Assembly: GCF_027571385.1 (NCBI RefSeq)
Contig: NZ_CP085636.1
Span: forward strand, 1,674,001-1,738,000
Length of the DNA: 64,000 bases
Direction of reading: 5' to 3'
Source: Shewanella sp. MTB7
GTDB taxonomy: Bacteria > Pseudomonadota > Gammaproteobacteria > Enterobacterales > Shewanellaceae
Shown: positions 1-64,000 of the stretch, piece by piece
Numbering within the stretch: position 1 is the stretch's first letter
How the letters are laid out: each line of letters starts with the position of its first letter
Program-made: the position numbers and the translations under genes
The notes under the pieces: generated by a model
Database searches by the model: none
What the model saw: only the letters and a program-made list of their open reading frames with translations
Told to the model about the DNA's origin: nothing

Positions 1-1
1 C

Positions 2-1072
2 AATACTTTAAACTGGAATTCAGCGGAAGCACTCCCCTATGTTGTTGGTGATTTTACCGGGGATGTCACCTACCAGACACTGGCAGAAGGTTTTGATCAA
101 ATAGGTCGACAGCTCTATAACCATTACCATGATGTTAATAGTTTAGATGGCAGCGGTCAGGTATTCACTCGAACTCAATTGACAAAAATTGAAAAAACGA
201 CTGATGCAACTTACCGTTATAAACTGACATTTACCGATCTCGTAAATAATACAAGTGTAATAACGAAAGCGAGAAAAGTCATTTTAGCTATGCCGCGTCG
301 CTCACTCGAATTGATCGTAGATAACATCGAACTTGGTGCGGATACTGAAGCGGCGCTTGCGGGCTTTAAAAGCAATATTAATTGCGTTATTGGCGAACCA
401 TCTTTTAAACTGTTAATGGCCTTCGATACCCCTTGGTGGCAATCCGTTGAGGTACCTGGGACCGATGATAAGATAGAACATGGTCATGCGACAACAGATA
501 TGGCGATGCGTCAGTGCTACTATTTTGGCACTCAACAAGAAGCTGAAAAGACCAATGGTGTTATGTTAGCTTCGTACAATGATATGCGTACAGTCAGTTT
601 CTGGAAGCCTCTGGAAAAGGACGGCAATGACCACTCACTACTCCCTACCCTTAGTTTATTTAAACCTAAATGGTGTGATCGAACAGAACAGTTAACAGCT
701 AGACTTGGTGGGCCTTTAGGGGAGTATGATAATTATTCACAAGCACCTGAACGTATGGTTAAACATGCATTAAATCAACTGTCAGAGCTGCATAATTATG
801 AGGTGCCAGAGCCTATTGATACAGCTTACTTTAACTGGAACGATGATCCTTTTGGTGGCGGTTATCATGCCTGGAAAGCTAACTATAAAGTGGGCGAGAT
901 GATGGCTAAAATGCGCAATGAGCCAATCACAAATGAAGCTATTCATGTTTGTGGTGAAGCTTATTCAGATCAGCAAGGTTGGGTTGAAGGGGCTTTTTGT
1001 ATCGCAGAGCAAATGCTCAACGATAATTTTGACGTAACGACATTAATAGAGGGTTATTATTTAGGTCGTTAA
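2..1072 (+). CDS. flavin amine oxidase family protein, 5'-truncated by window edge
   Basis: The reading frame is open from base 2 to the TAA at 1072, so the N-terminal part, including the dinucleotide-binding fold, lies left of the window. The visible part fits the FAD-dependent amine oxidase family. An early substrate-domain segment has TLAEGFDQIG. The C-terminal FAD-binding motif GEAYSDQQGWVEGA is followed by a short tail. Such enzymes oxidise primary amines or polyamines to aldehydes. The following genes are for putrescine uptake and breakdown, so a polyamine-related role is plausible but inferred. A hairpin terminator follows 47 bases after the stop. Confidence 0.8.
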   Translation, partial: NTLNWNSAEALPYVVGDFTGDVTYQTLAEGFDQIGRQLYNHYHDVNSLDGSGQVFTRTQLTKIEKTTDATYRYKLTFTDLVNNTSVITKARKVILAMPRRSLELIVDNIELGADTEAALAGFKSNINCVIGEPSFKLLMAFDTPWWQSVEVPGTDDKIEHGHATTDMAMRQCYYFGTQQEAEKTNGVMLASYNDMRTVSFWKPLEKDGNDHSLLPTLSLFKPKWCDRTEQLTARLGGPLGEYDNYSQAPERMVKHALNQLSELHNYEVPEPIDTAYFNWNDDPFGGGYHAWKANYKVGEMMAKMRNEPITNEAIHVCGEAYSDQQGWVEGAFCIAEQMLNDNFDVTTLIEGYYLGR

Positions 1073-1118
1073 TCATAGTTAACTCGGTGTCGTCTATGAT
1101 ACTTGACGATATCAAACC

Positions 1119-1153
1119 AAAAAAACTCAGATCTTAATCGGTCTGAGTTTTTT
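1119..1153 (+). terminator. intrinsic terminator after the amine oxidase gene
   Basis: A 12-bp stem (AAAAAACTCAGA paired with TCTGAGTTTTTT) closes a 10-base loop and ends in six T. It is also A-rich on its left arm, so it may work in both directions. Confidence 0.8.
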
Positions 1154-1548
1154 GAATTTAGGTATATTATTTAATGCGCGGCTCCACCACCCGTACGTTG
1201 AAAATGAGTTACGACAAGAGATCCAAAATCGAAGAGATATTTATGTAGGAGCAGAGTCAAGAGTGACACATCGGGTCGTTCCTAGATACTTAACCTATAG
1301 GAATATGTCTTGTGTATGCCTGAATATGCTAGATCTGGTACGGCTGCTGGAAGTCATAAACATCAAACCAGTCCAATGTACCCAACCCAAAATAGGCTTC
1401 AAACTTGTTGTCTGACACGTAATGCTTTAAAAGCTGTTCACCACGGAGGTCACGAAGACCACGGAGAAAAGCAGCAGCGAGAACGACTTTACAAAATATA
1501 CAAAGCGTCAGTTGTTTAGAAATAGTGTTAGTGGCTATAAATAAACTT
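1154..1548. other. non-coding stretch with repeat debris
   Basis: I found no convincing gene here; the two short open frames have no recognisable protein character. Two pieces look repeat-derived. AAATCGAAGAGATA at 1226-1239 matches the left end of repeat family R1. Two CCACGGAG units lie at about 1441-1466, a type of short repeat common between genes of marine gammaproteobacteria. The rest is unassigned. Confidence 0.5.
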
Positions 1549-1856
1549 AAATCGAAGAGATAAACACTCAGGTGTGAACGCTGCTGTGACCTTCCAAAAC
1601 AGGGTGAGGTATCGTGAAGTGATACTCTTCGAGCGAGAGGCTGGGATGCCGAACTGGCCGTTTAACAGGGAAGTTATTGGTTTTGGTAGAGCCCACAGGG
1701 ACTGTGCTTGCGGCGTGTCACAGAGGTGATTACACGTTCACGAGCCGCAGGTTATAGATTAAAGTGAAAATTTGGTACTCAGTAAAACAACCAAGTACCA
1801 ATAATCAACTTACAAAAGGTTTTGAAGTAAGTCTGAACTCAGTAGGTTTTAGACTA
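1549..1856 (+). repeat. R1 dispersed repeat, copy a (long form)
   Basis: It begins with the R1 left end AAATCGAAGAGATAA and contains the optional middle module (ACTCTTCGAGCGAGAGGCTG, then CCGAACTGGCCGTTTAACAG). It also has the GTAGAGCCCACAGGGA block. The right end differs from the other copies but can still pair (AGTCT with AGACT at 1830-1855). No open frame of protein character lies inside. Confidence 0.75.
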
Positions 1857-1944
1857 ATCAATCAGCCACAAACCAGTTATCAAAGTTAACTGCGAACAAG
1901 TAGCGGCTGATAATAATCGAGTTTCTCGACAACCTCTTTAGAGA

Positions 1945-3252
1945 CTAAAAAAGATCCTTCATTCGATGGTACAACATCCCTGCTGCCAACATGGGTGATC
2001 GAAATACGGGTCCACCCGGGAAGGTCATGTGTTGCACCCTATCGAAGATATCGAAACGTTCAGCCTGGGCGGTGAGGGCTTCGGCGATTAACCTTGCAGC
2101 CATGTGGGTGGCGTTAACCCCGTGACCTGCATAGGCTTGGGCGTAGAGGATATTGGGGCAATCGGGCAGTCGGCCTATTTGGGGTAGGCGGTTAGCGCCT
2201 ATGCCTATCATGCCGCCCCATTCGAAATCGATTTTCACGCTCTTCAACTGAGGAAATACCTTTTCTAGGTTAGGGCGCAGTGCGGCTTCGATATCTTTAG
2301 GATCTTTACCTGAGTAAGTGCAGAGCCCGCCGAAGAGCAGGCGGTTATCTTCAGACAAGTGGAAGTAATCGAGATCGATACGTAAGTCGGCGAAGGCCAT
2401 GTTCTGTGGGATGATCTCTTTGCACTGCTCATCGGTGAGTGGCTCAGTGGCGAGCAGGTAACTGCCAGCAGGTAGTACCTTGCCGCCAACATAACTGTTG
2501 AGTTTATGGCCAATATAGGCGTTGCCTGCAAGGATCACATAATGACAATTGACTCGGCCTTTGGCAGTAATGACCTGAGGTTTATCGCCCTTGATGATCT
2601 TCTCAGCTGCGCTATATTCAAACATCTTAACCCCAAGTGCTTTGGCAACTTTTGCTTCACCTAAGGCGAGGTTGAGGGGATGAAGGTGACCACTGTTCAT
2701 GTCGACCAGTGCGCCTTGATAACAGTCTGAGCCGATGACCTGTTGCATATCCTGTTTCTGTAGCAAGGTGAAACCTTCGCCTCTGCCCTGAGACTGTAGA
2801 TCGTCATAGTCTTCTTGTAGCTCTATCATGTGGCGAGATTTAATGGCTAAGTCGCAATAGCCCATCTGCAGGTTACAGTCGATATTATGTTCGGCTACTC
2901 GCTGTCTGACAATATTAACCGCTTCATAACCCATCTGATTAATGGCTTCAACACCCTCTGTGCCGATGATATTTTTGAATTGAGCGACGTTGTGGCCAAT
3001 GCCTCGAATAAGTTCGCCGCCATTTCTACCTGATGCGCCCCAGCCAATGCGTTTCGCTTCTAGCAGTACCACTGAAAACCCTTTTTGTGCCAGCTCTATG
3101 GCGGTATTAATGCCGCTGAAGCCGCCGCCAACAATACACACATCGGCACTAATTTGCTCTTGTAGTTGAGGGTGTTCGTGTAACTCTTTGGCGGTACTGA
3201 AATAGTAGGATGAGGGGTATTGTTCGCTGTGGACTGGGCTGCTGACGGGCAT
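1945..3252 (-). CDS. puuB: FAD-dependent oxidoreductase, PuuB-like (gamma-glutamylputrescine oxidase type)
   Basis: A DAO-family flavoenzyme of 435 residues. The N-terminal dinucleotide-binding motif VGGGFSG (about residues 41-47) and the RIGWGASGRNGGE stretch are typical of PuuB, which oxidises gamma-glutamylputrescine to the aldehyde with release of ammonia and hydrogen peroxide. The C-terminus keeps YAQAYAGHGVNATH, the second FAD contact. Two ATG codons sit in tandem. The second (3252) is preferred because GGAG lies five bases before it and only two before the first. It is divergent from puuR and is a paralogue of the gene at 11240-12526. It could instead act on another gamma-glutamyl amine or amino acid. 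Confidence 0.8.
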   Translation of the reverse strand: MPVSSPVHSEQYPSSYYFSTAKELHEHPQLQEQISADVCIVGGGFSGINTAIELAQKGFSVVLLEAKRIGWGASGRNGGELIRGIGHNVAQFKNIIGTEGVEAINQMGYEAVNIVRQRVAEHNIDCNLQMGYCDLAIKSRHMIELQEDYDDLQSQGRGEGFTLLQKQDMQQVIGSDCYQGALVDMNSGHLHPLNLALGEAKVAKALGVKMFEYSAAEKIIKGDKPQVITAKGRVNCHYVILAGNAYIGHKLNSYVGGKVLPAGSYLLATEPLTDEQCKEIIPQNMAFADLRIDLDYFHLSEDNRLLFGGLCTYSGKDPKDIEAALRPNLEKVFPQLKSVKIDFEWGGMIGIGANRLPQIGRLPDCPNILYAQAYAGHGVNATHMAARLIAEALTAQAERFDIFDRVQHMTFPGGPVFRSPMLAAGMLYHRMKDLF

Positions 3253-3504
3253 CATCTCTCCAAACGTTTTATTGTTATTAGTTTTCTATGATTAGTTTTA
3301 GTTATACATATCTGCTTACTGATAACTTTCGGGACTTAGCAGAGTATACTTTTGCTATCAGTCGTATATAATTCACAGGTGTTGATTATATTTAACATGC
3401 TTTTTTGTTAGATACAAATTAGTATGAAGAATAAATTGCGTGTTTTTGATACAGACGTTGATAAATTTTACCTTGGTAAGGTGTTTTGATAGGGAGAGAT
3501 ACAT
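3253..3504. promoter_or_regulatory. divergent promoter region puuB / puuR
   Basis: An AT-rich 250-bp gap between two divergent genes must hold both promoters. No operator could be assigned with confidence. A GGAGAG ribosome-binding site lies just before the TTG start of puuR. Confidence 0.4.
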
Positions 3505-4053
3505 TTGGATATTGGAGCTAGTCTCAAGACTATCCGCAAAATGAAGGGGTTATCACAGCGTGAGCTTGCTAAAAGAGCTGGCGTCACTAATAGCACTATT
3601 TCTATGATTGAGAAAAATAGTGTGAGTCCGTCGGTCAGTTCGTTAAAGAAAGTATTATCCGGATTGCCTTTGTCTTTAGTCGACTTCTTCTCTATGGAAG
3701 ATACTACGGCGAGTGAGCCAAAAATTGTCTATCGCAGTGATGAACTGCTTGATATCGGTGATGGCAATTTAGATTATAAGCTGGTGGGTAAAGACTATCC
3801 CAACAGAGCCATGTCAGTGATGAGTGAAGTTTACCCGCCAGGCTCCGATACCGGAGAAGAGATGTTAAAGCATGAAGGTGAGGAGGCTGCCATGGTGATT
3901 GATGGTAAGTTAGAGCTCACTGTTGGCGAAGAGGTATTTATTCTTGAGGCCGGAGATAGTTACTATTTTAATAGTGAAAGCCCCCACAGATTCAGAAATC
4001 CCTTCAATGAGGATTGCCGGATCGTGAGTGCGACTACGCCAGCCAATTTCTAA
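3505..4053 (+). CDS. puuR: XRE-cupin transcriptional regulator, PuuR-like
   Basis: A protein of 182 residues with an N-terminal helix-turn-helix (about residues 5-60, KGLSQRELAKRAGVTNSTIS) and a C-terminal cupin (about 110-180, HEGEEAAMVIDGKLELTVG and PHRFRNP). This architecture and length match PuuR, the putrescine-responsive repressor of the puu regulon in Escherichia coli (185 residues). The start is TTG; the GGAGAG at about 3493 is well spaced for it and no ATG gives the full helix-turn-helix. Its place between a puuB and puuDA supports control of this cluster, with putrescine as the likely inducer. Confidence 0.85.
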   Translation: MDIGASLKTIRKMKGLSQRELAKRAGVTNSTISMIEKNSVSPSVSSLKKVLSGLPLSLVDFFSMEDTTASEPKIVYRSDELLDIGDGNLDYKLVGKDYPNRAMSVMSEVYPPGSDTGEEMLKHEGEEAAMVIDGKLELTVGEEVFILEAGDSYYFNSESPHRFRNPFNEDCRIVSATTPANF

Positions 4054-4699
4054 TCCTGTCACTATTATGAAGCTAAATATGAAGAGAATTTGAAGATAGG
4101 GACAACAGATTTTGTCCCTATTCCTACTCGTTTAATCACTTTACCCTGTTGTCATTCCAGTGTTCATTTTAATTGTCTGTGAACTCCCATTTCCCAGGCT
4201 ATTTAATTTTTATCGCAAAATTTACCCAAGAAGTTTGTCCATCCACGAGGGTATTGTTACCGCTAATGCCTTTTAAAACTCCTCAGTTATTAAACTCGTT
4301 GGTTATTTATGCTGATCGTGATGAATAACCTAGTGCTAACAGCCGTTTATATCCATACAGTTGCACATTTTACATATTTTCATGTAAATAATATTGGTCA
4401 TAAATGGTATGTTCTTGTGCTTTAAGTCAAGTTGGAATGAGTTCGATTTGCGGCTTTAATCGCCCATAAAATTATCTGTCATTTACCTATTCTAACGAAG
4501 TGTTATCTATTAAGTTTTTGTTATTGTTGTCTTTTATATGTATTTGAAATGGATTTTAGATTGTATTCATTTCTGCGCTTGCCTGTATGCTTCTTTCAGT
4601 GTAGTGTTTGATAAAGTGAACAAGTTGTTAAGGTGTGTTCGAATAAATTAACTCTTGCAAACATTATAAAAACTAAAATATAACGATAAAAGGTGATTT
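4054..4699. other. long intergenic region upstream of puuD, two inverted repeats
   Basis: There are 646 bases without a credible gene. Two inverted repeats are visible: GGTTATTTAT with ATGAATAACC (4301-4330, one mismatch, 10-base gap) and TTTACAT-N6-ATGTAAA (4369-4388, perfect). Either could be an operator. The rest is AT-rich, and the puuD promoter is presumably within the last 200 bases. I saw no structured RNA that I could name. Confidence 0.45.
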
Positions 4700-5461
4700 A
4701 TGTCGGATGAAAGGCTTGCTGTCATTGGGGTGACGGCGTGCAATCTAGAATTAGGCTTACATCCTTTTAATATTGTGGGTGAGAAATATTTGTTAGCCAT
4801 TGTCGATGCGACTAAAGCTTGGCCATTGGTGATACCTGCACTGGGACACTGTCCAGCTGAGTCGATTCTACCTAGACTCGACGGTATTTTATTTACTGGT
4901 TCACCCTCAAATATCGAACCCCATCATTTTCAGGGGCAACCCAGTGAAGCGGGTACACACCATGATCCTAAGCGAGATTCGACCACACTTCCTTTGCTAA
5001 AAGCTGCCGTTGATGCCGGTGTTCCTGTGTTGGCTATCTGCCGTGGCTTTCAGGAGATGAATGTCATTTATGGTGGCACGCTTCACCAGAAATTACATCA
5101 ATTGGGTGGTTATATTGAACATAGAGAAGATAAAACTAAGCCGGTAGGTGTGCAATATGGGATCTCCCATGAGGTACAGATAGAACCTGGAGGTTTACTC
5201 CACGAGGCGTGGGGTCGTAGCTCTGCAGAGGTGAACTCTGTGCATACTCAAGGCGTAGATCGTCTGGGTGTAGGGTTACGGCCAGAAGCTTTCGCGTCAG
5301 ATGGATTAGTAGAGGCTTTCTCTATTAACAATGCTAAAAATTTCGCATTAGGCGTGCAGTGGCATCCAGAATGGAAGGTACTTGATAATCCTTTTTATAC
5401 TTCCATTTTCAAGTTATTCAGTGATGCCTGTGAACGTCGTGCAATGAACCGAGTGAGATAA
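4700..5461 (+). CDS. puuD: gamma-glutamyl-gamma-aminobutyrate hydrolase
   Basis: A class I glutamine-amidotransferase-fold hydrolase (peptidase C26) of 253 residues. It cleaves gamma-glutamyl-GABA to glutamate and GABA, the last step that removes the glutamyl carrier in the Puu pathway. The nucleophile is Cys114 in AICRGFQEMN, with His222 and Glu224 in GVQWHPEW. These positions agree with those I recall for the E. coli enzyme. AAAGGTG precedes the ATG. The stop codon is one base from the puuA start, so the two are translationally coupled. Confidence 0.93.
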   Translation: MSDERLAVIGVTACNLELGLHPFNIVGEKYLLAIVDATKAWPLVIPALGHCPAESILPRLDGILFTGSPSNIEPHHFQGQPSEAGTHHDPKRDSTTLPLLKAAVDAGVPVLAICRGFQEMNVIYGGTLHQKLHQLGGYIEHREDKTKPVGVQYGISHEVQIEPGGLLHEAWGRSSAEVNSVHTQGVDRLGVGLRPEAFASDGLVEAFSINNAKNFALGVQWHPEWKVLDNPFYTSIFKLFSDACERRAMNRVR

Positions 5462-5462
5462 A

Positions 5463-6812
5463 ATGAAGAAGTTAACCGCTTATTTAAAAGAACATAAGAT
5501 TACTGAAGTTGAGTGCGTGATCTGTGATATGACCGGTATTGCCCGTGGCAAGATTGCACCGGTTGGTAAGTTTATCGATGAAAAAGGCATGAGAATGCCC
5601 GAGAGTGTGCTGCTGCAAACGGTCACTGGTGATTATGTTGAAGATGAGCCCTACGATGCACTATTGGATAAAGCGGATATTGATTTTATTTGTGTCCCCG
5701 ATGAAGATGCGGTGTTTAAGCTGCCATGGACAATTGAAGCAACTGCGCAGGTTATTCATGACACGTTTGACAAGATGGGTAATCCCATTGAACTTTCACC
5801 ACGTAATGTGTTGAAAAAAGTGCTTAAGCTTTATGAAGATAAAGGCTGGAAACCTGTCGTTGCCCCTGAGATGGAATTTTATCTGACCCGCAGAAATGCA
5901 GATCCAGATCAGGCGTTGATTCCACCAGTTGGTCGTAGCGGACGCCAAGAGTCGGGCCGTCAATCTTTCTCTATTGATGCCGCCAATGAATATGATCCGC
6001 TTTTTGAAGATATGTACGATTGGTGTGAAATTCAGGGGCTCGACATCGATACCTTGATCCATGAAGAGGGCACGGCTCAGATGGAGATCAACTTCAGCCA
6101 TGGCGATGCGTTATCACTGGCTGATCAGGTATTTGTATTTAAACGTACCCTACGTGAAGCGGCGCTTAAGCATGATATATGTGCTACCTTTATGGCTAAG
6201 CCTGTCGCCGATGAGCCGGGCAGTGCCATGCATCTGCATCAGAGCATTGTTAATACTAAAACAGGTAAGAGTATCTTTTCTCTGGAAGATGGCACAAAGA
6301 GTCCATTGTTTTTTAGTTTTATCGGTGGCTTGCAAAAATACATCCCTGAATTCCTTCCTCTATTAGCCCCAAATGTAAATTCATTCAGACGTTTTCTTCC
6401 CGGTACATCAGCGCCGATTAACCTCGAATGGGGCGAAGAGAACCGCACTTGCGGGCTTAGAATTCCTGAGTCTTCGCCACAAAATCTCCGCATTGAAAAC
6501 CGTATCGCCGGTGCTGACTCAAACAGCTATTTAGCCATTGCTGCAAGTTTGTTGGCGGGTTATATCGGCATGGTCGATGATGTGAAGCCATCGACCGAAG
6601 TCAAAGGCAGAGCGAACGAGACTCGTCAAAGCATTAGTTTACCGCTGACACTTGAGGAAGCGTTAGCTGTGATGTCTGAGAGTGCGGCGTGTCTTGAATA
6701 TTTAGGTGAAGCATTCACAACCGGTTACATCGCGGTAAAACAAGCTGATTTGGCCAGTTATAAGCGGGTGATAAGCTCATGGGAACGTGAGTATTTGCTG
6801 CTGACAGTATAA
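5463..6812 (+). CDS. puuA: glutamate-putrescine ligase (glutamine synthetase family)
   Basis: A glutamine-synthetase fold enzyme of 449 residues that ligates glutamate to putrescine with ATP in the cytoplasm, the entry step of the Puu route. Visible family signatures are EMEFYLTRR (catalytic Glu region, about 137-145), the AMHLHQSI nucleotide-binding loop, and SPQNLRIENRIAGADSN near 345-360. It is shorter than ordinary glutamine synthetase and lacks the adenylylation-loop sequence expected of GlnA. It starts one base after the puuD stop. Other gamma-glutamyl-amine ligases share this fold, but the neighbours make putrescine the likely substrate. Confidence 0.88.
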   Translation: MKKLTAYLKEHKITEVECVICDMTGIARGKIAPVGKFIDEKGMRMPESVLLQTVTGDYVEDEPYDALLDKADIDFICVPDEDAVFKLPWTIEATAQVIHDTFDKMGNPIELSPRNVLKKVLKLYEDKGWKPVVAPEMEFYLTRRNADPDQALIPPVGRSGRQESGRQSFSIDAANEYDPLFEDMYDWCEIQGLDIDTLIHEEGTAQMEINFSHGDALSLADQVFVFKRTLREAALKHDICATFMAKPVADEPGSAMHLHQSIVNTKTGKSIFSLEDGTKSPLFFSFIGGLQKYIPEFLPLLAPNVNSFRRFLPGTSAPINLEWGEENRTCGLRIPESSPQNLRIENRIAGADSNSYLAIAASLLAGYIGMVDDVKPSTEVKGRANETRQSISLPLTLEEALAVMSESAACLEYLGEAFTTGYIAVKQADLASYKRVISSWEREYLLLTV

Positions 6813-6824
6813 CGAGTAAACGTA

Positions 6825-6852
6825 TTTTCGGGTCATTGGGATGACCCGAAAA
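6825..6852. terminator. inverted repeat after puuA, possible terminator
   Basis: A perfect 12-bp stem (TTTTCGGGTCAT with ATGACCCGAAAA) has a four-base loop. It has no following T-run on the plus strand, so it may be an mRNA-stabilising hairpin rather than a true terminator. Confidence 0.5.
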
Positions 6853-6998
6853 TGTACATATAAAAAGTAAGAGAACATCGTAAAAAGTCTTTGGGTTGGA
6901 TAACAATTTAAGGGTTGGCTGTGCAAACTGCCGATGCGGTTTCAAAGGTGTAGCATTGGTTAAAATAACCGGCTTGGCCGGAAAACAATGACAGATAA

Positions 6999-8138
<1,140 letters not shown>

Positions 8139-8150
8139 TATCGCTTAAGT

Positions 8151-8170
8151 GGGGCAAGGACTCTTGCCCC
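8151..8170. other. stem-loop between potF and potG
   Basis: GGGGCAAG pairs perfectly with CTTGCCCC over a four-base loop and is not followed by a T-run. Hairpins in this place often protect the transcript of an abundant binding protein from 3' decay, which would set potF above potGHI. That role is inferred. Confidence 0.5.
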
Positions 8171-8240
8171 TGAACCACCTTCAACCTCTATAAATTGCTG
8201 AAGCTGCCTTAAGTTTAGACGGCTTTAGTGGAGAAGTATT

Positions 8241-9377
8241 ATGGTTAGCACCTCAAGCGTCATGAATAAACCTATAACAAAGACGCCAAAAAAAGTCCTG
8301 CTTAAGATTGAGCGGGTCAGTAAATTATTTGATGAAGTTCGTGCAGTAGATGATGTGTCTTTGAACATATATCAAGGGGAAATTTTTGCCCTGTTAGGAG
8401 GCTCTGGTTCTGGTAAGTCCACCTTGCTGCGTATGCTGGCAGGTTTTGACAAGCCCTCAGAAGGCCGCATCTATCTCGATGGGGTCGATATTACTGACAT
8501 GCCGCCACACGAACGACCGATCAATATGATGTTTCAATCCTATGCGCTGTTCCCCCATATGTCGGTAGAGCAGAATATCGCCTTTGGATTGAAGCAAGAC
8601 AAGTTACCTAAAGATGAAATTACCTCCCGTGTTAAAGAAATGCTGAAATTGGTGCACATGGAAGAGTATGCCAAACGTAAACCTGCTCAGCTATCTGGTG
8701 GCCAGCGTCAACGGGTGGCATTGGCGCGATCTTTAGCTAAACGTCCCAAGCTGTTGTTGCTCGATGAGCCGATGGGTGCATTAGATAAAAAGCTAAGAAC
8801 TCAAATGCAGCTGGAGGTAGTGGATATACTCGAAGCCGTTGGTGTGACTTGTGTCATGGTGACCCATGATCAAGAGGAAGCCATGACCATGGCCGAACGT
8901 ATTTCGATCATGAATGACGGGTGGATAGCACAAACTGGCTCCCCTATGGATATCTATGAGAGCCCTTCATCGCGGATGGTGGCGGAGTTTATTGGTTCGG
9001 TAAACCTGTTTGAGGGCGAGATAGTGGTTGATAAAGCTGACCACGCGATTATCCAAGCGCCGAATCTGGAGCAGCAATTCTATATCGGACATGGCGTGTC
9101 AACCAATGTAGAAGATAAAACCGTTTGGTTAGCGGTGAGACCTGAAAAAGCTCGTATTACTCGTGAACAGCCAGAAGGTGAGTACAATTGGTGCCAAGGT
9201 GTGGTCGTTGATATCGCTTATTTAGGTGGTATTTCGGTTTATTACATCCGCCTAATGAATGATCAGGTGATCCAATCTGTGATGACCAACAGTGATAGAC
9301 GTTCAGATCCTCCCACGTGGGAAGACAAGGTCTTCATCAGCTGGGAGGCCACCAGTGGAGTGGTCCTCAGATCATAG
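8241..9377 (+). CDS. potG: putrescine ABC transporter, ATP-binding subunit
   Basis: An ABC ATPase of 378 residues. Walker A is GGSGSGKST (about residues 53-61), the signature is LSGGQRQRVALARSLA, Walker B is LLLLDEPMGALD, and the switch histidine follows in VMVTHDQEEAM. A C-terminal TOBE-type domain follows from about residue 290, as in the polyamine and iron import class. It energises uptake through PotH and PotI. The potH start lies 12 bases after the stop. Confidence 0.93.
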   Translation: MVSTSSVMNKPITKTPKKVLLKIERVSKLFDEVRAVDDVSLNIYQGEIFALLGGSGSGKSTLLRMLAGFDKPSEGRIYLDGVDITDMPPHERPINMMFQSYALFPHMSVEQNIAFGLKQDKLPKDEITSRVKEMLKLVHMEEYAKRKPAQLSGGQRQRVALARSLAKRPKLLLLDEPMGALDKKLRTQMQLEVVDILEAVGVTCVMVTHDQEEAMTMAERISIMNDGWIAQTGSPMDIYESPSSRMVAEFIGSVNLFEGEIVVDKADHAIIQAPNLEQQFYIGHGVSTNVEDKTVWLAVRPEKARITREQPEGEYNWCQGVVVDIAYLGGISVYYIRLMNDQVIQSVMTNSDRRSDPPTWEDKVFISWEATSGVVLRS

Positions 9378-9388
9378 GAGGCCATGTG

Positions 9389-10294
9389 ATGAAAAAGTCA
9401 TTAACGTTTAAACTGCCTAAAGGCCAATGCTGGACCATAGGCGTCCCCTATTTCTGGCTACTGTTATTCTTCGTATTACCCTTTGTTATAGTGCTTAAGA
9501 TCAGCTTATCGACAGCAGCCATCTCGATCCCTCCCTATGATTCCTTAGTCAGCTACGCCGATGAATCGCTTAATATTCTGTTGAACTTAGGTAATTTCCT
9601 GCTTATTTTCGATGACTCTCTGTACCTATATGCTTACCTTGGCTCATTAAAGATGGCCTGTATTACCACCCTAGGTTGTCTCTTAATTGGATACCCAATG
9701 GCCTATGCCATTGCTAGAGCACCAAAAGAGAAGCAAGTCTTATTGATTCTGTTGGTGATGTTGCCCTCTTGGACTTCGTTTCTTATTCGTGTGTACGCCT
9801 GGATGGGGATCTTGAGCAACAATGGAGTGGTCAACAATGTCTTAATGTGGCTTGGAGTGATATCTGAGCCAATTCAAATGCTTAATACTAACTTTGCTGT
9901 ATATATTGGCATTATTTATACCTACCTCCCTTTTATGATCTTGCCTCTGTATGCGACGCTGTCTCAGCTTGATGTTAGTTTGCTTGAGGCGGCGTCAGAT
10001 CTAGGATCTCGTTCGCTCAATACCTTCTGGAGGATCACTTTGCCTCTGTCTAAAGGTGGGGTTATTGCGGGCTCCATGCTGGTGTTTATTCCTGTGGTGG
10101 GTGAGTTTGTGATTCCGGAGCTACTTGGTGGTCCGGACTCTTTGATGATAGGTAAGGTACTGTGGCAGGAGTTCTTCAATAATCGCGATTGGCCGGTGGC
10201 ATCCGCGCTCGCTATTGTGATGTTAGGTTTGTTGATCATTCCTATTACCCTGTTTCATCGTTACCAATCTAGAAGTATGGAGAAAGAGGCATGA
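9389..10294 (+). CDS. potH: putrescine ABC transporter, permease PotH
   Basis: An inner-membrane permease of 301 residues with about six transmembrane helices. The EAA loop is in LLEAASDLGSRSLNTFWRITLPLSKGG, where the ATPase docks. A longer frame starts at 9317, but GGAGG at 9377-9381 is seven bases before the ATG at 9389 and the upstream extension has no membrane or family character, so 9389 is chosen. Its last four bases overlap the potI start (ATGA). Confidence 0.92.
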   Translation: MKKSLTFKLPKGQCWTIGVPYFWLLLFFVLPFVIVLKISLSTAAISIPPYDSLVSYADESLNILLNLGNFLLIFDDSLYLYAYLGSLKMACITTLGCLLIGYPMAYAIARAPKEKQVLLILLVMLPSWTSFLIRVYAWMGILSNNGVVNNVLMWLGVISEPIQMLNTNFAVYIGIIYTYLPFMILPLYATLSQLDVSLLEAASDLGSRSLNTFWRITLPLSKGGVIAGSMLVFIPVVGEFVIPELLGGPDSLMIGKVLWQEFFNNRDWPVASALAIVMLGLLIIPITLFHRYQSRSMEKEA

Positions 10295-11118
10295 GTAACA
10301 GATTAAAGAAGATGAGCTTTTCTACCATCATGCTCTGGGCGGGGATGTTTTTCCTTTATGCTCCCATGTTTATCTTAGTGTTCTACTCATTTAACGAGTC
10401 GAAACTGGTGACTGTTTGGGGCGGCTTTTCACCTAAATGGTACGGTGAGTTATTCCGTGATCAGCAGATATTAGATGCGGTGTGGACCAGTTTGCGAGTC
10501 GCTTTTTTTGCATCGACGATGGCGGTGATATTGGGCACGATGGCGGCGTTCGTAATGACGCGATTTAAGCGGTCATGGGGCAAGGCGACGCTCTCGAATA
10601 TGATCACCGCGCCATTGGTTATGCCGGAAGTGATCACGGGTCTTTCGTTGCTGTTACTGTTTGTTCATATGGCAGATCTGTTTGGCTGGCCTGCAGAGCG
10701 TGGCATGTTGACGGTGTGGATAGCCCATTCGACCTTCTGCGCGGCTTATGTCGCCGTGGTAGTGTCAGCAAGGCTACGTGAATTAGATCGTTCTATTGAG
10801 GAAGCGGCTCAAGATTTAGGCGCAACGCCTCTTAAGACCTTTTTCTATATCACGGTGCCGATGATAACCCCTTCACTAATGGCAGGCTGGTTACTCTCAT
10901 TCAGTTTGTCGCTGGATGATCTGGTTATTGCAAGCTTTGCGTCAGGCCCTGGGGCGACGACCTTACCTATGGTGGTGTTTTCCTCTGTACGCATGGGCGT
11001 CTCTCCTAAGATAAATGCCTTGGCTACATTGATCATTCTGACAGTTTCCTTGATTGCCTTTATTTCATGGTATTTTGCAAGACGCAGTGATAAAAAGAGC
11101 TTAGTGCCAGCTATGTAG
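10291..11118 (+). CDS. potI: putrescine ABC transporter, permease PotI
   Basis: The second inner-membrane permease, 275 residues with about six helices. The coupling loop is EEAAQDLGATPLKTFFYITVPM. The start overlaps the potH stop, which implies coupled translation. PotH and PotI form the heterodimeric channel. A hairpin with a short T-run follows at 11144. Confidence 0.92.
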   Translation: MSNRLKKMSFSTIMLWAGMFFLYAPMFILVFYSFNESKLVTVWGGFSPKWYGELFRDQQILDAVWTSLRVAFFASTMAVILGTMAAFVMTRFKRSWGKATLSNMITAPLVMPEVITGLSLLLLFVHMADLFGWPAERGMLTVWIAHSTFCAAYVAVVVSARLRELDRSIEEAAQDLGATPLKTFFYITVPMITPSLMAGWLLSFSLSLDDLVIASFASGPGATTLPMVVFSSVRMGVSPKINALATLIILTVSLIAFISWYFARRSDKKSLVPAM

Positions 11119-11143
11119 CATTTTGATAATTAAATAAAATAAT

Positions 11144-11174
11144 GCATTAAGCTATGGTGGCTTAATGCCTTTTC
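11144..11174 (+). terminator. probable terminator after potI
   Basis: A nine-bp stem GCATTAAGC with GCTTAATGC is followed by CTTTTC. The T-run is short, so some read-through into the second puuB is likely. Confidence 0.6.
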
Positions 11175-11239
11175 AATCTCCCATGCAGGCAATGTGTTCT
11201 TGGTGTGGGATTAAATAAATATGAAAGTAGGTGAAGGTT

Positions 11240-12526
11240 ATGACAAGCATACCTCATGCAGATTCCTATTATGCGGCATCGGCTAATGACAAAGTAGAAC
11301 GGGCACAACTCGCCGACAATATCGAATCCGATGTGTGTATTATCGGTGCCGGTTACACAGGTCTATCTACAGCACTGCATCTGTTAGAGTTGGGCTTTAG
11401 TGTGACCATACTCGAAGCGGCACGTATTGGTTGGGGGGCTTCAGGTCGCAACGGCGGGCAGATCGTCAACAGTTTTAGTCGTGATATTGACTCTATTGAG
11501 AAGACCGTCGGCAAAGAGAAGGGGAAATTGTTTGGTGAGATGGCGTTCGAAGGCTCTCGAATCATTAAAGAGTTAATTAATAAGCACAATATTCAATGTG
11601 ATTTAAAAGATGGTGGTGTGTTTGCTGCCCTTAATCCTAAGCAGATGGGACATCTTGAAGCGCAAAAAGTTCTGTGGGAGAAGCATGGACATAGGGGGCA
11701 TCTTGAGCTGCTCGATGGCAAAGGTATCCGCTCCGTTGTAGGTTCGGAGCAGTACATTGGCGGTTTATTAGATAAGAGTGGCGGCCATATCCACCCTCTG
11801 AATCTGGCATTAGGGGAAGCCGCTGCGGTCGAGTCCTTAGGCGGGGTGATCTATGAGGACTCGGCGGTTATTCGCGTCGATCAAGGGGATAACCCGGTTG
11901 TCCATACGGCAAAGGGGTCGGTTAAGGCTAAGTTTGTAGTGGTGGCGGGCAATGCTTATCTCAATGGCTTGATGCCAGAGCTGCAAGCTAAATCAATGCC
12001 TTGTGGTACTCAGGTACTCACAACAGAGCCATTGAGTGACGAGTTGGCCAACAGCTTATTACCTCAGGACTACTGCGTTGAGGATTGTAACTACTTGCTG
12101 GACTACTTTAGATTATCCGGTGACAAGCGGCTTATCTATGGTGGCGGAGTGGTGTATGGTGCTCGCGATCCTGCGGACATTGAAGCGATTATTCGTCCAA
12201 AGATGTTAGCCACCTTTCCTCAGCTTAAAGATGTGAAGATCGACTTTACTTGGACGGGTAACTTTTTGCTGACGCTGTCGCGTTTGCCGCAAGTGGGCCG
12301 TATCGGTGACAACATCTATTACTCTCAAGGCTGTAGTGGTCATGGTGTGACCTATACACATCTGGCTGGCAAGATATTAGCTGAAGCAATCCATGGTCAA
12401 GCGAGCCGATTCGATGTGTTTGCCAGTTTGCCACACTATCCTTTCCCCGGTGGGCATATGTTCAAGATACCTTTCAGTGCTATCGGCGCTTGGTATTACA
12501 CCATGCGAGATAAGCTGGGGATCTAA
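11240..12526 (+). CDS. puuB: gamma-glutamylputrescine oxidase (second PuuB paralogue)
   Basis: A DAO-family FAD oxidoreductase of 428 residues. Its N-terminus HADSYYAASANDK resembles PuuB more closely than the copy at 1945 does. The dinucleotide fold is IIGAGYTGLSTALH, then RIGWGASGRNGGQ, with SQGCSGHGVTYTHLAGK near the C-terminus. A GTG at 11231 is in frame, but AGGTGA is best placed for the ATG at 11240. It probably oxidises gamma-glutamylputrescine to gamma-glutamyl-aminobutyraldehyde. No aldehyde dehydrogenase (puuC) or GABA transaminase (puuE) is in the window. Confidence 0.87.
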   Translation: MTSIPHADSYYAASANDKVERAQLADNIESDVCIIGAGYTGLSTALHLLELGFSVTILEAARIGWGASGRNGGQIVNSFSRDIDSIEKTVGKEKGKLFGEMAFEGSRIIKELINKHNIQCDLKDGGVFAALNPKQMGHLEAQKVLWEKHGHRGHLELLDGKGIRSVVGSEQYIGGLLDKSGGHIHPLNLALGEAAAVESLGGVIYEDSAVIRVDQGDNPVVHTAKGSVKAKFVVVAGNAYLNGLMPELQAKSMPCGTQVLTTEPLSDELANSLLPQDYCVEDCNYLLDYFRLSGDKRLIYGGGVVYGARDPADIEAIIRPKMLATFPQLKDVKIDFTWTGNFLLTLSRLPQVGRIGDNIYYSQGCSGHGVTYTHLAGKILAEAIHGQASRFDVFASLPHYPFPGGHMFKIPFSAIGAWYYTMRDKLGI

Positions 12527-12542
12527 AGGAACTCCATAAGCC

Positions 12543-12578
12543 AAAGGGCAATGATCTTAGTCAGATTATTGCCCTTTT
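12543..12578 (+). terminator. intrinsic terminator after puuB
   Basis: A ten-bp stem (AAAGGGCAAT with ATTGCCCTTT) over a 15-base loop, ending in TTTTATATTTAT. Confidence 0.8.
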
Positions 12579-12699
12579 ATATTTATCATTGCTCAATGAC
12601 ATTTTCCCAATAGGAATACGCTTTCTAAATTCAGTAACAGCATAAAAAAACAGCCCTTCTTTGAAAATTAATGTACATTAAATAGACAAGGATAAATTA

Positions 12700-12713
12700 T
12701 ACCAATCGGTATT
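12700..12713. repeat. solo ATACCAATCGGTAT end
   Basis: This 14-base near-palindrome is identical to the terminal repeat of the element at 50280-50351. Here it stands alone, ten bases before the start of the flavoprotein gene and just ahead of its AAGG ribosome-binding site. It may be a solo terminal repeat or may have been co-opted as an operator. Confidence 0.55.
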
Positions 12714-12723
12714 TAAGGTTGTT

Positions 12724-14520
12724 ATGTTGAAAAAAACAGATACCTCTAATTTTCGATACTTTCTCAATGTGGTTGATTGTCAGCAAGCTTGCCCAGCTCA
12801 CACCCCTATCCCTGAATATATTCGCTTGATCTCCGATAGAAAATACACTGAATCTTATATGCTCAATTGGGAATCAAATGTTTTTCCTGGCATTTTAGGT
12901 CGAGTCTGTGATCGCCCCTGTGAACCAGCATGTCGCAGAGGACGAGTGGAGGAGGAGCCGGTGGCAATTTGCCGACTCAAACGAGTTGCAGCAGATCATA
13001 AAGGCGATATCCTGGCATTAATGCCCGCCATACCTGAAGAGAAAAACGGTAAACATATAGCGCTGATAGGAGCCGGCCCAGCTTCCTTGACCGTTGCAAG
13101 AGACTTACTGCCTCTGGGATATAAGATCACCCTGTTTGATAAAGAGCATAAAGCGGGAGGTATGATGCGCAGCCAGATCCCCGCCTTCAGATTGCCAGAA
13201 ACGGTACTTGATGAAGAGTTGGCATTGATACTGAATATGGGACTCAAGACGAGGTTTGGTAAGACCATTGAGAGCATGAAGGCGTTGCTTGATGAGAAGT
13301 TTGATGCGATTTTTGTTGGCACTGGGGCTCCTCTGGGTAGAGATTTAAACATTCCTGGACGTAAAAAGGCCAGTGAGCATCTGGCCATCGGGATAGATTG
13401 GCTCTCGAGTGTTGCTTTTGATCATACCAATACAATTGAAAAACGGGTCATCGTCCTTGGTGGAGGAAACACCGCCATGGATTGCTGTCGTACAGCACGG
13501 CGCTTAGGCGGCAAGCAGGTAAAGGTAGTGGTTCGCTCGAGTCTGGAAGCGATGAAGGCTTCACCCTGGGAAAAAACCGATGCCATGGCCGAAGATGTTG
13601 AGCTTATCGGTAATCATAAACCGCTTGAGTTTGTGATGCGGGAGGGCAAGTTTGTCGGTGTCTTGTTTGAAGAGGTTCACTCTGTGTTTGATGAAACGGG
13701 CAAGCGAAGTCTCATCGATACAGGTAATACCGTTTTGATGGAGTGTGACAAGGTCTTAATAGCAATAGGGCAAGATACGGCATTTCCTTGGATTGAACGA
13801 GATATCGGTATCACCTTCAATCAATGGGATCAGCCCGTGGTAGCCGATGTTTCACTGCAAGCGAGTTTATCCAATCTCTTTTTTGGTGGTGATGCAGCGT
13901 TTGGTCCTAAAAACATTATTACCGCCGTGGCCCACGGTCATAAAGCGGCTATCTCTATCGATCTTTTCTGTCAGGGAAAAGATCCCATTATTGAGCGGCC
14001 TGTTAGTGGGTTTAATTTAGTTAGCCAGAAAATGGGGATCCATGAGTGGAGTTACCATAACAAGATAAAAGTTGATACGCGGTATACAGTGCCTCATATG
14101 GACCGAAAGCAAGCAGTCAAGCAGTTAGCCAGTGAAGTGGAGCTGGGGTATGACGAGCAGATGGCATTGGCCGAAGCCAGTCGTTGTCTCAATTGCGATA
14201 TTCATACGGTATTTAGTGAAGCTATCTGTATTGAGTGCTCTGCCTGTGAAGATATCTGTCCGGTGGATTGTATTAATTTTATCACGGTCGCTGTTGACGT
14301 AGAGGAGGTCGGTGACGTTAGAGTGTTGGGTCAGCTTAAAGTTAGCGACATCAATCCACAACAAGAGATACTTATCTCAGCCCCACTAAAGACAGGTCAG
14401 CTGATGATTAAAGATGAGGATATGTGTCTTCATTGTGGTCTGTGTGCCGAGCGCTGCCCAACTGGGGCGTGGGACATGAAAAAATTCACCTTAAAAGACC
14501 TAAAGGCTGCAATCCTATGA
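12724..14520 (+). CDS. GltD-like NAD(P)H/FAD oxidoreductase with C-terminal 2[4Fe-4S] ferredoxin domain
   Basis: A protein of 598 residues in three parts. The N-terminal Fe-S helical domain has CQQACPAHTPIPEY, then CDRPCEPACRRG and a further Cys. The middle has tandem FAD and NAD(P) folds (LIGAGPASL near residue 115; LGGGNTAMDCCRTARRLGG near 245), with Arg after the second fold (VVVRSS) hinting at NADPH. The C-terminus carries two Cys clusters, CIECSACEDICP and CLHCGLCAERCP. The first two parts resemble the glutamate synthase small subunit. Its stop overlaps the start of the next gene (ATGA), so it is probably the pyridine-nucleotide module of the oxidoreductase below. Electron direction is not visible. 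Confidence 0.85.
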   Translation: MLKKTDTSNFRYFLNVVDCQQACPAHTPIPEYIRLISDRKYTESYMLNWESNVFPGILGRVCDRPCEPACRRGRVEEEPVAICRLKRVAADHKGDILALMPAIPEEKNGKHIALIGAGPASLTVARDLLPLGYKITLFDKEHKAGGMMRSQIPAFRLPETVLDEELALILNMGLKTRFGKTIESMKALLDEKFDAIFVGTGAPLGRDLNIPGRKKASEHLAIGIDWLSSVAFDHTNTIEKRVIVLGGGNTAMDCCRTARRLGGKQVKVVVRSSLEAMKASPWEKTDAMAEDVELIGNHKPLEFVMREGKFVGVLFEEVHSVFDETGKRSLIDTGNTVLMECDKVLIAIGQDTAFPWIERDIGITFNQWDQPVVADVSLQASLSNLFFGGDAAFGPKNIITAVAHGHKAAISIDLFCQGKDPIIERPVSGFNLVSQKMGIHEWSYHNKIKVDTRYTVPHMDRKQAVKQLASEVELGYDEQMALAEASRCLNCDIHTVFSEAICIECSACEDICPVDCINFITVAVDVEEVGDVRVLGQLKVSDINPQQEILISAPLKTGQLMIKDEDMCLHCGLCAERCPTGAWDMKKFTLKDLKAAIL

Positions 14521-16346
14521 CCCTGTTTCAATCAATTAATGAATTTGTGGTTCGCTTTGCTAATACCAATGGTACCGGCTCGGCAAGTGCTAATAATATG
14601 TTTGCTAAGGCCATAATGCGCATGGGATTACCTGTCAGTGCCAAGAATATTTTCCCCTCAAATATTCAAGGTATGCCGACGTGGTTTGAGGTGAGGATCA
14701 GCGAGAAAGACTTTCTGGGTCGCCGTGATGGTGCGCCGGAAGTGGTGGTTGCGATGAATGCACAGACCATTGCCGATGATATTGAATCAGTGCAGCCTGG
14801 CGGCTTTCTACTTTATGACTCCAGCCGAATTTTACCCCAGAGGTTGATGCGAAAAGAGGTCAACTTTTTGGGCATGCCTATCTCAGATATCTGCCGTGCG
14901 GAATATAGTGATCCTCGTCAGCGCCAGTTGTTCAAAAATGTTATCTATGTTGGTGCTCTTGCCGCCTTGCTGGGCCTTGACTTTAAGGTGCTTAAAGAAC
15001 TGGTATCAGATCAGTTTAAGGGAAAAGAGAAACTTATACGGCCCAATATCTACGCTTTAGAGTTAGGGTTTGAATTCGCCAATAAGCAATTTACTTGTCC
15101 TTTGCCCGTGTGTGTTGAGCGACGAGATTTGATCGGCGAAAGAATTCTAGTTGATGGCAACACAGCGTGTGCCCTCGGGGCGGTTTATGGCGGCGCAACC
15201 GTGGTGGGTTGGTATCCAATTACGCCCTCTACCTCAGTCATTGAGAAGTTTGCTTCCTACTGTCAACGATTACGTATTGACCCTGCCAGCGGGCAAAAAA
15301 ATTACGCCATAGTACAGGCTGAAGATGAGTTGGCTGCCATCGGGATTGCTATGGGAGGTGGCTGGAGTGGTGCACGTGTTTTTACGGCGACAAGTGGCCC
15401 AGGGATCTCGTTGATGACAGAGTTTCTTGGTCTTGCTTATTTTGCTGAAATTCCCTTAGTGCTAATGAATGTTCAACGAGCTGGACCGTCAACTGGCATG
15501 CCCACTCGTACACAACAATCAGATATGTTGACTTGTGCTTATGCCTCTCATGGCGATAGCAAGCAAATATTACTCATTCCTTCAACGCCAAAGGAGTGCT
15601 TCGAGTTCAGTGCGCTGGCTTTTGATTTAGCTGATAGGCTGCAGACCCCGATTATTGTGATGACAGATCTGGATATGGGAATGAACTTTCATCTTAGTGA
15701 GCCTTTTAATTGGGATGATGAACATGAGTATGACTTAGGAAAAGTGTTGGACAGTGATGAGTTAGAGCAGGTCGTCGATTTTGGCCGATATCTTGATGTG
15801 GATGGTGATGGGATCTGCTATCGAACTTTACCGGGGACACATCCGACAAAAGGCGCTTTTTTCACTCGAGGCACATCCCATAACGAGTACGCCGTTTATA
15901 CGGAAAAAGGGGAGGATTATATCCACAATATGGAGCGTCTTGAGCGTAAGTTTATAACTGCACTGCAATATCTGCCCAAGCCTGATATCAATATTAATGC
16001 CAAAGCCAAGCGGGTTGGATTAGTTTTTTATGGTTCGACGGCAGAGGCTATGCCTGAAGCGGTTAGTTTATTGAGTGAGCAAGGCGTTAAGGCCAACACA
16101 TTAAGGATTCGATCTTTTCCCTTCTCAGCACAGATATCAAGCTTTATTCATGAGCATGAGATGGTTTTTATCATTGAACAAAACCGTGACGGCCAAGTGA
16201 GAAAATTACTCTGTAATGAGATGGAGATCGATCCCGCTTCGATGTTTGCTCTGCTGCATTACGATGGTTTGGCTATTACTGCTCAGTTCATTGTCGAAGC
16301 AGTACAAGCTAGGCTGGCAGAACATACGGAACAGGCAGCGAGTTAA
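14517..16346 (+). CDS. korA: 2-oxoacid:acceptor oxidoreductase, fused gamma-alpha subunit
   Basis: A protein of 609 residues. The N-terminal part (about 1-190) is the gamma domain, with RFANTNGTGSASANNMFAKA. The remainder is the alpha chain: GNTACALGAVYGG, YPITPSTSVIEKFA, and the QRAGPSTGMPTRTQQSDML signature typical of 2-oxoglutarate-type enzymes. The frame is open from 14424, but the ATG at 14517 overlaps the upstream stop and begins the conserved domain. With the beta subunit it would interconvert a 2-oxoacid and its acyl-CoA using thiamine diphosphate. 2-Oxoglutarate is the most likely substrate; pyruvate or branched-chain oxoacids are not excluded. Confidence 0.85.
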   Translation: MTLFQSINEFVVRFANTNGTGSASANNMFAKAIMRMGLPVSAKNIFPSNIQGMPTWFEVRISEKDFLGRRDGAPEVVVAMNAQTIADDIESVQPGGFLLYDSSRILPQRLMRKEVNFLGMPISDICRAEYSDPRQRQLFKNVIYVGALAALLGLDFKVLKELVSDQFKGKEKLIRPNIYALELGFEFANKQFTCPLPVCVERRDLIGERILVDGNTACALGAVYGGATVVGWYPITPSTSVIEKFASYCQRLRIDPASGQKNYAIVQAEDELAAIGIAMGGGWSGARVFTATSGPGISLMTEFLGLAYFAEIPLVLMNVQRAGPSTGMPTRTQQSDMLTCAYASHGDSKQILLIPSTPKECFEFSALAFDLADRLQTPIIVMTDLDMGMNFHLSEPFNWDDEHEYDLGKVLDSDELEQVVDFGRYLDVDGDGICYRTLPGTHPTKGAFFTRGTSHNEYAVYTEKGEDYIHNMERLERKFITALQYLPKPDININAKAKRVGLVFYGSTAEAMPEAVSLLSEQGVKANTLRIRSFPFSAQISSFIHEHEMVFIIEQNRDGQVRKLLCNEMEIDPASMFALLHYDGLAITAQFIVEAVQARLAEHTEQAAS

Positions 16347-16355
16347 GGAGGTGCT

Positions 16356-17408
16356 ATGAGTTATATCAAACCACAATTTAGACACCCAAGATTGCAAGTC
16401 AATGATCTTGGCTTAACCCATAGAGATTATGAGGGGGCACTGTCGACCTTATGTGCGGGGTGTGGTCACGACTCTATTACCTCTGCCGTTGCTCAGGCCT
16501 GCGCCGAGTTGTCTCTCCCACCACATCGAATAGCTAAGTTATCCGGCATTGGTTGCTCCTCAAAAGCGCCCAACTATTTTCTTAACAATGCCCACGGTTT
16601 TAATACGGTGCATGGGCGTATGCCTTCGGTGGCAACCGGTGCGAATATGGCGAATCGAGATTTGATCTACTTAGGTATGTCCGGCGACGGAGACAGTGCC
16701 TCGATAGGTTTCGGTCAATTCGCTCATGTGGTGAGACGTCGATTAAATATGCTCTACATGGTGGCAAATAATGGAGTTTATGGATTAACTAAAGGCCAGC
16801 TTGCCGCGACTGCTGAACAGGGGATGAAGAGTAAGTCAGGTGAGGTCAGTTTATTCACTGATATCGATCTTTGCGTCAGTGCGCTGCAGTTTGGGGCGAC
16901 CTTTGTTGCCCGTAGTTTCTCCGGTGATAAATCTCAGTTAGTGCCCTTAATTAAGGCGGCCATCAGTCACAAGGGGTTTGCTTTTATTGATATCATCTCT
17001 CCTTGTGTGACCTTCAATAATAATCCTGAATCTAATCGTTCCTATGACTATGTTCATGATCATATCACCACTGCGGCGGTAGCCGATTTTGTTCCAGTTA
17101 AGCAAGAGATACGTTGTGAAAATGGCCAGTCGGACAGTGAAGATATCTGCCTCCATGATGGCTCAATACTGCGCCTGTCGAGAATCGATGCTGATTATGA
17201 TGCCCACGATAGAATTAAGGCGATGACTAAGATAGAGCAATTTAAATCAGAGGGGAAAATATTGACAGGACTGATGTATATCGATCCTGAAGCGGATGAT
17301 TACCATGAGATAAACAATACGTCAGATACGCCACTGAATTCATTGAAGCAGAAAACTCTGTGTCCAGGTAATCATGTGCTGCAAACCATTAATGAGAGTT
17401 TTAGGTAA
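16356..17408 (+). CDS. korB: 2-oxoacid:acceptor oxidoreductase, beta subunit
   Basis: A thiamine-diphosphate-binding subunit of 350 residues. The cofactor motif is GDGDSASIGFGQF (about 108-120) followed by ANNGVYGLTKGQ. Four cysteines of the [4Fe-4S] site can be placed: LCAGCGHDS, GIGCSS and ISPCVTFNN. A strong AAGGAGGTG site precedes the ATG, nine bases after the alpha stop. The C-terminal 130 residues are longer and more variable than in many homologues. It works with the fused gamma-alpha chain and the Fe-S flavoprotein. Confidence 0.87.
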   Translation: MSYIKPQFRHPRLQVNDLGLTHRDYEGALSTLCAGCGHDSITSAVAQACAELSLPPHRIAKLSGIGCSSKAPNYFLNNAHGFNTVHGRMPSVATGANMANRDLIYLGMSGDGDSASIGFGQFAHVVRRRLNMLYMVANNGVYGLTKGQLAATAEQGMKSKSGEVSLFTDIDLCVSALQFGATFVARSFSGDKSQLVPLIKAAISHKGFAFIDIISPCVTFNNNPESNRSYDYVHDHITTAAVADFVPVKQEIRCENGQSDSEDICLHDGSILRLSRIDADYDAHDRIKAMTKIEQFKSEGKILTGLMYIDPEADDYHEINNTSDTPLNSLKQKTLCPGNHVLQTINESFR

Positions 17409-17426
17409 TACATACCTAAAACTCTC
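17394..17426. terminator. inverted repeat across the korB stop codon
   Basis: GAGAGTTTTAGGTA pairs with TACCTAAAACTCTC. The stem includes the korB stop codon and has no T-run after it. It lies between convergent transcripts (korB and nanK), so it could end both or stabilise the korB 3' end. Confidence 0.5.
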
Positions 17427-17474
17427 AGACATTTACACCAGCTTTGTTCATCCATGATATGTGTTATAAGTATG

Positions 17475-18416
17475 CTAGATTGATAACTTTAAGTTTAACG
17501 AGTCATTAATCTTCTTATTGGCGTAAAAATATGCACCGATCAAATCGGCATCAGCCCCCATTTTAGGTCGGGTAATGTTTACTTGATAAATGTCTGGTAG
17601 ATCCGCAACTTTCGCGAGTACTTGTTGCTGGAATATCTCTACTGAGCCGACACTGCCGCCTAAAATAACAATGTTTGTCCCAGTTACAGCCTTAATATTG
17701 GCAATTAAGTCGCAGACTGCGCTACTGGCATCTTCAATCAGCTTTACGATTTCAGGCACAGCGAGATAGTGTTCAAAAACGGCTTTGCAGCTCACCGTTT
17801 TGTTTAAAATTAATGAAGCCTGTTTCGCAATCGCTGTACCTGAGGATATGGCTTCGACGCAATTGACTCGTCCACAGTGGCACTTAATTGATTGCTGACT
17901 GCTATGTTGCACTGACACATGGCCTAAGTGGGCACAAAATCCATCTGTGCTGGTGACCAATTGCCCATTTTGAATCATGCCACCACCAATGCCTGTCGAT
18001 ACGGTAATGTAAACTAAGGTATCGTCAGTCCGGCGAACATTGCCGCTGACATTGGTTGCTTGATTCACTTCTGTGGCGAGGTTATTCAATATGCAGTACT
18101 CAGCCCAAGCCGCTGCGGCTGCATCATTGATAATAAATACGGGCATATTAAAACCACGTTCAAGCTGTGATTTTAATGGCAGCTTCTGCTTAGCTGAAAG
18201 AAAGTTAACATACTCACCGCCGACTTGGCCGGTGCAAGCAATAGCAACATATTCTGCTTTAGCTACCCAGTCGTGACAAAGGGTGACAAGGTGTGCTGCT
18301 AAATTGAGTAAATCACTATGAATAACGGATTCAATTTTACGTTGTTCAATGATTTCACCATGGTTCATTAGTGCTGCAGATATCTTGGTGCCACCGACAT
18401 CAATTGCTATGTTCAT
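17475..18416 (-). CDS. nanK: N-acetylmannosamine kinase (ROK family)
   Basis: A ROK-family sugar kinase of 313 residues. ATP-binding DVGGTKISAALM begins at residue 5. The zinc and ROK signature is GHVSVQ...CHCGRVNCVEAISSGTA near 195-225, and the catalytic Asp lies in INDAAAAAWAEY. It phosphorylates N-acetylmannosamine to its 6-phosphate in sialic acid breakdown. The open frame runs further upstream to 18569, but it would overlap nanE there; AGGGAAG is well placed for the ATG at 18416. It is last in the nan operon. Confidence 0.88.
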   Translation of the reverse strand: MNIAIDVGGTKISAALMNHGEIIEQRKIESVIHSDLLNLAAHLVTLCHDWVAKAEYVAIACTGQVGGEYVNFLSAKQKLPLKSQLERGFNMPVFIINDAAAAAWAEYCILNNLATEVNQATNVSGNVRRTDDTLVYITVSTGIGGGMIQNGQLVTSTDGFCAHLGHVSVQHSSQQSIKCHCGRVNCVEAISSGTAIAKQASLILNKTVSCKAVFEHYLAVPEIVKLIEDASSAVCDLIANIKAVTGTNIVILGGSVGSVEIFQQQVLAKVADLPDIYQVNITRPKMGADADLIGAYFYANKKINDSLNLKLSI

Positions 18417-18471
18417 TAACGACTTCCCTTTAGTTTTATCTGAGCTTTGGCATAGAATTTTGACCGTTTTA

Positions 18472-19197
18472 TTATGTAGTTGTATTCTCAGTTGTGCTGC
18501 TAACCGCATTATCAATACTGCCAACAAACCATTGGGTGATATGCTCCACACGTGTAATGGCTGAACCAACGGTCACTGAAAAAGCGCCAAGTTCGATGGC
18601 TTTAGCTGCGCGTTCTGGCGAGTTATATCGGCCTTCAGCAATGACATTGATTCCTTGTTCAGCCCAGAGCGAGACTAATGGGTAGTCAGGTTCATTCGGC
18701 GTATGCGCTAAGTCGATATAACCAGACAGGGTACTGCCAATAAAAGTGCAGCCATGCTTTGCCAGCATTAAGCCTGTCTCATAGTCAGCACAATCAGCCA
18801 TAGCAATACAGCCATGTTGATGAATGGCATCAAGCAGATCTAACATCGCGGTCGGGCGCTTCCTATCAGTACCATCAAAGGCGATGATACTGGCACCAGC
18901 TTGTGCTAAAGCCTTCACATCATCAATGAAGGGAGTAATACGTATTGGGCTGTCCGTTAAATCTCTTTTAACAATGCCGACTATGGGTGTAGAGGTTGTC
19001 TTGGCAACAGCGCGAACATTTTCAACACCTTCAATTCTTACCCCTTTTGCGCCACCATCAATTGCGGCCAGCGCCATAGCAACAACATGTTCAACCTTAT
19101 CCATTGGGCCATTATCAACGGGTTGGCAAGAGGCAATTAACGATTGCTTTAATGACGATAACAGCTGCTTTTCCAACTTTTTATTTAAGACTGGCAT
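18472..19197 (-). CDS. nanE: N-acetylmannosamine-6-phosphate 2-epimerase
   Basis: A TIM-barrel enzyme of 241 residues that converts N-acetylmannosamine-6-phosphate to N-acetylglucosamine-6-phosphate, the step after NanK. Family features include GAKGVRIEGVENVRAV, PIVGIVKRDL (catalytic Lys) and VIAEGRYNSPERAAKAIELGA. AGGAAA precedes the ATG. It is 55 bases upstream of nanK and separated from the symporter gene by a small inserted element. Confidence 0.92.
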   Translation of the reverse strand: MPVLNKKLEKQLLSSLKQSLIASCQPVDNGPMDKVEHVVAMALAAIDGGAKGVRIEGVENVRAVAKTTSTPIVGIVKRDLTDSPIRITPFIDDVKALAQAGASIIAFDGTDRKRPTAMLDLLDAIHQHGCIAMADCADYETGLMLAKHGCTFIGSTLSGYIDLAHTPNEPDYPLVSLWAEQGINVIAEGRYNSPERAAKAIELGAFSVTVGSAITRVEHITQWFVGSIDNAVSSTTENTTT

Positions 19198-19255
19198 ACA
19201 GGTTTCCTAAAAATATATATTGATGACTACTTAGCCTCAGGATCTAGCATGGTGC

Positions 19256-19478
19256 ATACCCAAGCTACCTCAAGATGCTCGTTTCAGAGCTCCCGCAGGG
19301 CAAGGCGTGAAGCAACATGTTTCTGCGTTATTAAATAGTGAATGAGAATAACTAGTCCAACTATTTTTGAAGACCGCCATGGATGGCGGGAATGTCGTTA
19401 ATGCAGGAGCAATTAACTACCTTGAACTCTGTCACTTCACGACATGCTGAATCCTGCATTTTGAAGTGGTTTGGGTAT
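19256..19478. mobile_element. MITE-like element with 23-bp terminal inverted repeats
   Basis: The left end ATACCCAAGCTACCTCAAGA continues to GTGC-side ATGC. The inverted right end (19478 leftwards) reads ATACCCAAACCACTTCAAAA then TGC. The two differ at 4 of 23 positions. About 222 bp lie between the ends, with no open frame; an internal GCCATGGATGGC palindrome lies near 19377. The right end overlaps the 3' end of the symporter gene and codes its last residues. No transposase is present. Confidence 0.7.
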
Positions 19479-22128
19479 ATAAGGTGAGTCCGGTTAAATC
19501 TTTTTCCGTTGTTTTAGACGTTTGGGTTAATAAGCTGGCAATGTAGCCAACCACTAAACAAGATACTATTCCGATGGTGGCGTATAAGTAGCCGTTGGCC
19601 CAACCTAGCTGCCATGCAGATATCATGGTGGCTACGCCGGCTAAAATACCGACGGTAGCGCCAAATGAATTTGCTTTTTTTGTTAAAGCGCCAAGAACAA
19701 ACAAGCCGCCCAATGCCCCCATAAACATGCCTATGACTTTAAAGTAGGCCTCCATTAATGAGCGGATTTCGGGATCAATAAAGATGAGACCTGCTAGCGT
19801 ACCCAATGCGCCCATGATAAATGTTAACCAGCGTGCTGCACTCAAATACCCTTTGTCGGTTTTTACTAGATTGAACGGGCGAATAAAATCAGTCACTAAG
19901 GTCGTTGCAATAGAGTTCATGCTGGTTGATACCGTGGATTGTGCAGCGGCAAAAATGCCGGCAACGATAAGCCCCGCGACACCGATAGGCAGCTCTGTAG
20001 CGATGAAGGTTGGAAATATTTGATCAATTTGAATACTAGGGTCTAATTTCTCTGGATGTAATTGATAAAAAGCATATAGGCCTGTTCCAATGCAGAAAAA
20101 CAGTAAAGCGCCAGGTACGGCTATGATGGCATTGGCCCAGATAGATTTTCTCGCTTCACTGAGATTTTTGGTCACCATGTAGCGCTGTACCACGGCTTGA
20201 TCGGCAGTGTAGCTCGAAAGATTTTGCCCTATACCACCAATAACAATCACCCAGATAGACAGTGTGGTGATGCTATCTAAACTGAAATCTGCATTGACCA
20301 TGGTGAATTTGTCATTGAGTAAGCCGATGTTGATGAAGTCAGATAAGCCTCCCTCTAACCCTAAAATGATGGTGACAAAACAGGTTATTGCACCAACAAT
20401 TAATACGATTGTTTGTAAGGTATCAGTCCAAATAACGGCTTCTATGCCACCCATAGTGCAATAGATCAAACATAAAACGCCCATGATCAACACACTATCG
20501 CTAGCTGACAAAGGTGTCACTGCGGAAAGTGCTAAGGCGGTCAATGCCATCACAATGCCCATTCGACCGATATGAAAAAGAGTAAACAGACCACTGGCGA
20601 ACAACCTCACGCTCATATTGAAACGCTTTGACAGGTACTCGTAAGCACTCGTTGCATCAATTTGACGGAAAAAAGGAATCGCTACATAGATAGCAACGGG
20701 CGCCACTGCGATAATCATCCATATGCCGATTAATAATAGCCAGTTACTTTGATAGACAATCGCAGGTAGCGCAACATAGGTTAATGAACTCAGCATGGTG
20801 GCATAAATGGAGCAGGCTGCAGCCCACCAAGGAATCGATTGCCCACCACGGAAATAGTCATCGGTATTTCTGTTTTTAAAGACAAAGAATACTCCTACCA
20901 ACACCACACCAATTAAATAGACAATTAAAACGGTCATATTCACCCAGCCAAAATTCTTTGCAGGTTGTTTTAGCGATACCTGCCAAATTTGCAGTGAACC
21001 TTGTTGATTATCAACACGGTTTAATGAATACATCTCCCCGTCTGATGCGTGAATACTTTCACTGATATATTGAGGAGGATTTTGGGTGTCATTGTTAGCG
21101 GTATCACTGGTAGATTTCGTCCTAATATTGCTGGTTAAATATCGTGTCCAACTGTTGGTAATGGCATTGAATGACAGGGTATTACCTTGGTTGGTAAACG
21201 CTATTATGTGGGATTGACCAAATGTGCTTAAAGCATTAATGCTCTCTTTGAGTGTGTTTTTAGCAATAGATATATCCCCTAGATCTTGCCAGTTTTGCTT
21301 CGAACGCTTAGCTAAGGGATCAAATTTCCAATGTCGAGTCAGTGCCGAGGAGTTGTTTTGAGTCGTAAGGCCATCTTCAGATAAATGATATCCGCCCATA
21401 GCAAATATCTTATTACCACTGCCATCATTTTGTACTGCTAACTGTATCGCATTTTGCCAAGGGTTATTGATGTCAGCTAATGGCAAGGCTGGCAGCGTTT
21501 GCCATAAGCTGTTAGCAGTAAAGGATTCGATATCACTTTGATTAAAGGATAATTGCCCCTCAGTGTTGACTAGTCTGCTTAAGTCCAGTGCATAGAATTG
21601 ATTATTGGCATCTGAGCCTGTTAACACATAAAGGGTATTATCAATCACTACGGCAGAAGGTGAACTCGCCGCTTTAGGTAAATTGGGTAGCGAGTAGCTA
21701 TGTAATTTTTTTGAGGAGACTTGCCAACTTAATAAGTTAACTAAGGCTGATGAATTTTGTTTGGCAATACCACCCATAACAAGCGTTGCACCATTAAAGC
21801 TTGCAGCCGCAGCGAAGGCTCTGTTACCGAGTTCAGCAGTTAAATCAGTCGTAAAGACACTTTCGCCGCTGACTACGATCATGCTGTTTAATTGATGTTT
21901 GTCTGTCATGTTTTCAGCAATAAAAGGGGGGAGGCGCTCCTCAGAATGACTTCCTGAAGAGATGAGCAAACTGCTGTTATTCTTGCTGATAAAGGCGCCA
22001 TGACCTATGTTCAATTGTTCAACTGAAGTCGTACTTACTTCCTGCCATTTAATAAGTGTTTGAGCACTCACGAATAATGGCATCATTAAAAATACAATAA
22101 TGGCAGATTTAAACATCTTGGTAATCAT
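19432..22128 (-). CDS. fused periplasmic mutarotase (NanM-like kelch) and sodium:solute symporter
   Basis: A protein of 898 residues. A signal peptide (IIVFLMMPLFVSA) leads a beta-propeller region with kelch-type repeats (about 25-390; SFNGATLVMGG, NKIFAMGGYHL). About 13 transmembrane helices of the SSS symporter family follow from residue 400 on. The first half resembles the cyclically permuted N-acetylneuraminate mutarotase family, which speeds anomer exchange of sialic acid. The second half would import the sugar with sodium. It starts the nan operon behind a NanR-type operator. The ATG at 22128 has no clear ribosome-binding site; Met5 (22116) is a possible alternative. The last 15 or so residues come from an inserted element. 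Confidence 0.85.
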   Translation of the reverse strand: MITKMFKSAIIVFLMMPLFVSAQTLIKWQEVSTTSVEQLNIGHGAFISKNNSSLLISSGSHSEERLPPFIAENMTDKHQLNSMIVVSGESVFTTDLTAELGNRAFAAAASFNGATLVMGGIAKQNSSALVNLLSWQVSSKKLHSYSLPNLPKAASSPSAVVIDNTLYVLTGSDANNQFYALDLSRLVNTEGQLSFNQSDIESFTANSLWQTLPALPLADINNPWQNAIQLAVQNDGSGNKIFAMGGYHLSEDGLTTQNNSSALTRHWKFDPLAKRSKQNWQDLGDISIAKNTLKESINALSTFGQSHIIAFTNQGNTLSFNAITNSWTRYLTSNIRTKSTSDTANNDTQNPPQYISESIHASDGEMYSLNRVDNQQGSLQIWQVSLKQPAKNFGWVNMTVLIVYLIGVVLVGVFFVFKNRNTDDYFRGGQSIPWWAAACSIYATMLSSLTYVALPAIVYQSNWLLLIGIWMIIAVAPVAIYVAIPFFRQIDATSAYEYLSKRFNMSVRLFASGLFTLFHIGRMGIVMALTALALSAVTPLSASDSVLIMGVLCLIYCTMGGIEAVIWTDTLQTIVLIVGAITCFVTIILGLEGGLSDFINIGLLNDKFTMVNADFSLDSITTLSIWVIVIGGIGQNLSSYTADQAVVQRYMVTKNLSEARKSIWANAIIAVPGALLFFCIGTGLYAFYQLHPEKLDPSIQIDQIFPTFIATELPIGVAGLIVAGIFAAAQSTVSTSMNSIATTLVTDFIRPFNLVKTDKGYLSAARWLTFIMGALGTLAGLIFIDPEIRSLMEAYFKVIGMFMGALGGLFVLGALTKKANSFGATVGILAGVATMISAWQLGWANGYLYATIGIVSCLVVGYIASLLTQTSKTTEKDLTGLTLYTQTTSKCRIQHVVK

Positions 22129-22157
22129 ATGGACTCAAGTTGCATTGTCTTGTGCTG

Positions 22158-22172
22158 TATACCTGTTATACC
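22158..22172 (-). promoter_or_regulatory. NanR operator (GGTATA direct repeats)
   Basis: Read on the minus strand this is GGTATAACAGGTATA, two direct GGTATA hexamers with a three-base spacer, about 30 bases before the symporter start. It matches the first two hexamers of the NanR operator I recall at E. coli nanA. The NanR-like regulator is encoded next door. Confidence 0.85.
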
Positions 22173-22260
22173 ACTGGTGAGCATTTAATGCTACAAAAAC
22201 ATCCAAACCTATTAACATGTCTGTAAATGTATTAATAAGTTAGCACTGGAAAATGACTAA

Positions 22261-22286
22261 CAAAAAGGCTACCCATTGGTAGCCTT
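22261..22286 (-). terminator. intrinsic terminator after nanR
   Basis: On the minus strand AAGGCTACC pairs with GGTAGCCTT over a four-base loop and is followed by TTTTTG. Confidence 0.75.
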
Positions 22287-22323
22287 CAAGTGTGATAAAA
22301 TCAATCGGTAATAAGAGAGTGCT

Positions 22324-23031
22324 CTACTGAGCGTAATATTTTTTAAACACATATTCTAAATGTTGAGTAAGCTTCTTATCAGCCCCTTCTACATCGCGAT
22401 TTTTAATGCAATTTAAAATATCAATATGATCTTGGTGGCTTTTAGTGTTGAGCTCTTTGGCATTTGCTTTGGCAGGCCTAGCATCGATAACCCAATCTAC
22501 AAGGGCTTGGTGAATTGCTAAAAATATTGGATTGCCAGGTATTGAGGCGATGACACGATGGAAGTAAATATCTGTTTTTTTGAATTGGTTTTCACTATTA
22601 ATCGCTTTACCATTTAATTCAAGTGCTTTGTCTAACTCTTCAATTTGCTCTTTTGTCGCAAACTCAGCAGCATGGCGTACTAAGCTTGATTCAAAGAAGT
22701 GTCTAAGCTGGTCAAAATATTGTAAGCCATTAGGTTGCGATAAAAAATCTTTCGACATACCTGATAATTCAGAAATAATAGTATCAGGTGTAGGTCGAGT
22801 TACACGGGTTCTTTCACCACTGCTAATTTTTACTAGACCTTTACGCGCCAGAGCTGCCAAAGCATCGCGAATAGAGGGCCTACCAACACCAAACGCAACC
22901 ATTAATTCTCTTTCAGAGGGAAGCGGATCACCTTCAGCTATTTCTCCTTGACGGATCATCTGCTCCAACTCTTCTTCGACAGTTTGAGATAGCTTTTTTC
23001 TTTCAATGGGACGTTTAATGGTAATTGGCAT
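22324..23031 (-). CDS. nanR: GntR/FadR-family regulator, NanR-like
   Basis: A protein of 235 residues with an N-terminal winged helix (about 12-80; [20 protein letters not shown]) and an FCD-type ligand domain (about 105-230). Long stretches, such as [26 protein letters not shown] and IPGNPIF.AIH, match E. coli NanR as I recall it. That protein is a repressor relieved by N-acetylneuraminate. AAGGA precedes the ATG. The operator at 22158 lies in front of the next gene. CCAGTGGTAGGTA at about 23085 may allow autoregulation, but this is weaker. Confidence 0.88.
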
Positions 23032-23220
23032 CTGTAGTTCCTTAACACAGTTTCAACTAAATACTCACCTGTCTTGCTATCATACCAGTGGTAGGTAAAA
23101 TGTACATAAGTCATTTTCATGCTTGAAGTTTAGACACTGATACATAGTAGAGCAGTGAACCATAACCATTGAAACTATGGCGTTATACCAAGGCCTTACA
23201 AAACTGTACCAAGTAAACCC

Positions 23221-23562
23221 AAATCGAAGAGATTAATAACCCAGTGTAGATGCAACTGAGAGCTTCGATTTCAGGACGAAGTTACACCCTGTGGAACTCT
23301 TCGAACGAGAGGCTGGGACGCCGAACTGGCCGTTAAACATGGACGTTGTTTGAAACCGTAAAGCGGCCAGGGATGACTCTTATGAAATCAAGAGCCAGCG
23401 TCTCGCAGAACCCTCTCAAAGAAATAGTGCACATAAGCACGCTGCAAGCGATAGAGCACAATGAAGGAATGACCTTCAACCATTCACCAAATACCAACTC
23501 AGCCAGAAGCTCAAATTTAAACTAAAGAAATGTAATCAGTCTTCATTCGAAGGCTAGTCAGC
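23221..23562 (+). repeat. R1 dispersed repeat, copy b (long form)
   Basis: Left end AAATCGAAGAGATT; middle module with ACTCTTCGAACGAGAGGCTG and CCGAACTGGCCGTTAAACAT; then GCGTCTCGCAGAA, GCAAGCGATAGAGCACAATG and the tail CAGTCTTCATTCGAAGGCTA followed by GTCAGC. The tail can form a seven-pair hairpin AGTCTTC/GAAGGCT. Confidence 0.8.
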
Positions 23563-23604
23563 TTTGATGCATTTTTTGTGTTAGCAACTTACACAAATAA
23601 AGCC

Positions 23605-23833
23605 AAATTGAAGAGATAACTTTCCCGTAAATCAGCCGGTGTAGATGCGGTTGCGAGCTTCCGAAACATGGACGTTTTGGTAGAGCCCACAGGGAAGTGT
23701 TTATGGCGTCTCGCAGAAGTATCTGCACATACCACGCTGGAGGCGATAGGCAACAATGAATGTGCGACCTTCAATAATCAAACTCAATAACAATGAACCC
23801 AATTAGAAAATGTAACCAGTCTTCATTCGAAGG
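23605..23833 (+). repeat. R1 dispersed repeat, copy c (short form)
   Basis: Left end AAATTGAAGAGATAA, GTAGAGCCCACAGGGAAGTG block, GGAGGCGATAGGCAACAATG block, and tail CAGTCTTCATTCGAAGG. The middle module present in copies a, b and d is absent. Confidence 0.8.
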
Positions 23834-23891
23834 CGAAGGTAAATCCCAGACACAAAAAAGCCTACACAGGGTAGGCTTAATCGTTTTAAAT

Positions 23892-23968
23892 TGGTGGCCC
23901 CTCACAGACTTGAACTGTGGACCTGACGATTATGAGTCGTATGCTCTAACCAACTGAGCTAAGGGGCC
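23892..23968 (-). tRNA. ileX: tRNA-Ile2, anticodon CAU (lysidine type), CCA encoded
   Basis: On the minus strand a 77-base cloverleaf begins GGCCCCTTAGCTCAGTTGG and ends GGGGCCACCA. The anticodon loop is CTCATAA. CAU could mean methionine, but the acceptor stem GGCCCCT and overall sequence follow the minor isoleucine tRNA of enterobacteria, whose C34 is changed to lysidine by TilS so that it reads AUA. The 3' CCA is encoded. Confidence 0.9.
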
Positions 23969-24102
23969 TACTTAAGGAAGTCGTCACTACCGAAAGCGAA
24001 CAGAAGTATACGAGTTTTAAATGACGTTGTCACCTGTGATTTGATAAGAAATCGCAACTTTGAATTCAACTGCTTATCTGTTAATCGATATGTGTCTTTT
24101 TA

Positions 24103-24190
24103 ATACCAATTACATTAAGTATCTGTCATTCAGCGGGAATTCAAAGCGCCTTGAATTGAAAAGTTTGAGCGCCTCTGAATTGATAACATA
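24103..24190. repeat. short palindromic intergenic repeat
   Basis: It starts ATACCAATTACATTAAGTAT and contains AATTCAAAGCGCCTTGAATT (7-bp stem) followed by a related GCGCC segment. It has the look of a dispersed extragenic repeat, but this is the only copy in the window. The remaining 23969-24252 stretch shows nothing else. Confidence 0.45.
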
Positions 24191-24252
24191 ATGAAACTGC
24201 CATTTTTTAGTGGGACGAATGAGATTGTTAAAGTTACCAAGCCGAAATTAAA

Positions 24253-24284
24253 GGCAAAAAAAACCTGCCGAGTAGGCAGGTTTT
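24253..24284 (-). terminator. intrinsic terminator of the rpoD operon
   Basis: On the minus strand AAAACCTGCC pairs with GGCAGGTTTT over a five-base loop, followed by an eight-T run. Confidence 0.9.
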
Positions 24285-24338
24285 CATTATTTACTTAACT
24301 TTTAGCTCTTGCTCTAAACTCTGACCCTGAGAGTATGA

Positions 24339-26174
24339 TTACTCGTCGAGGAAAGATTTTAAGATTTCTGAGCGTGAAGGATGACGCAGCTTACGCAGTG
24401 CCTTAGCTTCAATTTGACGAATACGTTCACGTGTCACGTCAAACTGCTTACCTACCTCTTCAAGAGTATGGTCGGTATTCATGTCGATACCGAAACGCAT
24501 ACGCAATACTTTGGCTTCACGAGCTGTTAGACCTGCAAGCACTTCATGAGTGGCGTTCTTCAAGCTTTCGCCTGTTGCCGAGTCTAGAGGTAGCTCTAAG
24601 GTCGTATCTTCGATGAAATCACCTAAATGCGAATCTTCGTCATCGCCGATAGGGGTTTCCATTGAGATTGGCTCTTTAGCAATCTTAAGTACCTTACGGA
24701 TCTTATCTTCAGGCATCATCATACGTTCAGCCAACTCTTCAGGAGTAGGTTCACGACCCATCTCTTGTAGCATTTGACGAGAGATACGGTTTAGCTTGTT
24801 GATAGTCTCAATCATGTGCACTGGAATACGGATCGTTCTTGCTTGGTCAGCAATAGAGCGAGTGATCGCCTGACGGATCCACCAAGTTGCGTAAGTTGAG
24901 AACTTATAACCACGACGGTATTCAAACTTATCAACCGCTTTCATCAGTCCAATGTTACCTTCTTGGATTAGATCCAGGAACTGTAGACCGCGGTTGGTGT
25001 ATTTTTTCGCGATAGAGATTACTAGACGTAAGTTAGCCTCGACCATCTCTTTCTTCGCGCGGCGAGCCTTAGCTTCACCAATTGACATACGACGGTTGAT
25101 ATCTTTGATAGCAGCGATCGCAAGTCCAGTTTCTCTTTCAATAATATCAAGCTTAGTACGACAACGACGAACGTCATGCTCAACCATCTCTAAACCTTCA
25201 ACATAAGGCTTTTTCGAGGCAAGTTCTTCGTCAAACCATGCGATGCTACTTTCGTCAGAGGTGTAACCTTTAACGAAGTTTTTCTTTGGCATCTTAGCTT
25301 GTTCAACACACAATTTCATGATGAGACGTTCTTGAACTCGAACTCTGTCCATCATGGCGCGCATGCTTTTGACTAAGCGATCAAACTGCTTAGGCATTAA
25401 ACGGAACTCTTTGAAAATCTCACCGATTTCAAAAAGTGCTAATGTTGATTCTGGGTGTCCACGACCTTTTAGATTGATAATTCTAAGGGTGTTCTCATGG
25501 GCAGTACGAAGTTGAGTGAAGCGCTCTTTAGCTTCTTCAGGATCTGGACCTTTTGGACCTTCCTCTTCTTCATCATCGTCATCTTCAGACTCATCATCTT
25601 CATCATCAAGCTCTTCATCAGAGAGCTCTGAACCAACGTGAGTTGCTGTTGGAGCGACATCTTCAGCATTTGGGTCGACAAAACCTGAGATAATGTCAGA
25701 TAGACGGACTTCTTCAGCTTCGTAGCGGTCGAATTGCTCAAGGATCATGGCAATTGCTTGTGGATATTCCGCAACGGATGCCTGAACTGTGTTGATCCCT
25801 TCTTCTATACGCTTGGCGATAACAATTTCGCCTTCACGTGTTAGAAGTTCGACGGTACCCATTTCACGCATATACATGCGGACTGGATCCGTTGTGCGGC
25901 CTAATTCGGCCTCTACTGTTGCAAGTGCAGCAGCAGCTTCTTCGGCAGCATCGTCATCGGTGCTGTCCTCAGACATCATGATGTCATCAGCATCCGGCGC
26001 CTCTTCATAGACCCGAATACCCATGTCATTTATCATCTGGACAATATCTTCGATCTGGTCAGCATCGACCATATCTGCAGGCAAGTGATCATTCACTTCT
26101 GCATAGGTTAAGTAACCTTGCTCTTTACCTTTGGCAAGCAACAATTTAAGTTGCGACTGAGGAGTGTGCTCCAT
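24339..26174 (-). CDS. rpoD: RNA polymerase primary sigma factor (sigma-70)
   Basis: The housekeeping sigma factor, 611 residues. Region 1.1 begins [13 protein letters not shown]. Then follow region 1.2 ([15 protein letters not shown]), an acidic non-conserved stretch near 185-215, region 2 ([19 protein letters not shown]), region 3 and region 4 ([20 protein letters not shown]). The frame is open to 26237, but homologues start at the ATG at 26174. It is last in the rpsU-yqeY-dnaG-rpoD operon. Confidence 0.97.
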
Positions 26175-26299
26175 AGATATCATCCAAGTTGGGTAACAGT
26201 TAAAACGATGCGCATTGATTGCTACGCAAATCGTCAATTATAGCCTTGTGTGTTTCAGTGTGCTAGTCATAAATACTTACATATTAGGTCAGATATACC

Positions 26300-28027
26300 T
26301 TATTTTAGCCCTTTTATGACAGCAATAAGCTTCGTCAGTTGTATCCTTTCATCTTTAGTATGGTTCTGTTTTAGACTTAGCTCTTGATATCGCTGTTCAA
26401 TATATTGATTATTGAGCCAAACCAAGGTTTTCCTAAACTCGAATTGCAAGTTTTCATCCGCCACTTGATGGTCCCATTGGGTCAGCTTTTTCAGGGTGTT
26501 GACTTGCTTATCACCTCTGAACTGCTCAAGTAGTTGTGCGCTGTTTTTAACTTGTTTACGAGTTATGTCTAATAAAAGAGTCAGCAATTCTATGCCGGCC
26601 ATCTTTATATGTTTCAGTGCAGGTTGCTGAGGCAAACCTTCACCTAAAAGAGGATTTTGTACTAGCAAGGCGATGGCTAATCGCAATGGGGTTCCTCGTC
26701 CTTTTAATGCTTTTGTTTGAAGCGGTTTAGCTTGCTCTTTAGCGGAGAAGCCTAACTTTTTCTTTAGCTCTTCGGCACTGTTCATCCCGAGTTTATACGC
26801 TAAGTTTTCAAGTAGTAGACTCTGTAAAACAGTGTCTTGTACTTTTTCAATTAGTTTTATAGCTTGTTTGGCCAGTGTACCTTTATCAGAACCATGTTGC
26901 TTAGCTAATGTTTCAAAAAGAAACTCAGGTAGCAGTTGTGCTTCATCAATCTGACTTTCGAACACCTTTTTTCCCACCTTGCGAACCATAGTATCAGGGT
27001 CTTCGCCTTGGGGAAGGAACATAAACTTAACTTGGTTGCCTGGTTTTAACAGAGGCAATGCCGTTTCGAGTGCTCGCCATGCGGCCTCAACACCAGCTCT
27101 ATCACCGTCATAACAGCAGACTACTTCTTTGGCACTTCGCAGTAAAAGCTGAAATTGTTCAGCCGTTGTCGATGTACCTAATGATGCTACTGCATAGTCG
27201 ACACCAAATTGTGCCAGTGCGACCACATCCATATAGCCTTCGACAATGAGCACTTTCTGCGCATCTCTATGCTTCTGTTTAAGTTCATAGAGACCATAAA
27301 GTTCACTACCCTTATGAAATATGGGCGTTTCTGGAGAATTCAAGTACTTTGGTGTGCCATCACCTAAAACTCGACCACCGAAACCGATAACTCGGCCTCT
27401 TCTGTCTCGAATCGGAAACATAAGCCGGTCACGAAATCTATCGTAACGTTTACCGTTGTCATTCTCTATCACCATGCCGGCGGTGAGCAATTTATCTTGT
27501 GCACTTTGACTTTGACGATAGCGGCTTAATAAACCGTCCCATCCGTCGGGTGCAAATCCAATATTGAAATGTTCAACCACTTCATTGGAGAGTCCTCGAT
27601 GTGTTAAATAATCAAGCACCTTTTGTTTGTCATTGTTCTGTCTAAGCTGATTCTGAAAATACAGACTTGCTTCTTCCATTAACTGATATAAATCACGACT
27701 TAATCCTTCGTCGCGTTTGGGCCCTGTGCCTTGTTCTCTTGGGACTTCAACCCCAAGTTGACCTGCGAGGTCTTCAATGGCATCAATAAAGTCGAGCCGG
27801 TCATACTCCATCACGAAGTCGATGACGTTGCCATGTGCGCCGCAACCAAAACAGTGGTAAAACTGTTTATCTCGGCTTACGGTAAAAGAGGGCGATTTTT
27901 CGCTATGAAAAGGACAACAGGCAGAGTGATTCTTACCCGCTTTTTTTAGGGGTACTTTAGCGTCGATCAGATCGACTATGTCAATTCGAGCTACAAGCTC
28001 ATTGATGAAATCACGAGGTATTGCCAT
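26300..28027 (-). CDS. dnaG: DNA primase
   Basis: A protein of 575 residues that makes RNA primers at the replication fork. The N-terminal zinc-binding CHC2 domain has CPFHSEKSPSFTV and YHCFGCGAHG (about 38-65). The TOPRIM catalytic core has VEGYMDVVALAQFG near 270 and YDGDRAG. The C-terminal third is the DnaB-interaction region and is the most variable part. It lies 125 bases before rpoD. Confidence 0.96.
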   Translation of the reverse strand: MAIPRDFINELVARIDIVDLIDAKVPLKKAGKNHSACCPFHSEKSPSFTVSRDKQFYHCFGCGAHGNVIDFVMEYDRLDFIDAIEDLAGQLGVEVPREQGTGPKRDEGLSRDLYQLMEEASLYFQNQLRQNNDKQKVLDYLTHRGLSNEVVEHFNIGFAPDGWDGLLSRYRQSQSAQDKLLTAGMVIENDNGKRYDRFRDRLMFPIRDRRGRVIGFGGRVLGDGTPKYLNSPETPIFHKGSELYGLYELKQKHRDAQKVLIVEGYMDVVALAQFGVDYAVASLGTSTTAEQFQLLLRSAKEVVCCYDGDRAGVEAAWRALETALPLLKPGNQVKFMFLPQGEDPDTMVRKVGKKVFESQIDEAQLLPEFLFETLAKQHGSDKGTLAKQAIKLIEKVQDTVLQSLLLENLAYKLGMNSAEELKKKLGFSAKEQAKPLQTKALKGRGTPLRLAIALLVQNPLLGEGLPQQPALKHIKMAGIELLTLLLDITRKQVKNSAQLLEQFRGDKQVNTLKKLTQWDHQVADENLQFEFRKTLVWLNNQYIEQRYQELSLKQNHTKDERIQLTKLIAVIKGLK

Positions 28028-28089
28028 TAGTCAGTAAAGAACGCCTTTCGCTATTTTGCGAAGTAAAAACTGGAACTGTATAAACAAAC

Positions 28090-28111
28090 AAGCCGCGCAA
28101 ATGCACGGCTT
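28090..28111 (-). terminator. internal hairpin between yqeY and dnaG
   Basis: On the minus strand AAGCCGTGC pairs with GCGCGGCTT (nine pairs, one G-U) over ATTT, then GTTTGTTTA. It could attenuate transcription so that rpsU is made in excess over dnaG, as is known for this operon in E. coli. The position here is after yqeY. Confidence 0.6.
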
Positions 28112-28131
28112 ATTCACGCATTAAACATAAA

Positions 28132-28575
28132 TTACTTAAGTTTTGCTCTGATCATAGCGCCAATAGCCGCCATGTCTGCTCTGCCTAAGACTTTAGGTTT
28201 TAATGCTCCCATTACTTTACCCATATCCGCCATGGAGGATGCTTGCATTTCAATAATGCTTGCATCAACTAGCTGAACAATTTCCTCTTCGGAAAGAGGT
28301 TGAGGCAGAAATTCTTCAAGAACCTTGATCTCTTCTGCTTCAATTGCTGCTAGCTCATCACGTCCGGCTGCACTGTATTGTACAATCGAATCGCGACGCT
28401 GTTTAACCATTTTGGTTAAGACCGCTATAGCCTGATCGTCATTAAGAGTTTCGCGGGTATCCACTTCAATCTGTTTGACGGCGGCTAGTGCCATACGAAT
28501 AGTCCCTAAGCGTACCTTTGCTTTGGCACGCATAGCGTCTTTCATCTGTTCTTTTAGCTGATCAATTAGGCTCAT
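28132..28575 (-). CDS. yqeY: GatB/YqeY domain protein
   Basis: A protein of 147 residues of the YqeY family, related to the tail domain of the GatB tRNA-amidotransferase subunit (EEFLPQPLSEEEI; MGKVMGALKPKVLGRADM). The family is thought to bind tRNA-like RNA, but no reaction is established. It sits between rpsU and dnaG, six bases after rpsU, as in other Shewanella and Vibrio type genomes. Confidence 0.9.
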   Translation of the reverse strand: MSLIDQLKEQMKDAMRAKAKVRLGTIRMALAAVKQIEVDTRETLNDDQAIAVLTKMVKQRRDSIVQYSAAGRDELAAIEAEEIKVLEEFLPQPLSEEEIVQLVDASIIEMQASSMADMGKVMGALKPKVLGRADMAAIGAMIRAKLK

Positions 28576-28581
28576 AAGAGT

Positions 28582-28797
28582 TTAGTATAAACGTACGCGA
28601 CGAGCGTTTTCGCGTGAAAGTTTCTTAGCAAGACGCTTAACAGCAGCGGCTTTAGCACGCTTACGTGCAGTTGTTGGCTTCTCGTAAAACTCACGAGCAC
28701 GAACATCAGCTAAGATACCAGCTTTTTCACAAGAGCGCTTAAAACGACGTAAAGCTACGTCAAATGGTTCGTTATCGCGTACTTTAATTATTGGCAT
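28582..28797 (-). CDS. rpsU: 30S ribosomal protein S21
   Basis: A basic protein of 71 residues, full length for S21 ([20 protein letters not shown] to ENARRVRLY). It helps base-pair mRNA with the 16S 3' end during initiation. It is first in the macromolecular synthesis operon. GGGGTGATGG precedes the ATG. Confidence 0.97.
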
Positions 28798-29172
28798 ACG
28801 CCATCACCCCTTAGGTGTAGTTGTTGGGACCAATTTCTTGACCCGAGTTAATTTAAAAATGGTGCGGAATTCTATACCGAGTCCGACCACTTTGTAAAGC
28901 CAATATTGCGATTTGAATTGAGATCTTTTGGCCAACTTCCGATCATATTTAAGCCTAGCCCAAATAGCAAGGCGAATAAACAGGGGTTCGTTAAGAGATT
29001 ACGGTATGAATTTAACTGTAAATTTAGTTGGTTAGCCTAGATTTTAAGCACCGTATTAATGGTGAGATCCAAACAAGAGCAAATTTGAAGTGATGAGGGT
29101 GGGATTATATTGGTATAAGCGTGCGGTAGCAGGTAGAATTGTTGCCCTATTTTGACTGCTTGACGGGATATG
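28798..29172. promoter_or_regulatory. divergent promoter region rpsU / tsaD
   Basis: A gene-free gap of 375 bases between divergent genes must hold the strong rpsU promoter and the tsaD promoter. I saw no clear terminator, repeat or named operator. Confidence 0.45.
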
Positions 29173-30186
29173 ATGCGGGTTTTAGGTATTGAAACATCTT
29201 GCGATGAAACAGGGGTTGCTGTTTATGATGATGAGCTAGGCTTGTTGTCGCATACATTGTACAGCCAGGTAAAACTACATGCCGATTATGGTGGGGTTGT
29301 TCCAGAACTAGCTTCTAGAGATCACGTCAGAAAAATCGTTCCTCTTGTTAAGCAGGCATTAGCTGAGGCTAATTGCACTTTCGATGATATTGATGGAGTA
29401 GCTTATACCAAGGGGCCTGGATTGGTCGGTGCTCTACTTGTGGGGGCTTGTATGGGAAGAGCATTAGCCTATTCTTGGGGCAAACCAGCCATAGGTGTTC
29501 ATCATATGGAGGGCCATCTGCTCGCGCCTATGCTTGAAGATGATGTGCCAGCATTTCCATTTCTTGCGCTGCTTGTTTCTGGCGGGCATTCAATGTTGGT
29601 GGCCGTTGAAGGAATAGGTAAGTACGACGTTTTAGGTGAGTCGGTCGATGATGCGGCAGGTGAAGCATTTGATAAAACGGCTAAGTTGATGGGGTTAGAT
29701 TACCCTGGTGGTCCACGTTTATCGAAATTAGCTGCTGAAGGTGAAACAGGACATTACCGTTTCCCGCGCCCTATGACTGATAAACCGGGTCTTAACTTTA
29801 GCTTTTCTGGCTTAAAAACATTTGCCGCTAATACTATTGCTAAAGAGCCCGATGATCACCAGACCCGGGCTAATATTGCGTTAGCGTTTGAAGAGGCTGT
29901 GGTCGATACCTTGTCGATAAAATGCCGCCGTGCATTAACGCAAACGGGTTATCAAAATCTAGTGATTGCTGGCGGTGTGAGTGCCAATACGCGTTTGCGT
30001 AGTTCACTTGCCGAGATGATGACCTCGCTTGGGGGTAAGGTTTACTACCCTAGAGGTGAGTTCTGTACCGATAATGGTGCCATGATTGCTTATGCGGGTT
30101 TACAAAGACTGAAGGCGGGTCAAATGGATGATCTGGGTGTGAAAGGTGTGCCACGTTGGCCATTGGATACGCTTCCACCGGTATAA
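29173..30186 (+). CDS. tsaD: tRNA N6-threonylcarbamoyladenosine transferase TsaD
   Basis: An ASKHA-fold enzyme of 337 residues that transfers the threonylcarbamoyl group to A37 of tRNAs reading ANN codons, with TsaB and TsaE. Start [10 protein letters not shown] and metal ligands His111 and His115 (HHMEGH) are in place, with [17 protein letters not shown] and NTRLR later. Two ATG codons are in tandem; the second begins the conserved MRVLGIE and gives 337 residues, the usual length. It is divergent from rpsU, a common arrangement. Confidence 0.96.
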
Positions 30187-30194
30187 TATTTTTT

Positions 30195-30229
30195 AGTTAC
30201 GAGTTACGAGTTACGAGCTACGGGCTACG
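30195..30229. repeat. five tandem 7-bp repeats
   Basis: Units are AGTTACG three times, AGCTACG and GGCTACG. A related GGGCTACGG recurs at about 30287. The array lies between tsaD and its terminator; copy number could vary between strains. Confidence 0.75.
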
Positions 30230-30309
30230 GGCAGTTAAAGTTGCAGAGCATTGAGATCTTGTCTTCGCTTTAGCTCGCGACTAATGCTTCGGGCTACGGT
30301 GAATAAGTG

Positions 30310-30346
30310 AACACCTCTATTGATTGAGTCATAGAGGTGTTTTTTT
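30310..30346 (+). terminator. intrinsic terminator after tsaD
   Basis: A ten-bp stem ACACCTCTAT with ATAGAGGTGT and six T. Confidence 0.85.
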
Positions 30347-30385
30347 ATGCTTAAAAAAGAAGATTTTTAGGAGGGAATTGACGTT

Positions 30386-31000
30386 CTATTTTTTAGGTTT
30401 ATCCACTTTTTTGCGTGAAAACTTAGCTTCTTCACCTTTTATCAGTCTTTGAATGTTTTCTTTATGCCTGATCACGATCAAGGCCGATAACATGGTGACT
30501 GGAATAACAAATCTGTCATCGAGGTACGCGGTATAAAACGGCGCAAGTAGCGCAGTGATGATGGCTGCAAGGGAGGAATATCGACAGATCAATACCAGTA
30601 AGAGCCAAGTCCCCATCAGCAACAGTGCGAGCTCAGGACCTATGGGCGCCATAGCACCAAAAGCGGTGGCAACACCTTTTCCGCCTTTGAAGTGAAAAAA
30701 TATAGGAAAAATATGTCCAAGACAGGCCGCTACGGCGATGATCCCAAGGGAAACAGAGTCTAGGCCTAAGCGGAACGCGATATAAGCTGGGAGTGCTCCT
30801 TTTAACATATCGAAAAAAAGCACCATGGCTGCAGAGCTGACACCGCCTATGCGTAATACATTAGTCGCACCTGGGTTGCCGGAACCTTGGGTTCTAGGAT
30901 CGGGTAATCCACGTAAACGACATACCAATACAGCACTCGAAATTGATCCGGCCAGATAGGCGAACAATATCATTCCCAAAGTAAGTGCTGTCATGGTCAA
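30386..31000 (-). CDS. plsY: glycerol-3-phosphate acyltransferase PlsY
   Basis: An inner-membrane acyltransferase of 204 residues using acyl-phosphate to make lysophosphatidate. About five helices; motif 1 is SGNPGATN (about 40-47), motif 2 is [12 protein letters not shown]. The frame starts at a TTG (31000) seven bases after AAGGA; an ATG two codons in (30994) has poorer spacing. It is convergent with tsaD and divergent from folB, a usual order. Confidence 0.94.
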
Positions 31001-31343
31001 ATTGGTTTCCTTATCCTTCTTAAGGTATCATCGCGCCACAATATTTTTAAGCTACATTTATCTCGCATCACTCCCGATGATAGAGTGAGCTATTTAGTCT
31101 ATAAAAACATTGAGACCAACCTGAAATTTGTTGGCGTTAGCGGGGTATTATGTCCCTTTTCTATTGAAATAACCTTGATTTGGGGCTTTTCAATTAGAAG
31201 TTAGACAATATCACTGATTAGATTGGGATTATATCTTCTTTATTCGATTTAACTTATCTGACCTCCGTGATTGACATCTAGTATATAAAAAATTCATCAG
31301 ATATTAATTTTCACTATTTAAAGCGTTTATCGTTGAGGTTGTC
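31001..31343. promoter_or_regulatory. divergent promoter region plsY / folB
   Basis: A gap of 343 bases with no credible gene; AT-rich before folB. I saw no repeat or named site. Confidence 0.4.
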
Positions 31344-31697
31344 ATGGATAGGGTATTAATCAGGCAGTTAAAAATTGAAACCATTATCGGTATCTATGAA
31401 TGGGAGAAACAGATCCACCAAACTTTGTTGGTCGATCTTGATATGGCTTGGGACAATAGACCCGCGGCGGCAACAGATGATTATAAACATGCACTCTGCT
31501 ATGAGACGGTATCAAATCGCTTGACGGCACTCATTACAGATAAGCCTATTGAGTTGATTGAGACTGTGGCTGAAATGATTGCAAGCTGCCTAATGAGTGA
31601 GTTTACTGTGCCTTGGGTTAAAGTGACCGTTATGAAGCCGGGTGCTGTACCCACCGCTGTTGCTGTTGGTGTAGAGATTGAGCGAGGACATACTTAA
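31344..31697 (+). CDS. folB: dihydroneopterin aldolase
   Basis: An enzyme of 117 residues (family length) cleaving 7,8-dihydroneopterin to 6-hydroxymethyl-dihydropterin and glycolaldehyde. GIYEWEKQIHQTLLVDL at the start and the pterin-anchoring Glu in IELIETVAEMIA are visible, with Lys in KPGAV. The stop abuts the folK ATG, so the product passes to the next encoded enzyme. Confidence 0.95.
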   Translation: MDRVLIRQLKIETIIGIYEWEKQIHQTLLVDLDMAWDNRPAAATDDYKHALCYETVSNRLTALITDKPIELIETVAEMIASCLMSEFTVPWVKVTVMKPGAVPTAVAVGVEIERGHT

Positions 31698-32198
31698 ATG
31701 AGCGCAAGAATATTTATCAGTTTGGGCAGTAATATTGAACCTGAGCGTTACATTAAGGCCGCGTTAAGTGAGTTGAGTTACTATTTCGATAATCTGCTTT
31801 GTTCATCGGTTTTTGAGAGTGAATCCGTTGGGTTTGATGGCAGTAACTTTTTAAACATGGTGGTGGCCGTCGATACTGATTTAAGTATCCCAGACGTTAT
31901 TGCCGTGTTTAAGAAGATAGAGCAAGCCCATGGTCGTATTCCAGGGGCAAAGAAGTTTTCCCCGAGGAGTTTGGATCTTGATCTACTGCTTTATGATGAT
32001 CTTGTCACGCAAGATCCGATTGAATTACCAAGAGCTGAAGTCTTAACTAATGCCTTTGTACTATGGCCTTTGGCGGAGATTGCACCTGAGTTGGTGCATC
32101 CCGTGGCGGGTCAACGTTATCAATCCTTATGGGATGATTACGATAAGACTAAGCAGAAACTTTGGCCTATTGCATTTACTTGCCCGCAAATGGCATAA
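31698..32198 (+). CDS. folK: 2-amino-4-hydroxy-6-hydroxymethyldihydropteridine diphosphokinase
   Basis: HPPK, 166 residues. It adds pyrophosphate to the pterin made by FolB. Signature PRSLDLDLLLYDD (about 94-106) carries the two magnesium-binding Asp residues. SLGSNIEPERY is the usual N-terminus. Translation is coupled to folB. Confidence 0.95.
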   Translation: MSARIFISLGSNIEPERYIKAALSELSYYFDNLLCSSVFESESVGFDGSNFLNMVVAVDTDLSIPDVIAVFKKIEQAHGRIPGAKKFSPRSLDLDLLLYDDLVTQDPIELPRAEVLTNAFVLWPLAEIAPELVHPVAGQRYQSLWDDYDKTKQKLWPIAFTCPQMA

Positions 32199-32254
32199 AG
32201 CAGACATAAGGTTACTTAAGTAACCCGATCATAGATACATTTTAAAGGAAATTC

Positions 32255-33055
32255 ATGGACACTTTTCAGGTCATCGTATTAGCGCTTATTCAAGGCTTGA
32301 CCGAGTTTTTACCCATTTCAAGTTCGGCACATCTTATTCTACCTTCGCAACTTTTTGGCTGGGAAGATCAAGGCTTAGCATTTGATGTAGCCGTTCATAT
32401 CGGTTCGTTGTTAGCGGTGGTACTTTATTTTCGTAAAGAGGTGGTGTCGCTATTAACCTCTTGGATTTCCAGTATATTTAAAGGTAAGCAAACTGACGAT
32501 AGTAAGCTTGCTTGGTGGATCATTTTAGCGACGTTGCCTGCGGTTATTCTTGGTTTTACATTGAAAGATTTGATTGAAGAGTATTTACGTGGTCCGGGCG
32601 TTATTGCCATTACTACGGTTGTTTTCGGTTTGCTCCTGTGGTGGGCGGATAGAATGTCTCGTTGTGAGCTGACTGAATACCAAACGGGTTGGAAAAAAGC
32701 ATTACTGATCGGCTTCGCTCAGGCGTTGGCACTTATACCTGGCACTTCTCGCTCAGGCGCGACGATCACTGCGGCCTTAATGTTAGGCTTAGGTCGTGAA
32801 GCCGCAGCTCGATTCTCCTTCTTAATGTCGATACCGGTTATTTTAGGTGCGGCTTTATTGATGGGTAAAGATCTGGTTGAAAGTGGCCATGCCATCGACT
32901 ACACCTCATTGGCACTGGGCATCCTTGTTTCATTTGTGGCAGCGTATGTTTGTATTCACCTGTTTTTGAAAATTATCAGCCGTATGGGAATGACGCCGTT
33001 CGTTATTTACCGTCTGGCATTGGGCGCAGTGTTATGCGTCTTTATATTTGCATAA
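32255..33055 (+). CDS. uppP: undecaprenyl-diphosphatase (UppP/BacA)
   Basis: A polytopic membrane enzyme of 266 residues that recycles undecaprenyl pyrophosphate for peptidoglycan and surface polymers. The signature [13 protein letters not shown] near residue 17 and [14 protein letters not shown] near 160 form the active site. AAAGGAAA precedes the ATG. The stop codon is followed at once by a repeat element. Confidence 0.95.
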
Positions 33056-33319
33056 TACCAACCAGTATAAGAAAGTGAGCTACTCAGAGTGGTTTTTGGT
33101 AAACTAATTCAAGGCGAATGGATGATGGAATGGTGATCCCTTATGAAGTCATTCAACGCAGAAGTAGACAACCAAAAACACTCCTAAAAGGCGAGTTTTA
33201 GCACTTCTGATACTGTGTTAACGAGTTTAAACGTAGAATAACTATGTTTCACACTCGTTGCCTTGTCTCAGAAGCGATAAACTCTCGCTGAGCGATCATA
33301 TCTTTATATTGATTGGTAT
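33055..33319. mobile_element. MITE-like element with ATACCAACCAGTAT terminal repeats (265 bp)
   Basis: The left end ATACCAACCAGTATAAGAAA is matched by inverted ATATTGATTGGTAT at 33306-33319. The first 45 or so bases are shared with the 72-bp element at 50280. It begins within the last base of the uppP stop codon and ends 15 bases before the next gene. No open frame is inside. Confidence 0.75.
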
Positions 33320-33334
33320 AAGAAAAGAGAAATC

Positions 33335-34228
33335 ATGAAAAGTCTTTACCTTTGTCCTAAGTGCGAACAACCTCTGTTAATTCATGAGACTTCTCAAGGG
33401 CTGCACTGCTGTAAGAAACACCATTTTGATAAGAATGAAAATGGTTATTGGATTTTTAGTCAGGCTAAGAAACCACAAATTGATTCTAGGCAGATAATGA
33501 GAGCGAAACGGTTCCTGTTGGAATCTGGCATTTTTCAACCCGTTGTCGACGTCATCGAAACGATGATACAACAGGCAGAATTCGCTGAAGGCCCGATTAA
33601 CTATTTAGATTACGAGTGTGGTGAAGGTTATTATTTAAGAACCATTAAGGACAAGTTAACCCAGAGTCCTAAGGGTGAAGAGCTTACACAAAGGCTGAAT
33701 GCTTACGGGATCACCGAGGCTGAAAATGCGATTTTTTCAGCAGCTAAAATCCAGTCAGAAGCGAATGCTGAAGCGCAAGCACAAGATGAAACCGTCGATA
33801 CAGAAGCGACTGATAGCCATTTTATCGTCAGTACATTAAAGAAGTTGCCTTTTGCCAGTGAAAGCTTTGATTTGATCACCTTGATTGATAAACAGCTTAA
33901 AGGAAAGGAGTTAATCAGGCTGTTAAAAACGGGTGGGTATCTCATTCAAGTTTCACCGGCGCCGCGCCATTTATGGCAGATAAAGTCGATGGTTTATCCT
34001 GAGCTAACTGAAAAAGAGCTGGCTTTACCTAAGTCGAGTGAGCTTGAGTTACTGCACACTGAACAAGTGAGCTTTACGCTGTCTATCGATGGAACCCAAG
34101 CTTTAGCATTACTTGAGATGACGCCATATGCTTGGCGTGCTAATGAGAAAGTGCGTAAACAGTTAGCAGCAAGCTCATTTGATCATCTTGAGATCGATTT
34201 TCTTATTAGTTTATCTAAGAAGATATAG
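33335..34228 (+). CDS. RlmA-family rRNA methyltransferase-like protein, motifs drifted
   Basis: A protein of 297 residues aligned by eye to RlmA, which methylates N1 of G745 in 23S rRNA. The zinc finger is kept (CPKC at 8-11, CCKKHHFDKN). The SAM loop is YECGEGYY instead of the usual DIGCGEGYY. Where RlmA has a PxxCxxEEL segment this protein has LIDKQLKGKEL. A non-conserved Ala/Glu-rich insertion lies at about 130-160. PRHLWQIKSMVYPE and LEMTPYAWRA near the C-terminus are clear family marks. It may still be active, or may be decaying. Confidence 0.7.
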   Translation: MKSLYLCPKCEQPLLIHETSQGLHCCKKHHFDKNENGYWIFSQAKKPQIDSRQIMRAKRFLLESGIFQPVVDVIETMIQQAEFAEGPINYLDYECGEGYYLRTIKDKLTQSPKGEELTQRLNAYGITEAENAIFSAAKIQSEANAEAQAQDETVDTEATDSHFIVSTLKKLPFASESFDLITLIDKQLKGKELIRLLKTGGYLIQVSPAPRHLWQIKSMVYPELTEKELALPKSSELELLHTEQVSFTLSIDGTQALALLEMTPYAWRANEKVRKQLAASSFDHLEIDFLISLSKKI

Positions 34229-34325
34229 CCAAAGGTTTTCTTAAGCTTCGGCTCAGGTTAGCCTTTGGTTAAACGTGTATATTTCACATAATCAGTACTA
34301 AACACAATAGGAAGTAGAGTTAATT

Positions 34326-35231
34326 ATGATGCGAGTCATGTTGTGGTTCATTGTAAGCTTAATCCCTTCAATTGCGTTGGCAAATGTATACCCATTACCA
34401 GAAAAAGGCAGTCGCCTTATTGGCGAGGTTCAGGAGCATATTGTCGTTAAGGGAGACTTCTTCCAAACCATCTCGAAACAATACAACATTGGTATCCTTG
34501 AACTCATGGAGACCAACCCTGGGGTCGATCCTTTTCTGCCGACTGTAGGCTCAAAACTTGTTATTCCTACTCAGATGTTGCTGCCAGATGTTCCTCGTAC
34601 CGGAATTGTTATTAATTTGCCTGAGCTTCGTCTTTATTACTTTCCAAAGAATGGTAAAGAGGTACATGTTTTCCCTGTTGGGATAGGGCGTATTGGACGT
34701 GAAACGCCAGAAATGGTGACTAAGATTAAGTCGAGGATCCCTAATCCAAGCTGGACGCCACCTGCGAGTATTCGCAAAGATCACCTAGAAGAGCGTGGTG
34801 AAGTTCTGCCACGGATTGTACCAGCAGGACCTGATAACCCTTTAGGTAAGTATGCGATGCAACTTTCCTATGGCGATGGCAGTTACTTAATTCATGGAAC
34901 AAATAAAGATTTTGGTATCGGTATGCGTGTTAGCTCTGGCTGTATTCGCCTAAATCCTGATGATATCGAATGGTTGTTCAATCAAGCTAAATATGGCGAT
35001 TCTGTCAGAGTGATCAATCAGACAGTAAAGATATCTTCAGAAGCTAACGGTGAGCAGATTATCGAGGTTCATTCGAACTTATCTAAGTCTGAGACAGATG
35101 TAAGTAGAGATAAGGTAGTGAGCTTGACAGCGGGGATTGTTAAGTTTATCAGTCAGGACAGTGTTGATAGCTTTAAGGCCAATGATGCCCTGTTAGCGCA
35201 AGATGGTTTACCGGTTAATATTAGTTTGTAG
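34326..35231 (+). CDS. L,D-transpeptidase with LysM domain (ErfK/YbiS type)
   Basis: A periplasmic protein of 301 residues: signal peptide (LWFIVSLIPSIALA), a LysM-type peptidoglycan-binding segment (about 37-82), and a YkuD catalytic domain with HGTNKDFGIG and SSGCIRLNP, placing the nucleophile at Cys206. ErfK, YbiS and YcfS attach Braun lipoprotein to peptidoglycan; other family members make 3-3 crosslinks. The convergent neighbour is lpp, which favours the first role. A C-terminal tail of about 80 residues follows the domain. Confidence 0.9.
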   Translation: MMRVMLWFIVSLIPSIALANVYPLPEKGSRLIGEVQEHIVVKGDFFQTISKQYNIGILELMETNPGVDPFLPTVGSKLVIPTQMLLPDVPRTGIVINLPELRLYYFPKNGKEVHVFPVGIGRIGRETPEMVTKIKSRIPNPSWTPPASIRKDHLEERGEVLPRIVPAGPDNPLGKYAMQLSYGDGSYLIHGTNKDFGIGMRVSSGCIRLNPDDIEWLFNQAKYGDSVRVINQTVKISSEANGEQIIEVHSNLSKSETDVSRDKVVSLTAGIVKFISQDSVDSFKANDALLAQDGLPVNISL

Positions 35232-35285
35232 GGACGGTTTGTTACTGCTGTGAGAGGTATATAGCAGGGGATTAGATAAGGATAT

Positions 35286-35310
35286 ATCGGCAACACTGAG
35301 TGTTGCCGAT
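35286..35310. terminator. bidirectional hairpin between the L,D-transpeptidase gene and lpp
   Basis: A perfect 11-bp stem ATCGGCAACAC with GTGTTGCCGAT over three bases, in the convergent gap. Confidence 0.8.
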
Positions 35311-35319
35311 ACAAACAAA

Positions 35320-35586
35320 TTACTTCTTGTAAGAAGAAGCAATATTGTCGATACGAGCATTTGCACGTTCAGATTCTGCAACACCAACTAATGCTGCAGC
35401 AGTAGCTTCTTGAACATCAGCAGAAAGAGAACCTTGCTGAGACTTAAGTGCGCTAACTTCTGTAGATAGCTGGTCAACTTTGTTGCCAAGGTTAGCCACA
35501 CTTTCTTCAAGAGCAGTAGTGTTTGCACAGCCACCTAGAAGGGCAGTCATTGCTACGCCAGCGATCATAAGTAATTTTTTGTTCAT
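35320..35586 (-). CDS. lpp: major outer membrane (Braun-type) lipoprotein
   Basis: A lipoprotein of 88 residues. The lipobox LLGGC puts the acylated Cys at residue 20. The mature part is an Ala-rich heptad coiled coil and the protein ends in SSYKK, whose last Lys would be the peptidoglycan attachment point, as in E. coli Lpp. The frame is open to 35646, but the ATG at 35586 gives a proper signal peptide and has AAGGGA before it. Confidence 0.92.
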   Translation of the reverse strand: MNKKLLMIAGVAMTALLGGCANTTALEESVANLGNKVDQLSTEVSALKSQQGSLSADVQEATAAALVGVAESERANARIDNIASSYKK

Positions 35587-35804
35587 TGGGAAATCCCTTT
35601 TATATAGGTTGGTTAATTTGTCCAGCGGTACATTACAGCTGGTCACCTTGATTATGTCATAGCTAGTGTAATTTACTACGAATTTTCATGGTTAAGTTTG
35701 AATACCTTAATGAATACGGTCAAAAAAGCAAGTTGCACTTTGGATTTTTGACCGTTAAATGCCTGAGAATAACACTTACAGCCTATTTAATTAGCAAACC
35801 GTAC

Positions 35805-37046
35805 TCAGTGTATTGAGGGATTGTTAACGTTCCTTTTAAATGCTGTGATAATTTCAATACGTTTTATCTGTAGCTGCTGTTTAATTTCAGCCCCTTGAAA
35901 ACCGGCCTCTATAATGGGTTTAACGGCTATCGAATTGGCGGCCTTAAAACTCTCTTGAAGGTATTTGGCTTGTGGGTAGGGCTGTTCTTCAAATCCTAAC
36001 CTGCCTCTGGCATCGGCTTCACAGGCTTTTGCAAGTTGCCCAAGCCTGTTGGGTTTACGCCAAAGATCGGCTTTATCAAATATCTTTATCAAGGTTTCTG
36101 GGCGTAATTGTTCAATATTATGGATGTTCTGATGTTGGTCACAGACCAGTAGAGCTAAATCTCGGTATTCATTCGGCACCTTGACTCGAGTACAAAGTGC
36201 TTTAATAAGTGCTAAGCCAGATTGACCATGGCCATGATGTTTTGGCAACGACTCTTTTGGGCTTAATGCTTTACCCAGATCGTGAACTAATGCTGCAAAT
36301 CTGACGCTGTTTTCATCGGAGATCTTCGCCGCTTGCTGTAACACCATCAGAGTATGTATGCCCGTATCTATCTCCGGGTGCCACTTTTCTGGTTGAGGGA
36401 CGCCGAAGAGTGCATGGATCTCGGGAAACAGAATTTCAAGGGCATGGCATTGATTGAGTACTTGAATAAATATGTGTGGACTGTCTGTTGATAGTGCCTT
36501 GTCAAGCTCAAGAAAAACACGTTCAGGCGTAAGGGCTTGAAGCTCACCACTTTGACTAATGCGAGTCATAAGTGCGAGGGTTTCATCGGCTACAGTAAAA
36601 CCGAGAGTATGAAAACGTGCGGCAAACCTAGCGACTCTAAGTACCCGCAGTGGATCTTCAATAAACGCATCAGAGACATGACGAAGCAGCTTATTCTCTA
36701 TATCTGCGATCCCATTATAGGGGTCAAATAGTACACCTTTGTCATCTTGTGCAATGGCATTGATGGTGAGATCCCGGCGCAGAAGATCTTCTTCAAGTGT
36801 CACATCAGGGCTCGCGTCACAGCTAAACCCCCCATAACCTCGACCCGTTTTACGCTCAGTGCGGGCTAAGGCGTACTCTTGCTGTGTTTTAGGGTGGAGA
36901 AAAACAGGGAAGTCTTTACCGACCTGTTTATAGCCGAGCTTGAACATCTGCTCAGGTGAAGCGCCGACCACCATGTAGTCACGATCTTTAATGGGGAGTT
37001 GGAGTAAATTGTCGCGCACCGCGCCACCGACCAGATAAAATTTCAC
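35805..37046 (-). CDS. cca: multifunctional CCA-adding tRNA nucleotidyltransferase
   Basis: A protein of 413 residues that builds or repairs the CCA end of tRNAs. Class II nucleotidyltransferase head: YLVGGAVRD and KDRDYMVVG (catalytic Asp pair about 21-23), [10 protein letters not shown], then the HD phosphohydrolase domain (HDLGKA near residue 252). This matches the E. coli-type enzyme with 2',3'-cyclic phosphodiesterase activity. Confidence 0.95.
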
Positions 37047-37227
37047 TATTTTGGGTCACTATATCTTTTAGTGTAATGCTTGAAGCTTATCATGCATTGA
37101 ATAGGCCTGAGCCGTTAATTCTTCGCTATTAGAAGCATTTTTGCATCCATTTTTTGACATGCTGGACCGTTAGCTTTAATTTGAACTGATTTTTTATTAT
37201 TTTGTCGTTATAAGGATAGATAACTGC

Positions 37228-38853
37228 ATGTACAAGGCGTTTTTTGGATTAAGCGATAACCCTTTTTCAATCGCTCCGAACCCTCATTATCTTTTCCTCA
37301 GCGATCGCCATCGTGAGGCATTAGCGCACTTAACTTATGGTTTAGGTGACACTGGGGGATTCGTTTTGTTAACCGGTGAGGTGGGTACCGGTAAAACCAC
37401 GGTTTCACGTTGTTTGCTTAACCAGTTACCAGAGAACACCGACACTGCTTTTATTCTCAACCCCTCTTTGACTGAGGTTGAACTACTGGCGACCCTGTGT
37501 GATGAACTGTCTATTGGGTATGAGAAAGACCCAAGCCTGAAGCAGCTCACGGATCTGTTAAGTAAATACCTGCTCGCTAATCATGAGAAGGGCCGTAATA
37601 CCGTCTTGATTATCGATGAGGCCCAACATCTAAGACCTGCAGTGCTCGAACAGCTTCGTTTGCTGACAAACCTTGAAACCGACACTAAGAAGCTTTTGCA
37701 GGTTATCCTAATCGGTCAACCTGAACTTCAGCAGTTACTGAAACGTCAAGAGTTACGTCAATTAGCCCAACGGATCACCGCAAGGTATCATCTACTGCCG
37801 CTAACGCTAGAAGAGGTTGGCTTATATGTGCATCATCGACTGCAAGTTGCCGGGCGGCATGAGCCCCTGTTTAACCAAGGTGCGATTAAGGCATTGCATA
37901 AATACAGTGGTGGCATTCCTCGTTTAATTAATCTGTTATGTGAGCGCGCCTTGATGGCAAGCTATGCAAAATCAACGGTTCCTGTTGATAAGAAAATGGT
38001 TATCTTAGCGTCTGCCGAAGTGCTAGGTGAGGATATCAAGCAGACAAATTATCTTGTGCCCACAGGGATAGCAGTGGCAATAGGACTGTTCTGTGTCTTA
38101 GGTTATTTAGTATTGTCTAACCCAGATGTTGCGGCAAGAGATTCAACTTTAACAACAGTGGAGATTAAGCCTGACGTTAAAGTTGGTGCCATGGCTGAAC
38201 CACAAAGACAGCGCGGTGAAGCTAAATCAGATACAAATCAACGAGTGCTCAATGAGGCCATCGCCAATAGCCGAAATATCGATACAGCCTATGCCAGTAT
38301 TTTTGGCTTGTGGGGTAAGGTGCCCTATATAGGCTTATCAGCTTGTCAGGCGGCCCAGCAGCAAGGTTTGTCTTGTTTTCAACAACAAGGAAACTGGAAC
38401 TCCTTAATTAGGCTAAACTTTCCGGCTGTGGTGTATCTAGTCGACGGACAACAACAGGCCTTTTATGGCACTGTGGTGTCAAGAAGTGGCGACCAACTGC
38501 TGCTTCAGCTTAATGAGCAACAGCTCTGGGTCGATAGAGATTGGTTTAATCGTCATTTTAGCGGTACATTCGAAATACTCTGGCAGGCACCCGGTGGGCA
38601 ACCCCGTGAGATAGGGCAAGGTTCTAATCTGGCTCAGATACAGTGGTTGGAAAATAGCTTGGCCAAAATTGATAATACAGCGCCACGTTTGGTGGATCGG
38701 TTTGATACTCAGTTGGAGGAGCAGTTAAAACGCTTTCAGCGCAAACATGGTTTAAGAGCTGATGCTATTGCCGGCAGTCAAACGTTAGTGCAACTTAATT
38801 TGTACCTTAGTGCTCAAGGCCCAAGGTTAACGCAAGCTAAGGGTCACTTCTAA
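37228..38853 (+). CDS. gspA: type II secretion AAA+ ATPase GspA (ExeA)
   Basis: A protein of 541 residues. The N-terminal AAA+ domain has GEVGTGKTT (about 49-57), LIIDEAQHL (about 126-134) and an arginine-finger region. One transmembrane helix (about 275-295) follows, then a periplasmic part ending in a peptidoglycan-binding fold (QLKRFQRKHGLRADAIAG near 512-530). With GspB it helps set the secretin through the peptidoglycan. The other gsp genes are not here, as is usual in this group. The stop shares a base with the gspB start. Confidence 0.92.
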   Translation: MYKAFFGLSDNPFSIAPNPHYLFLSDRHREALAHLTYGLGDTGGFVLLTGEVGTGKTTVSRCLLNQLPENTDTAFILNPSLTEVELLATLCDELSIGYEKDPSLKQLTDLLSKYLLANHEKGRNTVLIIDEAQHLRPAVLEQLRLLTNLETDTKKLLQVILIGQPELQQLLKRQELRQLAQRITARYHLLPLTLEEVGLYVHHRLQVAGRHEPLFNQGAIKALHKYSGGIPRLINLLCERALMASYAKSTVPVDKKMVILASAEVLGEDIKQTNYLVPTGIAVAIGLFCVLGYLVLSNPDVAARDSTLTTVEIKPDVKVGAMAEPQRQRGEAKSDTNQRVLNEAIANSRNIDTAYASIFGLWGKVPYIGLSACQAAQQQGLSCFQQQGNWNSLIRLNFPAVVYLVDGQQQAFYGTVVSRSGDQLLLQLNEQQLWVDRDWFNRHFSGTFEILWQAPGGQPREIGQGSNLAQIQWLENSLAKIDNTAPRLVDRFDTQLEEQLKRFQRKHGLRADAIAGSQTLVQLNLYLSAQGPRLTQAKGHF

Positions 38854-39833
38854 TGTCGATTCTACTCGATGCCGTTACTCGGGCTAAACAGCAAAGTTCA
38901 GATATTAACCTGGATCCTGTACTCACCCCCAGAGCGCAATATAAACAACTTAGTAAAACCCAAAACAAGGGACTGCTTGTTCTGCTCACCGTCATTATTT
39001 TAACGCTACTGGTGGTCATAGCTTGGATAAGTCGTGATCAACCGCCGGAGTCAGTCACTGACGTAACCATTGAGCCTCAAGCCGTTGAGTTAGTTGTACC
39101 TGCAATGGCTCAAAATCATGTAGCACAAGATGAAGAACTTAATTTATCAAGGGGCGGCATTCAGTTAGCAGGCAAAGTTGCTCTGCCTATCGCGTCGATT
39201 ATGCCGATGCGCTATCAAGAGCCGACAGAGCCTAAAAGCGTTAGCGCATCAGTTAGTCGCTCTCCTGCATCCTTTGGTGACCAAGCCGTGAGTGAGCCGA
39301 TAATACTTGGGGCTAACGCGAATCACAAAGGTCAGGAGTTGTTAGCATCGCTTAAATATCAGGTTGATTCGGCGGCAGAAGATTTAGGTTTGAGTTACGC
39401 TGCATCGAAGCCAGTCGCTGAGTCAGAGCCTAAGACAAAGTTAAGCCCATCTCAGTCAGAAACCTCTCCCCGAGATTATCAGAGTGAAGGGAATTTGTTA
39501 GCCGCATTTGAAGCAGCATTAAAAGAGATTGAAATTAGCAAATCTGTCGCGACACCTGTGACTGAACCTAAGCTGGATCCGATCCCAACCCCTCAGCAAG
39601 ATACGCTGCCAAAGTATGGTCAACTACCAGCAGGTCTACAACTTCAGGTTCCTGAATTCAGTATTAAGGCTCATGTATACGCCAGTGACCCGAATAACCG
39701 TTGGCTCAATGTTGATGGTGCTGAACTGCAACAAGGTGACACCATTGGCGGTAAATTAGAGATTATTGAAATTCGCCCAAGAGATGTGGTGTTGTCGATA
39801 CAGGGGACTAAGTTCAAGGTGCCAGCGATATAA
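38853..39833 (+). CDS. gspB: type II secretion assembly protein GspB (ExeB)
   Basis: A bitopic membrane protein of 326 residues. A short cytoplasmic start (MSILLDAVTRAKQQ), one helix (about 35-54), a long low-complexity Pro/Ser/Glu periplasmic linker, and a conserved GspB C-terminal domain (about 255-326; HVYASDPNNRWLNVDG). It partners GspA in placing the secretin GspD. The start overlaps the gspA stop (TAATG). Confidence 0.92.
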   Translation: MSILLDAVTRAKQQSSDINLDPVLTPRAQYKQLSKTQNKGLLVLLTVIILTLLVVIAWISRDQPPESVTDVTIEPQAVELVVPAMAQNHVAQDEELNLSRGGIQLAGKVALPIASIMPMRYQEPTEPKSVSASVSRSPASFGDQAVSEPIILGANANHKGQELLASLKYQVDSAAEDLGLSYAASKPVAESEPKTKLSPSQSETSPRDYQSEGNLLAAFEAALKEIEISKSVATPVTEPKLDPIPTPQQDTLPKYGQLPAGLQLQVPEFSIKAHVYASDPNNRWLNVDGAELQQGDTIGGKLEIIEIRPRDVVLSIQGTKFKVPAI

Positions 39834-39867
39834 GGAAGCACCTTAAGTTTGTGACAAGTTGATGAAT

Positions 39868-39898
39868 AAAAAGCCTGCAAATGTTCGCAGGCTTTTTT
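39868..39898. terminator. intrinsic terminator after gspB
   Basis: AAAAAGCCTGC pairs with GCAGGCTTTTTT; the T-run is on the plus strand. The A-rich left arm could also serve nhaD on the minus strand. Confidence 0.88.
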
Positions 39899-39915
39899 AT
39901 GTTGTCTGTCCTAGC

Positions 39916-41163
39916 CTAGCCATAGAAGTGATTGGCGAGCAGCAAAGTCAGGCCATAGCCTAAGCAATAACATAGTAATAGCGCTGGCACATACCTAAGG
40001 TAGCTGACGAAGGTCAACTCCTTCACTTTGCTCATGGCGATAATACCGGAGGCGGAACCTATCACTAATAATGACCCTCCGACGCCAACTGAATAGGTAA
40101 GACCTAACCACTCTGGTGTACTTAACACGGGTTCGGCTTTGAGTAGTGCAGCGGTAAGGGGGACGTTATCCAATAGTGCAGAGCCAATGCCGGTGACAAA
40201 GTTTGAAATATTAGGGTCGTACATGGCATAGACCTGGGTTAAGAGATCTAAAGTACCTATCTCCTTGAGCATACCCACTAGCAGTAATATACCGAGGAAA
40301 AATAGCAAGGTATCAAACTCAATTTGACGAATATACTCGAGGATTTGCATCTCCTCTTTGTTCGTTCTGAAGATATGACCCACAAGAAATAAAATAGACA
40401 AGCCAGTTAAAAATGTCAGTACAGGTGGGATGCCAAATAAGATATTGAGCACCATAGTCGCAATAATGGTACAGAAGAAGATGATGGCTATCACGACATC
40501 GACCTTATGGTAATCCTGTTTAATGGGTGTGGTGCTCACATGCCCTTCGGCTTTTAGTGAAAACAGAACGGCGAGCAGCATCACGCTAACTGCGGCAGGA
40601 ATAAAGAGGATTAACAGTTCTGACATTTGTACGTGGCCATCGAGGAAGATCATCAGGGTGGTGACATCCCCCGTTATCAGTGATACACCGCCTGAATTGA
40701 CGGCAAAAATGATCAATACCGCCATTCTGCGTTGCATCTGACTGTCGAGTTTGAAGGTGGTTAACAAGCCGAGTGAAACTAATGTGGCGGTGACATTGTC
40801 ACAGATGGCCGAAAGGATCAGTGAAAAGAGTGCGACCTGCAGCATTAAGATGCGTACCGAGACCTTTTGTGGGAACAGTTTCTGCACTAAGATTTGGATC
40901 ATTCCCTTCGCATTAAGGTAGGCAACGAAGGTCATCGTCGACATTAAAAACAGCCATAGGGTGGCAATTTCAAGTAAATTTTCATTTAGCTCAGTTTCAA
41001 TTATTTTCTCATGTGCGGGATCCCCTGCAGACATAAAGAGCACAATCCATGAAATACAGCCAAAAAAGAGTGTGGTTTTTGCTTTATTAAGGTGGGTGAC
41101 CTCTTCAAAAATAATACTTAATAGTGCCAGAACGGCGAGGGAGATCAGGAATATGTAGAGCAT
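39916..41163 (-). CDS. nhaD: NhaD-type Na+/H+ antiporter
   Basis: An inner-membrane protein of 415 residues with about 12 helices, of the ion-transporter superfamily. ICDNVTATLVSLGLL carries the conserved Asp and Thr of NhaD, and LLDNVPLTAALLKAEP is the matching second motif. It expels sodium for protons in alkaline or salty conditions, fitting a marine host. It is transcribed alone, convergent with gspAB. Confidence 0.9.
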   Translation of the reverse strand: MLYIFLISLAVLALLSIIFEEVTHLNKAKTTLFFGCISWIVLFMSAGDPAHEKIIETELNENLLEIATLWLFLMSTMTFVAYLNAKGMIQILVQKLFPQKVSVRILMLQVALFSLILSAICDNVTATLVSLGLLTTFKLDSQMQRRMAVLIIFAVNSGGVSLITGDVTTLMIFLDGHVQMSELLILFIPAAVSVMLLAVLFSLKAEGHVSTTPIKQDYHKVDVVIAIIFFCTIIATMVLNILFGIPPVLTFLTGLSILFLVGHIFRTNKEEMQILEYIRQIEFDTLLFFLGILLLVGMLKEIGTLDLLTQVYAMYDPNISNFVTGIGSALLDNVPLTAALLKAEPVLSTPEWLGLTYSVGVGGSLLVIGSASGIIAMSKVKELTFVSYLRYVPALLLCYCLGYGLTLLLANHFYG

Positions 41164-41753
41164 ACGACAGTTCCTACAGCTGTTTATCTGTTAAGAGTAA
41201 ACAAGGCTAAGAGTTAAGGTTGAATTAATCTTGTTGCGCTAGGCGTGCGAATTAAGCCATAGGGATGGGGATAAAACAAGGGTTAACTGCGTCAAATTTT
41301 TAATAAAATTGCGATATTGGTCACGTGAAGCATAAGCTTACTCTGAATAGGTATCGTGTACGATTACGTTACATAAAGCGATGATTAATACTGTGTGAAT
41401 GGATACAATTCAGAGCTAAACACTCCGTAAAGTGTAGGATTTATTGATAACTAGCCTTATTTTGGTATAAACACCAGAATAAATGCTAATTTATTTTTTA
41501 CTATATTAGCACTAGCGGCTCAACGTGATTATTCTATTAAAATAATAACTTGGCATCGTGCATTTTGTATGCAATTTTCATAACTTAAAAAGTCCTCCCG
41601 ATTGCCCCACGAGTGAAGGTGTCAAAATATTGACTGTTCAAAAAACATCCAGTAAAATGATTGCCAATGAGTCTGATAGTAGACAGGGATTTACGAGTAA
41701 AAGGATGTTTAGAGCACTATCTATATTTACACCAATTTACGGGGAGAAGTAGA
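41164..41753. other. AT-rich intergenic region upstream of a small gene
   Basis: There are 590 bases between the divergent nhaD and the small membrane protein gene. No credible gene was found in it. It presumably holds both promoters. I saw no repeat shared with the rest of the window. Confidence 0.4.
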
Positions 41754-41957
41754 ATGAAGTTTTTATTCAGGGCTATTTTACTATTGGGTTCTCTTGTTTG
41801 GTTGGTAGTGTGCGCAAAGCAGTTTGTTGGTCTGGGTATACTCGATAATCCAGCAGTAGCCATAGATAATCCGACACTGTTAATTCAAATATTTATCGCG
41901 CTAATGATTTTTCGTTCAGCTTGGATGTTTGGCCAGATGAAAAGAAGACGCTTCTAA
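41754..41957 (+). CDS. small membrane protein of unknown function
   Basis: A protein of 67 residues with two predicted membrane helices (about 5-24 and 38-57) and a very basic tail (KRRRF). The frame is open to 41661, but GGGGAGAAG sits just before the ATG at 41754 and the helix begins there. A strong terminator follows. I do not recognise a function. A clean ribosome-binding site, two helices and a terminator argue that it is real. Confidence 0.7.
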   Translation: MKFLFRAILLLGSLVWLVVCAKQFVGLGILDNPAVAIDNPTLLIQIFIALMIFRSAWMFGQMKRRRF

Positions 41958-41972
41958 TTTAATCACATAAAC

Positions 41973-42004
41973 AAAAAAGGACGCTATATGCGTCCTTTTT
42001 TGTT
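41973..42004. terminator. bidirectional terminator between the small gene and hemL
   Basis: AAAAAAGGACGC pairs with GCGTCCTTTTTT over five bases, with T-runs on both strands. Confidence 0.92.
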
Positions 42005-42035
42005 TTCTCCAGATTCATCACCTGGATAGGTCGCG

Positions 42036-43322
42036 CTATTTAGCCATCTTAGCAAAAACACGATCAGCAGCAGCCAACGTTTCTTCTAGCTCTTTCTCAC
42101 CGTGAGCCATAGAGAGAAAACCAGCTTCATAAGCGCTAGGTGCAAGATAAACACCTTCATCTAACATGCCGTGGTAGAAGACTGGGAATATGTCAGCATC
42201 ACATTTAGTGACTTGATCGAAGCAAGTCACTTTCTCCTCTTCGGTAAAGAACAAACCGAACATGCCGCCAACATAGTTAACTGACATCGCAATACCATGT
42301 TTGTTGGCAGCGGCTTTAAAGCCTTCTGCAATTCGCTTGGTCTTAGCGGTTAGCTCTTCATATAAACCTTCAGCGCACAACTCTTCCATCTGTGCTAAAC
42401 CTGCAGACATGGCAATAGGGTTACCCGATAAAGTCCCTGCTTGATAAACAGGACCTGTCGGTGCGATAAACTGCATGACATCTTTACGGCCACCAAATGC
42501 GCCCACTGGCATGCCGCCACCGATCACTTTACCTAAGGTTGTTAGATCTGGTGTTACGCCATAGTAACCTTGTGCACCGCTCTTTGAAACGCGGAAACCT
42601 GTCATCACTTCATCGATGATTAACAAGGCACCATATTGATCACAGATAGCACGTAGCCCTTGAAGAAAACCTTCAACGGGTGGAATGCAGTTCATGTTGC
42701 CGGCAACGGGCTCAACAATGATACAAGAGATAGCATCTGGATACTGCTCGAATAGCGCTTGAACTGACTCAAGATCGTTATAGGTCGCTGTTAGCGTGTG
42801 TTTCGCGAAATCTTCAGGAATACCTGGTGAGCTAGGCTGACCTAAGGTCAATGCACCGGAACCTGCTTTAACTAGCAAACAGTCTGCATGGCCATGGTAG
42901 CAACCTTCAAACTTGAGAATTTTGTCACGATTAGTAAAGCCACGTGCCAGACGAATCGCACTCATGGTCGCTTCAGTACCTGAGCTCACCATACGAACCT
43001 GTTCGATCGAAGGAACCATCTCGATGACTTTCTCAGCCATCTTGACTTCAAGTTCAGTCGGCGCACCAAAAGAGAGGCCGTTTTCGACGGCGTCTAATAC
43101 TGCTTGACGAATTTTAGGGTGGTTGTGACCTAAGATCATCGGGCCCCAAGAACCTACATAGTCAATATAAGCTTTGCCGTCGGCATCATAGATATAAGCC
43201 CCGTCGGCTTTATCAATAAAACGTGGTGAACCGCCTACGCCATTGAAAGCACGTACTGGCGAGTTAACGCCACCTGGAATGGTTTTTTTAGCTTGTTCAA
43301 AAAGTTCGTCGGAGCGGGTCAT
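42036..43322 (-). CDS. hemL: glutamate-1-semialdehyde 2,1-aminomutase
   Basis: A PLP enzyme of 428 residues making 5-aminolevulinate in the C5 haem pathway. The PLP-binding Lys lies in [18 protein letters not shown] (about residue 265), with [12 protein letters not shown] and [11 protein letters not shown] as further family marks. The frame continues to a TTG at 43328, but AAAGGA is six bases from the ATG at 43322. A pyrB remnant ends 29 bases upstream. Confidence 0.95.
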
Positions 43323-43351
43323 GATCAATCCTTTAAAAGTCTATTGCTGGG

Positions 43352-43611
43352 TTATCGTTCGGTTTTTCGTGAATACCAGTTAACCGAATACTCGTATTTT
43401 TCTAGTTGTGTGTAAATGTTGTGGCTAAGTCGAAACTTTCCATGGTATTTACTCGCCTCTTCCTGTGAAGGGAAACGCTCCTTTGAATGCGTGTAAAATA
43501 GAGTATATCAGCCTGTGCCAGATTACCTTCAAGTTGATTGGTAATTGTGATCTTATCCCCAGCATTTTCGATGTCAGCTAGCACTGAGTCTGGCATGGCC
43601 AACGCTTTTGT
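43352..43611 (-). pseudogene. pyrB: pyrB (aspartate carbamoyltransferase) remnant
   Basis: Reading the minus strand gives KALAMPDSVLADIENAG then ITNQLEGNLAQADILYFTRIQ, a segment from the C-terminal domain of the long PyrB type. After that Gln one base is missing (about 43483) and the next frame continues ERFPSQEEASKYHGKFRLSH and NIYTQ. It then jumps at about 43405 to LEKYEYSVNWYSRKTER and a stop, the usual C-terminus. The N-terminal two-thirds, including the carbamoyl-phosphate STRTR motif, and some 60 internal residues are missing. Identified by remembered family sequence, not by search. Confidence 0.75.
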
Positions 43612-43854
43612 CTAAGGGCGTTGGGTACTATAGGAGTTCCAAGGTTGAATATCTGGTGAATGGCATTCAAATCAAGCTGATTTACTGAGAGGATATGAGA
43701 TCTTTGACACGGAGTCATCAGCCTTATTTCCAATATCTGAGGCGTGAATCGCAGGTGTTCCCCCGATTTTCTTGCTTAACGTTATATGCGGCACTATAGC
43801 AGAATCACACTTGCAGTGGAATATCTGCGCTCTGTATTCTGAGGCATTCGTTTG
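43612..43854. other. unassigned stretch, possibly repeat-derived
   Basis: No credible gene. A 61-codon open frame on the minus strand (43672-43857) has no recognisable domain, and I suspect it belongs to a dispersed repeat. No second copy is in this window. Confidence 0.35.
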
Positions 43855-43891
43855 CAATAAAAACCCGACATTAGTAGTCGGGTTTTTATTG
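43855..43891 (-). terminator. intrinsic terminator of the sulfite dehydrogenase operon
   Basis: CAATAAAAACCCGAC pairs with GTCGGGTTTTTATTG over seven bases; the T-run follows on either strand. Confidence 0.88.
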
Positions 43892-43911
43892 CTTTCGATT
43901 CATATACTCGA

Positions 43912-44340
43912 TTATTTAGTCAAGTTGAGTGGTGCCTGTTGAGCATAGTAGAAAGCCACATCTTTCATCTCAGCCTCCGACAACATTCCCGCTTGTGCTT
44001 GCATGATAGGATTGGTGCGTTCTCCGAGTTTAAACTCGATAAGTTGTTTAAAAAGGTAGGCCGTTTTTTGTCCCATCAAACTTGGGTAAGTGGGCATTAT
44101 GGTTAACATAGCACTGCCGTGACAGGCGACGCAGCGTGTGGTGGCTAACGCTTCACCTTGGGCAAGGTCAAACTTTTTGGATAACACCTCTTTACTTAAC
44201 TTGAGCCCAGATACGGCCAGAGATTCACTAAACTCAGCTTCTGCACTCACTAGGGGAGCGGTGGCAAAGCTGCAGCAAGAGAACAGAATCCCAGCGGTTA
44301 GCAGTGACGTTTTTAAACTTAATGTATGTAGCAAAGCCAT
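43912..44340 (-). CDS. periplasmic c-type cytochrome
   Basis: A protein of 142 residues with a signal peptide and one haem-c site, CVACH (about residue 70), with a later Met as possible sixth ligand (MQAQAGMLSEAEMKDVAFYY). It belongs to the cytochrome c553-like group. Its start shares a base with the stop of the upstream cytochrome gene. It is last in the four-gene sulfite-dehydrogenase-like operon and may hand electrons to an oxidase or to other periplasmic cytochromes. Confidence 0.85.
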   Translation of the reverse strand: MALLHTLSLKTSLLTAGILFSCCSFATAPLVSAEAEFSESLAVSGLKLSKEVLSKKFDLAQGEALATTRCVACHGSAMLTIMPTYPSLMGQKTAYLFKQLIEFKLGERTNPIMQAQAGMLSEAEMKDVAFYYAQQAPLNLTK

Positions 44341-44720
44341 TATTCCTGCTCCCTGTGTAGTGGAAGAGGGGGCATCTGGGCGGCTTCTAATGGTTTACGC
44401 CTAAAAATTCTCATGTCGATACCCGATTCATTGTAATAAGTTTCCAGATAATCGAGAACAGGATCCCAAGTCTCATTAAGCTCCCATAAACCTTGGGTGT
44501 CGATCATCCACTGTATCGTATCGCGCCATACTTCTCGGCTGCCCACGTTTTGTGGAATAATCAAACTGGTGTGGCAAGCATTACATTGGTTTTTAACGAT
44601 TTCCCAGCCCGGAGCCATGATAAGACCTGTGGCCTTATCTACCGGGTACTGTTCGGCGGCAGCGGCACCAAAACTGCAGGTACCGAATAACAAAGCAAAT
44701 ACATAAAGGTATTTTTTCAT
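44340..44720 (-). CDS. small c-type cytochrome, SorB-like subunit
   Basis: A protein of 126 residues with a signal peptide (ALLFGTCSFGAAAA) and haem-c site CNACH (about residue 48). The region PQNVGSREVWRDTIQWMI resembles the haem subunit of sulfite dehydrogenases of the SorAB class. It follows directly on the molybdoprotein gene, sharing its boundary base, so it is the likely first electron acceptor. Subunit naming rests on context. Confidence 0.75.
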   Translation of the reverse strand: MKKYLYVFALLFGTCSFGAAAAEQYPVDKATGLIMAPGWEIVKNQCNACHTSLIIPQNVGSREVWRDTIQWMIDTQGLWELNETWDPVLDYLETYYNESGIDMRIFRRKPLEAAQMPPLPLHREQE

Positions 44721-45946
44721 TATACGACCCTTACAGCAACTCTATGGCAACCGTTAAATAGGTAGCCCTTGGGGTTCCATTGTGGTTGAACCATAGGCTG
44801 ACTATCGCCTTTTGTGTCAGTTGCTCTAGCCCAGATCTCGTAATAACCAGTTTGAGGTAAGTTTAGGTTTATGTTCCATTGCTGCCAGGCCATTGGGTTT
44901 ACAGGCTTAGTTAAAGAGGCTGTTTGCCAAGTCGTGCCATAGTCATAGCTCACTTCCACTTTCGTGACGTCACGAACACCAGCCCATGCATGGCCGCTGA
45001 CTTCAAGTACTTTACCTAGCGTGAGTTCACCACCAGTTTGCGGCGAAGTGATAAGCGACTTAACGATCATCTCTTCAATGATTTTAAAGTCTTTGCTGTC
45101 GACTTTCTCACCCGGAGCAACAGGGTGTTTAGGTACCTGATAAGCCGGTGCGCCCATCTTCTTACCGTCGTGAACACGATCACGTACGCCCATACCGGTA
45201 GCACACTTTTGTGAGACAGAACCTGGACGACCGCCAAAGACGATACGCAGTGGGTAGCCGTGCATGTAAGGGATCGCTTCGCCATTCATGTCCCAGGCTA
45301 TCATGGCGTTTTCATTCATTGCGGCTTCGATAGGTACACCACGGGAAATCGCCGCGCCTTTACCACTGATGTGCTTATCTGCGCCATAGTGAGCGGTATA
45401 CACAGCATTGCTCTTAACACCGCAATCGGCTAATACATCTTTAACCAATACACCGGTCCACTCAGCACAAAAAACTGCAGTATTACTCCACTGGTTTCCT
45501 TTAGCATTAGGGTAGAAGTTCTCACGACTGTTACCACCACATTCAAGCACTAGCTGTTGAGTATGGGTTTTGAACTTGCGCTTGAGTTCGGCAATAGTGT
45601 AAGTCTTTGGGGTTTCAATAGACTCACCGTCGACAGCGAACTCCCAAGTGTCAGGATCGATACTCTCAAAGTCAGGCATTTGGCCATTCCAACGAATAAA
45701 GGCGACATCGGCAGGTGTTTTTACCGGGGCAAGTAGGTGTTCTGGTGGAAAGGCGTTTAACGGACTCGAGTTAAGCACTTTAAAATGTTCAGGAAGATCT
45801 TCTACTTTCGACCAAGTAACGGCAGATACATCGAGAGTGGCCATTCCTGCAGGGCGGTTCTGAGCAAATGCCCAGTTAAGCGGTAGCATTGCTGTGACTG
45901 AAGTGGCTACTGCGCCTTTTAAAAATTTACGTCTATCGATAGTCAT
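44720..45946 (-). CDS. molybdopterin sulfite dehydrogenase-like catalytic subunit
   Basis: A protein of 408 residues with a Tat signal (RRKFLKGAVATSV). The sulfite-oxidase-type molybdenum domain has Cys in LVLECGGNSRENF, the expected metal ligand. The C-terminal dimerisation domain (about 295-400) has GHAWAGVRDVTKVEVSYDYG and VNPMAWQQW. The closest groups are SorA and SoxC. With two cytochromes beside it a sulfite:cytochrome c role is likely. No soxXYZAB genes are present, which argues against SoxC. Substrate is inferred. Confidence 0.82.
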   Translation of the reverse strand: MTIDRRKFLKGAVATSVTAMLPLNWAFAQNRPAGMATLDVSAVTWSKVEDLPEHFKVLNSSPLNAFPPEHLLAPVKTPADVAFIRWNGQMPDFESIDPDTWEFAVDGESIETPKTYTIAELKRKFKTHTQQLVLECGGNSRENFYPNAKGNQWSNTAVFCAEWTGVLVKDVLADCGVKSNAVYTAHYGADKHISGKGAAISRGVPIEAAMNENAMIAWDMNGEAIPYMHGYPLRIVFGGRPGSVSQKCATGMGVRDRVHDGKKMGAPAYQVPKHPVAPGEKVDSKDFKIIEEMIVKSLITSPQTGGELTLGKVLEVSGHAWAGVRDVTKVEVSYDYGTTWQTASLTKPVNPMAWQQWNINLNLPQTGYYEIWARATDTKGDSQPMVQPQWNPKGYLFNGCHRVAVRVV

Positions 45947-45948
45947 TG

Positions 45949-46248
45949 TTACTCTTCCTTGCCTTGATTGAAGTGGTCAGCCATCGCTTTCATCTGCTCA
46001 GTTGTGAGTAGGTTGGCGACTTTAGTCATTGTTTCATCTTGGCGTTGGCCAGTTTTAAATTGTTCTAACTGTTGCACCATATAGGCTGCATTTTGCCATT
46101 TGAGGTTAGGGATAGAGGGAAACTCACTGCTTCCATCTTTACCGTGGCAAGCTTTACACATATTCAATAGATCTTGGTCTGTCGCCGCTGAACTTGTGCC
46201 ACAAAATAGCATCAGAGATAAAGCCAATGTGACACTGAAGGTCTTCAT
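45949..46248 (-). CDS. c-type cytochrome (cytochrome c553-like)
   Basis: A protein of 99 residues with a signal peptide (LALSLMLFCGTSSA) and haem site CKACH (about residue 31), plus MTKVANLLTTEQMKAMADHF. The frame is open to 46281, but AAGG is well placed for the ATG at 46248. It is first in the operon, two bases before the molybdoprotein gene, and lies below an FNR/EtrA box. Confidence 0.87.
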   Translation of the reverse strand: MKTFSVTLALSLMLFCGTSSAATDQDLLNMCKACHGKDGSSEFPSIPNLKWQNAAYMVQQLEQFKTGQRQDETMTKVANLLTTEQMKAMADHFNQGKEE

Positions 46249-46355
46249 AACAGGACCTTTTTGATTCTTATTTATACCCATAACCTTCCTTCACTACTTA
46301 TTTCAGCTCGGTCGCTTATTCGCAAGTAAACGAGATTCACTTTATTTGCTTTTAA

Positions 46356-46369
46356 TTGATTTACATCAA
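46356..46369 (-). promoter_or_regulatory. FNR/EtrA-type box
   Basis: TTGATTTACATCAA fits the FNR consensus TTGAT-N4-ATCAA exactly. It is centred about 114 bases before the cytochrome start at 46248 and 520 bases before aspA, so the sulfite-dehydrogenase operon is the likelier target. CRP can share such sites. Confidence 0.75.
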
Positions 46370-46872
46370 TGTTTTTAACTCGGCTTTGCTATAGGTGGTT
46401 ACGTTACCTTTAAATACGATGTTGGGTATGTAAAAAGTTATAAAAAATTATAAAAATGAAATGAAAAACCTTTTAAAACAGTTGATAATGTTAAAGTTTA
46501 GCGAGATAGGTGGCTTAGGCAATGATTATATTTTTGCTGAAGGAAATGGGTTTCTGATAACTTTTAATTGTGTTTGTTAAAGCCATGTTGATTGATACTA
46601 AGTCAAATGGTGGGCAGCTCTTGATTGACTAGGGTTTAGGAACATCCATTGGCGTGCTTGATGCCGTTGTCATAGATTAGATAAATAATGGCGTATTTCA
46701 TAAAAGGTATTTAAGCCGTTTCATGTCAATGTTACCCTTGTTTGGACAGTAAATTCTGATGACATAATTGGTGTGATATCGATCGATATATTCCGGTATT
46801 AATAAGCAAAAAGCCTCACGTTTTTATACGATTAATTATGTCATTTCATCTAAGCATTAATCACAAGTAGAA
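46370..46872. promoter_or_regulatory. aspA upstream region with a perfect palindrome
   Basis: No gene was found here. ATATCGATCGATAT at 46776-46789 is a perfect 14-base palindrome, overlapped by TGTGA-N6-TCGAT, a half-match to a CRP site, about 100 bases before aspA. Anaerobic or carbon control of aspA would fit but is inferred. Confidence 0.4.
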
Positions 46873-46884
46873 GTGAATTTAGCC

Positions 46885-48336
46885 ATGACGCTAGTGTACT
46901 CAAACCACAATCAAGAAACACGTTTAGAGACGGATCTGCTGGGGGAGAAATTAATCCCGAAGGAGGCCTATTACGGTATCCATACTCTTAGGGCGATGGA
47001 AAATTTTAACATCAGCAGTGAGAGGATTGGGGATTGTCCTGAGTTTATTCGTGGCATGGTGATGACTAAGAAAGCAGCGGCCTTGGCGAATGGAGAACTC
47101 GGTACTATATCCCCAGATATTGCCAAAGCGATTGGTAGAGCGTGTGACACCTTATTAGCGAGTGAGCGGTTTTACGATCAATTTCCGATAGATGTATTTC
47201 AGGGCGGTGCAGGCACATCGGTGAACATGAATACTAACGAGGTGATTGCGAATATTGCGTTAATTCAATTAGGGCACGCAAAGGGCTGTTATCAGTATAT
47301 CAATCCCAATGATCATGTGAATAAGTCTCAAAGTACCAATGATGCCTACCCAACAGGATTTAGAGTTGCCTTGTTTGAGCGTACCGATTCAGTGTTAGCT
47401 GTACTAACAGTGCTGATTGATACCTTTATGACTAAATCGTCAGAGTTTGATGATGTATTAAAGATGGGACGTACACAGTTGCAAGATGCGGTGCCGATGA
47501 CTTTAGGTCAAGAGTTCCGCGCATTTGGTGTCACCTTAAAGGAGGAGATTAAGAGTATTAAACGTTGTCAGGAGTTATTGCTCGAGGTCAACTTAGGTGC
47601 GACAGCGATTGGCACCGGTCTTAATACGCCAGAGGGCTACTCTCAATTAGCTATCAAAAAACTGGCAGAGATCACTGGTCATGCTTTTGTGCCTGCAGAT
47701 GACTTGATTGAGGCGACTTCAGATTGTGGCGCTTATGTGATGTTGTCCAGTGGTCTAAAACGTTTCGCGATTAAACTCTCTAAGATCTGTAATGATCTTC
47801 GCCTGCTCTCTTCTGGCCCTCGCTGTGGATTCAATGAGATTAACCTACCTCAAATGCAGGCGGGTTCTTCGATTATGCCTGCTAAGGTAAATCCTGTTAT
47901 TCCAGAAGTGGTCAATCAGGTGGCCTTTAAAGTTTGTGGTAACGATCTCACCATTACGATGGCGGCAGAAGCGGGTCAACTACAGCTTAATGTCATGGAG
48001 CCAGTGATAGGTCAGAGTTTGTTTGAATCTTTATCGCTGCTCGAAAATGCGTGTATTACTCTTAATGATAAGTGCATTAAGGGGATCACTGCTAATCGTC
48101 AGGTTTGTCAGGATTTTGTGCTTAATTCTATTGGCATTATTACTTACTTGAATCCATTTATTGGTCACCATGAGGGCGATATTATCGGTAAGATTTGCGT
48201 CGAAACTGGAAAAAGTGTACGAGAAGTCGTTTTGGAGCGAGGTTTACTTTCAGTGGAGGAACTCGATGAGATATTCTCAATTGAAAACTTGATGAACCCG
48301 CAATATAAAGCGCAGCGATTTGCTGTCGGCACTTAA
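46885..48336 (+). CDS. aspA: aspartate ammonia-lyase
   Basis: A fumarase/aspartase-superfamily enzyme of 483 residues that deaminates aspartate to fumarate, often to feed fumarate respiration. The catalytic loop signature is [16 protein letters not shown] (about 317-332), with [16 protein letters not shown] and [12 protein letters not shown] earlier. The frame also offers a GTG at 46873; neither has a strong ribosome-binding site, and ATG is chosen by default. Confidence 0.93.
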
Positions 48337-48355
48337 CGTTAGCAGACTATAGATG

Positions 48356-48385
48356 AAAGCCGGAGTGGTTAGCTCCGGCTTTTTT
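48356..48385 (+). terminator. intrinsic terminator after aspA
   Basis: AAAGCCGGAG pairs with CTCCGGCTTT over seven bases, followed by further T. Confidence 0.92.
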
Positions 48386-48414
48386 ATAAAGAGATACTGT
48401 TATTTAAGTAGAGT

Positions 48415-49080
48415 TTAAATCGGTTTAACTGTTCGTATTCTTTTGAGAAGGTAACTGGTTAATAAGCTGATGATGGCAATCGCTAGTGTTAAAAAAGGCG
48501 CGACCATCAGTCCCATAGTGACCACTTTAGCAATCTTCTCTGGTAGAAAAGAGAGGGCATAGCCAACACCAATCAGTAAAGCACACCAGCTGCCAGCACT
48601 GAGCCAAGCAAAATAATGGAAATGAGACACTTTTTTAATATGCAATCCCATCATTAAAGGCAATAAAGGACGGACTACAGGAATAAAACGGGCGGTAAAC
48701 AGTGCCAGTAAGCCATGACGATTGAGTAAATTATCCACTGTCTTCATGCGTTTTTCTGGTACAGCATCTATCCACTTTTGAATTTTGGGTAATTTATGTA
48801 ACCAACGTCCCTGTATAAATGCTAACCAACTGCCGGTAGCGGCGGCAACGACTAAGAGCACAAAGACAAATGGTAGGCTAATAATGCCAGCGGCAGCTAA
48901 GCTGCCAGACAGGATAACAACACTGTCACATGGCATTGGTGCGGCGGGAAGGAAGGCACTTTCTAGCCAGATAAGCGAAAAGACACATAGGTAGATCATT
49001 GTTGCACTGCCGGGACTTTGCAGCAATGCAAAATCTTGCTGCCACAGGGCGGAGAGTACTGCAATAAATGAATCTAGCAT
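48415..49080 (-). CDS. DedA family membrane protein
   Basis: A protein of 221 residues with about five helices. The DedA (SNARE-associated) marks are visible: LESAFLPAAPMPCD with the re-entrant loop, TGSWLAF.QGRW and FIPVVRPLLPLMMG. Family members act in membrane lipid homeostasis, some as undecaprenyl-phosphate or lipid flippases. It is monocistronic and convergent with aspA. Confidence 0.88.
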   Translation of the reverse strand: MLDSFIAVLSALWQQDFALLQSPGSATMIYLCVFSLIWLESAFLPAAPMPCDSVVILSGSLAAAGIISLPFVFVLLVVAAATGSWLAFIQGRWLHKLPKIQKWIDAVPEKRMKTVDNLLNRHGLLALFTARFIPVVRPLLPLMMGLHIKKVSHFHYFAWLSAGSWCALLIGVGYALSFLPEKIAKVVTMGLMVAPFLTLAIAIISLLTSYLLKRIRTVKPI

Positions 49081-49499
49081 TCTTAGTGTTCCTAAAGAGG
49101 GTTGATATTGTGCTCAAAGTAGTTTGCTTAGGGTGAGCATAACTTTTGATAATTGGAACTGAACTGATTATTCTGAATAAATTTTACAGTACTATACATC
49201 AGGTACTAAGAGTCCCCTATTAACTATTTCGAATCATTAATAAACTTACATCTTCTGTTAATTATTAATTAATATAGGCTTAGTTAAAGTAGCCAGATTA
49301 ATCCCCCTGATTGACCATTACAAGACTTAGTTTACTTAACTTCGGTTATTTTATAGTGCTTTATTGAGACGCTATCCTTGGATATGACTATATCTGCACA
49401 GCGAGTTTGCTATGCTTTCCTGACTATGACACCTACACCTTAATCGTGTTCAGCTCATCTAATGGACATGATCCGTATTTTTAACTCTGGAATTTAAAA
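49081..49499. promoter_or_regulatory. divergent intergenic region DedA / TerC
   Basis: There are 419 bases without a gene. I looked for a manganese (yybP-ykoY) riboswitch because some TerC genes have one, but did not find its conserved loops. I saw no repeats. Confidence 0.4.
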
Positions 49500-50207
49500 A
49501 TGGAACTGCTGCTCGATCCCAATGTCTGGATGGCGTTATTAACATTAACCTTGCTAGAAATAGTCTTAGGTATTGATAATATTATATTTATCAGCATATT
49601 AGTGGCTAGGCTACCGGAACATCAGAGAAAACGTGCCCGTAATTTAGGCTTAGGTTTAGCTATGCTCTCCCGTATACTATTGCTGCTTTCTATTGCATGG
49701 GTGATGAAACTAACCGAGCCCTTCTTTAATGTAATGGACCATGCAGTTTCAGGACGAGATCTTATCTTGTTGTTTGGTGGACTCTTTCTTATTTATAAGA
49801 GCACCACTGAGATACATGCCTGCTTAGAAGGAGAGAGTGAGGAAGCGCCTAAAGTTAGAAGCAGTGGTTTCTTCTTTACACTGATTCAGATAGCTATCTT
49901 AGATATCGTGTTTTCATTGGACTCGGTTATCACCGCTGTTGGCATGGCCGATGATGTTGAAGTGATGATACTCGCGATTGTGATTGCTGTCGGGGTGATG
50001 ATGTTTGCTGCTAAATCAGTGGGCGATTTCGTTGAGAAGCACCCAACAGTGAAGATGTTAGCATTAACTTTCCTCACTTTAATTGGCTTTACCCTGCTGG
50101 CTGAAGGTTTCGGTGTGCATATTCCTAAAGGTTACATCTACTTTGCTATGGGCTTCTCTATTGCGGTTGAGGTGTTGAACCTAAGGGTTAAATCGAAGCA
50201 GGCATAA
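49500..50207 (+). CDS. TerC family integral membrane protein
   Basis: A protein of 235 residues with about seven helices and the two TerC marks, LEIVLGIDNIIFISIL (about 20-35) and AILDIVFSLDSVITAVGM (about 138-155), whose acidic residues lie in the membrane. The family is linked to metal-ion efflux or insertion and to tellurite resistance. This short form lacks the CBS and transporter-associated domains of longer relatives. Substrate unknown. Confidence 0.87.
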   Translation: MELLLDPNVWMALLTLTLLEIVLGIDNIIFISILVARLPEHQRKRARNLGLGLAMLSRILLLLSIAWVMKLTEPFFNVMDHAVSGRDLILLFGGLFLIYKSTTEIHACLEGESEEAPKVRSSGFFFTLIQIAILDIVFSLDSVITAVGMADDVEVMILAIVIAVGVMMFAAKSVGDFVEKHPTVKMLALTFLTLIGFTLLAEGFGVHIPKGYIYFAMGFSIAVEVLNLRVKSKQA

Positions 50208-50235
50208 GTTAACATCAACTAAGCTTCTATCAGTT

Positions 50236-50262
50236 AAGCCTGCCATTATGGCAGGCTTCTCT
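50236..50262 (+). terminator. intrinsic terminator after the TerC gene
   Basis: AAGCCTGCC pairs with GGCAGGCTT over five bases, then CTCTTT. Confidence 0.75.
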
Positions 50263-50279
50263 TTATCTTCCTCATTATC

Positions 50280-50351
50280 ATACCAATCGGTATAAGAAAG
50301 TGATCTACTCAGAGTCTTTTTGGCAAACACATCTTTAATACCGATTGGTAT
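50280..50351. mobile_element. 72-bp MITE-like element with ATACCAATCGGTAT ends
   Basis: Left end ATACCAATCGGTATAAGAAA; right end is the inverted ATACCGATTGGTAT. It shares its first 45 or so bases with the 265-bp element at 33055, so it looks like an internal-deletion form of the same family. Confidence 0.75.
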
Positions 50352-50405
50352 TATCAATGACCTTGCTGCACTTTTATGTGGCAAAGGTGCAAAGGTGCAA
50401 AGGCG

Positions 50406-50422
50406 TGCACTGTGAATGTGCG
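50406..50422 (+). promoter_or_regulatory. NtrC-type box, distal
   Basis: TGCAC-N7-GTGCG approximates the NtrC consensus TGCACC-N5-GGTGCA. It is 30 bases upstream of a better match, so both would lie on the same face of the helix. Confidence 0.6.
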
Positions 50423-50435
50423 GTCTCACTTTTTA

Positions 50436-50452
50436 TGCACCATCCTGATGCA
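50436..50452 (+). promoter_or_regulatory. NtrC-type box, proximal
   Basis: TGCACC-N5-GATGCA differs from the NtrC consensus at one base. It lies about 80 bases before the -24 element of the glnK promoter, the usual enhancer distance. Confidence 0.72.
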
Positions 50453-50515
50453 TTGCAATGGACTAATAAAACCCACTTCTTCTTCAATGTATTGAAAATA
50501 TAGATTTTTCGTTAA

Positions 50516-50531
50516 TGGCCTGATTCCTGCT
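50516..50531 (+). promoter_or_regulatory. sigma-54 promoter of glnK-amtB
   Basis: TGGCCTGATTCCTGCT has GG and GC at exact -24/-12 spacing, with TGGC and TGC-T kept. Transcription would begin near 50541-50543, about 35 bases before the start codon. Confidence 0.72.
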
Positions 50532-50575
50532 TTAGCCTTCCCTTATATTTGTTGTACATATTATGGGAGATGGCA

Positions 50576-50914
50576 TTGAAACTTATCACCGCAATCATTA
50601 AACCTTTTAAATTGGATGATGTCCGAGAGGCGCTTTCTACATTGGGCGTTCAAGGCTTGACGGTCACTGAAGTTAAAGGGTTTGGGCGTCAAAAAGGGCA
50701 CGCAGAGCTCTATCGAGGTGCAGAGTATTCTGTCGATTTCCTACCAAAAATCAAATTGGAAATTGCCATTTCCAGTGGCCATGAAGATGAAGTGATAGCA
50801 GCGATTATTGCCGCCGCTAATACCGGTAAAATTGGTGACGGAAAAATATTTGTTTCACCACTTGAGCAAGTTGTCCGAATTAGAACGTCTGAAGAAGGTG
50901 ATGAGGCAATTTAA
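50576..50914 (+). CDS. glnK: nitrogen regulatory protein P-II (GlnK)
   Basis: A P-II signal protein of 112 residues, the family length when started at the TTG at 50576 (KLITAIIKPFKLDDV). The T-loop GHAELYRGAEYSVDF carries the uridylylated Tyr51. An upstream ATG at 50570 touches the GGGAG site too closely, while the TTG is well spaced from it. GlnK binds and blocks AmtB according to nitrogen state; amtB begins directly at its stop codon. The promoter has NtrC and sigma-54 elements. Confidence 0.93.
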   Translation: MKLITAIIKPFKLDDVREALSTLGVQGLTVTEVKGFGRQKGHAELYRGAEYSVDFLPKIKLEIAISSGHEDEVIAAIIAAANTGKIGDGKIFVSPLEQVVRIRTSEEGDEAI

Positions 50915-52213
50915 ATGAAGTGGATTAAATGGTGTTTCCTGATTAGTTTTAGCTTGTTATCTTTCCCCTCTTTGGCTGAAGATAGCGGATTTAATGGTGC
51001 AAATACCGCTTGGGTATTAAGTTCATCAGCTTTAGTGTTGTTAATGACATTACCGGGTTTAGCCCTGTTTTATGGTGGATTAGTTCGCAGTAAAAACGTG
51101 CTCTCGATTCTTATGCAATGTTTTTCAATTGCAGGTCTCGCTTCGGTGATCTGGTTTGTGTTGGGTTATTCGTTGGCATTTGATAGCGGAAATGGTTTTG
51201 TCGGTGGATTCGATAAGATGATGTTAGCCGGTATCGGTAGAGATGATCTGGTCGGCGATATTCCTGAGCCGTTGTTTATGTTGTTTCAGATGACTTTTGC
51301 GATTATTACTCCCGCTTTGATCATTGGTGGCTTCGCAGAACGAATGAAATTCTCTGCTGTTATGTTATTTACAGGTGCTTGGTTGTTACTGGTTTATGCC
51401 CCAATAACGCACTGGGTGTGGGGAGGAGGCTGGTTAGCCGAGTTAGGTCTATATGATTTTGCTGGTGGCACCGTCGTGCACATTACCGCCGGTGTTGCAG
51501 CACTGGTTGCTGCAAAAGTGCTGGGGCCGCGTAAAGGCTTCCTCAATTCAGCTATTATGCCTCACAACCTAACGATGACCGTGACCGGTGCTGGCATGTT
51601 ATGGGTCGGTTGGTACGGCTTTAACGGGGGAAGCGCTTTAGGTGCTAACGGAACTGCAGCGATGGCCATTTTAGTGACACATTTAGCAGCGTCCATGGGC
51701 GCCATGACTTGGGCTGCAATAGAGTGGATTAAGTTTGGTAAACCCAGTGCCCTGGGGATTGTGACCGGTATGGTGGCTGGACTTGGCACCATTACCCCTG
51801 CATCTGGATATGTTGGCCCAGGAGGGGCGCTGGTGATCGGTCTCTTGGGGGGCATCGTATGTTTTTACTCTACTGTCTATATTAAGCAAAAATTGAAGAT
51901 AGATGACTCATTAGATGTTTTCCCAGTACACGGTGTTGGTGGCGTTCTGGGCACTTTATTGGCAGGCGTTTTTAGTTCAACACAGCTTGGGGTATTCAGT
52001 GGTTACGGTTTCGCCGACGGAAATGAGACCATGCTAGATCAACTTGGCGTGCAGCTTATTGGTGTCGTCGCCACATTCACCTATACCGCTATTGTCTCTT
52101 GGGTGCTGTTTATTATTATCGGCAAATTGCTCAATGGCTTAAGAGTCAGTACTGAACAAGAGATCACAGGTTTAGATCAATCTGAACATGAAGAGAGCGG
52201 CTATATCTTGTAA
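50915..52213 (+). CDS. amtB: ammonium transporter
   Basis: An Amt-family channel of 432 residues with a cleaved signal peptide (CFLISFSLLSFPSLA) and 11 helices. The twin pore histidines are in VVHITAGVAAL and VFPVHGVGGVLG. It imports ammonium under nitrogen limitation and is gated by GlnK, encoded just upstream with no gap. The C-terminal tail is complete. Confidence 0.95.
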   Translation: MKWIKWCFLISFSLLSFPSLAEDSGFNGANTAWVLSSSALVLLMTLPGLALFYGGLVRSKNVLSILMQCFSIAGLASVIWFVLGYSLAFDSGNGFVGGFDKMMLAGIGRDDLVGDIPEPLFMLFQMTFAIITPALIIGGFAERMKFSAVMLFTGAWLLLVYAPITHWVWGGGWLAELGLYDFAGGTVVHITAGVAALVAAKVLGPRKGFLNSAIMPHNLTMTVTGAGMLWVGWYGFNGGSALGANGTAAMAILVTHLAASMGAMTWAAIEWIKFGKPSALGIVTGMVAGLGTITPASGYVGPGGALVIGLLGGIVCFYSTVYIKQKLKIDDSLDVFPVHGVGGVLGTLLAGVFSSTQLGVFSGYGFADGNETMLDQLGVQLIGVVATFTYTAIVSWVLFIIIGKLLNGLRVSTEQEITGLDQSEHEESGYIL

Positions 52214-52222
52214 CACCAAAGC

Positions 52223-52257
52223 CAGTGAGCCTTCAAAGTAAGGCTCACTGCTCCTTT
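52223..52257 (+). terminator. intrinsic terminator after amtB
   Basis: CAGTGAGCCTT pairs with AAGGCTCACTG over six bases, followed by CTCCTTT. Confidence 0.78.
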
Positions 52258-52420
52258 ACTTTAAGTTGATTAAACGCTTCAGGATTTGTTATTAACACAA
52301 TGCGATTACTGTTTATGAGGAGAGTGTTGAATCGTCTTCAGGCTCACCTTGTTGCTTTATGCTACAGTGTTTCAGCGATGGTAGAAGTTAATAAGTCCAC
52401 TTAACCTGATAGGAAAGAAG

Positions 52421-52885
52421 ATGACTGATGTAATTTTTAAAAATACGCGTTTCGATCCCGACTTAACCCCTTTTCATGAGCAAGCCAAACAGATGGCAAA
52501 AGCTTTTGGTTATACGGCAGATTTGGATTTTGATAAAAACTTAGCTCAGCTTGTGCGTTTGCGAGTCGCACAAGTTAATCAGTGTTCCTATTGCCTTATC
52601 TTACATACCAAAACTGCACGTGAGGTAGGGATTGATCTGGCTAAAATTGATAATTTAGCCAGTTACTGGGAATCAGAGCTGTATGGCGAGCAAGAGAAAG
52701 CTGCTTTGCGGTATTGTGATCGCCTTACCCATGGGGTGGACTCCAATTTTCAAGAAGTTCATCAGCAGGCTAAGCACTACTTTTCTGACAAAGAGATGGC
52801 CGAGCTGGCTGCAATTGTCATCAACATGAATTTGTGGACACGTTTGAAACTAGCCCAAGGTGCTACACCTAGCTACGCGGAGTAG
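52421..52885 (+). CDS. carboxymuconolactone decarboxylase/AhpD-like protein
   Basis: An alpha-helical protein of 154 residues in the AhpD-like group. The redox motif is CSYCLILHTKTAREVG (CxxC with following His, about 51-60), as in alkylhydroperoxidase-type members rather than true decarboxylases. It probably reduces peroxides or serves as a thiol partner. GGAAAG precedes the ATG. It stands alone between amtB and the racemase gene. Confidence 0.85.
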   Translation: MTDVIFKNTRFDPDLTPFHEQAKQMAKAFGYTADLDFDKNLAQLVRLRVAQVNQCSYCLILHTKTAREVGIDLAKIDNLASYWESELYGEQEKAALRYCDRLTHGVDSNFQEVHQQAKHYFSDKEMAELAAIVINMNLWTRLKLAQGATPSYAE

Positions 52886-52926
52886 AAATGGTCTGTTCAG
52901 GTCGAGGTAACGATGCGATATGTGTA

Positions 52927-52943
52927 GACGTCTGTCAGACGTC
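52927..52943. other. perfect inverted repeat GACGTCTG-T-CAGACGTC
   Basis: Eight-bp arms around one base, 42 bases after the AhpD-like gene and 115 before the racemase. No T-run follows. It could be an operator for the racemase gene or a transcript hairpin. Confidence 0.45.
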
Positions 52944-53057
52944 GATTGTCATGGCGAGATAACACGCTGCAGACCTTATTAATGTTAGACAAACCCCACA
53001 GACATGGCTCAAACCTTGCGTTATAGTAATAATATAAAACTTACTAATCAGACAGTT

Positions 53058-54278
53058 ATGAATACAAAACGCACAGTTATAGCCATGTTTATCACATCCA
53101 TTTGTTCTTACTCTACAGTAGCCGCCCCATTTCTACCGACCGATGGTGTATCACCTGTTGAAGTGGTACAAGCAGCAAACAGTTGGTTAGAGGTTAACCT
53201 TACGCAATTTGATACCAACATTAAGGATCTAAAAAAGCACATTAAGCCTGATGTGAAAGTATGTGCAATTATGAAAGCTGATGCTTACGGCAACGGTATC
53301 GCAGGCTTGATGCCTATTATTCTGGCAAACAATATTCCCTGTATTGGTGTAACCAGTAATGAAGAGATACGTATTGTGCGCAACGCCGGATTTAAAGGGA
53401 GTTTGATGCGTGTTCGTTCTGCTTCAATTGCTGAAATCAGCGACACGTTACAATACGATGTAGAGGAGTTTGTGGGTGATATAAATCAAGCAAAGCTTCT
53501 GTCAGATATTGCCGCTAAATTGGGTAAAGCTATCAAGGTTCATCTGGTTTTGAATAGCGGTGGAATGGGACGAAATGGTGTTGATGTAACGACTAAAACG
53601 GGCATGGATGAGGCTGTGCAGATCGCGACAACAGTGGATCTTGATGTTGTTGGTATCATGACTCATTTCCCTAATTATGACCGCGATGAAGTACTTGTTA
53701 AGTCTAAGTCGTTCTACAATAGTGCATTAGATATTATCAAATACTCAAGCTTAAACCGTGATACCGTTACCATTCATTCTGGTAACTCATTCGTCGCATT
53801 GAATGTCCCTGAAGCCCACTTTGATATGGTACGTCCAGGCGGTGTTCTGTTTGGTGATCAACCGACAAACCCAGAATTCCCTCCTATCTTCACTTTTAAA
53901 ACTCGCATTGCCGCTCTGATCGATCTTCCCAAGGGCGCAACCGTGGGTTATGACTCTACCGTGACGCTAGCGAGAAAATCGACACTTGCAAACCTACCTG
54001 TCGGCTACAGTGACTCCTTCCCTCGAAAAATGGGCAATAGAGCCGATGTGTTGGTTAATGGCCAACGATCAAAAGTGATAGGAGTGATCTCGATGAACAC
54101 ATCGATGATTGATGTCACTGACTTGTCGGGAATTAAAGAGGGTGATGAAGTTGTTCTGTTTGGACACCAAGGTATGGAAAGCATCTTAGCCCCAGAGTTC
54201 GAAAAAAATGCTGATGTTATCTTCCCTGAAATATACACTCAATGGGGTCAAACTAACCCCAGAATTTATGTGAACTAA
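53058..54278 (+). CDS. bsr: periplasmic broad-specificity amino acid racemase (Bsr type)
   Basis: A fold-type III PLP racemase of 406 residues. It has a signal peptide (MNTKRTVIAMFITSICSYS then TVAA), PLP Lys in CAIMKADAYGNG and the catalytic Tyr in TVGYDSTVTLARKS. Length and sequence follow the BsrV enzyme of Vibrio cholerae, which makes non-canonical D-amino acids such as D-Met and D-Arg in the periplasm for release and cell-wall editing. The frame is open to 53004, but the ATG at 53058 begins the signal peptide. It is followed at once by a block of R1 repeats. Confidence 0.9.
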   Translation: MNTKRTVIAMFITSICSYSTVAAPFLPTDGVSPVEVVQAANSWLEVNLTQFDTNIKDLKKHIKPDVKVCAIMKADAYGNGIAGLMPIILANNIPCIGVTSNEEIRIVRNAGFKGSLMRVRSASIAEISDTLQYDVEEFVGDINQAKLLSDIAAKLGKAIKVHLVLNSGGMGRNGVDVTTKTGMDEAVQIATTVDLDVVGIMTHFPNYDRDEVLVKSKSFYNSALDIIKYSSLNRDTVTIHSGNSFVALNVPEAHFDMVRPGGVLFGDQPTNPEFPPIFTFKTRIAALIDLPKGATVGYDSTVTLARKSTLANLPVGYSDSFPRKMGNRADVLVNGQRSKVIGVISMNTSMIDVTDLSGIKEGDEVVLFGHQGMESILAPEFEKNADVIFPEIYTQWGQTNPRIYVN

Positions 54279-54290
54279 CACTAAGTTTAC

Positions 54291-54708
54291 CAACCTTCGA
54301 ATGAAGGTTGGTTACATTTTCTGGTTTAGCTTCTGGCTGAGTTGGTATTGGGTGGTGTGTTTGAAGGTCTGAGCTTCATTGTGATCTATCGCTTGCAACC
54401 GGTGCCGTGCATGGATGCAGCAATGTCGTGATCACATGGTCGATGATGTTCCCTACACCATACATTTCCCATATCCCTATGGGTCAGATGTGAAAGAACG
54501 ACCTTACGTGCAAGTAATCCCTCGGTACGCTGGTTCTTGATTTAATAAGAGTCATTCATTAGCGCTCTGCGATTTCCAATAACCTCCCTGTTAAACGGCC
54601 AGTTCGGCGTCCCAGCCTCTCGTTCGAAGAGTATCACTTCGCGATACCTCACCCTGAAATCGAAGTCCTCGTGCTCACTTGGACCTGATAGTTTATCTCT
54701 TCGATTTG
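54291..54708 (-). repeat. R1 dispersed repeat, copy d (longest form)
   Basis: In minus orientation it starts AAATCGAAGAGATAA (54708 leftwards). It has the full middle module (GGTATCGCGAAGTGATACTC, then GAGAGGCTGGGACGCCGAAC), an extra insertion of about 100 bases, and the tail CCAACCTTCATTCGAAGGTT. The tail forms a nine-bp stem. It begins 12 bases after the bsr stop, so its hairpin may end the bsr transcript. Confidence 0.82.
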
Positions 54709-54750
54709 GCTGTATTAAGTAAGGCTTTGTAAATCATTTCTGCTCCAAAG

Positions 54751-54986
54751 TTAGCTAACCTTCGAATGAAGACTGATTACATTCTCTTATTTAGCTTCTG
54801 GCTAGTTTGGTATTTGCAGGTGTGCTTGAAGCTCGTACCTTCATGGTTGCCTATCGCCTCCAGCGGGGGAATGTGCAGATACTTCTACGAGACGCCACTA
54901 GCACATCCCTGTGGGCTTTACGGCAGCTTCCATGCTGTCAAAACTCGTAGCCGCACCTACACCTGATAATTTATCTCTTCGATTTT
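54751..54986 (-). repeat. R1 dispersed repeat, copy e (short form)
   Basis: Minus orientation: AAATCGAAGAGATAAATTAT start, GTAAAGCCCACAGGGATGTG block, GGAGGCGATAGGCAACCATG block, CAGTCTTCATTCGAAGGTTA tail. No middle module. Closest to copy c. Confidence 0.82.
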
Positions 54987-55152
54987 GACTTGTCTGAGTA
55001 AGTCACTAACACGGAAATGCCCCAAAACGATTTAGCGGAAGAAGTAAGGTCATGTAAGCGGAGAAGAGCCCATTTCCTAATCTCAAAGCCCAGTTTTAGA
55101 GCCTCAGTTCTAACGCACTTTTGTCCAGAAATGAGTAATAACGACAAAGCCT

Positions 55153-55390
55153 AATTCGAAGAGATAAACAATCAGGTGTGAATGCGGCTATGACCTTCGA
55201 CAGCATGGACGCTGTCGTAGAGGCTATAGGGATATACTTGCGCCGTGTCATAGAAGTATTTACACATAAGGCCTGCTGCAAGCAATAGATATCAACGAAG
55301 CTATGCCTATCTGGCAATAACCAAATACGAATTTAGCTAAATGAACCCAAGCTAAAAAGATATTTGAAACTTGCTATCAGGCAAGTCAGC
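55153..55390 (+). repeat. R1 dispersed repeat, copy f (short form, alternative tail)
   Basis: Start AATTCGAAGAGATAAACAAT; short form as in c and e. The tail hairpin is AACTTGC-TATCAG-GCAAGTC followed by AGC instead of the CTTCATTCGAAG type, at the same place in the element. Confidence 0.75.
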
Positions 55391-55461
55391 AAGCTTTTGT
55401 CCAAAAGTGAGTTTTATCGGTAATCACATCGGTAATCATATATAAGCTGTTAATTCAGTAT

Positions 55462-55486
55462 AAAAAAGCCTCGCTAAGCGAGGCTT
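55462..55486 (-). terminator. intrinsic terminator after sodC
   Basis: On the minus strand AAGCCTCGC pairs with GCGAGGCTT over three bases, followed by TTTTAT. Confidence 0.88.
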
Positions 55487-55506
55487 ACGTCCCAAATTAG
55501 CAATAG

Positions 55507-56031
55507 CTACTTAATAGTACCGCACACCATTCTAGAGCCTCCACCACCAAGCGCCATAGGATGATCGGAATGGTTATCACCGCCTACATGGATCATGAGT
55601 GAACGTCCTTGCAACTCTTCAAGCGTCAACTTCGGTGCTAAGACAGGGTTGTGAGCTTGACCTTTAAGATCTACATAAAGAGCGGGTAGATCGCCCTTAT
55701 GATTACCTGCCCCCCAAGGGTAACCATGTTTATTATTTTTTTCAGGATCATAGTGCCCACCAGCAGCTCCACCTACGATTGTCTTGCCGTTTTTCATGCT
55801 TTCACCACAATTAGGGTTTTGATGAACGTGAAAGCCATGAAGACCTGGTGATAGTTTGTCTAAATGAGGTGTAAAAATCACACCGTATTGGCTTTTATCA
55901 ACAACGATGTCACCGACTATTTTTCCAGTGGTTAAATCCTTCATTTCAAACGTAAGACTTTCGTGAGCTCCAGCGACAGCCGAACCCGTTAGACCACATA
56001 ACAAAGCAGCCATTAAAATTGATTTTTTCAT
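55507..56031 (-). CDS. sodC: periplasmic Cu,Zn superoxide dismutase
   Basis: A protein of 174 residues with a signal peptide (LMAALLCGLTGSAVAGA). Metal ligands are in GFHVHQNPNCGE, GGHYDPEKNNKHGY and the final HSDHPMALGGGGSRMVCG, and the disulfide Cys pair is present. It dismutates superoxide in the periplasm. Single gene with its own terminator, next to the R1 island. Confidence 0.95.
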   Translation of the reverse strand: MKKSILMAALLCGLTGSAVAGAHESLTFEMKDLTTGKIVGDIVVDKSQYGVIFTPHLDKLSPGLHGFHVHQNPNCGESMKNGKTIVGGAAGGHYDPEKNNKHGYPWGAGNHKGDLPALYVDLKGQAHNPVLAPKLTLEELQGRSLMIHVGGDNHSDHPMALGGGGSRMVCGTIK

Positions 56032-56213
56032 TTACACTCTCATTTTTATAGGATAGAGGAGTAAATATCCTATAAAAAACTATATATTATTGTGACCACT
56101 CTCTCGTTTTATGATTATGTAATTGCAACAATAATAACATGTTAATTGTGTATAACATGTTATTCTTCGATACATATAATAGAAGACAATCTGAGCATGG
56201 CTAAATATCAAAA

Positions 56214-56270
56214 AGGCTAAACGGTTCCAAGTAAAATGATATTAGAAACTTGTTATCCGACAAGTTAGCT
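56214..56270 (+). repeat. R1 solo tail
   Basis: AAATGATATTAGAAACTTGT then TATCCGACAAGTTAGC matches the end of copy f. The hairpin AACTTGT/ACAAGTT keeps pairing by a C-G to T-A change. It abuts and probably includes the stop codon of the ClC gene. No left end is recognisable nearby. Confidence 0.6.
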
Positions 56271-57979
56271 CAACCTTGGTCCGAACGTATCACCTTCAGT
56301 AATGCGGTCCAGCCGATAACGCCGACAATGTTGTTTCTATGCTCTTGATAGATATAGACCTCGCCTCGTCGTTTAGGGGAGAGTATCTCATAGACCTCAT
56401 TAAGTGTTGCGGTATCAGGGAGACCTTTGATGGGATGGCGGGTGAGAGAGCTGTCTGAATCTGATTGCTGCATCTCTAACTGCAACATCTCCATCTGTTC
56501 TTGTGCGTTGCGCACTAACACTGACCGGCCCTCGGCGCGTTTGAGTACCTCAAGTAACAGCTCGTTGTTATCGGTGACGATGACCATGCGTTTATCCATT
56601 AAGGCGCGGACACCGATTTTCTGCAGTGCCAGCTTAACCGCTGAGACCTTATAGTCTAATCCCATGATGTCTAACTGCCTTAAGAGTAAAGAGGTCGTAT
56701 TAAAGACTTTATTAGCAACCAGAAAGGCGGGGATACTGACAAACATAGCCGGCAGAATTATAGACGGATTATTGGTCATCTCAAGTAAGGCAACGAGTGC
56801 GGCCAGTGGTGCACTTAGACAAACGCCCATAATGGTGATCATTCCAATAATGGTGTAAAAACCAATATAGGGGGCGATAGAGGGAAAAAACAGAGCACTG
56901 GCAAGGGCTAATATTGCTCCAACGAGCGCCCCGACGCCATACAGAGGGCCAATCATTCCACCGGGTACTGCTAGGCCTATTGCGGCAATGGTGGCGATCA
57001 TTTTACACACTAAAAGCGCGCACAAAAATATAATGCTGGGGTGTTCATTGATTGCTTGTGTGATAGTGAGTTGGCCACTGCCTAAAGCTTCAGGAATGAG
57101 TAAGCCGACAATCGTGGTGATGATCCCCGCGAGTAACAATCGGTAGATAAGTGGCCAGTGTTGACCTGTCGCTGTCACTTTTAATAAAGAGGCATTAAAG
57201 AGCGCGGCAACACAGCCTAAGATCACACCACAAATAGCCAGTATAGGGTATTGAGATAGCGGAATGTCGATAATGCCGATTTGATCGTATTCGTGAATGT
57301 TTCCGAAGACAAGTTGCGATGATACCGTGCCACAAATTGCTGCGATGATAATGGGAAGAAAATAATGAGCTTTGTATTCTCGTAAAATCACTTCGAAGAC
57401 GAAAATAACCGCAGCGAGGGGGGTATTGAAAGTGGCGGCAATTCCCGCTGCAATACCACTGGAGCAAATTATGCGGACACTGTTATCTGGCAATTTGAAT
57501 TTTTCAGCCATGACACTGGCTGTGACGGCTCCCAAATGAATAACGGGCCCCTCTAATCCGACTGAAAAGTTAGCGGATAGGGCAAATAGCGCCTGAAAAA
57601 ATTGGCTCGGAGCCGTTTGCAGTGGTAGCTTGCCATAATGTAACTTAACCCTATGTAATACATAGGCGATCCCCATACGTTTATAACGTTTTGAGGTCAT
57701 TCGGGCGACAATCCAGATCAAAACTGAGCCGATGAGGGGTAATAAAACTCGCCAGTCGTCGATTACCTCAGTAAAATCCAACTCGCTGGTCTGGGTATAG
57801 GTGTTAATCCACTGAAGCAATAAGCGAAATATTATGATCACAGCAGATGCCATCAGCGCGAATAGTAAGGCGAGCAGTGACAGCTGTAGACTGACCTTTG
57901 CCTGAGATAGGGTATCTTTAAGTTCAGAGTTCAGGTATTTCTGCCATTGAACACGGATTTTATTGAGTCGATACAGCAA
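56270..57979 (-). CDS. ClC-family chloride channel/transporter with CBS-like tail
   Basis: A membrane protein of 569 residues: the ClC core (about 25-440), then a CBS-type domain (about 450-565). The selectivity loop NFSVGLEGPVIHLGA keeps the gating Glu (GLEGP for the usual GREGP). VPGGMIGPLYGVGALVG replaces the GIFAP loop, as in ClcB-like members. It moves chloride, perhaps in exchange for protons. The stop codon lies at the edge of an R1 tail, so the last residues may be element-derived. Confidence 0.88.
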   Translation of the reverse strand: MLYRLNKIRVQWQKYLNSELKDTLSQAKVSLQLSLLALLFALMASAVIIIFRLLLQWINTYTQTSELDFTEVIDDWRVLLPLIGSVLIWIVARMTSKRYKRMGIAYVLHRVKLHYGKLPLQTAPSQFFQALFALSANFSVGLEGPVIHLGAVTASVMAEKFKLPDNSVRIICSSGIAAGIAATFNTPLAAVIFVFEVILREYKAHYFLPIIIAAICGTVSSQLVFGNIHEYDQIGIIDIPLSQYPILAICGVILGCVAALFNASLLKVTATGQHWPLIYRLLLAGIITTIVGLLIPEALGSGQLTITQAINEHPSIIFLCALLVCKMIATIAAIGLAVPGGMIGPLYGVGALVGAILALASALFFPSIAPYIGFYTIIGMITIMGVCLSAPLAALVALLEMTNNPSIILPAMFVSIPAFLVANKVFNTTSLLLRQLDIMGLDYKVSAVKLALQKIGVRALMDKRMVIVTDNNELLLEVLKRAEGRSVLVRNAQEQMEMLQLEMQQSDSDSSLTRHPIKGLPDTATLNEVYEILSPKRRGEVYIYQEHRNNIVGVIGWTALLKVIRSDQG

Positions 57980-58073
57980 AAGTGCCTTCCAGATTATCTT
58001 TTGTTTTTATCATGCTTGATGAGACAAAAGTTAAAACATCATTAAAACCATTTAGAGAAGAGGTTGTTAGTTA

Positions 58074-58997
58074 ATGCCAAATTATCATCGTTGGGTCGAT
58101 CGTATGCAAGTGATTGAGCGTAAGATCAGACCATCGAGTGTGTATCTTTTACTTTTGATACTCGTGGCTTTTACCGTTGGAGGCTTGAGTATCAGCCTTT
58201 GGTTCGATCACAATCAACCTAAGCAACAGAGTAACACAGAAGAGATTGATAAATGGGCAAAACAGCTCAGCGTTCAGGCTCAAACTCTGGCATCTAGGAA
58301 TTTAGAACTGGTATTGGAGCGAGAAAGCAGTGATAAGATGCAGCAGATGTTTGCTGAACAGCATCATAAGCAGCGTGAGTTAGAGAGAGAACTTAGGTTT
58401 TACCGCAGTATTATGGCTCCGGAGAACAGTGCTGATGGCGTTTCTATTGAGGCGGTAGAGTTAACCCCAGGTCTTTTAGCCAGACAATATCGGCTTCAAC
58501 TCATTCTCACTCAGTTGCAAAAGCGTAAACAGTCCCTCAAAGGGAAATCGTCTATTATCTTAGTCGGTGTTCAGGATGGAAAAATCGTTGAGCTCGACGT
58601 AGCACAATTGCTGGATAACAAGCACTTGCTTGATTTTAGTTTTCGATATTTTCAGATTTTAGATGCCGAAGTCACTTTGCCAGAAGGCTTTGAATTATCT
58701 AGAATTAAGGCTAAAGTTAAGGTACCTTCGAGTCGCTGGACAAAGGGATCTGAAGCAGAAGTCGAATATAGTGTTGAACAGTTGCTACCTGAATATACCC
58801 GCGAGGGGCAATTAGCTGAAGAGTTAGCTGTAAAAGCAGCGCTCAATAATACATTAAGAGATATAGAGACTGACACCGATATCGATTCTACTTCTGAGCT
58901 TGCCCCAGAGGGGAGCAGGTTGGAAACAAAGAGTGTTAACACTAAAGTTGTGAAAGATGAGCTTTTAAGTGGTTCAGTGGATGAGTCACAGAAATAG
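58074..58997 (+). CDS. single-pass membrane coiled-coil protein (DUF6776-like)
   Basis: A protein of 307 residues with a short cytoplasmic start, one helix (about 23-43, VYLLLLILVAFTVGGLSISL), a coiled coil (about 60-120) and a periplasmic domain ending in an acidic tail. This resembles a family of unknown function often found upstream of erpA in Shewanella and Vibrio. No catalytic motif is seen. Confidence 0.7.
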   Translation: MPNYHRWVDRMQVIERKIRPSSVYLLLLILVAFTVGGLSISLWFDHNQPKQQSNTEEIDKWAKQLSVQAQTLASRNLELVLERESSDKMQQMFAEQHHKQRELERELRFYRSIMAPENSADGVSIEAVELTPGLLARQYRLQLILTQLQKRKQSLKGKSSIILVGVQDGKIVELDVAQLLDNKHLLDFSFRYFQILDAEVTLPEGFELSRIKAKVKVPSSRWTKGSEAEVEYSVEQLLPEYTREGQLAEELAVKAALNNTLRDIETDTDIDSTSELAPEGSRLETKSVNTKVVKDELLSGSVDESQK

Positions 58998-59097
58998 AAT
59001 GAGATAATTAAATACCCAAGTCGTTTGGGTATAATACTTGAACAAAATGGTCAGGTATCGGATAATCCCGCTCAGTTAATCGATGTAAGAGGTACTA

Positions 59098-59466
59098 ATG
59101 TCTGAAGAAATAGCTGAACAAGCGACGGAACAAGATGAATTGCCAATCCGGTTTACGGATGCCGCAGCATCAAAGGTTAAAACCTTGCTCGAAGAAGAAG
59201 AAAATGATGCGTTGAAACTGCGGGTGTACGTTACCGGTGGTGGTTGTTCTGGTTTTCAGTATGGTTTTACTTTCGATGAGAAAGTCAACGAGGGTGACTT
59301 TACTGTGGAAAAACAGGGTGTACAACTTGTTGTTGATCCCATGAGCCTGCAGTATTTAGTCGGCGGTGAAGTGGATTATACTTCAGGTCTTGAGGGTTCT
59401 CGTTTTTTCGTGAAAAACCCTAATGCAACAACAACCTGTGGTTGTGGCGCGAGTTTCTCGGTTTAA
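59098..59466 (+). CDS. erpA: iron-sulfur cluster insertion protein ErpA
   Basis: An A-type carrier of 122 residues that delivers Fe-S clusters to apo-proteins such as IspG. The three ligand cysteines are in [12 protein letters not shown] and [11 protein letters not shown]. The N-terminal extension of about 14 acidic residues is usual in this genus. GAGGTACTA lies before the ATG. A strong terminator follows. Confidence 0.95.
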
Positions 59467-59492
59467 TCGATAACCCGCCGTTAGCAAGCATA

Positions 59493-59518
59493 AAAAACCA
59501 GCATCAGCTGGTTTTTTT
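59493..59518 (+). terminator. intrinsic terminator after erpA
   Basis: AAAAACCAGC pairs with GCTGGTTTTT over four bases and is followed by more T. Confidence 0.92.
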
Positions 59519-59573
59519 GTATTTAATTTCTTGAACTCGCAACTCGCTGCTTTTTTTGCTTCGAACGCTGGCG

Positions 59574-60071
59574 CTAATTCATAATATTCAAGTTTATCTT
59601 ACTGTTAAAGTAGGCTTTAACCTTAGGCGTAAACGCTATCCATACCTGCAGCATAGACAGTAAGATCAATATGGCAAATATGAGGTAGTCAGGCACTGTA
59701 CCTTCGAACCCACCTAGCTTAAATAGTGATGGATTGCCTACCACTAAGTTGTCGGGATCATACAAGATAATCGGCAGCATGCTTATCAGACCTAGCTGTA
59801 TCACGGTATAGCCTTGCAACATATACATGGCTGATCTTTGACGACCGAGTATGGCAACCACCATTAGCAAGGTGAGTATACAAAAGAGCACCCCCTGTTT
59901 TGCTATGATGCCGCTGATAGAGGCAACAGTGAAGAAAAGACAGAGAGCTGCAAGCCGCTTAGGCAACTTGGTTTTATGCTTTGTCAGGCCGACATGACTG
60001 GTTGTAGGCAGATCTTGTGTCTCAGTCTCTGCACTTTTCTTGTCTACGGCTTTAGAGGCTTTAGGATCCAA
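59574..60071 (-). CDS. hypothetical four-helix membrane protein
   Basis: A protein of 165 residues. The first 38 are polar and charged; then about four membrane helices (starting LAALCLFFTVASISGIIA) and a short polar tail. I do not recognise the family. It follows the DUF2750 gene by 25 bases, so the two may be co-transcribed. Confidence 0.65.
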   Translation of the reverse strand: MDPKASKAVDKKSAETETQDLPTTSHVGLTKHKTKLPKRLAALCLFFTVASISGIIAKQGVLFCILTLLMVVAILGRQRSAMYMLQGYTVIQLGLISMLPIILYDPDNLVVGNPSLFKLGGFEGTVPDYLIFAILILLSMLQVWIAFTPKVKAYFNSKINLNIMN

Positions 60072-60096
60072 GTTGTTTCTCCCTGTTTAACTTGAA

Positions 60097-60474
60097 CTAG
60101 TGTTTTTGCTGCTTTTTTGGAGCTAAACGTTGTTCAACCTCAAAAGGCTCAATAACAACACCTAAGTCGTCTTGAACAGGGAATACAGCCACGAACAGAT
60201 CATCATCTTGCATTCCTGGAACCCAACGCTCTAACCATTCATCCAACGGGATAGACAGTGGAGTACACTCTTTCCAGTCATCAATAGCCCATAGGTTTGC
60301 AGCTTCTTCGCTTGGCCACATCGGGATGCAATCTTCATCATCAGTGGTTAGCATTACGCAACCATCATTGTCTTGTAGTGTCCAAAGTGTTTTATGCTCC
60401 TTAGCCTGCTCGACGAAGTAGTCATATCTGGCTTCGGGTGTCATCTGACTTGCTTCTTTTGCGCTTTTACTCAT
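60097..60474 (-). CDS. DUF2750 family protein
   Basis: A soluble acidic protein of 125 residues. RYDYFVEQAKEHKTLWTLQD and MWPSEEAANLWA are marks of DUF2750, whose function is unknown. No signal peptide. First of a probable two-gene operon. Confidence 0.8.
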   Translation of the reverse strand: MSKSAKEASQMTPEARYDYFVEQAKEHKTLWTLQDNDGCVMLTTDDEDCIPMWPSEEAANLWAIDDWKECTPLSIPLDEWLERWVPGMQDDDLFVAVFPVQDDLGVVIEPFEVEQRLAPKKQQKH

Positions 60475-60607
60475 GGTTTATCTCATCTATTTGCTTGGGC
60501 CTGAGCCAATTGATGCAGATAATAGCATCTCGTCGGATGGATATTAAAAGGTTTTAGCGTATCGCCGCTGAGAAATTGGTTGATTTAAGTATTTTGGTTG
60601 ATAAAAG

Positions 60608-60654
60608 TAACCAAAACGACGCTTAACTGAGTAGCTGAGCGTCGTTTTGGTTTA
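60608..60654 (-). terminator. long hairpin terminator after aqpZ
   Basis: AACCAAAACGACGCT pairs perfectly over 15 bp with AGCGTCGTTTTGGTT; the minus strand continues ACTTTTAT. Confidence 0.8.
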
Positions 60655-60677
60655 GCGTTGAGTAGAAATGAAAGTCA

Positions 60678-61376
60678 CTAACTCTCTTTAGTGTCAAAAA
60701 CCTTGTAGATCATTCCAGCTAAAATGGCACCTGCGATAGGCGCTACCCAAAATAGCCACAACTGTGAGGTCGCCCAATCACCCACAAAGAGTGCTGGGCC
60801 GGTGCTGCGGGCAGGGTTAACTGAAGTGTTAGTGACAGGAATACTGATAAGGTGGATCAAGGTGAGCCCTAAACCAATCGCGATAGGGGCAAACCCTTGG
60901 GGAGAGCGTTTATCGGTAGCACCTAAGATTATCAAGAGGAAGAATATAGACATGACAACCTCAATCACTATAGCCGAGGTTAGGTTATAGCCCCCTGGTG
61001 AGTGATCGCCATATCCGTTAGCGGCAAAACCATCGGCAAGGCTAAAATCAGCATTACCAGAGGCGATAAGATACAAAATTCCTGCACCAGCAATACCACC
61101 AGCAACCTGAGCGATGATATAGGGTAATAGTTCATTAGCGGGGAAGCGTCCTCCTGCCCATAACCCTATAGATACAGCGGGGTTGAGGTGGCAACCTGAA
61201 ATATGGCCCACGGCGTAGGCCATGGTGAGTACGGTAAGACCGAAAGCAAATGCAACACCTAGAAATCCTATTCCTAATTCGGGAAAGGCGGCAGCTAATA
61301 CGGCGCTACCACAGCCACCTAAAACAAGCCAAAGCGTACCAATAAATTCTGCAGTCATTTTTTGAGTCATATTCAT
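60678..61376 (-). CDS. aqpZ: aquaporin Z
   Basis: A water channel of 232 residues with six helices. The two NPA motifs are HLNPAVS (about 64-70) and SVNPARS (near 188). The selectivity-filter His, Thr and Arg of AqpZ fit [16 protein letters not shown], which points to water rather than glycerol. Single gene with its own terminator. Confidence 0.94.
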
Positions 61377-61538
61377 TTAATCGTTCCTTATGTATGGTCA
61401 TCAGCCTCAGAGTTGGGGTAATACTGAGTGTGACGCCTAATCATTAGACTTAACTACTTTATGAGTCACTAATCAAGTGTGGATGCGAATTTTATTATCA
61501 ATTTTGTTACATTTTTAAGTATTAGCCTCTTTGCTGCG

Positions 61539-62924
61539 TTACTTTATTTGTCCGTTAATAATATTGATTAAACTGGCGCCTATTTCGGTATTATCTTTGT
61601 GGCCGGTGAAATATTGCTGACCTTTGCCATAGGCAAAAATGGGCACATCGATAGCGGTATGTCCGCTCGTGGTCCAACCGGTGTAAGTGATTTTATCGAT
61701 AAAGTGCAGTAAATCCTTTTCAATGAGCTTATTCGGTTTATCTTGTTTTACGCGACTGCTGAGCTGAAGCCGCAGAGAATCTAAGTTTTTAGCGTCGATA
61801 TCCAAACTTATATGCTGTGATAAAAACGTGGACAAAGAGGTGGCAGTATTAAGCACGTTAAGATCGTCAATGATTGCCTGTGCAATAACATGAGGTAAGC
61901 TGGTAACATTATGAAGTAACTTGCCTTTCCACTGATAGGTACCTTCATTGCCGAGTGTCAGTCCACCAGTAGAGTGATCAGCCGTTGCCACCAGCAGCGT
62001 ATCGGGATTGGCGTCTATAAATGATTTAACTAACTGTAGAGTGCTGGCAAAATCGTGCATTTCGGCCATGGCACAAGCGATGTCATTTTTGTGACCGCAC
62101 CAATCTATTTGACTGGCTTCAACCATTAGTACAAATGGCGTCTCTTGAGCTGCGAGCAACTCAAGTGCGGTGTGAGTCATGGTGGTTAATCTTAAGGGAT
62201 CTTTACTTCCTAAGGCGAAAGGTAAGCCTTTAGACGCAAATAAACCTAATGCAGGCAGCGACTCAATCGTGTTTAATTCATTAATATTATTGATGTACTG
62301 ATAACCGAGTTGTGTGAACTCTTGGGTTAAGTCTCTATGCTCTCTGACAAAGTATTTAGTACCACCGCCTAACATTAAGTCTGCCATTGGTTGGCCGTTG
62401 ATTACATTGCTCAGATAGCTGTCGGCTATAGCGTCATAGTTTCGGCGACTTTCATTGTGAGCGAGAAAGCTGGCTGGCGTGGCATGGTTTATCTGGGACG
62501 TGACCACGACTGCGGTTACCTTACCTTGTCCTTTAGCTATTTCGAACATCGTGGATAGAGGGTTGTGTAAGTGATCCACTGAGATGGCACCATTATAGGT
62601 TTTATGGCTGGTGGCGAGTGCAGTAGCAGATGAAGCCGAATCGGTGACATAAGTGTCATCATCGGGGTATGTGCTGGACATACCGACAAGAAGTTGATCA
62701 AAGATGGTCTTTTCCACGGTTTTGGTAGATGCGTCGTCGGCATAGTAGCGATATGCTGAGGTATAAGCAGGTCCCATACCATCTCCGATAAGATAGATAA
62801 TATTTCGTGGTAATTGCTCGTTGCCAGTTAAATGGGGGGATGGAGTGCCTTGAGCGAATGCGGGTAGTGCTGTAAAACTGCTGCAAAAAGCTGAAACAAT
62901 GAAAAGTTTGCTAAGGTGATGCAT
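61539..62924 (-). CDS. phoA: alkaline phosphatase (PhoA family)
   Basis: A periplasmic or exported phosphomonoesterase of 461 residues. Signal peptide LFIVSAFCSSFTALPAFA; metal-binding Asp48 in YLIGDGMG; nucleophile Ser96 in TDSASSATALA; further ligands in EASQIDWCGHKND, ATADHSTGG and TSGHTAIDVP. It releases phosphate from organic esters. I saw no pho box near the start. The symbol is by family; the true orthologue may carry another name. Confidence 0.87.
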   Translation of the reverse strand: MHHLSKLFIVSAFCSSFTALPAFAQGTPSPHLTGNEQLPRNIIYLIGDGMGPAYTSAYRYYADDASTKTVEKTIFDQLLVGMSSTYPDDDTYVTDSASSATALATSHKTYNGAISVDHLHNPLSTMFEIAKGQGKVTAVVVTSQINHATPASFLAHNESRRNYDAIADSYLSNVINGQPMADLMLGGGTKYFVREHRDLTQEFTQLGYQYINNINELNTIESLPALGLFASKGLPFALGSKDPLRLTTMTHTALELLAAQETPFVLMVEASQIDWCGHKNDIACAMAEMHDFASTLQLVKSFIDANPDTLLVATADHSTGGLTLGNEGTYQWKGKLLHNVTSLPHVIAQAIIDDLNVLNTATSLSTFLSQHISLDIDAKNLDSLRLQLSSRVKQDKPNKLIEKDLLHFIDKITYTGWTTSGHTAIDVPIFAYGKGQQYFTGHKDNTEIGASLINIINGQIK

Positions 62925-63073
62925 AGGTATATTTTCCCAGAAATGGCCCTTGAAATAACTGAGCCAATAATTAACGTCGCACTGAATTCAGCTCCACCGC
63001 TCAGAAGCATTTAATAGATTACAGAGCGATGAGCTGGTTAGTGGAATGGGACTCAAGTCCCTATTATTTTGTG

Positions 63074-64000
63074 TTAAGTGTTGTTGCCATGAGTTAGTTT
63101 GGGTTGTTTAAGGTGCAACTTAAGCCAGTTTTCCTGCTCCCAAAGCATGTGCAGAATCGACTCTTTTGCTTTATAGCTGTGGCTCTCAAAAGGGAAGGTG
63201 ACGAGTCTGGCTTGTCCCCCTAGACCCCGGATAGCTTTATACAAACGGGCAGATTGCATTGGATAGGTCCCTGAGTTTGCATCCATTTCTCCGTGCATTA
63301 ATAACAGGGGCTCATCGATTTTATCAGCGTGGGTAAAGGGAGAGATCTGTTGATATAAGCTTGGTGCTTCCCAAAAATTACGTTTCTCATGTTGAAAGCC
63401 GAAAGGCGTTAAGGTGCGGTTATAAGCGCCACTTCTTGCAATACCTGCAGCAAAAAGATCGGAATGTGCTAAGAGGTTTGCCACCATAAATGCACCATAG
63501 GAGTGACCACCAATAGCAATACGCTCTCTATCAGCAATACCCATGTCGACTAGGGTATCGATGGCAGCGGTGGCATTGTTGATCAACTGAGTTCTGAAGC
63601 TGTCATTTGGCTTATCTTTACCTTCGCCTATGATAGGCATGGCAACTCTATCGAATATGGCAAAACCGTTGGCAATAAAAGGGATGGGTCCCTTAGCGCT
63701 GATCTGAGTGTACTGATTCACAGAGTAATTAACCTGGCTCGCAACTTCGGCATTTTTGTATTCGCGAGGATAGGCCCACATAAGCACAGGAAGTGGACCC
63801 TCTTCTTTGTTGTAACCCGATGGTAGATAAAGGATCCCTGAAAGCGGCAGTCCATCATTGCGTTTATAAGTAATAAGCTGCCTGCTCATTCCCTTGAAAG
63901 CACTGAGTGGGCCTTGTTTTTGGTACAAGATCTTCTCTTTGCCTGATTCAACATTTAATAGCACTAAATGTGACGGGCTGTCATTGGATTGTCGATTAAT
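63074..64000 (-). CDS. S9 family peptidase (prolyl oligopeptidase type), 5'-truncated by window edge
   Basis: The frame stays open through base 64000, so the beginning, probably a beta-propeller, lies to the right. The visible 308 residues are the alpha/beta-hydrolase domain: nucleophile Ser in GGHSYGAFM, Asp in HGEMDANSG and His in FESHSYKAKES. It resembles acylaminoacyl/glutamyl peptidase-like S9 enzymes. Neighbouring genes give no hint of substrate. Confidence 0.88.
   Translation of the reverse strand: MNRQSNDSPSHLVLLNVESGKEKILYQKQGPLSAFKGMSRQLITYKRNDGLPLSGILYLPSGYNKEEGPLPVLMWAYPREYKNAEVASQVNYSVNQYTQISAKGPIPFIANGFAIFDRVAMPIIGEGKDKPNDSFRTQLINNATAAIDTLVDMGIADRERIAIGGHSYGAFMVANLLAHSDLFAAGIARSGAYNRTLTPFGFQHEKRNFWEAPSLYQQISPFTHADKIDEPLLLMHGEMDANSGTYPMQSARLYKAIRGLGGQARLVTFPFESHSYKAKESILHMLWEQENWLKLHLKQPKLTHGNNT

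Follow-up and report, generated by a model that had tools for sequence, protein, structure and literature searches.

Three adjacent genes on the forward strand of a Shewanella genome are fairly likely to specify a single soluble enzyme complex with 2-oxoglutarate:NAD(P)+ oxidoreductase (CoA-succinylating) activity. The genes lie in the window, which is the whole 64,000-nucleotide stretch of DNA that was analysed. In Shewanella, this cassette would act as an alternative beside SucA. In f164, a streamlined gammaproteobacterial family that is probably SAR86, the cassette seems to have taken over from the usual large enzyme complex, and the f164 genomes that carry it probably have no other enzyme for the 2-oxoglutarate step. 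The domain make-up, the conserved cofactor-ligand candidates, the strict co-occurrence of the genes and their order are read from the sequence. By analogy with Azoarcus KorABC, the cassette type appears to be already known; the locus swap described below for f164 looks new, and none was found in the literature among the matches listed.

The first gene of the cassette (12724..14520, + strand; ORF of 598 aa) encodes a KorC-like flavoprotein subunit with the Pfam architecture Fer4_20, Pyr_redox_2 and C-terminal Fer4_7. It is followed by the gene for a fused, KorA-like gamma-alpha subunit (14517..16346, +; 609 aa) and by the gene for a KorB-like beta subunit (16356..17408, +; 350 aa), which carries the TPP_enzyme_C and PFO_beta_C domains. 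The ATG of gamma-alpha (14517-14519) lies on the TGA of the flavoprotein (14518-14520), forming an ATGA stop/start overlap (14517..14520, +), and the spacer between gamma-alpha and beta is 9 bases long with a GGAGG stretch inside. The ORF coordinates agree with the original prediction, which described this overlap and the nine-base gap between three genes at 12724-17408, and the predicted gamma-alpha fusion is borne out by the POR domain (gamma) preceding POR_N (alpha). Among the relatives, the 4-base overlap occurs in 27/80, counted with start codons picked by script.

The original prediction assigned the flavoprotein to the oxidoreductase, proposed a search for the gene order in other genomes, and held that a flavoprotein found mostly apart from the alpha and beta genes would speak against it. 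The search gave the opposite picture. The flavoprotein, gamma-alpha and beta genes are all there and in the same order in 80 of the 83 relative loci, and the remaining three loci begin at contig ends. In the class sample, a close alpha gene (at least 49% identity, our own cut) occurs in 15 of 185 genomes, and these are the same 15 that have the flavoprotein (match at E <= 1e-90); the genes are neighbours on a single contig in 14, and in the remaining genome they fall on two contigs. The two sets also coincide in the phylum sample, with the same 16 of 299 genomes and adjacency in 16/16. Because of this shared order and the co-occurrence in two genome samples, the three genes are treated as one unit.

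The step from 2-oxoglutarate to succinyl-CoA is indicated indirectly by the loss of SucA, the adjacency of sdhB and sucC, and a swapped gene pair in f164. SucA was found in none of the 40 f164 genomes in the profile search, and SucD was found in 37 (36 over the cut-off). In the window's own genome sdhB is followed by sucA and then, beyond it, by sucC; in f164, sdhB adjoins sucC in all 12 loci read (11 genomes, as L217 and L233 belong to the same one). The cassette alpha gene is present in 24 of the 40 genomes. In all nine alpha-less genomes with an assembled site, a ThDP-decarboxylase-like gene stands between the same two flanking genes, accompanied in six of them by a gene like that of succinate-semialdehyde dehydrogenase (acetylating); the other three sites have no aldehyde dehydrogenase. 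These nine are drawn from 16 genomes without alpha at E <= 1e-100. G574, G589, G603 and G594 (L231-L234) were left out of the swap count because their contigs end short and hold no site genes, L231-L233 being counted within the 12 loci where sdhB adjoins sucC; G570, G580 and G595, which have no SucD match, also lie outside the swap count. The SucA absence, the presence of alpha and the swap thus give outside support to the prediction that an enzyme coupled to NAD(P) serves as an alternative to 2-oxoglutarate dehydrogenase. Among the other alpha-bearing genomes, SucA is present in 34 of 35, and the cassette is therefore dispensable there for closing the cycle.

It is possible, though rather unlikely, that the complex instead oxidises pyruvate, or 2-oxoacids broadly, with NAD(P)+ as acceptor. 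In f164, the replacing genes would then specify a pyruvate decarboxylase-like enzyme and an acetylating acetaldehyde dehydrogenase. The f164 genomes yielded no pyruvate dehydrogenase, with aceE over the cut-off in 0/40. Its 36 weak matches (35 genomes, 15.9-37.3 bits) lie in 33 cases in frames of ~660 aa that look like transketolase. Many other genomes show weak SucA-model matches in frames of ~340-400 aa, which we read as probable heteromeric E1 alpha subunits, and f164 has none of these. With no pyruvate dehydrogenase E1 visible in this way, pyruvate is also a possible substrate of the cassette in f164. The gene that is absent between sdhB and sucC, however, is sucA, and the two aldehyde dehydrogenase copies tested have their top solved match in 8cei, a structure named succinate-semialdehyde dehydrogenase (acetylating), with 532 and 535 bits; the runners-up reach 316 and 312, and acetaldehyde dehydrogenases match far less well. 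The replacing ThDP enzyme falls in NCBIfam into acetolactate synthase NF006187 (852-859 bits in three copies, cut-off 509), which, like the three sites that lack an aldehyde dehydrogenase, counts against the 2-oxoglutarate reading.

We consider it somewhat better than an even chance that f164 has one exchangeable locus for the step from 2-oxoglutarate to succinyl-CoA, holding either the cassette or an unrelated decarboxylase/CoA-acylating dehydrogenase route, with recombination having carried the two versions between genera. In some abundant aerobic ocean bacteria, the cassette would therefore be the sole enzyme of this step, NAD(P)-linked and not ferredoxin-linked.

The substrate pocket bears on the same choice. 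The gamma-alpha subunit consists of the POR (gamma) domain (PF01558, residues 19-186; 14571-15074, +) and the POR_N (alpha) domain (PF01855, residues 221-384; 15177-15668, +), and it scores over the TIGR03710 cut-off (558.8 bits vs 482.75). The beta subunit stays under the TIGR02177 cut-off (204.1 bits vs 261.9), which marks clear kinship outside that named subfamily. In the window and 82 relatives, the YPITP motif (residues 233-237) and the putative carboxylate-binding R321 of gamma-alpha are kept in 83/83 each, as are C33, C36, C67 and C217 of beta, the putative [4Fe-4S] ligands. Together with K70 and L144, these cysteines form the candidate residues of beta (within 16356..17408, +) for thiamine diphosphate, the [4Fe-4S] cluster and the pocket. 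The fused gamma-alpha with beta, YPITP and the beta cluster cysteines are shared with 6n2n/6n2o, presumably from Magnetococcus, and with Sulfolobus StOFOR (5b46-5b48). In the available text on StOFOR (PMC5020499), this enzyme differs in having no flavoprotein subunit and an external ferredoxin as acceptor, and it accepts both pyruvate and 2-oxoglutarate. Its alpha residues Thr256, Arg344, Ser41 and Thr349 and its beta residues Lys49 and Leu123 are each identical here in 83/83. According to the same text, the Lys49-to-Ile change abolishes the 2-oxoglutarate activity and keeps the pyruvate activity, and the two beta positions are occupied by Ile and Asn in DaPFOR, which is specific for pyruvate; this argues against the pyruvate reading, whereas the presence of Lys49 and Leu123 in a dual user speaks for it. 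The loss of 2-oxoglutarate activity in StOFOR on the Asp468-to-Ala change also favours the pyruvate reading, as 75/83 of the sequences compared have Thr at this position and 8/83 have Ser, but the same source gives Leu at this position in a 2-oxoglutarate-specific relative (PMC5020499).

The flavoprotein reads as an NfnA/GltD-type unit with an added 2[4Fe-4S] domain, which could stand in for an external ferredoxin. The counts for this subunit cover the window and 80 relatives. The N-terminal Fe-S domain (PF14691, residues 18-93; 12775..13002, +) contains C19, kept in 80/81, and C23, C62, C66 and C70, kept in 81/81. In the FAD/NAD(P)H-binding domain (PF07992, residues 111-405; 13054..13938, +), R271 and K278 near the pyridine-nucleotide site are invariant (81/81), but the second Arg of NfnL is Ser272 here, so that these residues fit either NADP+ or NAD+ as acceptor. 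The C-terminal 2[4Fe-4S] ferredoxin-like domain (Fer4_7, residues 502-582; 14227..14469, +) has the conserved cysteines C502/505/508/512 and C568/571/574/578, each in 81/81. Two extra C-terminal 2[4Fe-4S] clusters had been predicted; one such domain with its eight cysteines stands, and the C488-x2-C491 motif (14185..14196, +) probably supplies ligands to the N-terminal Fe-S domain in a permuted arrangement instead. In the long alignment to NfnA- and StnA-type chains, a C-x2-C motif likewise comes after the FAD domain, and residues 16-47 of NfnL (5jca), N-terminal there, give a separate weak match to the C488/C491 stretch (10.5 bits, i-E 1.4). The identification of the C-terminal domain as a PorD/KorD delta subunit is not supported as such, as TIGR02179 gives only 25.7 bits (60.05 needed); several generic ferredoxin models outscore it, and the best PDB match is the FwdF polyferredoxin. 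The GltD profiles also stay below their cut-offs (TIGR01318, 203 vs 482.95; TIGR01317, 167.9 vs 447.7). The structure model (mean pLDDT 70.0, pTM 0.66) is poor at residues 1-30, ~61-80 and from ~420 onward, and the folds of the Fe-S parts are therefore not read from it.

The nearest folds of the flavoprotein are GltD, DPD and the large subunits of NfnABC/StnABC (9bov, 9n5u, 8oh5), which share the N-terminal cluster domain, the GltD-type FAD domain and the subsequent C-x2-C but belong to bifurcating complexes with other partners. This likeness speaks for a reversed or bifurcating flavoprotein, in which NAD(P)H and the 2-oxoacid centre together reduce ferredoxin, or reductive carboxylation is driven. 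Such a mode is improbable, as the cassette has no travelling fourth gene: across 87 loci, the most frequent further cluster reaches only 21 and is DNA ligase-like, so that no Nfn/Stn partner subunit accompanies the cassette as a regular neighbour. A reductive carboxylase on NAD(P)H alone is disfavoured on redox potentials, since NAD(P)H would not be reducing enough to carboxylate succinyl-CoA.

In the oxidative 2-oxoglutarate:NAD(P)+ reading, 2-oxoglutarate would lose CO2 on the thiamine diphosphate held where alpha and beta meet. Two electrons would pass from the [4Fe-4S] cluster of beta to the C-terminal 2[4Fe-4S] domain of the flavoprotein, acting in the role of a ferredoxin or delta subunit, and onward through the N-terminal cluster(s) and FAD to NAD(P)+. 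CoA, bound on the gamma domain, would release succinyl-CoA. The proposed net reaction is 2-oxoglutarate + CoA + NAD(P)+ -> succinyl-CoA + CO2 + NAD(P)H.

A three-subunit 2-oxoglutarate:NADP+ oxidoreductase that includes a flavoprotein, KorABC, is reportedly present in Azoarcus evansii, where it is said to be tied to anaerobic benzoate metabolism. The cassette resembles KorABC in having a flavoprotein gene of its own beside those for alpha and beta (80/83 loci), and differs in flavoprotein size, ~65 kDa (598 aa) here and reportedly ~48 kDa there. Phenylglyoxylate:NAD+ oxidoreductase PadEFGHI also has its own NAD-linked flavoprotein, but it is encoded by five genes and acts on another substrate. 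An aromatic- or branched-chain-2-oxoacid oxidoreductase of the indolepyruvate or phenylglyoxylate kind would share the superfamily and would fit the weak matches to the PadG and PadI models of NADH-dependent phenylglyoxylate dehydrogenase (NF045764, NF045766). It is nevertheless highly improbable, since these matches reach 51.6 and 24.4 bits where the cut-offs stand at 700, and no aromatic-pathway gene is found among the 20 named neighbour clusters. KorAB of Mycobacterium tuberculosis, also from an aerobe, has a fused alpha-gamma and a beta subunit and performs CoA-dependent 2-oxoglutarate oxidation; in the available text, its operon has no described flavoprotein, and NAD+/NADP+ reduction was not measurable in extracts (PMC2773412).

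The suggested tie to putrescine catabolism is not supported as a general one. A terminator-like hairpin (12543..12577, +; 15-pair stem, T-rich tail) separates the upstream puuB-like gene from the cassette, although this class of match is not significant alone, as the scan gives 5 sites vs 3.9 expected. The puuB-like neighbour occurs in Shewanella loci only, with other neighbours elsewhere, and L020, also from Shewanella, has no puuB match. In the window, puuB and the flavoprotein gene lie 197 bases apart, against 235-2587 in seven measured Shewanella loci (six distinct, L016 and L026 being on the same contig). A gene whose cluster representative is a chemotaxis receptor intervenes in L014, L018, L019, L022, L023 and L024. 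An operon link is rejected on these observations together.

The available text of a study on SAR86 names such genes 2-oxoglutarate ferredoxin oxidoreductases and builds on that name to derive a physiology with reduced ferredoxin (PMC11582366). This conclusion changes if the cassette is linked to NAD(P), and in aerobes a small iron-sulphur/flavin enzyme would then genuinely take the place of the multi-megadalton 2-oxoglutarate dehydrogenase. The swap in f164 would be a directly testable natural case for comparing how two chemistries solve a single metabolic step within one genomic context.

The source genome, a single contig of 6.37 Mb, carries at 12724-17408 three co-directional genes of the 2-oxoacid oxidoreductase family, all on the forward strand and encoding a flavoprotein (598 aa), a fused gamma-alpha subunit (609 aa; here alpha) and a beta subunit (350 aa). 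The flavoprotein and alpha genes overlap by ATGA, and the beta gene follows after nine bases with a GGAGG stretch inside, so the reading frames bear out the three-gene layout of the original prediction. The cassette is real and conserved, and by homology it encodes a 2-oxoacid oxidoreductase that is probably coupled to NAD(P) and has 2-oxoglutarate as its likeliest substrate.

The conservation of the cassette was followed in the best 80 of 211 relatives from a genome-contig collection scan (the named loci). Most of these belong to gammaproteobacterial records, and some carry an alphaproteobacterial or Bacteroidetes label. Three further same-genus loci were added and four duplicating named loci left out, giving 83 loci. 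The flavoprotein, alpha and beta genes keep the same order and strand in 80 of them, and the remaining three (L025, L054, L074) start within the cassette at a contig end. Neighbour clustering across loci revealed no further gene cluster present in more than 21 of 87. With close alpha defined by our own cut of 49% identity or more and the flavoprotein by E <= 1e-90, both were found in the identical 15 genomes of a class sample of 185, where another 20 genomes lacked a flavoprotein of this kind and had distant alpha relatives alone (E 1e-60 to 3e-41). The phylum sample of 299 genomes gave an identical 16 for both, and 55 additional genomes with distant relatives alone; the samples overlap by two carriers and thus cover 29 distinct genomes. 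Gene order and co-occurrence (15/15 and 16/16) therefore uphold the view that the flavoprotein belongs with alpha and beta. Within the window's genus, alpha at this level occurs in 8 of 97 genomes, which makes the cassette an accessory gene set there. Outside the window's class, it was present in six sampled genomes (L150-L152, L154-L156) of one genus with 6.9-8.8 Mb and about 63% GC, of which non-carriers may be among the 208 genomes unlisted in the phylum sample.

The proposed tie to the upstream putrescine genes was not sustained. The puuB-like gene adjoins the cassette in Shewanella loci only, and a hairpin of 15 pairs with a T-rich tail (12543-12577) lies between the two. Elsewhere, the neighbours are LigA/ZipA/SMC-type, PhoR/PhoU, phosphate-transport, PheT-type, NYN-domain and ammonium-transporter genes, and none of the 20 neighbour clusters given names provides a substrate clue. 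The frames at 8241-12526 were read by us as a putrescine-type ABC transporter and the puuB-like FAD oxidase, whose top NCBIfam match, L-pipecolate oxidase AmaA, reaches 209.1, well below the cut-off of 600. Another 2-oxoacid oxidoreductase adjoining a flavoprotein gene is found in the same genome at locus L021 (G000:C1, from 4530949), where a 1681-aa PFOR-like frame (4950-9995) precedes a further GltD-like flavoprotein region (from about 10544) that shares 31% identity with the flavoprotein of the window.

The residues mutated in Sulfolobus StOFOR were placed on the window proteins by alignment, with Lys49 and Asp468 fixed from the mutagenic primers printed in PMC5020499, read in frame. Thr256, Arg344, Ser41 and Thr349 correspond to T236, R321, S48 and T326, and Lys49 and Leu123 of beta to K70 and L144, each in 83/83 sequences; Asp468 corresponds to T453 (Thr in 75/83, Ser in 8/83). 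According to that paper, the mutants Lys49-to-Ile and Asp468-to-Ala lost 2-oxoglutarate activity, so Lys70 favours this substrate and Thr453 disfavours it. It also describes that Lys49Arg and Leu123Asn moved the preference to pyruvate and to 2-oxoglutarate, and that in a relative specific for 2-oxoglutarate the place of Asp468 is taken by Leu. The pocket residues admit 2-oxoglutarate and may admit pyruvate too.

The window's genome has SucA, the E1 component of 2-oxoglutarate dehydrogenase, as do 34 of the 35 further alpha carriers tested. The exception, G272 (a single contig of 1.19 Mb), belongs to f164, a streamlined gammaproteobacterial family comprising four genera, with 40 genomes of 0.8-1.3 Mb and about 33-38% GC in the fetched stretches. 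The SucA model search found SucA in 0/40 f164 genomes; SucD is present in 37 and alpha in 24, a few as fragments, with flavoprotein and beta genes flanking it in 19/19 loci (L191-L209). The window's genome has sdhB, then sucA, with sucC beyond; in f164, sucC directly follows sdhB in 12/12 loci read (L212-L219, L227, L231-L233; 11 genomes). Pyruvate may also be a substrate in this family, for which speak the lack of any aceE above cut-off and the absence from f164 of weak 340-400-aa frames of the SucA model, seen in many other genomes; it is less likely than 2-oxoglutarate. One SAR86 paper (PMC11582366) describes four families with small, low-GC genomes; f164 fits this description and may represent SAR86. 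The words "flavoprotein" and "NADP" are absent from the main text of that paper.

Sixteen f164 genomes are without alpha, and the homologous site, bordered by genes that we name cysteine-desulfurase-like and PurC-like, is assembled in nine of them (six with at least 90% completeness, three others). All nine (L220-L225, L228-L230) hold a ThDP enzyme of roughly 557 aa in the cassette's place, accompanied in six by an aldehyde dehydrogenase of roughly 462 aa; neither gene is at the site in the two cassette genomes read across its whole length. Three copies of the ThDP enzyme match the NCBIfam acetolactate-synthase model NF006187 at 852-859 bits against a cut-off of 509. The cyanobacterial 2-oxoglutarate decarboxylase is an acetolactate-synthase-like enzyme. 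For both dehydrogenase copies tested, the top solved relative is 8cei, a succinate-semialdehyde dehydrogenase (acetylating), far above acetaldehyde dehydrogenases. In a cyanobacterium, an operon of 2-oxoglutarate decarboxylase and succinic-semialdehyde dehydrogenase substitutes for the missing complex, as described in PMC5160925. The simplest reading is that the cassette and the decarboxylase insert would both convert 2-oxoglutarate into succinyl-CoA and NAD(P)H.

For the decarboxylase version, the genera g319 and g171 are 95% identical in the desulfurase-side flank and 67% in PurC; within g321, one cassette genome shares 96-97% with two decarboxylase genomes in PurC and 83-84% in the desulfurase. 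These flank similarities point to recombination between genera at this site, by which its versions have moved. The kind of enzyme to which the cassette would belong is already known, being defined by Azoarcus KorABC; the noteworthy parts are the spread of the cassette through SucA-bearing genomes and the exchangeable locus of f164.
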